Assembly (NCBI GenBank): GCA_025617745.1
Contig: CM046859.1
Span: 29,656,744 to 29,720,743 of the forward strand
Length of the DNA stretch: 64,000 nt
DNA from: Heliocidaris erythrogramma
Lineage: Eukaryota > Echinodermata > Echinoidea > Camarodonta > Echinometridae
Direction: 5' to 3'
Positions 1 to 64,000 of the stretch are shown one piece after another. Below the pieces are notes generated by a model, which saw nothing but the letters and a program-made list of their open reading frames with translations, did not search any database and was not told the DNA's origin. The stretch's first letter is position 1. Every line of letters begins with the position of its first letter. The position numbers were made by a program, and so were the translations under genes.

Positions 1-540
1 GAGAAAAAAAAAATTCCTTTCCCGAAGATATTTATATCTATGTAAATATAAAAACCCTATGAACATAACAACACTTGATCTTTTAGAAGGCCTCAATAAT
101 CTATTCTTAAAACTCAGATATTTTATCATATTTTGTTATCAAATGATTTCTGTAGTCTACAAAATTACACTGTATTAACAACGATATGTAATTTGTAAAA
201 ATTTTGTGGGCATGTCTCCTTGGGCTACTCAAGACTACTAGTACATGTTAACAATAAAAGGTAGTGGTGTTGTAGTCTAGTATGAACTCACAGGACTGTA
301 TTTCATGAGGTAAAGGGGTCAATGGTGCAGCACTAACATCATTTGGCAACAAATTACTATATAATTGCCATACCTGACTCAGATAAGGATGATGGCTACC
401 CCTCTGAGGAAACTGCTTGACTGCCCCATGGATATATCAGGGCAGCAAAGGTTAATTGCATTAATGTATCTATGATGAGAACTATATAAATGGGGCAATA
501 TTAGTGTATAATATCATTTGCTTAACAACTCAAGACTCAC
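1..540. other. SARA intron between exon 14 and the unseen last exon
   Basis: No exon recognised. Bases about 305-475 look like a decayed copy of the tRNA-type SINE at 53.3 kb (shared phrases around GCACTA-CATCATTTGGCAA, GATGGCTACC and AGGGCAGC). Confidence 0.5.
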
Positions 541-27826
<27,286 letters not shown>

Positions 27827-28283
27827 CTTGAATGCCCCTTCCGACCCACAATTCCCTGTATGTCAGAGGTAGTAGAAGCGACTCGCTGGCTACCCCCGAG
27901 CAGGACAGCCCATCAGATAGCCACATGCAAGACTACAGGGGGAGGGGTGCAGACAGGTACATGTAGGCGGAGAAGCAGGCAGACACGGTGACAGAACAGG
28001 CAGCAAAGAGACACAGATAGATGCCATAGGTGGTGGGGAATGGGTTTATGACAGCAGCCAAGTAGTGCTAGTACGCCACCATACAAAGCTGATTGAAACA
28101 GAAATGAAACAAAAAAGAAAAGAAAATTTTGGACTAAGTTTGGAAAATAAGCTGCAAGCTCTATTAAAAAGATAATTCAATCAAGAATCTGTGATGAAAA
28201 GGAGTCTATTCTACATGTACATCTACATTTTCTCCAATATGCATTCTACTAAAAAACTAGATGAATCTTCGACGCGGTAGGAA

Positions 28284-29097
28284 TTTATGCCTCTGCCATC
28301 ACCAAATTGGAAATGTATGGCATACATTTACACTCTAAAAAGGATTGGTCCAACAAAATTACAAATCTTTTCACTTAAAAAGCACAGGAGACAGAAAATT
28401 TATATCATTTCATTTCCATCCTGTACAAATAAAAAACTTACCATTGATGACTTACAATCATCAAATACACCAAGGAAATACATGTAGATATTTTATAGCA
28501 AATAGACCACTGTCCCCTTGAAATTTCTAAAATAGGTAGGCCTAGACTCCATACATCATGAACCATTTTCATGTATATAATGACCTCTATGGCCTTTGAA
28601 CTTTGACCTTGAGACCCTAAAATCTAATCCGTTCATCGTCCCTCACATATGCATACATGGGCCAAGTTAGAAGCTGATCCGTCAAACAGTTCTGAAGTTA
28701 CTGCGAGAACGAACCATTTTTATGTACATAATGACCTCTTTGACCTTTGACCTTTGACCTTGAGACCCCAAAATCTAATCAGCTCATCGTCCCTCCCATA
28801 TGCATACATGGGCCAAGTACACGGTTTTGAAGTTATCGCGAGAACGAACCATTTTTATGTACATGTACATAATGACCTCTGTGACCTTTGACCTTTGACC
28901 TTGAGACCCCAGAATCTAATCAGCTCATCGTCCCTCCCATATGCATACATGGGCCAAGTTACAAACTGATAAAAAAAAACGGTTTTGAAGTTATCGCAAG
29001 AACGAATAGGGGACGGACGGACGGACGGACGACCCGAAAACATAATGCCTCCGGCACCACCTACAATGTACATGTACGGTGGGCGGAGGCATAAAAA
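28284..29097 (+). mobile_element. Repeat family C, ATGCCTC-GCC-bounded, three tandem units
   Basis: Ends TTTATGCCTCTGCC and GGCGGAGGCATAAA are inverted. Three units of 140-150 bp start near 28558, 28708 and 28848 (AATGACCTCT, GACCTTTGACCTTGAGACCC, ATATGCATACATGGGCCAAG), followed by (GGAC)n at 29013-29032. Confidence 0.85.
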
Positions 29098-30859
29098 ATG
29101 ACTGAGGATGAAATTAAGCCACTGACCTGGGAAGCATCTTAAATAGGCTAGATACAAATGAGCAAGAATTATTTTGTCCCAACTCACATGGATATATACA
29201 TGTATGTCCACTGTTTTATAGTAGATTGTAACTACATACATTACCTAAATTTCCTTGTACAATACACATCAATGAAATGTAAGTTTTAACACAATGAAGG
29301 ATTCAATGTCAAAATTTATAACAAGTGCTGTAAAACCAGAAACCTTTGCATACTTTCATGAATGGTCATAATTAGCAAAAGTTTCATGCCAGAAAATAAC
29401 TGAATAATAACATAATACACATCATAGTTTTCCAATCGTTTAAAATTTCTTGCTGAAAAAAAGGCTCCACAATTTGCAAAATCTTCTGGTGATAAAGAAC
29501 TAGCGTGGACCCATCATGATGATATTAAAACAAAACACTGAAAACGGATATTTTCTTTGAATTAACATTATGAACTCCCTGGATACTACATGTAGATGCC
29601 TGAAAAAATATATGAGTGTTTTTCAAGTTAAAGGTTTACTAAATTAGAGAGAAAAAGGGTGCTGTTTCCATGTATTTTTGCCTTCCAATCACAAATCTGG
29701 CAACTGACTGTCCAAATTCTGTCTCGTTTTGGCGAATAAGGGGGAAAAGTAGAGGTTTTGGGACCGTTCCTTAAAGCTGATTGGCTAATTGACGTCACAC
29801 CCCCAAGTGACGTACGAAGAGTAAGAGACACAAGATCTGCAGGCTGCAGTATATAATATTGTACACAAAATGCTGTTCAACGGACAATTAATGAAAAAGG
29901 AAATGAATCAATATGGTCTTAGGAGTGAATAATCATTATCAATATATTTTCTACAAGATCAGTGAACACTTTTGCCCAAATATACAGCTCTTGTTTTGTT
30001 TTTTAACTTTTTTTGAACAATGTTCTCATCCATCTGAGCTTGCCGAACGAAAGTTTTGCATCAGTCTTAAACACGTGCACAGTCGTTTTATGCATCTGTA
30101 CAATGTACTACACATCTTTAGTACGGCAATGACTATGTTCCCCTCATACATGTACATAGCGACTGGTGAACGCTTTTGTTTTGTTTATTTCACTTTCGGC
30201 TTCTTTTTACCTCGCTTTACTTCGCTTTACATACTGCTACGGTAGCACTGACAAATTGTACTCCACTCACTTGGCTTGCCTACAGCTTGCTTGGCCGGCC
30301 CCTTCCACTCTGCCCGCTTGAGCTTTACCTTTGTGACCCACAATTTCCTTAGATTTTCATCTTTAGGAAAATGATGTAGGCTTACATCATCTTTTTAATA
30401 GGGGTCTTGCAACAGCCCGCAACAATATACCGATTTGGCATTATTGATGAATCTGTTTCCCCAAATCAACGTTATTGTGAGGAATTAAACACGAAAATGC
30501 AAATGGTCAATAAGGTGAAAATCATGCTCACGCCCGGCACCGTACCAGACTGGGCCTGCCAGGCCTGCGGGCGTGCATGATATATAGGTGGGTGCGGGTG
30601 GGTGGAATATTTCCTTTTATTTCTCGTACGTCACAGATCACGTGATCACGATGTTGCTTTGATGGGTTTTTTTAGGGGCGGGGCTTATGACTGTGTAAAT
30701 CAGCAAAATTGTACATTTCAAATGATTATGAAATACGACTGCATGCATAAAAAAGTGTGTGATTGATATTTTTTGGCTCCTGATGACTTCTTCCTACGAA
30801 AAATGGGCAATTAATTTTCTATTTTAGTCACCCTTTTTAAAGTCCTGACAATGAACAGA

Positions 30860-31065
30860 CCAAACTGTTCTAAACGCGTTGAGACAGATATACTCCTTTA
30901 CTGAAAGATTAGTTTGGAAACTCTCTTTCAGAACTACTCTACAGCGGAATACAAACAGTCCTTTTCAGAACTACACTCTCCAAACTTCCATGACCTATTC
31001 AGAACTTTCCTGATCTTGATCACTCTTTCTTCCTTTTTCCTCTTTTGGTGTGTAAACAAAATTAA
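30860..31065 (+). repeat. Interspersed repeat, inverted relative of 40740-40940
   Basis: Shares about 200 bp with 40740-40940 in opposite orientation (ACTCCTTTACTGAAAGATTA, TCCTGATCTTGATCACTCTTT). Confidence 0.85.
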
Positions 31066-32293
31066 AGCTAGGCTTGTATAATTTAATTTCATTCCATTAT
31101 CAATTATCATCTATTCCTTTCTTTCCTTTCCTTTCACTTTTTGCTTGAAATCTACCATCAAATGCCACTATTTTAATAAATGATATTACAGTGTATGTGT
31201 GAAAGATTTTAAAATATATTTGTAAGTGTCATCTGTTCTGCTGTAAATTTTAATCTATTCAGAAAAGTACTCCTAGTGTTCTTATATTGTTGAAGGAAAA
31301 GGCACTTAAGACCTATTAAATAAAAATACATGTGTTTAATATATTAAAAAGTATTTTAAACCATTCTGCCATTGGCCATGATGAAATTTCACCAATAAGC
31401 TATGGTAAATTCAATTCAATTCTTCTTCACTTCGATTCCACACACGTACACTATAAGGATACTATGACATCTAATGTAAATGTAGATAGCAGTGCAAATA
31501 GGTTATCTACCGCACAGCTCACATCGCTACATGTAGCACCACGACACCGCAGTGAGCAAAGACAAGAACAACAATGTAAACTCCTGCGTAGATAAATACT
31601 TATCAAAATCTCCAACAGAATGTGCAATTGTAGATTAACTAACCTTACTGACATTATGACAGTCGTTAATATCCATTTTGGTGCAGTTAAGAACAAAAAT
31701 CACTTGAAAATCACAAATGATCGCGCACAAATCCTGCGGGCTAAACTTGAACTCATCCTCGTTCAAGAAGTATTTATCGAATAAAAATGCATCGTTGCTG
31801 CGACGGGTTTTGTGAAATCCTCCGATACAACTCAACGCAGCTGTGATGAGAAGGCTGCGAACGATGGGTCTTGCGATTAATCGCTCGTGAATGTTAGTGA
31901 AATCCTCCCCAGGTGAGTTAAGGTGTATGGACTCGGTTAGACCGATGCCAAAAAATATCTGTTAGTGTGGGGTTAGCTTACGACATCGGTAAGGTAAACG
32001 TCCTTTGGGCGAGCGCTTCTGAAGCGCCAGACAGACACGTCCGATATTTGGCAATTGCGTCCGATATTTGGAAAGAAAAAAAGTCTTGTTGGTAAGTAGG
32101 TTATTCCGGTTTACCATTTCGTATAATAATAATTCCGTCTTATATGACATACATAAAGAGCGTTATCATCACACGCCAGCTCTTCCAAATATCAAATGCA
32201 TCTTCATGTGGTAAAGTCCACAATACCCTTAAGTGTCCGATATTTGGAGCTCATACTCTCGTAGACCTCTTTACTAATTTATTTTTAAAACTA

Positions 32294-32447
32294 GTAAAAC
32301 CATGAAGCTATATGCTATACAAACCCGAAGTTGTGGGGAGAGTGAATCGTGCACCGTTCTACGTTGGGTGCGCAGTGCGCACCTAACTATGGTGCGCACA
32401 CACGTACACACAGGTTTGTATAGCTCATATAGCTTCATGGTTTTACG
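32294..32447. mobile_element. MITE, CCATGAAGCTATAT ends
   Basis: GTAAAACCATGAAGCTATAT at the left and ATATAGCTTCATGGTTTTAC at the right, with TATACAAACC/GGTTTGTATA further inside. Confidence 0.8.
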
Positions 32448-33277
32448 GACAAAATAATTAAAAACGTCTAGAACCTAGACTATTGCCGAGTCTGCTGACC
32501 TCTCGTCGACTCTAGCTGCATCGAGAGAATTAGATAGAGGTCATCTTTTGACTTGTCATGATAATGACAATTCTCACAGCAACACGTGAAAGGTAAGCTG
32601 AATCCTATCCCCGCTGCCGTATTTCTGTACATAGGCTAAGTGTTTATTTTAATAATATATTTTTAAGGTTATCAGTCACTTTTGACCAGAACCACCACAG
32701 CAAACACCGAGGCTGGTTTCCAAGGTTCAGTGTGCATGGCCATGGGAATGTGTAATTCTAATGTAATGTGTGTGATTTTTGTGTTGATAGTGTCCACCAC
32801 AGGCCCTAGGGGAGGCAATGTATCTACACTGTAGTAGCTCCGTAGGCCCAGTACCAGATTGATAAGCCAAGGAGCTCGTATAGCTAATTGTAACCCTAAC
32901 CCTATGCGCATGTCGTAAGATTAGCCGGAAAATTATTCTTACGACTTGTCGTAAGAATAGCCACTGCCTTTTTTTTTTTTTTTTTTTTTTTTTGTTGAAG
33001 GTAAAATGGAGACGAATGCATGTAAGTTAGGCTAGTATGTACACGACACATAGTGGTACAGTATTTAAACGTCCTATACGCCTTGATTTGTAAATGTGCT
33101 TATTTATATATAGTATATTTTCACATGTATATGTACATTATTATCACTTATGTTTTTGTATTCATATATTGTAAAATATGTTTGTACTCTCATACCCCGA
33201 GAGGGGGTCGATAAGACGATAGAGTCAATAAAGTTACAAATCTACAACTGTAGGATTAATCTGTGTGTATGGCTAGA

Positions 33278-33733
33278 GTGCCCAAGTCTGCGCAGTGCCC
33301 ATGTCTGCGCACACGCGTAACTGCGCGATTCTAATAAAACAAAACACGCAACGAACACAAACATTTCATCTTTATCATAGCGCTAAGTATTCATGCAAAA
33401 ACGAGTCATAATAATGAAAAAAGGTCTTATTTCAAACCTTTTATTCACAAGCCTCAAAATGTTGTCTTAAGTTTCACGTCAAAACTCCCGAACTGCGTGT
33501 AAAATGAATGAGTGCGCAGACATGGGGCACCATTGATTTTGCAATGTTGAAATGACACAGCCACCGTTTCTTGTGAAAATGGCATTGTTCTTGCTCTAAT
33601 TTTGATGAGATTTTTTGCAGACTTACTCTTTAGAATATCAGGAATAATATAAAATTAAACTTTAGAGGAATATTGAAGAAATTCTTGTTCATTTTCAGGT
33701 CAAAACCTTAGGTGCGCAGACATGGGGCTCCCC
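33278..33733. mobile_element. Element bounded by inverted CCCATGTCTGCGCAC motifs
   Basis: GTGCCCAAGTCTGCGCA and GTGCCCATGTCTGCGCAC at the left; GTGCGCAGACATGGGGC at 33511 and 33714 on the right. Family unknown. Confidence 0.55.
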
Positions 33734-34809
33734 ATCATCTGATCATACATGGTGTACAAGTTACACTACAGTTACTAGTCTTTAGATAGTTGTTGACTGC
33801 CAAACGAGTAGGCCTACCCCCGTATGACTTTGATGATTGAACTTGAAGTCGAAAGTGGTCGAACAAAACTCAGCCTCGGCTCAATCTCAGTCTCAATCTC
33901 AGTCACTCTCGAGCTCTCACCCACCCCTCACTACAGACAGTACAGTACGTGTATCTCAGTCACTCTCACTCAGACTCTACGGTAACTACAAGTCTACATG
34001 TAGTCCATGGTAGTGTTAATACTGGGTACTCGGCACAGGCACAGGCTGACAGGCACAGGCAAAAAAAAAGAGAGAGAGAAACTCCCGGAGAAACTAAGTG
34101 TATTACTATTGGTTTTCTATATTAAAAAGGTTAAAGGACAAATACATGCAATTTCCCGTAGAATATTATATATGCATATGAAATCAAAACGAAAGTCTTA
34201 CTTTGAAAAGTGATGATAGCCCCAAATTCCAATATTTCGATAATATTTTGTTACGACGTAGGCTAACCCCATTTCTCGAGAGTCGAGTTCAGCTGGCATG
34301 ATGATCTGACCTGAATAATGTACGCATGCGCAGATTCTCGTCGACTTCCGCAAATAAAATTGAGCCGCAAGACGATCAAAAATCATGGTCAAACTAGAGC
34401 AGTCAGGCACGCTTGGTGTTCCTTATTATTACTATTGATACCTTACCTGGAGAATACTTTTGACAGATATTCAGTAAGTACCGGAACAGTCAGAGGTCTT
34501 TTTGTTATGTAATGCAGCGTGCCGAATTTTGCCAAACATTTGAACGTAGTCCCATTCATATCGATTTGTGTATTCTAACTAGTGTTAGACTTTTAGGACA
34601 AATGTTGGATTGAATTTTGTAAAGGTGAATGAAAATATTGGTATGATTCTAAGATAAAAACTACGATTTACGACTACATTAGGCTACGAATTTTGATGCC
34701 GACAAGAAAATAAAAAGTCCATAACAAAAGTAATTCCCTTTTCCCTTTTTTTTATTAAGAATTAAGAGTTCAGAGTTCAATTAAAGTTCAAAGTCTATAA
34801 ATAGCTGGC

Positions 34810-35692
34810 TGTAACTTACGAGTCTGCATGATCTCGCTACGCCAGTCGTAAATGAAGAATACTGAAGGGCGCTCGACGACGAGTGTCGGAGACGAAAGGG
34901 GCTCGCGAGATGATCGCTCGGAGACTTGATGTAAAAGACCGTTGATACGGGACTAAAGAGTCGCAGGTCCATGATGAATGAATTGATGGTTGAATAGATG
35001 CAGGTCCGCGGGACGATGAGTTGCCCGAAGATGGACTGAGAGATGAGACGTTCTGAGAGCCAGTGAGTCGGGACTCGGAACTGATGAATAGCATGAGTTC
35101 AGAAGACGTGACGAAGCAGTGAGTCGTTCGTCGTCGATGAAGAACAAAATCATGCTGATGATGAGGAGCTTGTAACCAGCTACGGCCACCAAACGGATCA
35201 GTCTTGAAGGTAGACTGAAACTACTGCCGAAGGTAAACCACAGCCAGAGTACTTGAAGTTGAAGAGATGAAGTGAGAAGTTGACTCGACCACATGATGGA
35301 CGGGAGATGATGCCTCGACTGTAGTTGGTGCGGGAGTGAAGACAAAATCGAGATGCCAAAACGCGAGGTGAAAAATGCGCACTGGCGAGAGAAAAATCCA
35401 ACGCTGATTGGTTGACCGCAGTGAAATAAGGAGATCGACGATTGGCACACGATCGCGTAAAATTAGACGCGATATAAACAGATTAATGATTGGTCAAAAT
35501 TACCAAGACAAGAAAAACATGAATAAACATAGGCTTGTCTAGACATGACGTAATGGAAAATTACAGTAGGTTGAAAAGCCAGTTCAAACTGGTTCTGAAA
35601 AGTGAACTTGCATGAAAACAAAAAATGGTAGCCATTTTGGATATTTTTGTGAGGTACATAATTATACATGTACATTAACGTAAGTCGCTACA
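34810..35692 (-). mobile_element. Fossil LTR of a Ty3/gypsy-like retrotransposon
   Basis: About 883 bp with TG...CA ends (minus strand TGTAGCGACTTACG...AAGTTACA). A purine tract (AAGGGGGGAA) lies directly outside the TGTAGCG end, as expected for the 3' LTR of a minus-strand element. No internal gag/pol is recognised and no matching target duplication was seen, so this is a broken remnant. It sits about 370 bp upstream of the first seen ERI3 exon. Family call is from ends and purine tract only. Confidence 0.6.
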
Positions 35693-36059
35693 AATATTCC
35701 CCCCTTAGAATCGAGGTTGTATGAAATACAAGCGAAGAGGCGATGCAAAAGCACAAAAATATCAACAATCAATGAATATCTGCATGCATATCTGGCACAG
35801 CCTATTCTCAAACTTCAGTGGAAGTAATTGCCAGTGCCTCTCAAGAACAGATTTAAACATATTAATACTAGTGGTAGAAACTGCTTCCTCTGGCAATTCT
35901 TAATTCTTGCTCCATTTACAGGAGCATTAGCTATACCTAAAGAGCCAGAGAGGTTTACAAACACATGGACACATGTGTCACTTCATTGTTGCCTTATTCC
36001 CATTGTCTCTCTTTCTCTCTCTTTTTCTCTCTCTCTCTCTCTCCTCACATCATTTACAG

Positions 36060-36359
36060 AAGAATCAGATGTTCCTCTGTCGAAGGGTTTCTCTGCTTGA
36101 GCCAAATTTGACCAAATGCACCTTTCTGAAAGAGGGGCATCTACATCTTAGTAAGACAGCATCTCCACAGTTGCATCCATCTTCACCTCCACGTCCACTG
36201 TCAAGCTCCTTTCTGTCATCACCGTTGGAAACCTGGAGTTCAAGGAGGATGGCAACTGCCAGTGGTACTGGCTCTCGCATTGTCCCTCAGGATTTTGATT
36301 ATTTCCTAGTGCTGGATTTTGAAGCAACTTGCTTGGAGAAGGAAAGGATAGAACCTCAG
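36060..36359 (+). CDS. ERI3: ERI3 exon with start codon and DFEAT motif
   Basis: The acceptor CATTTACAG follows a long (CT)n pyrimidine tract at 36003-36044. The ATG at 36069 opens the frame, and the exon ends IEPQ/GTATGG in phase 0. The first nine bases are 5' UTR if 36069 is the start. Confidence 0.85.
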
Positions 36360-39300
36360 GTATGGCATTTTAAGTAGGCCCGAGTCGTATCGGTTATTTT
36401 GTAAACTGGGGATTGACGGCTTTGCTCCAGTCGAACACCGGTGCACTGATAAATTGATGGACCAAGAATAATTTACATGAGGTTTAGCAATGTCCATTTG
36501 ACTTGCTATTTTTAAGGACGGGTTTGTTGCGAACGTGTGTAATTGGGTTTTTACAGACGTGTATCAATCATCAATCAGATATGATTATTTACGTCTGGGA
36601 CTGACCTTTAACGTCACCATCCGAAAGACGTGACTCAGTCTCGAACCTGGGTCCGCTAAATCAGTTTATAACTTCCACTGGTAGCTGGATTACAGGCGCA
36701 TGCCACAACGCCCAGTTAACGAAGTCTTGCATTTAATTTGAACATAAACTTGGCCATGTAAAAGTTGGTTAAACACTTCAAAAGATTTGCTTAAATTTCA
36801 CTTTAATTGTAGCTCAAAGCTGAAAACTCATGCCACAATTCAATCTCCAGTAAAAGACATTTGTATTCTTTCATTTGATTTTTAGTTGGATTCCTGTTTA
36901 AAAAAGTTGGTTTTGGTGTCAAAATATTGAATTTCTCTGAATCCCTTGTTTCTCAAACATGTATTTCTCACGTGAATCAGGTGATTCGCGATCGCGATAG
37001 CAGATTTTACAATCACGATCGCGACCATGAGTCACGTAACTATACATGTTTGAGTAGGAAACTGAATAATCAAAGAAATTCAATAATTTGACTCCAAAAC
37101 TGAAATTATTGCAATAGGAATCCAATAAAAAATCATATTAAATGAAAGAATATACATGTAAATATCTTTTACTGGAGAAATGAATTGAGGCATGAGATTT
37201 TAGCTTTAAGCTAGAATAAAAGTGAAATTCAAGCCAAGGTTTGAAATGTCTAACCAACATTAACTTAGTAGAATTTATGTACATATCAAGTGCTAGCACC
37301 TTTGATGAATGGAATTAGATGATTTCGATCTAAGATTGTTTTCTCCGGCTTCACTTTTTCACCACGCAAATTAGAATCAAGTGGCGATATGTTCGCGTAC
37401 CAACAACAACTCGCGAAATTCACCAAAATTAAATCCTCGCTTCTTCTTTTCTTTACACATTTACATAAATTTTCATCGATGCGCTGGTTTTGCCAAAAGA
37501 GCACCGGGGATTGATACCTTGATCGAGGACCGGTATACAAACCGATATGACTCGGCCTTAATTCTAAGTGAGCTAGAAATTTGCTGTTTTATATTCTTAA
37601 TGTATCTTTGTTATTGCTGTTGTATGGAGAAGGTTGTTGCTTTTGACTCATTTATTACTGAATACTCTTATTCCCCCATTCTTACAGTAATAAAGGAACT
37701 ACCCAGTTCATGTAGGAAACAAGTTGAGATATTTTTCAAGATCTTAAGTGCCTATTTGTGTTGTATGCATATATTTTCTACAGACTAAACACTAGTGAGA
37801 AAGACACGAGGGAGCAGAGTACAATTTAGCACTGAACATCTCTGGAAATGTTGAAAATATAAAAATCTCTCTGCGGAAATATATTTTTTATATCCTTTTT
37901 CTTATTGCTGTTGTTGTTGTTTTCCAACGCTCATATGACTATATTTATCGATTCGTATTCATAGTTTTAAAAGTATCTTTCTTTTTTTTTTAGCAATTTA
38001 TTGTTATTTTTTGCCAAATTAATAGGAAGTGATTGAGTTCCCAGTGCTGAAAGTGAGTGGTAAAACCTTTGAGACAGAATCAACATTCCATCAGTATGTA
38101 GAGCCTCAGGTCCATGGAGTTGGTGAATTCTGCACTCGGGTAAACATGCAATTTGCTTGTAACTTCGTTCGTATTTGTGTTTTTTTTATTTCTATGCGGG
38201 TTCATTAAATAAACTTGTACAGAAATCCTGTAATTACAGAAAAAATTGTTTGTCATTAATAAAACACATCACAGTCAGTGTTCGTTTTTTCCTTGATACT
38301 TTTCTGTATCTACATGTATAGTACAATTGTGTTTTTTCATTATAGCCCAGCATGCTGAGATAATATAAAGATTGATCATTTCAGGTCTAAATATCTATGG
38401 ATAAACATGAATATTATGTCCCTTTTAGTGAAATGAGATCTGTTTTATTTATTTATCAGCTCACAGGTATAACCCCTGACATGGTCAAAGGTCAACCAAC
38501 ATTTCAAGATACTTTGCAGGTATAGTATGAAATACATTTATCTTGTTCAATAATATTCCTTCTTTTGTCAAACTTATACATGTACACTGTACTGAATGGA
38601 TTGTTTTGGAGTTGCAAGACTGCATGATAATTCTATTTGATAAAGCCTAGCCTGGAAAAAAAAACACCAAAAAACTTAGTCTGGCTAAGCTTTGGGAGTC
38701 CCATGTCCCATCGAGTCTAAAGATATAGTGTACTCAGACTAGACACAGTTAGTAGGACATGTAGAGGGATTGTGGGAGCTAGTTTAGATAGACACTTCTG
38801 ATCTTCTCATAAACATTGAAAACCCTCACTTCACCTGGAATCTATCCTGTACAATGCCTTGCAGATTATTCAAGCTGTTCCTAAAAGAGGAGCGAAAACT
38901 GGTGTGAAACGTATATACCTATACATGTAACTGGTTTACAAAGTTTTCGTTTATGTCATATTATTAATAGTTATTCCACATTTGGATGGAGCATGAGGGC
39001 CTCGTAAACCCAGACATAAAATTCATCTTTGTCACCTGTGGAGATTGGGATCTTAAAACCATGTAAGTACAACGAGAACTACATGTTATATAATTATGTC
39101 TTGTTTCACCATTCCAATGTCAAAACAACATACGAATATGTACTGTTATTTTCTTTTTTTCTGTCCGCCATAGGCTATACAATGTGTTGTTGTTGTTGAT
39201 TAGTGTTACATGGCAATCAGTCAATTTTAACTATTATCACCAACAATTTTTTTCGTTTTATTTTATCTGAACAGATTTTAATCATCTAAAATAATACAAT

Positions 39301-42300
39301 TGACTTCTCTTTTTTTTTTTTGGGTAGTTAAAATCTTTTAAAAAATTATTATTTTTTAAAGATAAAATGGTATCATGCCAGGTTACCGGGTCCTGTCGGT
39401 TCTGTAATGGAGCTCCAAAGGTTGTAGTACAGGCTGGCTCTAGTCCCGCTGCCTTCTACTGTGTTTATGCATTCAAGGCATTTCTTCCTCACTTATCCCC
39501 ATTCTCATTTGAATAATTAGTCAATTGTCGTCAAGTTTCCTATTCTTTATCATTAGCCATAACCAATTATTAAATAGACCGGCAAAATGAAAATGAAGTC
39601 ACATAATCTTGCTTATTAGTAAACACAGAGTTTTGTGAACACAAATATAGTCTTTCACTACTAAAAGTGAATGTATTGATTAAATAATATACACTCTTAT
39701 ACCTGTAGGTACATGTACAAATAGACCTTGATGTTTTAGTTTGTGGTGTTGCTTTGAAGTATAGTTAAAAAGGAAAAAAATATGCACCTTCAATATTTAG
39801 CATTCCCGTCCTTAATTGTCTCTGAATCAACAAAACTTCCACTAATGACTATCAGTATTCATAAAAATAAATGATATGTGCCAAGCGGGTTTGGTTGAAA
39901 ATGTGCATTACATGTAACTGAGTAATATAAAGCAAATATAGATAAAAGATAGACAAGGGCAATTCACGGTAACGGAAGGACAATCAGACACAAACTGTAT
40001 CTGAATGTCCTTCCGTTACCGTGGAATTGCCCACATGCATACCATGTCTTTATGTGCAGATGGGTGCCAAGCTATTTTAACAGTTTGTTTAATTAGCTGT
40101 TCAAACAACCTATCAACTGCATGATAAATAATCTACTGCATGGTAAACAATCATACAGGCTAGTTCCTCTCAAATGCAATTTCCATACCAGAACTCTAGA
40201 TTAGTTTTAAACTTTCAACTTACTTATATGTTGCAGGTTGCCAAGCCAGTGTGCCCACTTTGAGCTTCCATATCACTCCTATTTCAGAAGATGGCTTAAC
40301 ATCAAGAAGGTAAAGGCTTGTTGTGAAATGAATGTGTGTTGATAAGAGGGCCAGTCCAAGCTATTTTGTACAATACGTTACCGACCTATGAGCTTAGATT
40401 TTGGTATATCATGACTGTATCAAGGTGACAGCCATCCCAGAGTTTGAATCAGACAAAATATCATGCAAAATGATATTTTTATGTCTATTCATGCTCACGA
40501 TTCCATAAATACAATTCCATAATATTCACAATTGTAGGCTTTCGGTAACACCATGTGGGAGCCTCTATGAAAAGGCTGTTGATACATTCTTTCGGGAAAA
40601 ATAACCCACTTACATTTGTATTTGGCATTTAGAGGAATTTTTGAAAAGTGAAAGGATTTAGGAAAGAGATGATAATAGAATGAAATTAAATTAAACACTT
40701 ACACAAGACTGTTTTTAGTTTTTGTTTTCGGTGTTTATACACGAAAAATGAAATGAAATGGAAAGAGGAAAGAAGAAAAAGGAAGAAAGAGTGATCAAGA
40801 TCAGGAAAGTTTTGAATAGTCACAGAAGTTTGGAGAGTGTAGTTCTGAAAAGAACTGTTTGTATTCCTCTGTAGAGTAGTTCTGAAAGAGAGTTTCTGAA
40901 CTACGGTAATCTTTCAGTAAAGGAGTGTATCTGTCTATATCTGTATATCAATTGAATTCCATAATAATGTATCAGAATCTCAACACAGCTTCACATTTAT
41001 GGTGTAGTATGAATACCTTATACACCATGTAGTAGTTTGTCGTATTTTGTTATGTCAATTGTCAATGATTTCTTTATGTCACTTGATATTTTTATGTCAA
41101 TAATGTTCACAATTCCATCATAAAAGTCCACATTACTTGTTATAACGTACGGGACATACCTTGGACTTGCCTTAAAAATCTTAACACATCTACATATTTT
41201 TTTTGCAGAGTAGAGTGTAAAAAAATACAAGGAACTATTACATGGTGTATTCGGTGTAGTACGAATACACCATGTAATAGTTCCTTGTATATTTTTACAC
41301 ACCACTCCGCAAAAAAAATCCATGAGTAATGAAGGATCGGAAAATCAAGCAGAAGAACTTGTCGTATCAGCGAATGTGATTTTTCAACTAAATCTTGTTT
41401 ACAGTTTGCTGCTCCAAACCGCCAATCCAAATCATTGATGAACTGTATGGTACACAAGTTAGAATTACAATGTACTTTAAATGCCAGTTTCTTTTTTGAA
41501 TGAAGTTCTATTAGAAGCTTCAAGTTGTAATAATACCCTGTTTAATTGCTTTGTCAAGTGAAAAATATATACAGTTTACTTTTAATTAGTCGAACCTGTT
41601 GGGACCACAAAGAACAGTTCGACTAATATGCAAAATTCAACTTTGGAAATGTAAATGACGTCATGTTTTGCATAGTTTGGTAAAACAGATTGATTTGACT
41701 TAGGGAAAGTTAGACTTATGCGAGTTCGAGTTATGCAAAGTTAACTGTATTTTAAATTTGCTATCCAATGCCATGATCCATATAGGCTTTTGCAACAGTG
41801 ACCAGCCACTATCCCAAAGGCATGATGCAGATGCTAGAGAGACTGAAAATTCCACATGTAGGCAGACATCATAGTGGCATTGGTAAGATTGATCAGCACC
41901 ATAGAGCCATCTTCAGGAGAGAAGGGAAGGGGGAGGGGGAAGAGGTTAGGATGGACTAAATATCGATTGGAAGTATACCCTCCATTAGGGGTAAATGCCT
42001 GCAGCGGCGTATCAAAGGGGGGCAGAGGGGGCATGTGCCCCAGGCAGCACCTAAAGGGGGTGTCAAAGATGCAAAATAGAGAAAGAGAAGGGGGAGAAAA
42101 AAAGAAGATATGTTGTCCTCTTAGTATTATGCATTCCCAATTCAGGGTGCAGTGCATAAAAAATTGTGTTTTTACAGGTTTTAAATGTCCGGGATGCCAC
42201 TTAGAATTGATAAAAAAGTAGGAAAATCATCTAGAATGGCCCCTTGTTGTGTATATAAAAAGTGGTTTTCCATGGCTAAAAATATGTTGAAAAAGTAGGA

Positions 42301-43164
42301 ATTCCTACTTTTGTCTGAAATGTGGCATCCCTCATTTAATGTAGATATTTCTAGAGTTGGTTGCTTTGCTCCTTCAGATAATATGCAGCGGGATTTATTG
42401 AACTTCGGCTACCAATCCTAGTTTAAGTGCACCAAAGAACACTTTCACGTAGTGCCCTAATTTCTAAGCAGGAAAATCAATTTGGTTTGTACTGTATTTT
42501 TGCTTTATATGTTTGGGTAACAGGGCACAGTTTTGTTGTTTGCCCTGAGCACCATAATCTCTAGATACGCCACTGACTGCCCCCCCCCCCACCCCTTAGT
42601 ACTCTTGAATTTATGCCCGTGTACCTTTAGCATATCAACTGAATATCTGCAATAGTCATCAATTAGCACAGGGGCAACACAAGACTATATTTCTCATTCA
42701 CATAATAAAAAATATGATCAATGTACGTAGAGCAGGATGACATACCTATTGTAATCCCTTCTGTACCACCACCGTTTTGAGTCGCTGTCATAAGTGAACT
42801 TTCAAGAGTTGATTATAGATATTTGATTGGTTGGTTCAGTAATAAAGTGGGCGTGAAATCCATTGAATGAAAATAAACTTCATGGAGATGGTACTATTTT
42901 TTTCTGTTTTCGGAAGAAATATCTAGTCATTCTGAATCCAAAGAAAATAATCACTACTCAAATTTTGGGGCGGGATTTGCCACCCTTGGCATGGAAAAGA
43001 TTAATGATGGAATAAAATGCTAAAGCCAAGAAAAGAACAAACACATTTGTATTATATATATCTTTTTGGTCATTACTTTTTCAGATGATTGCCGTAACAT
43101 CGCAAATATCCTACAAGCCCTGGCTCACAAGAGATACAAGTTCAAACAAACAGGGAGCAGGTGA
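36069..43164 (+). CDS. ERI3: ERI3-like DEDDh 3'-5' exoribonuclease, seven coding exons, complete
   Basis: ERI-1 family exoribonuclease, which degrades RNA 3' to 5' using two metal ions. Coding exons: 36069-36359, 38026-38139, 38460-38519, 38971-39062, 40237-40309, 41786-41882, 43085-43164. Phases agree, all introns are GT-AG, and the product is about 268 residues. Catalytic signatures are all present: DFEAT (ExoI Asp and Glu, near residue 82), GDWD (ExoII Asp), and HHSGIDDC (ExoIII His and Asp). EFPVLKVSGKTFETESTFH, LTGITPDMVKGQPTFQ and FIFVTCGDWDLK follow human ERI3 closely, and the C-terminus YKFKQTGSR matches human FIFKQTSKPF in place. I prefer ERI3 over ERI1 or ERI2 because there is no SAP domain and the spacing fits ERI3. 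The first ATG of the acceptor-bounded exon (36060-36359) gives a Ser/Pro-rich leader of about 75 residues; an internal Met at 36249 (MATASGTG) is another possible start. At least one upstream non-coding exon is implied by the acceptor at 36059. Confidence 0.95.
36520..36720 (-). mobile_element. SINE-like sequence with an SRP-RNA-like head and B-box
   Basis: On the minus strand from 36713: GGGCGTTGTGGCATGCGCC, then TGTAATCCAGCTAC. This is the 5' Alu-domain pattern of SRP RNA. About 55 bases on comes GGTTCGAGAC, an RNA polymerase III B-box. It then runs on through TTTCGGATGGTGACGTTAAA. In ERI3 intron 1. Confidence 0.5.
38026..38139 (+). CDS. ERI3: ERI3 coding exon 2
   Basis: Encodes EVIEFPVLKVSGKTFETEST, FHQYVEPQVH and EFCTR. 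Phase 0 in and out. Confidence 0.95.
38460..38519 (+). CDS. ERI3: ERI3 coding exon 3
   Basis: Sixty bases encoding LTGITPDMVKGQPTFQDTLQ. Matches human LTGIIQAMVDGQPSLQQVLE. Confidence 0.95.
38971..39062 (+). CDS. ERI3: ERI3 coding exon 4, ExoII motif
   Basis: Encodes LFHIWMEHEGLVNPDIK, then FIFVTCGDWDLKT. Leaves phase 2 (AT/GTAAGT), completed by G of the next exon to give Met. Confidence 0.95.
39957..40032. repeat. Near-perfect hairpin, ~33-bp arms
   Basis: GGGCAATTCACGGTAACGGA at 39957 pairs with TCCGTTACCGTGGAATTGCC ending at 40032; the stem continues through AGGACA/TGTCCT and the loop is about ten bases. In ERI3 intron 4. Confidence 0.9.
40237..40309 (+). CDS. ERI3: ERI3 coding exon 5
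   Basis: Encodes LPSQCAHFELPYHSYFRRW and LNIKK. Matches human LPGQCQYLGLPVADYFKQW and INLKK. Confidence 0.94.
40740..40940 (-). repeat. Interspersed repeat, inverted relative of 30860-31065
   Basis: GAAAGAGTGATCAAGATCAGG, GTTTGGAGAGTGTAGTTCTG and GAGTAGTTCTGAAAGAGAGT occur here and as the reverse complement at 30860-31065. Confidence 0.85.
41205..41310. repeat. Long palindrome, 28-bp perfect arms within ~50-bp arms
   Basis: TACAAGGAACTATTACATGG at 41226 and its exact complement ending at 41289 around an 8-base loop; imperfect pairing extends to GCAGAG (41205) and CTCCGC (41310). In ERI3 intron 5. A third partial copy of the arm is near 41017-41035. Confidence 0.92.
41571..41749. mobile_element. 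Tigger/pogo-like MITE
   Basis: ACAGTTTACTTTTAATTAGTCG at one end and GCAAAGTTAACTGT at the other, TA-flanked, with two further inverted TTCGA words. In ERI3 intron 5. Confidence 0.55.
41786..41882 (+). CDS. ERI3: ERI3 coding exon 6, start of ExoIII
   Basis: Encodes AFATVTSHYPKGMMQMLERL and KIPHVGRHHSGI. Carries the general-base His. Leaves phase 1. Confidence 0.95.
41998..42577. mobile_element. hAT-like MITE remnant
   Basis: Ends CAGCGGCGTATCAA and TAGATACGCCACTG follow the hAT pattern of CAG-type inverted ends. No clear 8-bp target duplication. In ERI3 intron 6. Confidence 0.5.
43085..43164 (+). CDS. ERI3: ERI3 coding exon 7, stop codon
   Basis: Encodes DDCRNIANILQALAHKR, then YKFKQTGSR and TGA at 43162-43164. 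No clear AATAAA within 600 bp downstream was assigned. Confidence 0.95.
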
Positions 43165-43708
43165 CAGATGACCGTGAGGATGACCTTAAATGAAACCTTG
43201 AAAGTGACCTTGAATGTGTTGTACACATAATTAGAAGACACTTGTTAGCATCTTAATTTACACAAGAATCATTGAATGACTTTTTACGGTGTAAAGACGA
43301 TTCTTCGAGAGTGATGAGATGGTGATGGTAATCCATGTTAATGGTGTGTATATCACAAAACATCCGAGCTCTACATGTGAAAATTTTGTATAAAAAAAAT
43401 GTGGAAATGTAGATGAATTGTGTAAAGCGTCCAAGAAAAGACAATTCTTACTGGCAGTTGGTGGTACAGACAACAGTAACATGTAAACATACCTATAGTT
43501 GTACATGGCTCCTAAGACTAACTTCTATGAAAGTGTTAGGGCACGCACTGTCTATACTTTTATGTTTTTTGTTCTTATGTATAAAGCCATTTCTGTTGAA
43601 AATCACAGGCTTCAAAACTGTGTTTCCTGCTCTAGGATTATTTCCATGCTCTGGTATTATTCAACTTAACCCTCTGACAACTAAATTATCTCATTCCCAT
43701 AGGCTTAA

Positions 43709-44113
43709 CCCTTTCAGGACAGGAAATTTTTCAGGGCTAAATTGATCACATTTTGTTCTTCAAATTGGCAACAATAATATTTTTCTTTTAGTGCTACATG
43801 CTTCTAATTAGGTGTAATGTCTTTGAAAAAAATATACATGGGTAGGTAGTTTGTTAAAAAGTTTTAAAACTTGCCAATTTGAGAAAAACAATGATTTTGA
43901 ATCTCTCAATGTGTTGCCAATTTAAGGATCTTAGAGCTTATTCTTGTTTTTTTAAATTCCTGGCATCAAACGCAATATGGTCATGCAACAAAAATGCACA
44001 TAGTGTGTGCAGAAATTTTTCCTCTTTCTACTCATGCATCTAGTATATTTTTAGACCTCTGAATCAAAAGTTATTGAGCCAAACCACAAATGTGAACATT
44101 GGTCTTGTAAGGG
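43709..44113 (+). mobile_element. piggyBac-type MITE with TTAA target sites
   Basis: TTAA/CCCTTTCAGG at the left and GTAAGGG/TTAA at the right, 405 bp between. TTAA duplication and CCCT ends are the piggyBac signature. Diverged relatives: 6429-6683 and about 59850-60340 (minus). Confidence 0.8.
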
Positions 44114-44213
44114 TTAATACAGAGGCCACTCAGTTCTTGTAATTTTAAGCCAAACCGTCTCATAATGATGATCATCTATAAGAAAGCACCCTGAAAAAAG
44201 GGCATTTTATTTT

Positions 44214-44418
44214 CTGTAAAACCAGAAACTTTCTTGCCATTGTAATGTTCGCGAATTTCGCGAGTGGTTCGACTTGCGAGTTTCATTGCCGTGAAGTCAT
44301 TGAATCATAATTGACATAACACTAAATGTTTGCAAATTGCACAAATTTCTTGCTGTGAAAATGGCTTTTGTTTACAATTTGCACAAGTTTCATGTCGCAC
44401 ACATTTCTAGTTTTACAG
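44214..44418. mobile_element. MITE with CTGTAAAACCAGAAA ends
   Basis: CTGTAAAACCAGAAACTTT at the left, TTTCTAGTTTTACAG at the right; interior alternates TTCGCGAATTTCGCGA and TTTGCAAATTGCACAAATT. Partial relatives near 29325-29470, 52440-52577 and 63805-64000. Confidence 0.75.
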
Positions 44419-44734
44419 CAACCGCCCTTCCATTTTGTCGCTACTTTTCTCTCTTATGTTAGTCTCAAAAAATATTTGAGCTCTTCCATTTCCAGCAGCA
44501 GTGTCAAATTTGAGATGGAAATCTGTAAAACTGATTTGTACAATTTTGTGAAAGAACAAACCTCGGCTATAAAGAACAGAATAACCCATTTAATAATTTA
44601 CTTTCTTTTACGATTGTGGAAATGATTTATACATGTACGTGAGGATTGAACAATATTTGCCTAACTTATGTTATCCATTACATACATGTACAAGTGATGT
44701 TGCATGGATGCGCAAAAATTCAAAATGGCCGCCG

Positions 44735-44790
44735 ACCTGTCTATAGCGACAACTTTTGCCGTTTCCCTTTGGTGGCCGCTATAGACAGGT
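44735..44790. repeat. Hairpin, ACCTGTCTATAGCG arms
   Basis: ACCTGTCTATAGCGAC and GGCCGCTATAGACAGGT pair across about 22 bases; probably the core of a small MITE ending TTTGACTGTA. Confidence 0.7.
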
Positions 44791-45760
44791 TTGACTGTAT
44801 TCTGATATTCTTATCCTTACCATGTGCCACATTGTACCTCTCATGGGGGTTATTTTGCCAAAGCTTCAAGATAAGTTTATAATTTCCAGTATAAAATTAT
44901 ACATGTACTATTCTATTTACAGATGCTAACAGGTACATGTATGTCATTTATTTTAGCCAATAAAGACTGGAAATGGGTTGTTTGGCTCAGATTTTGTAAT
45001 GCACCATGCCATCATTCTGTTAATTGTCGCCTATTTATTGTACCGGAAATGTGCTAATCAGCATGTGGGACAAAGAAATATTAATAAAGGGACTCAACAT
45101 TATAGGCAGCTCTACACAGACAGATGTTTGAAAAATGTAAATGAATTGTCACATTGAAAGTAGACATGTAATTGAGATCATGGAAGATGCATTAAGTGAA
45201 ATGGGATGCAGTTTCATGATAAATGACGGAGGTATTACTACTGAATTCATACAAAGACAGAGCAATATTTTTTTTTAGTGTGGATGAATTTCACACAATG
45301 TGCATCTATGTCCAGTTTCCATAAGACACACAGAATTTATTGCAAATTTTATCAATGCTTTGGTTGAATGTGTAATTATAATTTTCCTTTTGATATGGAG
45401 GAGGAGTTACATGTATTTTAAGTTTCAGACAAGACTTGATTAAATGTATATTGACATTGTAGGTACATGTTTTCCTGCTGGTTTATTTGATTTTGAGCGA
45501 TGTCTTGTGCATTTTACATACTTGCACAAAGTGGAAGGTCCATATTGATATACATGTCATGTATAGGCAAATCCCTTTGTAACAAAGTTAATGTGCTGAA
45601 ATACAGGAAAGAGCAAAGATACTGTTCAAGCAACAGTCCAAGCAACAGTCCAATCTAGTCTTTTCGTTAATAAGTCGAATGCTGTTGTTTCAGCTTATAA
45701 GTGTTCCATGAGTCCTGTAAACTGTGTTACTGAGGGATTTGCCTGGAAATTAAGTCACAC

Positions 45761-45963
45761 ATTCCAGTGGCAGACCCAGGGTCACCTGGCAGAGGGGGAT
45801 TGGGGGGGGGGGGGGTGCAAAAAGTCTAAATAGGCTGCTGGGAACTACATTTTCTTCTGGTACTCAATGTGTACTAAGATACATGTATGCCAGGTTAGTT
45901 TTTACTGGGGGGGGGATGTCCCATCCCCCCCCCCCTCCCTCCTGGATTCGTCAGTCGCCACTG
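45761..45963. mobile_element. hAT-like MITE
   Basis: CAGTGGCAGACCCAGG at the left and CCTGGATTCGTCAGTCGCCACTG at the right, with poly-G/poly-C tracts inside. Confidence 0.55.
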
Positions 45964-46409
45964 CAATCAGTCCACCAACGAGCATGCATAATACTGTACA
46001 TATTTTTTTCACCATCCACATGTGATTAGATACATGTTATGAAGGCTATTATGATGCATAGATGTACATGTAGTACATGAAAAAGTATAGCAAAACCACT
46101 AAAAAGTTGCCATTATATAAAGTTTCTGTGTAGGTCTGATTCTAGAGCAGATTGTTGGCTATAAAATAATATACAATTAATCAGAAGTAAATGTTTTTAA
46201 CACAGTGAAAGAAGAGAATGAATGTCCCAAAGAATGTTTTTTTTTACTGTTTAAACTGAACACTGACTCACAATCTATTGTGCTATGCAACAAAGTGAAG
46301 ATTAGCACTCTAGATTTTTTAATGAAAAGATTATCAGACTGCCCCTAAACTCGACACTTTCATTAGGCACATTAAAGTAGCCAGGGTCTTAAAGAGATAA
46401 AAACCTATA

Positions 46410-46586
46410 CAGTGGGAACTTGTTATATATAACAAACTACTTGAGACCAAGGTAATACCTCTTTATATCACAACCGTGTTATATGAGGTCTAAAAAACAA
46501 CAGAATACAAAGAAGTGGGACTGGCAAAATTAGCTGTTATGAGGAGAGTTTGTTATAACAGTGTTCTTTATAACGAGGCTCCACTA
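46410..46586. mobile_element. Tigger-like MITE
   Basis: TA-flanked CAGTGGGAACTTGTTATATA and TTATAACGAGGCTCCACTA, with repeated internal TTATAT/TTATAAC words. Confidence 0.65.
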
Positions 46587-47144
46587 TACAACACATTCTA
46601 GATCAGACGTACATGGGTCTACAAAATACTGGAAAAATAGGTGAAAGTACACTCTTTCAGGGGGAAACATATACCTTTACAGAGTTCTAACTGGAAACCA
46701 ATCTGTTCAACTCTGGTCGTTTTAGGGTGCATAATTACACATTACTATTGTTATGCAGTCTAGTGTATTTAGCAGTTTATAAAGGAAACAAAACAAACTA
46801 AATTGACATTGTAGCACGTTTGTTTTATTGCTGATATAATACTAAAAAAAAATACCCAGTACAACGTCCATTTGCATTGCAAGTAAATGTACATGTATAT
46901 GACCTGTCCCCCAAAATGGGTTCATGATTTAAAATCTGCAGCCAACTTCTCAACAACTCGGTTCAAACAGAACTCATCCATCCATACTTGAGAAATAGAA
47001 GTGTACTTGAAGAATACAAGTATACCCGTAGGCCATAGGTTCATAGTTCATCAATCTTTATGCCCCTAGCCACAATCTTTCTACTCTGCCGTATGCAAGT
47101 ATGATTACATTAGAAGAGAGTATTTATCACATATTGTTTTGATC

Positions 47145-47340
47145 AAATAAGCCAGTTCGTAATTACTATTTGCGCATGCGCAGAGATGGGTCACTTGTAC
47201 CAGGGAAGTGCTTGTACCAAGTACAATTGAACTCTATATTTTGTACGCACCACAATGCACGTACCGTTAAACAAGTAACATGTGCACTAAAACAAATGTG
47301 CGTGCACGCACAAATTGGGGTCATCAAACCGTCATAACGA
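47145..47340 (+). mobile_element. MITE copy, AATAAGCCAGTTCGTAATTA type
   Basis: Shares AATAAGCCAGTT, TTGCGCATGCGCAG, ACTTGTACC and GTACAATTGA with 48333-48588, 1.2 kb away in the same orientation. The right end is not evident here. Confidence 0.65.
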
Positions 47341-48332
47341 CAATCGGCGACATCTCAACGACTGTTTCACAAAGCCGTCTTTGCCAAGAGCAGCGACAAG
47401 TGACTTGTCGGTACTCCAAACCTGTCATATCTTTTTAGAATGCCACCACAAGCCAGCTTTTAGTTAGACTATGGGCTGCAAAAAAATGAAAAATGTAAAT
47501 TTAGAGAAAATTTATTCCTGATCTCCAGGCACATTCCTTTATCAAATAGTTTTACTAATGTTTGTATTATAATATTGTACATACGGACAATATGTTCTTA
47601 TGGCTTCTGTACCCCCCAACGAATAAATGAGATGAATATAAAACATACTCACATCCATCTGCCACAGAAGCAGCATCGAAAACAGAACAGTCTGTATATT
47701 ATAGACCTATGTGAACGACGACAATTTATCATGTTTGTATTTTCCCTATATTTTTCCCTTTTCACGCCATGCTTTAATATAAATAATATTACATGTATCT
47801 TTTATGAATATTAAAAATTCAGTCATAAAATATAATTTAATTATTTTCTCTAATGTAAACACGATTTGCGTCTTCTCTCCATAATTAGTCAATTATGTAT
47901 AAACCTCTTCAAAATCTAGATTCGTACATCGCATCTAAACGGGATGTTTGTATCATCAGTATTAATGTTTGCTGCCATTATTGACATTTTGGAACAGTTT
48001 GGGAAATACCAAGCCTCAAAATCTGTTTGGGTAATTGACAATAAATGTTTTTTTAGTCGATGAGTATCGATATCATGGAGTTGTCGTTTATCTTGTCTTT
48101 GTGAAACAGTTTGTCAGGTCCACGACATTTCCGTATATCGCTGACAAGATTTATAACTGGCACGGGTTGATTTGATGAAATGACACCTAGACCTATAAAT
48201 ACAAAAAAAAAATTCTTGTTTTGTAGAATTTTACCTCCTAAAATTGTCAATATTACCTTTTCAGTAACAATTGTACACATTCCAATCGAATAATCTTGAA
48301 TGAGAGTGGTCAAAAAAATGTACTTATAGAAC

Positions 48333-48588
48333 GAATAAGCCAATTAGTAAATACAATTCGCGCATCTGCAGCTAAAGATCATTTGTACCGAGTACAATTG
48401 ACCTTTATATACTGTCATTTTATACGCACCTTTATATGCTGTCATTTCATGCGCACCATGATGCGCAAACCCATATGATTTCAGTAGTTCAACATGTAGC
48501 TCGTCCACCAAAACAGATGCACGTGCGCATACAACTGGGATCATTCCAGGGTCATTTGAACCATGTACTAATTACAAACTGGCTTATT
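48333..48588 (+). mobile_element. MITE with GAATAAGCCA ends
   Basis: GAATAAGCCAATTAGTAAATA at the left and TAATTACAAACTGGCTTATTC at the right. Contains an internal direct repeat (CTTTATATACTGTCATTTTA / CTTTATATGCTGTCATTTCA). Confidence 0.8.
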
Positions 48589-48605
48589 CATCCAAGTACA
48601 CCTGG

Positions 48606-48741
48606 GGAGCGTTTTATCAAGCATTTTGTCAGTGATTTTTACAGACAAATGTTATAAGCTACTGAAATCCTTGCATCTGATTGGCTGAGAGCAAATTTGT
48701 CGGTAAAAATCACAGACTAAACGCTTGATGAAACGCTCCCC
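48606..48741. mobile_element. MITE with GGGGAGCGTTTTATCAAGC ends
   Basis: GGGGAGCGTTTTATCAAGC and GCTTGATGAAACGCTCCCC are inverted; subterminal GTCAGTGATTTTTAC and GTAAAAATCACAGAC also pair. 136 bp, abutting the preceding MITE. Confidence 0.88.
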
Positions 48742-48933
48742 TGTATATGCCATCGATTTAGCTCTCTTGCATAACACGGCCAAGATTTCTGATGTTTCCA
48801 AGTTGTCCCTAGTGTTTAGTTAACCCAGATCTGTTATTTTTTAGATGAGTCTGCTACAAAACCATACAGAACTCTGCCAACTCCACTAAAACAGAAGGTT
48901 CACAAGAGATACTCGACATTCCACAATGTTAAC

Positions 48934-49125
48934 AAGCTTGGGTCCATTCACCAGTCTCTTGTAACATTATTCTTTACAACCTCACTAACTTTGCTTGAAA
49001 AGTATGTCATATTACATGTGAGTGATATGATGTTAGCGATTCCATGCTTGCTGGTAAAAGCTTGCAAGTCCATGCACCAGTCTCTGTAGCATCATCCTGG
49101 AGAAATCACCAAATTTGCTTCCAAT
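48934..49125 (-). repeat. Partial copies of EXOSC3 exon 4 end
   Basis: TCCATTCACCAGTCTCTTGTAACATTAT (near 48942) and TCCATGCACCAGTCTCTGTAGCATCATCCTG (near 49069), each in blocks of 20 bases or fewer, echo 49342-49371 in the exon. The nearer copy reads MMLQRLVHGLASF on the minus strand versus [13 protein letters not shown] in the exon. Confidence 0.75.
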
Positions 49126-49327
49126 GACTGTGAAAATTGCTATTCCAAATTCCCAATCAATTTACAGGCTCAGTTTGTTCTTGTATCTTTTCCCGCTTTG
49201 GTGAATATTTGGAACACGCAAAGATCCATTTTAATCAACTTTTGTCACACATACATGTATAGTGTCTATAGATGGAACTTTAAACACCACGAAACAATGT
49301 GGCAGTCCAGGGAATCAGCATACAGAG

Positions 49328-49541
49328 CTAAAAACCAGCCAGTCCATTCACCAGTCTCCGCAGCATTATCCTGATCTCTTCGTCTGTCATGAACTCACAG
49401 TTAGCGAGAGCATTCACCACAGCTATTGTCGTCTTGATTGATTTAGCCCGGACCCATATCCTTCCGTTCATACCCAGGGCTATCTCGTATGGAATGTTCT
49501 CACCAAGGGACTTCAGCATTGGACAGTCTTTGGACAAGAGC
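49328..49541 (-). CDS. EXOSC3: EXOSC3 exon 4, KH domain and stop
   Basis: Encodes [38 protein letters not shown] and [10 protein letters not shown], then TAG. Partial copies of the end of this exon lie downstream in the same orientation (see findings). Confidence 0.96.
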
Positions 49542-52500
49542 CTGTAAGGAGAAGAGCAAAACAAAAAAATTAGCACATCAATGATGTGGCGCTCATCCGG
49601 CATCCAGCAAAGAAATTCAAGCAATTTGTACTTTGAACAGAGTAGACACTAGTTATGTTCACACGTAGTACATAGCATCGATGCTATGTAAGTTTCAAAA
49701 ATATTTCCAGTACGTTCAGACAGGCCATGATCGACTTGCTTCTATCACCCACTCGTGACTATTCATCGCTCACTCGCTGCCAAAACAATAATTACTGCGC
49801 CACACAGAGTGACCCGAGTATAATTGGTATGCATGGTCAAACGCGCGGAAGTTTGTGCACAGGGGTCATATCATGCGAAGCTTTTGTTTTGAATAATATT
49901 TTATTTGTCTTCATAAATCAACATAATAACACAATAACAATTCATTTGTAATATCGATAATACAATCAACTAGCAAATACATGTTTTATAATACTTAATT
50001 TTAAATAAACCTTGTACATGTCAAAATTGACTGAACTCCAATCTTATGCCAAAATAAAACACATGCATGCACACTATATTCTCTGGTAAGCACATGTAAA
50101 TCAATATCTAAAGACCACATCATATTTTAGTTAAGGTCTGATTCTGAAAGAGCAGATTCTCAGCTTTAAAATGATATATAACTCATTGGATGTTCATAAC
50201 TCAATGTACAAAGAGAAGAATGCACAGTCCCTCATATATAATGTTACTTCTTAATAAGGGTTTAAAGTTTGCAGTCTATTGAAGCACTCTGACTTGCAAA
50301 GTGTTGTGCTAAGGTGACAAAAGGAGGATTAGAACTCAATGAAAATTTCTCTGAAGGGATTATCAGATTGTCCTAAAACTTGGCATACTACTTAGACATT
50401 ATCCTGTTTATCATAGTGCACAAGTATCAATGCAAGAACTTACTCGGGAGATTTATGGGAGATTAAAATGAGACAAGTATTCAGGGTCGTGAAAAAGAAA
50501 AGTAATACAACAAAATCCAGAGAAGACACACATAAGTCTGATAAAAAAACTGTCAAAAATACCACTTTTAGATTGTTTGGTGCTTCCACATTTTTAGATT
50601 ACTTAGAAAAAAGTATACTCTTTCAGGAAAAGCAATTTTTGTGATTTTTGAGAAATGCGCATAAATTAGCATATTTAATGAGTTTCAAAATTCTGTGTAG
50701 AAGTTTCGAATCCCCCACCTAGTGCTATCATATAAAGCAAACGGAATTAAAATCGGGTAAGAAATGGCGAAGAAGAAGCATTTTTTGTGATTTTTGAATA
50801 AATATCGCATAAATTAGCATAATTAATTTTGTAGACAAAATTTCAAAATTCCGTGTAGAACTTCAATGAACCTCATGAAAGTCTTTCAGATGGAACAAAA
50901 AAAAATCGAAATCGGTCAATAAATGAGGAAGGAGAAGCAATTTTTGTGATTTTTGAGAAATGCGCATAAATTAGCATATTTAATGAGTTTCAAAATTCTG
51001 TGTAGAAGTTTCGAATCCCCCACCTAGTGCTATCATATAAAGCAAACGGAATTAAAATCGGGTAAGAAATGGCGAAGAAGAAGCATTTTGAAATTGTGGA
51101 CGGACGACGGACGCCTCGCCACGGCATAAGCTCATCTGTCCCATTCGGGCCGGATGAGCCAAAAATGGAATATTTAACTGACAAAACTACCAGGTTACTG
51201 GACTAAATCTATTACAAAGATGATAAATCTGTCACATGTATGCATGTCAATTAAGTTCTAACTTGAGGTAACTACAAAATATTGCCATAAAGAATTGAAA
51301 GTGACACTGTGACAGAAGTGATTAAAGTCATTTACCTTTTTAGCTCACCTGAGCCTAAGGCTCGAGTCGTCCGTCGTCCGTCGTCCGATAACTTTTTACA
51401 TTTTCATCTTCTTCTCCAAAACCCATGATCGGAATTCAACCAAACTTGGTAGGAATCATCCTTAGGGGTAGGGGACCCAAAGTTGCTAAAATGGTACATG
51501 TGGCCCCCCAGGGGGAGGGCCCCCAATTGTAAAAGCTATGTAAACTTCAAACATCTTCTTCTCCAGAACCAGGCATAGCTCAGACTTGGTATTGTGTATG
51601 GAGATACCTCTATAGATGAAGAATGAATGTTGTTCATGAAATTTCTCTGAGTGGCCCTATAGTGGCCCTGTGGGGGTAACATACTGGAGGGGGGGGGGGC
51701 GCTGCCAGGCAAAATATACATTCTGATCTTCTTCTCCAAAACACATTATCGGAATTCAACGAAACTTGGTAGGAATCATCCTTAGGGGTAGGGGACCCAA
51801 AGTTGCTAAAATGGTACATGTGGCCCCCAGGGGGGCCCAGGGGGAAGGCCCCCAATTGTAAAAGCTATGTAAATTTCAAACATCTTCTTCTCCAGAACCA
51901 GGCAAAGCTCAGACTTGGTATTGTGTATGGAGATACCTCTATAGATGAAGAATGAATGTTGTTCATGAAATTTCTCTGAGTGGCCCTATAGGGGCCCTGT
52001 GGGGGTAACATACTGGAAGGGGGGGGGGGGGGGCGCTGCCAGGCGAAATGTACATTCTGATCTTCTCCAAAACACATGATCGGAATTCAACCAATCTTGG
52101 TAGGAATCATCCTTAGGGGTAGGGGATCCAAAGTAGACCATGGGGGTGGGGGGGGGGGGGAATTATGTTAATTTCTAACATCATCTCATGTACATTCTCC
52201 TAGTTGTTTCAATTTCTAACATATCTCCTGGTGGTGCTAGAGAGAACACGCACCAGATATGAATTGATCCACATCAGGTGAGCGTCGTGCCCCCTGGGGC
52301 TCTTGTTTCTTTAGTATTACTGGTTTGAAAGATCTAATTCATTTAGGTTGATAAATCTCAATGTAACATGCAGTTGTCATCTGTCATAACCCAAAAGAGA
52401 TGATTTAATCAGGCCAAGACCCAAATGCTCTTCAGGCAGAACAATTTTCTCGTCTTTTCCGACTTTCATAAATACATATTCAGATAATCAAAAAAACAAG

Positions 52501-55126
52501 ATTTTGCAATTCATGAAAGTGTCTTTCTGCAAATGTGGCCTTCATTTACAATTCACAAGAGTTTCTGGTTTTACAGGATGAGAATCATGCCCTAAATTTA
52601 CCTTCTAACAAGCCCAAGCGTACACTGGAAAATGAAGCCATCTGATCCTACCACGCCCAGTCCCTGTGATCTCCCGCTGCTGTCAATGCAAACCAGTTCT
52701 GGTTCCATATCCCGGTTGGCAACGAGAAGCTTGGCATACACCACATCTCCAACCTGCCTTGTTGGATCAAGTAAAACAATAAAAGTTTGATAAATGGACA
52801 CTGGGCAAGTCCAAAGTATTATGTCCCACAGAGGAAACTCAGTATAAAGAGCTGTGATATAACAAGATTCCTGATATAACAAGCAATTTTGCTGGTCCGA
52901 AGTCTTTATGTTTTTTGGGGTTTTCTTACCCTCACATAAGGAGATTCCCGATATAACAAGGAAATTTTCAGGGTCCCAAGGTCCTCTTAATAGTGAGTTT
53001 CCACTTATTGTGCTAAAGAGTGAGTGTGCCTAAAACCTCATAAAAACTTGAGCAAAAGTTATGTGACTTTCAAGAGAGAAAACAGCCTTGTCATATTGAA
53101 CTTTGGAAAAATAAATGTATCTCACGTCTGCTAACTTATTCATTTTACATGCATTTCACGATTTCTTTACCTGAAAGATATTTGAGGCTTGTACATGAAA
53201 CTGCAGAAACCACATCTTTTCTCAATATTTTGGCTCACCTATTCATGAACATGTACTTCTATAGTAAGAGTGAAAATTGAGGTATGTTTCATAAGGTGTT
53301 ATGGTCTAGCGAATAAGTCACTGGACTATAGATCACAAGGAGAGGGGTTCGAATCACAGCCCGGCACTATCATCATTTGGCAAGACATTAATCTACATTT
53401 GCCACTCACTACCCAGGTGAAGTAAATGGCTACCAGTAGGAATTTATTCCTTTAAGCTTCAGCACCTTTATTAGGGCAGCTAGGCTGAGCCAGGGTAAAA
53501 TAGACAGCTCTTTGGATTGAAGCACATAGAGACATTGATAAATATATGTGATGTGCGCTATACAAGAAGTGAGCATTATTATTATTATTATTATTCATGT
53601 TTTGTTCTAATAATTACACAGTTACACACATTCACGGACAGGGGCACTTCACAGACAAAGGGCCTCTAGCAATACTTGCCTGAACATTCGGTCTGTTCCT
53701 CTTTGTTGCGCCTTCAAAGGCCAGATAAGATAAGATGGCTGGTGATTGGCCTCCAATGTCTACTCTGAAGATATCTCCTGCTTTCTGGGTCACGACCCCA
53801 AGCACTTTGTCTCCCTTAGCTGGCACATACTATAAAGAAAAGTTCATTCCCCAAAATAAAAGTTAGATTTTGTAAATTCACTGGGCAGCTACTACTAGTA
53901 CACCAAACTAATCTTTTCATCATCAATATCTAAATCTGTCTAGAAAAGGATTTTACCCACTACCATCCTCAATACCAATACCATCCTTAATACCAATGCC
54001 TCTGAAACTAAAGTGAAAAACTCAGTTTTCACAAGTAGACTGCAGGCTGTATAAAAACAAGCAAATCCAAATGGGGCTTTCTTTTCCCTTGTGTCTCAAT
54101 GTAAAATAGCAAACTTTCCGTGCTTATCATGGTGCTGTAACATGGTCATATTCACTCCTTTAATGCTTTCTAACCGTAAATGGAAAAAAAAATAACTTTA
54201 AAGTTATGCAACTGAACTGCAAGTCAACAAATACAAATGCTACTCCCATCAAATTTTCTGCATGAGTGAATGAATAGTTGAGCAATGCATTCCAAAATTC
54301 ATAAACAACTGGGGGTTGAAAGAACTGCAAGTGAATGAACTTGTAAAAAAAGGAACTTTCTTTGTAAATTGTAAATCTTCAAGTAAAACGAGCACTGGCA
54401 AAATACATCACGATAGAAAGACTGAAAAAGAGTTTTCTCAGAGCTTAGTCTTAGTGAAAAAATTTCATTCAATTCTACTCATAATTTACTCATACTTTTA
54501 TAGTCATAGAAATCTAACTTGTCTAGATCTTCTGTAGATCTAACTTTATTTCATAAATGCAAAGTTTAAATTCAAATTAACTTATCAGAAAGACAATTTC
54601 ACATTACAGTAAACATCCAGGCGAAAACGAGGACTTCCGAAATCGGAAGACTGCCGAATTCGGACTTTTGCAACAGCTTGATAGAATCATAATTTATTTC
54701 ATGATTTCTAAGTTCTATTTCAATAGGAATCAAACCATATTTTAAAATCAATGCATACTTTTCTATAAGAACCAAAATTCGAATAATTTGTCAATATCAA
54801 AGACTATCCAGGATCCTCGAAGTCCGAAGCCGAAGCAAACAGCTCCGATTGAATCAAATTTTATTCACCAGTCCCACGTACTTAAGTTGGGGTAAGTAGT
54901 AGTGCCTTACCCTTTTTTGGTGGCAATCTACCCAGAATGTGTGAGGTTTCTTCTGTCTAAGAATCCCTGCTTTCGTCGAGAATATCTGAGCTTCGTCTTG
55001 TCTTAGTCCTGGACCTAGAGTGATTTTATCGTGAAGCTCGTCAGGAATGTGCCCTATCAACGAATCCCCTGGCAGAACCACACGCGGTTCGAATTCATCC
55101 ATGGAGGCCGCCATGTTTATTTCCAC
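49328..55126 (-). CDS. EXOSC3: RNA exosome cap subunit EXOSC3/Rrp40, four exons, complete
   Basis: S1/KH-domain cap subunit of the 3'-5' RNA exosome in nucleus and cytoplasm. It helps thread RNA into the barrel and does not itself catalyse. Exons in transcript order: 55126-54911, 53829-53680, 52753-52602, 49541-49328. Phases 0, 0, 2 agree, and the product is about 243 residues (human 275 as I recall). In order: N-terminal domain with VVLPGDSL and [11 protein letters not shown]1 domain with [37 protein letters not shown] and [22 protein letters not shown] domain with [27 protein letters not shown] and [12 protein letters not shown] are hallmarks of Rrp40. Three Met codons occur in the first nine residues (55126, 55114, 55102); the first is taken, but [10 protein letters not shown] or MDEFEP are plausible. 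The second intron uses a GC donor. Exon 1 lies in a CpG-containing region facing the plus-strand gene at 59 kb. Confidence 0.97.
50580..51168 (+). mobile_element. Repeat family D, A-B-A tandem units with GGAC spacer
   Basis: Units of about 155 bp: 50628-50783, 50783-50938, 50938-51090. The first and third are essentially identical (AAATGCGCATAAATTAGCAT, CGAATCCCCCACCTAGTGCT), the middle is diverged. Followed by GGACGGACGACGGACG (51099) and GCCGGATGAGCC. Confidence 0.85.
51338..52307 (-). mobile_element. Repeat family A, reverse-oriented copy
   Basis: TTTAGCTCACCTGAGCCTAA, (GTCCGTC)n at 51369-51388, about three 270-bp units and the end GTGAGCGTCGTGCCCCCTGG. Same architecture as 3943-4888 on the other strand, with high similarity unit by unit. 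Confidence 0.88.
52602..52753 (-). CDS. EXOSC3: EXOSC3 exon 3
   Basis: Encodes [39 protein letters not shown] and TLGLVR. Matches human [20 protein letters not shown]. Leaves phase 2. Confidence 0.96.
52832..53002. mobile_element. Tigger-like MITE
   Basis: GGAAACTCAGTATAAAGAG and CTCTTAATAGTGAGTTTCC are inverted ends; interior has three GATATAACAAG words. In EXOSC3 intron 2. Confidence 0.65.
53291..53596 (+). mobile_element. tRNA-derived SINE, full length
   Basis: Head TGGTCTAGCGAATAAG (A-box-like) and GGGGTTCGAATCAC (B-box, RNA polymerase III), body ATCATTTGGCAAGACATTAA and TAGGGCAGCTAGGCTGAGCC, tail GTGCGCTATACAAGAAGTGA, then (ATT)n. In EXOSC3 intron 2. Confidence 0.9.
53680..53829 (-). 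CDS. EXOSC3: EXOSC3 exon 2 (GC donor)
   Basis: Fifty codons from YVPAKGDKV to RNRPNVQ. The exon ends CAG and the intron opens GCAAGT, the standard form of the rare GC-AG class. The next exon restores VGDVVY exactly as in human VGDLIY, which fixes the boundary. Confidence 0.95.
53830..54910 (-). other. EXOSC3 intron 1
   Basis: No exon seen. A possible small element at about 54605-54850 is bounded by inverted GAGGACTTCCGAA / CCTCGAAGTCCGAAG. Confidence 0.6.
54911..55126 (-). CDS. EXOSC3: EXOSC3 exon 1
   Basis: Encodes [19 protein letters not shown] through FWVDCHQKR, ending AGG/GTAAGG in phase 0. Short upstream sequence is rich in CG (GACCGCGCGCGC near 55157). Confidence 0.93.
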
Positions 55127-55860
55127 AAAGTGAATACCGCCAACTAGCGTTAGACGACCGCGCGCGCATTACATAATTTGTATCACCCCCCCCCCCCCCA
55201 AAAAAGAAGGAATTTAATTCTAAAAAAGACATTGGCGGATCCAGGGGAGGAGAGGAACCTTGAAAAATTACCACATGTAATTATTTATTACTTTCAGTAG
55301 GCCTATTAGTAGTTGACTAGTAGTAGTAGTATGTCAGGAGCAGATTTAATTTTTTAATTTGTGTCCCTCTTTTTTACTTTCCACCCCCCTTTGAACCATT
55401 TATGGGGGGGGGGGGGGTTCTTGTCAGAGAATTTTGAACGACAGATAGAGCTCAAAACGTGTGATAACCTTTTTTTTATTCAAAAGTTTTTGCTTGTCAG
55501 AGAATTTAGGAGGAAAACTGGGACCAGAAAAATTTGATAACTTTTTTTCTTTTTTTGCTTGTCAGAAAATTTTCGACGTGTGAAGATTAAACGAGCCTAT
55601 ATCTTCATACATACAAATTAATCGTTTATGTATGGATTATAAAGAATTAAACCTGCCCAAATACTTTCAAAGAGGTGAAAATTTCGCTTGCTCGCTTAGC
55701 GCGCTCGCAAATATGTATGACTCCTTTTAGTGTTGCTATAATGACAGTAAAATGGATAAAAAATAAATTAAAAAAGCATTTATTTAAAAGGAAATTCTAG
55801 CCAAATTAAGAACAATTTGTCACAAATGTTCTTGCTGGGAAGGGGCGGGGGTCCTTCTTA

Positions 55861-56028
55861 CCAGGGGCGGATCCAGGATTTTGTAACAAGGGCGCATACA
55901 TCTCAGAAAATTTTCTGACAAGCCAAAAAAATAAGTTGATCAGTTCTAAAAGGGGCACAATGTACACTTTACTTTAAAACTAAAGGGGCACGGGCTAGAA
56001 GTGCCCCTATAAATCCGCCAGTACCCTG
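55861..56028. mobile_element. hAT-like MITE
   Basis: CCAGGGGCGGATCCAGGATTT at the left and CCCCTATAAATCCGCCAGTA at the right; the GGGGCAC/GTGCCCC words are also inverted. Confidence 0.55.
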
Positions 56029-56439
56029 AGAAAATTTGGACATTTGAAATCTTCTTAACGTGTTTTGATGCACTAAATATTTTGTTTTATTTTAGTTCTT
56101 TTAGAAAAAAAAAGAAGAAAGAAAAAAAAAAATTTTCTTTGATTTGCGGAAAAATTAAATGGTACGAAAAGTCCTCTAATAAAGATTATAAAAAATAATA
56201 AGGTAGCACTCCTGAAACCCACTCTATCAAAGCCCTTGTACCACCCCAGATTGATTTACAATTTGGCTCAATAGGCCTACACCTTTTAAACATTTTAAAA
56301 AGTGAACCTTTCTCAAGTCATCAAATAAGAATGAGGACTATAGTGCATTCCAAACGGGGCGGCCTTAATGGATAAGATCGGCTAGGAAATGTACGTGTGG
56401 TAGGCCCCCTCTGTTCTATACTGCGGTACCCCCACTTTT

Positions 56440-57125
56440 TCAAGTACCCCCAAAGTGCCCCTTTTTATCTATGAACGTGCCCCTTTTCATAGCTGATAAG
56501 TGCCCCCTTTTCTTCGTTTAGTTTTACCTTCTGATAAGTGCCCCTTTAACCTCAGACATTACTGCCCCTTATGAAATCTAATAATATTGCCATTTTCCGT
56601 CTAATTAGTGCCCATTTCCCGTTTTCCCTTCTGATCAGTGCCTTTTTCTCACTTCTGATAAGTGCCCCCTTTAACTTCAGACATTACTGCCCCTTTTGAA
56701 GTCTGTGCCTTTGTTTTTCGTCTGATTAGTACCCAGTTTCCGTTCTATAATAGTACAATTTTCCTTTCTTATAAGTGCCCTTTTTCACTTCTGATTAGTG
56801 ACCCTTATCTTTGTATGACTGCCCCTTCTTCTTTCTAATAAGTGCCCTTTTCACCTTCTGATAAGTGCCCCTTTTAAGCGGGTACCCCTTTTAAGCTCAG
56901 ATAAGTGTCCCCTTTGAAATCCGACAAGTGTTCCTGTTTTCGTATGATTGGTGCCCATTTTCCGTTCTATATTCGTGGAATTTTTCCTTATGATAAGTGC
57001 CCTTTTTCACCTCTGATAAATGCCTCTTTTTAAGTGCCCCTTTTACTTCTGATCAGTGCCCCTTTTTTCTTTTTAATAGTATTATTTTCCTTTTGATAAG
57101 TGCCCCTTTTGTCTTCTGCCTTACC
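56440..57125 (+). repeat. Degenerate minisatellite, CTGATAAGTGCCCCTTTT unit
   Basis: More than fifteen variants of TGATAAGTGCCCCTTTT occur with 20-50 bp spacing, mixed with ATTACTGCCCCTT and TTTTCCGTCTGATTAGT. Higher-order repetition is suggested by CTCAGACATTACTGCCCC / TTCAGACATTACTGCCCC at 56554 and 56679. Confidence 0.85.
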
Positions 57126-58899
57126 TATATACCTATATATATATTTAATATATTGTACCTATATACACTCCGATGTCGCTTACAAACTGTGCCCTATATA
57201 AAGTCCACAAAAGAGCCACATAGGCCTACCTAGCTCCAAATAATCAGAGAGGCTTCATAATGATAGATTACCCTACTGATATTAGCACAACGAGAGGCAG
57301 TGGAACAGGGGACAGGAGGGGCACAATTCCCTAAGTTATACAAGAATGAGCAGTGCCCCTAAATCATAAAGGACAATTTTGTCCAAAGCTCGCTCGCTAC
57401 TTTCGCTCGCATTTACCATTGACTTCTTATCATATTAGGAAATCGCTGCTATTCAAAATATCTACAATATTTTGCTCACTCGTTTCGCTCGCTCGCAAAT
57501 GAATAATCAGACCATTGCACTCAACTGCAAATTAGTTTTTATCTAGAACCATGCATGTTAAGACAAACAATGTGTCGAATATGATCCTCAATAGTGTATT
57601 AATCAGAATGTAGCAGTATACTAATATCTCAAAGTGGCATTTCCCGCCTTGATTTCACTTTTTTAGGTGCCCTTTCTCACAAAGTGCCCCTTTTTTTTGG
57701 TCCCCCCCCCCCCCCCACTTTGAAAGACGCTCCGCCGCCCTGACTATAATGAGTGTTTCCTACATTTGTTAGTTTTAGTACCGGTGTAATTTCCCTTAAT
57801 TTTCACCACAGAACTCTTCCGCCCTTCCCTCCCCTTTCTACGTTTATTTATTTTTCTTCTTCTGTTTCTTATTATCTCTCTTTCTTCACCTACCGTACTC
57901 TTCTTCTTTATTTCCCCTTCATTTTCACTCTTTCCCCTGTTTTTGCCAAAGGGGCGGGTGGGCGCTGGGGGGTTACAGTAGGGGTTAGACTGACTCTCGA
58001 TATCGGCGCGATATACCAATTGATCGGTATTCGGGGGAGCTCGCGCAATTTATTGGCATGTTCCGTTTTACACCGTTGCCTAGGCATTTTCGCGAAAAAA
58101 TCCAAGAAGTGCGCTGGTGAAAGAGTCTAAGTCGTCAGCGCCCCCAGTGAGGTCTAGCATGCACAGCATCTGCACAGACAGCAAGGATATGCATTACAGT
58201 AACTGTACAGTAGCTACACTTCATCTTGTGCGCAAACGAGCTAAAAGAAATATATAAGGAACGATAAAAGCAAAAAAATATATAAGAGAGACAAGGGGGA
58301 TGAAAGGAAAAGCAAAACAGAAGGAAGCGTGAAAGGGCCGTCTTCTTTGTTTTTTTTTTTCTTTCATGCTGATGAGGCTTCCTCTTCTCTAATTGGCGCA
58401 CAAAGAGTTACAGCTAGATACGCAGTTATAGTTATAGTTATAGTTGTAGCAAATATAACTATATTTCTTCAAATCAATTATTATTATTCTTATTATTCTT
58501 ATCTTCTCGATATTAGTAAAACACCTAAATTTTCTTTTAAATGTATGATCCTGGGCTATAATTATTATACGTATATTCCTCGTCCCCTACCCCTTCTGTT
58601 TAATTCCCTCGCTTTCTGGTAACACTGTTTCAGCTTAGCTGCCTTTCAGCTACATTTTAAAATTCTTTTACCTTGCAATGCAACATGAATTAACTCTAAT
58701 GTTATTCTTTATCGCCATATAGACAATCCGAGACAGTAGACCAGTGCAGTAGACCCTATAGTACACGTACACATACACCCGATCGCCGCAAACATGCAGA
58801 GTAGGAGTACGTGTGTACATTCGATTTCATACTTCGCGCGTGCAGAGCAAGCTCGAGCTCATAGCGCATGAAGCGAGCTGAAACCTAGACTTTGAAACC

Positions 58900-59092
58900 A
58901 GCACGTTCGAAGCGATTAATCGAAAAAATGCCTAGGCAACGGTGTAAAACGAAACGCGCGGCCCGGGCGCCCTATGGCATGGCCGCGCCGCGCGCGCCGG
59001 TACGTTTCCCGGCCCGGCGGCCGGTATACGTATGGTATACGGTATACGCTATACGCGCGTGGTACTACGGTATAGGTACCGGGTGGATATGG
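58900..59092 (+). promoter_or_regulatory. GC/CpG-rich presumed promoter of the unrecognised gene
   Basis: The only strongly CpG-rich block in the window (CGCGCGGCCCGGGCGCC, GCCGCGCCGCGCGCGCCGG), followed by repeated GTATAC words, directly before the first in-frame Met. Promoter role is inferred from position and composition. Confidence 0.4.
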
Positions 59093-62000
59093 ATGGACCC
59101 TGTGTCCAAGTCGATATTGAAACTGTGGATATTTGCCATTTTATTACAGTTAAACATGCCGAGATATTTAGCACTGGATTACGCATATGAGGTAAGCAGC
59201 AGTACCGGTATTAAACTAAAGGTAAAGAAAAATAAAGTCCCTCTGACTTTAATAACAGTTAATCTAGTAAAACTAAAGGTTAACTCAGTGACAAGTCAAT
59301 GCCACTGCCACTGGACCCTCGACACTCGATATCGTTAACTTTAATAAATTAACACAACACAGCTTCTACAGAAATAAACGTCTGTTAATCATAATGTTAT
59401 GGCTGCAATTCTTCCGCTTTCGGCGGCCGTTTTAAGGCCATTTTTGCAAAATCTCCCGCTCTTCCGCTTGACTTTGAATTTCTCCCGCTCTGTGTCATTG
59501 TCTCAACTTATGTTATCTTATTTACTTTTACTAGGCCTAGGCCTAATACTATAGTTTAGTAGACAGAAATAACCGTCTGTTATGGGGAAGTCTTTAATAT
59601 TTCTGACATTTCTATGTAGCCTAGTCTACGGAGGTCTAGTGGAACCGATGATACAGAATTCAGTTTTTAAAACATAAAACTGAATTCATGATCTCAATCA
59701 TTGGATTATACATTTAGTTTTGTCATAAGTTCAAAGCCTGAGATCATTGAAGCACCAAAGTCAAGAGAATACCCTAGGGCCTAGCCCCGGGACGCTGCCA
59801 CTACGTGTTCGGGCTGCCGCAGTAACCCTAGGGCCTAGAGTTTCCAGGGCCCTTATCCCTTCCAAGACAATAATTGACCACATTTTGTGGTTTGGCTCAA
59901 TAACTTGATTCAAAGCACTAAATATAACAAAGTTAGACTCTACCAAGTAGGCCTAACTTGTTAGGCCTAGCCTACCAGATGTTAGTTACCGTAGATCTAG
60001 GGCCTAGGCCTATGAATAAAAGAAAAAAAAATATCTCCACCCCGGCCGGGATCTCCACACACTGACTAGGCCTAGTATTTCCATTTTGTTGCATGACTGG
60101 GCCTAGGCTAGGTCTACTGCGTTTTATGCCAGGGATTTTAAGAACAAGAATAAGCTTTAAAGTCCTTAAATTGGCAAAACATTGAGATGTCAAAAATCAA
60201 ATTGGTAATTTTTTCAACTTTTCGACAAAATTCCATATTGTTTTCAAAGACATTGGATCTAAACCTTATCAGAACCATGTGGCACTAAAAGAAAAATATT
60301 AATGTTGCCAATTTGAATGTGATCAATTAAGCCCTATGGACCTTGGCCTCAAGGGACGTCCCGCTTTACGATCATGATGTCATTGCGCGCGACCAGAGTT
60401 TCCAGTTTGCTAGGGGGTTCCGGCAGGAGAATCGCCCGTTTAGGAGGTGCTTGGGGTTGGAGTCTCTGTGGCTAGGGATTCATTTATTAAAACTGACATT
60501 TATCAACCTTCCCCATGCACTTGTACGGAGGTTAGTGGAGCCAGACATAGTCTCAGTGGAACAACCGTGAACCGACGATACAGAGAGACTGAAGCTTTTG
60601 GTCTAACTTATTCCTCTGACTATAGTGTAAGTGTAACTAGTCACCAACATTAACAATAACATGTCATGAAGTAGACCGAAAATTCTGTCTCTCGTTCGTA
60701 GCTCTTCACTTAGAGACAGAAACGGTCCATTCACTCGCCTGTGCAAACCGAATCCCATTGACTCACACACTATACAGTTTGAATACGGCTGGAAGATTTT
60801 CAAACGGAGAAAACCTTGGACCCTGAATTACCTGAAAAAGGAGCATTAAAAGGAATAACAGTCAAATTGGTAAGTTGAACATGTTCGTTTAAGTATACAG
60901 CCTAGGCCTAATCTATTTAATTTACACAAATATTGTTAAAATGTGAATAATACGATTTACAAAAACGACATGCCTACTGTCAAGCGGTTGACAGTGAGTT
61001 TGCACAGGCGAGTGAATGGAGCGTTTCTGTCTCTAAGTGAATGGCCGACCCTATCCAAATAAGAGGCTAACGAACGAGAGACAGAAAATTTCGGTCTAGT
61101 CATGAAGCATCTCATTCTCAGCTCACGGGGTGACTCTGTCTCTGACTCTGGACTCTGGCTCTCGCACTCGGCACGCACCGTGATTTAGACCATGCAATTT
61201 TAACTGGAATTTCAACTATTACATGCCCGGATCTATGGTGGATCTTGATCTAAAGTAGATGTTGACTTAGCCTTAGTCTTTTAGGCCTGTATTCTGCTAA
61301 ATTTAAACCCAATACTGCCTGGCCCTGGGTCTAAACTAAATCGTGTTTTAACAAAGTCAAAAGAAGTAAGACTGAAGTTTACCTTTTAAGTTTAATTAAA
61401 CGTGGTCTGCTCGCCATTTATAAGGACCGCTATTTATAAAGGACTTAGTCACGCGTTATGGAAAGCGGTCCTTATGAATATCAGTCATTATGACTCGCGC
61501 TCCTTATGACTAGCGAGGTAATTTGTCTATGGTGTGCTCGCTGTTTATAAAGGACTTGCTATTCATTTAGACATGTTATGGTTAGCGGTCCTTATGAATA
61601 GTGGTCATTATGACTAGCGAGGTTACCCCGATTAAACATGACTTAAGACCGAGCGTCTGCTTTAACAGAATTTGCAGAATTATCAACCGTAGGTATATTT
61701 CTGCTTTTGTCCTATTGTACAGGCAATAAAGGAGCATCAGAATTTCCTGAGTGTTTTTCTCCTTACTCTTCCATCAAGTCTTGAACTTTTGGGGCACTAT
61801 GGACTTGCAGGAAGCAATGATGATTACAGTTACAGATCACCATGGTTGCAAGGTAAGCTAATTATATTGTATGCAGTAAAATAAGCGTTTACATGATTAG
61901 CTCCAGTGTGATTTTTCTTGATTAACACAGAGTAACTGTTAGATCTACTAGACCTAGTAGATGTAGGATAAACCCTAACTTATTTCCTTTGCAGAAAGTC

Positions 62001-63441
62001 TAATCAGCTTTGAAATGTATTAAAAAAGATACAAAATTTTGGTTGAAGAAAATGGAAAAGTTCATTCACCCATATTGTCTTGCAAGTAGACTTTATGTGT
62101 AAATTCATTTTATCAAGCCTTCAAATTTCACGATAATAATGATAATAATATTGGATATTTATATTGCGCTCATATCCACCATGAATGGTGCTCAAGGCGC
62201 TCCAATATTACCCTGGCTGTAGCTAGGCTTACCGATTTCGGTGCTCACAGCATTCAAGGAATTTATTCCTGCCGGTACCCATTTAACACCTGGGTGGAGA
62301 GTGGCAAATGTAGATTAATGTCTTGCCAAAGAACAGTAGTGCCGTGCCGGGGTTCGAACCCACGACCTTCCCATCTCCAGTCCAGTGTTTAAACCACTCG
62401 ACTACGACACCTGATAACTGCTTAGCAAATGGCATGGCATTGTGGACAGCACAAGGGGTCAGTTTAACTTAGATCTAATAGACTTGAAGTGATTTCTGAC
62501 ATAAAATGGCATTCATTCATGTGTATATTTCCATTTAATGTACATGTATATCTTTTCCCTTCCAGTGAAAGGAAAAGGCGCACAGAGATCATTGTCTACG
62601 TGTGAAGGCCTTCAAGAAACCCTGAGGCATATTGTTCCTTCTGCTTCACCACGAGGATTGGAAAGTATATCTGATGCTGGAATTTATGTGTAAGCAAGCA
62701 TCATTTGAAAATGAGAACTAGAGGAATATCTATAGTATTTACTGTGGCCAAAAGGAAACAAAAAACAAAACTAAAAAACAAAACAAATTAAATAGACAAA
62801 CAAACAAATAAAAACAGTGTAAGGGTGGCTTGTATTCAACAAAGAACAAACGAAACTATTAATACAATATAGTCTACATGTTGGTAAAAATTTTCTAGGT
62901 GAAGATAATGTGGTTGAATTGTGCTTAATATTGTCTCGAGTCCATATAGGGTTGAGAAAAACATAAATCTGTAAAAGCAAATTATTTATTGTACACATAG
63001 CTTTCCATTTTATGATTCTATAAACTTACATGCATCAGTCAAATGCACATGGATAAAAAACATACTTTATGAAGTCCTTTAAAAAAAAATAATTGGTTTG
63101 AAGATTGTTACTACCAGTATTAGTAATCATGCTTTCCCTCACCATGTTGATGAAAATTACATTTAAGAACATTTTGAATTCCTGTATAATTATATAGCAT
63201 CACAAACTCAATTGCTTTCTTTTCTTTTATTCTGTCAATTCTGTCAACATAATCTGGTTCAGTATACCAAGTGAAGATGACATTGTTCCAAGTTCCAATC
63301 CAGACTCTCCTCCCTTGGACTCTCAGACCAAACATAGCATTCAGTCTGAGCTACAACATAAAGACCCAAGTAGGACTCCTAACAATGTTGAAGGTCACTT
63401 TGTGAAGGAGGAAGAAGGTGACTTTGATGGTCATGGTACAG
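59093..63441 (+). CDS. Unrecognised multi-exon gene, 5' part only
   Basis: I do not recognise the family. Exons: 59093-59191 (from the first in-frame Met), 61723-61852, 62566-62689, 63263-63441, with donor GTAACC at 63442, so it continues past the window. Splice phases 0, 1, 2, 1 agree across all junctions, which is good evidence that it is real. In-window product is about 177 residues. Exon 1 has a hydrophobic stretch (LKLWIFAILLQLN), then MPRYLALDYAYE. Exon 2 encodes AIKEHQNFLSVFLLTLPSSL, then ELLGHYGLAGSNDDYSY, probably helical. Exon 3 encodes VKGKGAQRSLSTCEGLQETL and SDAGIYV. Exon 4 is acidic and Ser/Pro-rich (IPSEDDIVPSSNPDSPPLD, KEEEGDF), likely disordered. The start could instead be the Met at 59156, or exon 1 could begin after the possible acceptor TTATTACAG at 59142-59150. 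Head-to-head with EXOSC3, about 4 kb apart. Confidence 0.7.
60672..61098. mobile_element. Mutator-like MITE with 9-bp target duplication
   Basis: Flanked by GTCATGAAG at 60663-60671 and 61099-61107. Ends TAGACCGAAAATTCTGTCTC and GAGACAGAAAATTTCGGTCTA; inverted arms run about 90 bp (CACTTAGAGACAGAAACG, CATTCACTCGCCTGTGCAAAC). Confidence 0.9.
61404..61626. repeat. Imperfect tandem, GGTCCTTATGAAT type
   Basis: Two units of about 115 bp: GTTTATAAAGGACTT, GTTATGG-AAGCGGTCCTTATGA and TCATTATGACT, bounded by TGCTCGC and GCGAGGT. Likely a duplicated small DNA element. Confidence 0.65.
61723..61852 (+). CDS. Unrecognised gene, exon 2
   Basis: A 130-bp exon with acceptor CTATTGTACAG and donor AAG/GTAAGC, phase 0 to 1. 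The hydrophobic-amphipathic pattern FLSVFLLTLPSSLELLGHYG suggests a folded helical domain. Confidence 0.72.
62132..62414 (-). mobile_element. tRNA-derived SINE, reverse copy
   Basis: On the minus strand: GTGTCGTAGTCGAGTGGTTTA (A-box), GGGTTCGAACCCCGGCAC (B-box), body, GAGCGCAATATAAATATCC and an ATT-rich tail. Same family as 53291-53596, better preserved at the B-box. In intron 2 of the unrecognised gene. Confidence 0.9.
62566..62689 (+). CDS. Unrecognised gene, exon 3
   Basis: Acceptor CCCTTCCAG, donor ATGT/GTAAGC, phase 1 to 2. Encodes CEGLQETLRHIVPSASPRGL and ESISDAGIY. Confidence 0.7.
63263..63441 (+). CDS. Unrecognised gene, exon 4
   Basis: Acceptor CTGGTTCAG, donor ACAG/GTAACC, phase 2 to 1. 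Acidic low-complexity protein. Confidence 0.68.
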
Positions 63442-63804
63442 GTAACCAGATTTCTGGGCTTCGTTATGAAGATGTAAACAGTTGTCTTATAATGACTTCT
63501 TAAAGTACTTACTTCTTTCTTAAATATAAGTACAGCTAGTTACATGAATGCTGTACACGTAATTTAGGCATCTATAAACTCTTTGTTTTCCTGGGAATGA
63601 ATTTCTGGACTGCCAAATTGCTTGGTGTTCTGAAGACACTACATATGCAACAAAAGATTACTAAATCCATTGGTTGAATGTTCTGGAAGTTAAAAATAGA
63701 AGAAAAAGGGTTGACTATTTAAGTACTTTCGTGTATGTGTATTACTATATTCCTTTATAAAAAGATATTACTACAGAAATTAGAAACTGATGTGTTTCTT
63801 ACAA

Positions 63805-64000
63805 ATCATCCACTGTACAAGAAACTTTCACGACATAAAACTTTTGTGAATTGTCTTTTTTTGTAATTCTTTTCGTGAATTGTTGATGACAGCCAATTTT
63901 GCAGCAAGAAACTTTCGCGAATTGCAATAATTTTATGTTGTTTCAGTTGTGATTTGATTATTTTGCAGCATGAAACTTTTGCGAATCTCGACCACTCGTG
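63805..64000 (+). repeat. MITE fragment, AAACTTTCGCGAATTGC words
   Basis: Several AAGAAACTTTC-CGA / AAACTTTTGTGAATTG words recur at about 70-bp spacing, matching the interior of the element at 44214-44418. Cut by the window edge. Confidence 0.6.

Follow-up and report, generated by a model that had tools for sequence, protein, structure and literature searches.

An intron of an echinoderm gene carries, in antisense orientation, a short stretch that reads like the 5' end of SRP (7SL) RNA. Is this stretch the head of a SINE that was derived from the SRP RNA of its host, or does the resemblance have another cause? The window, meaning the whole stretch of 64,000 nucleotides that was analyzed, corresponds to C7:29656744-29720743 of a 1.06-Gb assembly of 26 contigs. 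The SRP-like letters reported in a preliminary description of this DNA were present on the minus strand from 36716. The Rfam family RF00017 (Metazoa_SRP) gave a match of 29.4 bits at 36716..36658(-) (E 6.1e-6 when 451 bases are compared with 4227 families), which is less than the gathering score of 70 of this family, and a scan of the whole window against Rfam at the gathering threshold gave no entries. We are highly confident that the stretch is a copy of a young, high-copy echinoderm SINE, a retrotransposon that is non-autonomous. Its head is the 5' domain (1-44) of the host SRP RNA, and a segment with a B box, a body and a tail of LINE type follow.

The SINE copy in the window and the repeat around it

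The copy occupies 36535..36716 on the minus strand and covers positions 1-175 of the consensus of a repeat family, named family A, with three substitutions and one 7-nt insertion. Read on the minus strand from 36716, it consists of ACTGGGCGTTGTGGCATGCGCCTGTAATCCAGCTAC, then CAGTGGAAGTTATAAACTGATTTAGCGGACCCAGGTTCGAGACTGAG, then the body and tail, with an ACACAC end at 36535. The SRP-derived head (36671..36716, minus strand) aligned with SRP 1-44, the Alu 5' domain H2-H3-H4. Comparison with SRP RNA showed no similarity in the middle segment that bears the B box (36634..36670, minus strand), and the copy alignment showed that the body and tail (36535..36633, minus strand; TCACGTCTTTCGGATGGTGACGTTAAAGG ... 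CCCAATTACACAC) are common to a second family, family B. By sequence, the SINE has candidates for both an A box and a B box, picked by comparison with the box consensus. The candidate A box TGGCATGCGCC was positioned by alignment at 36695..36705 (minus strand), within the SRP-derived part, and the candidate B box GGTTCGAGACT at 36637..36647 (minus strand), in agreement with the earlier statement that a B box and then non-SRP sequence follow the head. No second SINE copy was detected within the 64-kb window.

The SINE lies antisense in the intron between two exons on the plus strand. One is at about 36264-36359 (QDFDYFLVLDFEATC; QDFDYFLVLDFEATCLEKERIEPQ), with an approximate left edge and GT at 36360, and the next, read from its frame as EVIEFPVLKV, starts from about 38026. 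By its motifs the gene is probably of ERI3 type, and with the name understood in this way the earlier placement of an SRP-headed SINE in an ERI3-type intron of an invertebrate was upheld. The accompanying remark that nothing else adjoins the element had to be amended. The SINE lies within a larger repeat of ~1.2 kb (36375-37562, no strand assigned), whose similar ends GGCC(C)GAGTCRTATCGGTT are inverted, as judged by eye, and which has an internal palindrome at 36726-37296 (74%). L014, L015 and L020 contain this repeat again, each with the SINE at the same position, and L021 and L032 contain it in part. Because the SINE keeps the same position in these recurring flanks, it most likely entered one ancestral repeat, and the intron received both together. 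The window copy was probably carried in by this inverted-repeat element and not inserted by itself.

Elsewhere in the window, a 965-codon open frame at 12999-15896 (-) encodes, close to its end, a zinc finger of the FYVE type (Pfam 1.5e-11). The assembly also includes a mitochondrial contig, C24 (12,905 bases), on which COX1 was recognized by its Pfam profile. The order of C24, read by eye, was ND2, 16S gap, COX1, R, ND4L, COX2, ATP6, COX3, -S, ND3, ND4, H, ND5, -ND6, CYTB, gap, E, which is presumably the echinoderm arrangement of the echinoid type. Its COX1 read best, again by eye, with AAA=N, ATA=I and AGA=S. This contig points to an echinoderm host, probably a sea urchin.

The head and the SRP RNA of the same genome

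A search of the genome with the SRP RNA family gave at least 18 full-length matches over the cut-off and at least 5 short ones (26 scored, the best of 11,405 first-look candidates). At least 12 of the full-length matches were located on C16 (41246598-41251229 and 41697545-41716167), mostly ~2 kb apart. The 5 short matches were SINE copies, among them L039, which has the first 64 nt only. Positions 1-36 of the family A consensus from 30 copies were identical to SRP RNA 1-36 in seven of the eight SRP genes compared, and the eighth gene (L001) showed one difference in its first 36 positions. SRP 1-44 could be aligned with consensus 1-46, and after position 36 the SINE reads CTAC[CAG]TGGAAGT compared with CTAC[T]TGGAAGT in SRP RNA. 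The local score of the head against SRP RNA was 39, compared with at most 17 in 1000 letter shuffles. The comparison of SINE 47-120 with SRP 45-298 gave a score of 8, which was equalled in 915 of 1000 shuffles; the SRP similarity stops at position 44. An SRP origin of the B-box segment found no support, its score lying within the shuffle range. The head of family A derives from the host SRP RNA.

The alignment with the species' own SRP RNA that had been proposed as a check was also made for the window copy. Its 36-nt stretch within the head (36681-36716, minus strand) matched SRP 1-36 at 35 positions, the single difference being an A in place of G at position 16, which lies at a CpG, while in the rest of the window (all positions except 36601-36800) no ungapped match exceeded 21 of 36. 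A short chance match, which the preliminary description had allowed for, is contradicted by these values and by the 36 of 36 positions of the consensus, counted from position 1. The "one missing C" noted there is no deletion, as the Rfam animal consensus and the genome's own SRP RNA both have TCCAGCTAC, and GTTGTGG in the head is likewise the SRP sequence of the same species. Since the head carries these letters of the genome's own SRP RNA, and at least 45 matches to the element were spread over at least 16 contigs of a chromosome-scale assembly, contamination by human Alu, already considered unlikely, was ruled out.

For the classification of family A, the 5' part from 7SL RNA that marks SINE1 was found, with 36 of 36 positions identical to the own SRP RNA and SRP 1-44 aligned. 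The 5' and 3' regions of an Alu domain with the S domain deleted were not found together, as SRP similarity reached only position 44. Nor was the tRNA-derived head of a SINE2 found, the first 46 nt being SRP RNA. Judged by where its head comes from, family A belongs to SINE1, but it lacks the 3' part of the Alu domain and its B box is foreign.

The head of family A alone (83 or 49 nt) folded into hairpins 4-23 and 28-43, and the SRP model additionally pairs head positions 1-3 with 44-46. In the SRP Alu 5' domain, their counterparts are H3, H4 and H2, respectively. With the body included (122 nt), the best fold of family A retained the second hairpin only, and in family B the 46-nt head formed only the first hairpin and the 85-nt fold neither. 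Compared with shuffles, the fold energies gave z values of -0.46 to 0.51, none clearly better, so the case for a structure comes from homology. The SRP 5' domain is the part that binds SRP9/14. The predicted fold of the head is compatible with SRP9/14 binding in family A, and less so in family B. For the 8 sources of family A and the 4 of family B that were scanned, Rfam listed no tRNA match at E<=1, so the putative tRNA origin of the B-box segment is based on the box and the arm.

Copies, families and mode of spread

In family A, the SRP head is followed by a non-SRP segment that includes the B box, then by the body and tail, and finally by an (AC)n repeat. The consensus, built from the 30 best matches to the window copy and not from a random sample, is 186 nt long including AC repeats, and its tail letters before the repeat end are ...ACACGTCTGTAAAAACCCAATT(AC)n. 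For a 34-mer over the head and the junction, 1.06 Gb contained 2,321 exact occurrences and 4,221 occurrences at <=3 mismatches, with none for the reversed control. A 35-mer from the B box into the body occurred 4,833 times at <=3 mismatches (control 0). The genome-wide junction count suggested earlier thus returned a recurrent, fixed head-to-body junction, and a hallmark of a SINE, numerous short copies that are dispersed and agree in their ends, was found. A DNA search with the element accounted for the matches on separate contigs mentioned above (40 scored of 1,073 candidates). Among the first 30 loci, seven (L026-L029, L033, L036 and L037) have a copy that agrees with the consensus at 100% of the matched positions, and family A is therefore young. 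It comprises two subfamilies, with AGCTACCAGTGG/GGTCCCAG and AGCTAACAGTGG/GGTCCCCAG, respectively.

Copies with an exact body and an inexact head were also compared. They numbered 21, at 20 loci picked by eye among the listed C1 places that had an exact body and no exact head. Eighteen of them started at consensus 1-3, including L058 and L051 with poor first letters and the near-duplicates L055 and L056, and the other three started at 37, 42 and 63. An older tRNA-headed form with the same body was found neither in these copies nor in 15 further loci (L069-L083), which were retrieved with the body of one divergent old copy (L069 being that copy again) and of which L070, L078 and L081 had a broken or shortened front. 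The SINE copies in L059, L078 and L082 began 12-23 nt after TATA-like letters and had G+C-rich flanks. Moreover, an old copy at L001:517-738, 75% identical to the consensus, lay ~0.8 kb before an SRP RNA gene and had an extra hairpin stretch (AGAACTCCAAAGGAGTTCT) in its body. This part had 24 matches in the genome, of which one other spanned it completely, with 81% identity and without the hairpin letters. Exact-pattern scans for relatives in viral-contig and genome-contig collections gave 0 matches, and a search of published papers for six sequence strings gave 0 occurrences.

Family B was found through an 81% match next to a reverse transcriptase (RT) gene (L092). It has SRP 1-27, exact in 7 of 10 copies, then ACCAAGCTGACGGGGCAGT, a more tRNA-like arm (GTGCGGGTTCGAGCCCCGGTCAC), and the body and tail of family A. 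The tail letters are ...ACACGTCTTAAAACCTAACTA(TTCA)n, and six of the 10 copies have a (TTCA)n end. Family B was counted at 143 places at <=3 mismatches (control 0), and Rfam gave SRP with 26.4 bits and no tRNA in each of four copies. Five of the 10 copies (L108, L111, L112, L114 and L117) had common flanks on both sides or one side, with CCCGGGATTTACA before and, in four, also TTTTCGCCA... after the element, which indicates that part of family B multiplied inside a larger repeat of its own.

Target-site duplications (TSDs) were evaluated in 48 full copies, with 16 locus ids omitted (arrays, shared host repeat, near-duplicates); a run that kept these loci covered 74 copies, and its control was spoilt by the arrays. 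Perfect TSDs of 13-15 nt were present in L033, L034, L038 and L080, the four of 48 copies with >=12 nt (control 0.08), and TSDs of >=6 nt in 13 of 48 (control 2.73). Thus, the duplications that characterize a SINE occurred in a minority of copies. CR1/L2-type LINEs make short or variable target duplications, and the observed pattern would fit such a CR1/L2-like mode. Sea urchin SINE2 families are listed with CR1/L2 LINE partners in the available part of PMC3747384, and we regard CR1/L2 as a candidate partner type for family A. A LINE partner sharing the SINE tail was looked for in 23 RT loci, a small fraction of the 31,670 first-look candidates, and none was found; the tail was compared with 12 RT loci and 12 downstream stretches, one of which belonged to an RT locus already included. 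L092 was rejected as a partner, since the tail match there comes from a family B copy on the opposite strand. One fixed junction was observed in thousands of copies and TSDs in a minority of them, together with tandem arrays and another family that has this layout.

Several other explanations were weighed against this SINE family. The element could be an ordinary tRNA-headed SINE with an A-box region that is SRP-like by chance or convergence, as its B box resembles that of a tRNA, in family B even more closely (GCGGGTTCGAGCCCC), and sea urchin SINEs are listed as tRNA-derived (PMC3747384, available part). The agreement of all 36 consensus positions with the own SRP RNA from position 1, compared with at most 21 elsewhere in the window, refutes this for the head and leaves it standing for the middle segment only, and for the whole element it is very improbable. 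Retrocopies and chimeras of small RNAs are known (PMC7245038, available part), but a processed SRP pseudogene or a single template-switch chimera without any SINE family hardly deserves consideration, given 4,221 junctions genome-wide and matches on at least 16 contigs. It is a good deal more conceivable, while still unlikely, that the copies spread chiefly by DNA means, through tandem duplication or carriage by other elements, and not by retroposition. Twenty of 100 listed exact junctions (of 2,321) lay within 1 kb of another, in 6 clusters, and head-to-tail SINE arrays, possibly the start of a satellite, were found at L044 (C1:7720400-7721700; period 181 bp) and L045 (C1:35967600-35969700). 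In addition, the window copy and at least three others share one host repeat, half of the 10 family B copies have common flanks, and 35 of the 48 copies have no TSD of >=6 nt. However, the 100 junctions represent 86 separate places, four copies have the perfect TSDs described above, and in the 30-copy alignment the flanks were mostly different while the 5' end and the AC-rich 3' end were common to all.

The most serious of these alternatives, though we consider it doubtful, is that the element already stands in a repeat library as a sea urchin tRNA-SINE (SINE2) with its SRP head overlooked. Several such families are listed in the available part of PMC3747384 (SURF1/SINE2-4c_SP, SINE2-3, -4b, -6 and -8_SP). 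Against this, no 7SL SINE outside vertebrates was found in the titles and abstracts searched.

Proposed origin and comparison with known SINEs

Under the preferred explanation, an SRP-headed SINE family, the head starts at the first SRP position and is joined to a B-box segment of tRNA-like character, after which come a body and a LINE-type tail that ends in a microsatellite. Pol III would transcribe the SINE from a hybrid promoter, with the A box from SRP RNA and the B box from the tRNA-like part. The 5' end of the SINE RNA may fold like the SRP Alu 5' domain and bind SRP9/14, which could park the RNA on ribosomes beside nascent LINE reverse transcriptase, and the LINE enzyme would then prime at the shared tail and insert a new copy. 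The copy in the window would most likely be a passenger of the ~1.2-kb inverted-repeat element.

We think it likely that family A represents the first 7SL-headed SINE lineage outside vertebrates, born independently, cut to the SRP 5' domain (44 nt) and driven by a hybrid promoter (SRP A box, tRNA-like B box). If this is true, a third independent SRP-headed birth that keeps the 5' domain only argues that SINEs are selected for that module, that is, for SRP9/14 docking on ribosomes, and a high-copy family in an echinoderm would turn the recurrent recruitment of SRP RNA by SINEs into a general phenomenon. The trimmed head would also separate promoter supply from SRP9/14 docking, two ideas that are confounded in Alu. 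Another sequence supplies the B box and nothing but the 5' domain remains of SRP RNA, which opens the docking idea to a direct test. Furthermore, family A would serve as a lineage marker and is a source of 181-bp tandem arrays.

A paper of 2024 stated 7SL-headed SINEs only for primates, rodents and hagfishes. No report of a 7SL SINE in an invertebrate was found in a literature search of titles and abstract openings, mostly of papers open without subscription. The hagfish family is presented in the available part of PMC7245038, the source for the following comparisons with 7SL-derived SINEs, as the first evident SINE1 outside Euarchontoglires. The Alu-domain content given there for SINE1 is human 7SL 1-63, 76-83 and 267-299 in Euarchontoglires, and the 5' 96 bp and a 3' region in hagfish.

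According to that text, SINE1-1_EBu of the hagfish Eptatretus burgeri resembles family A in that the 7SL 5' end forms the head, an older SINE contributes the rear part and the 3' end is a microsatellite, and it is a lineage apart from mammalian SINE1, like the echinoderm family. SINE1-1_EBu has the 7SL 5' 96 bp and 3' region (the whole Alu domain), an RTE tail and ~17-bp TSDs, whereas family A has only SRP 1-44, a non-SRP B-box segment and a different body and tail. Alu and B1, as described there, share with family A the 7SL 5' domain first and the A box followed by the B box, and an SRP9/14-binding fold is expected. However, 7SL sequence makes up the whole of Alu and B1, and both are driven by L1, while family A is a chimera with an (AC)n end, and its second promoter box does not come from SRP RNA, unlike those of Alu and the hagfish family. 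The Tu-type SINEs of tree shrews and the bushbaby GarnAlu, as cited in PMC7245038, are 7SL-/tRNA-derived chimeras like family A, which join 7SL-derived with tRNA-derived SINEs inside the mammalian SINE1 line; in family A, a single head combines two promoter boxes of different origin, and the host is an echinoderm. The sea urchin SINE2 families (SURF1/SINE2-4c_SP and others) belong to the same host group and are listed in the available part of PMC3747384 as tRNA-headed, a comparison by description only. Finally, the V-domain spread by the MER6 DNA transposon (PMC6887750, available part) offers a parallel to the carriage proposed for the window copy, in that a SINE sequence was amplified by riding on a DNA transposon, although the SINE and the transposon are different and the hosts are mammals.
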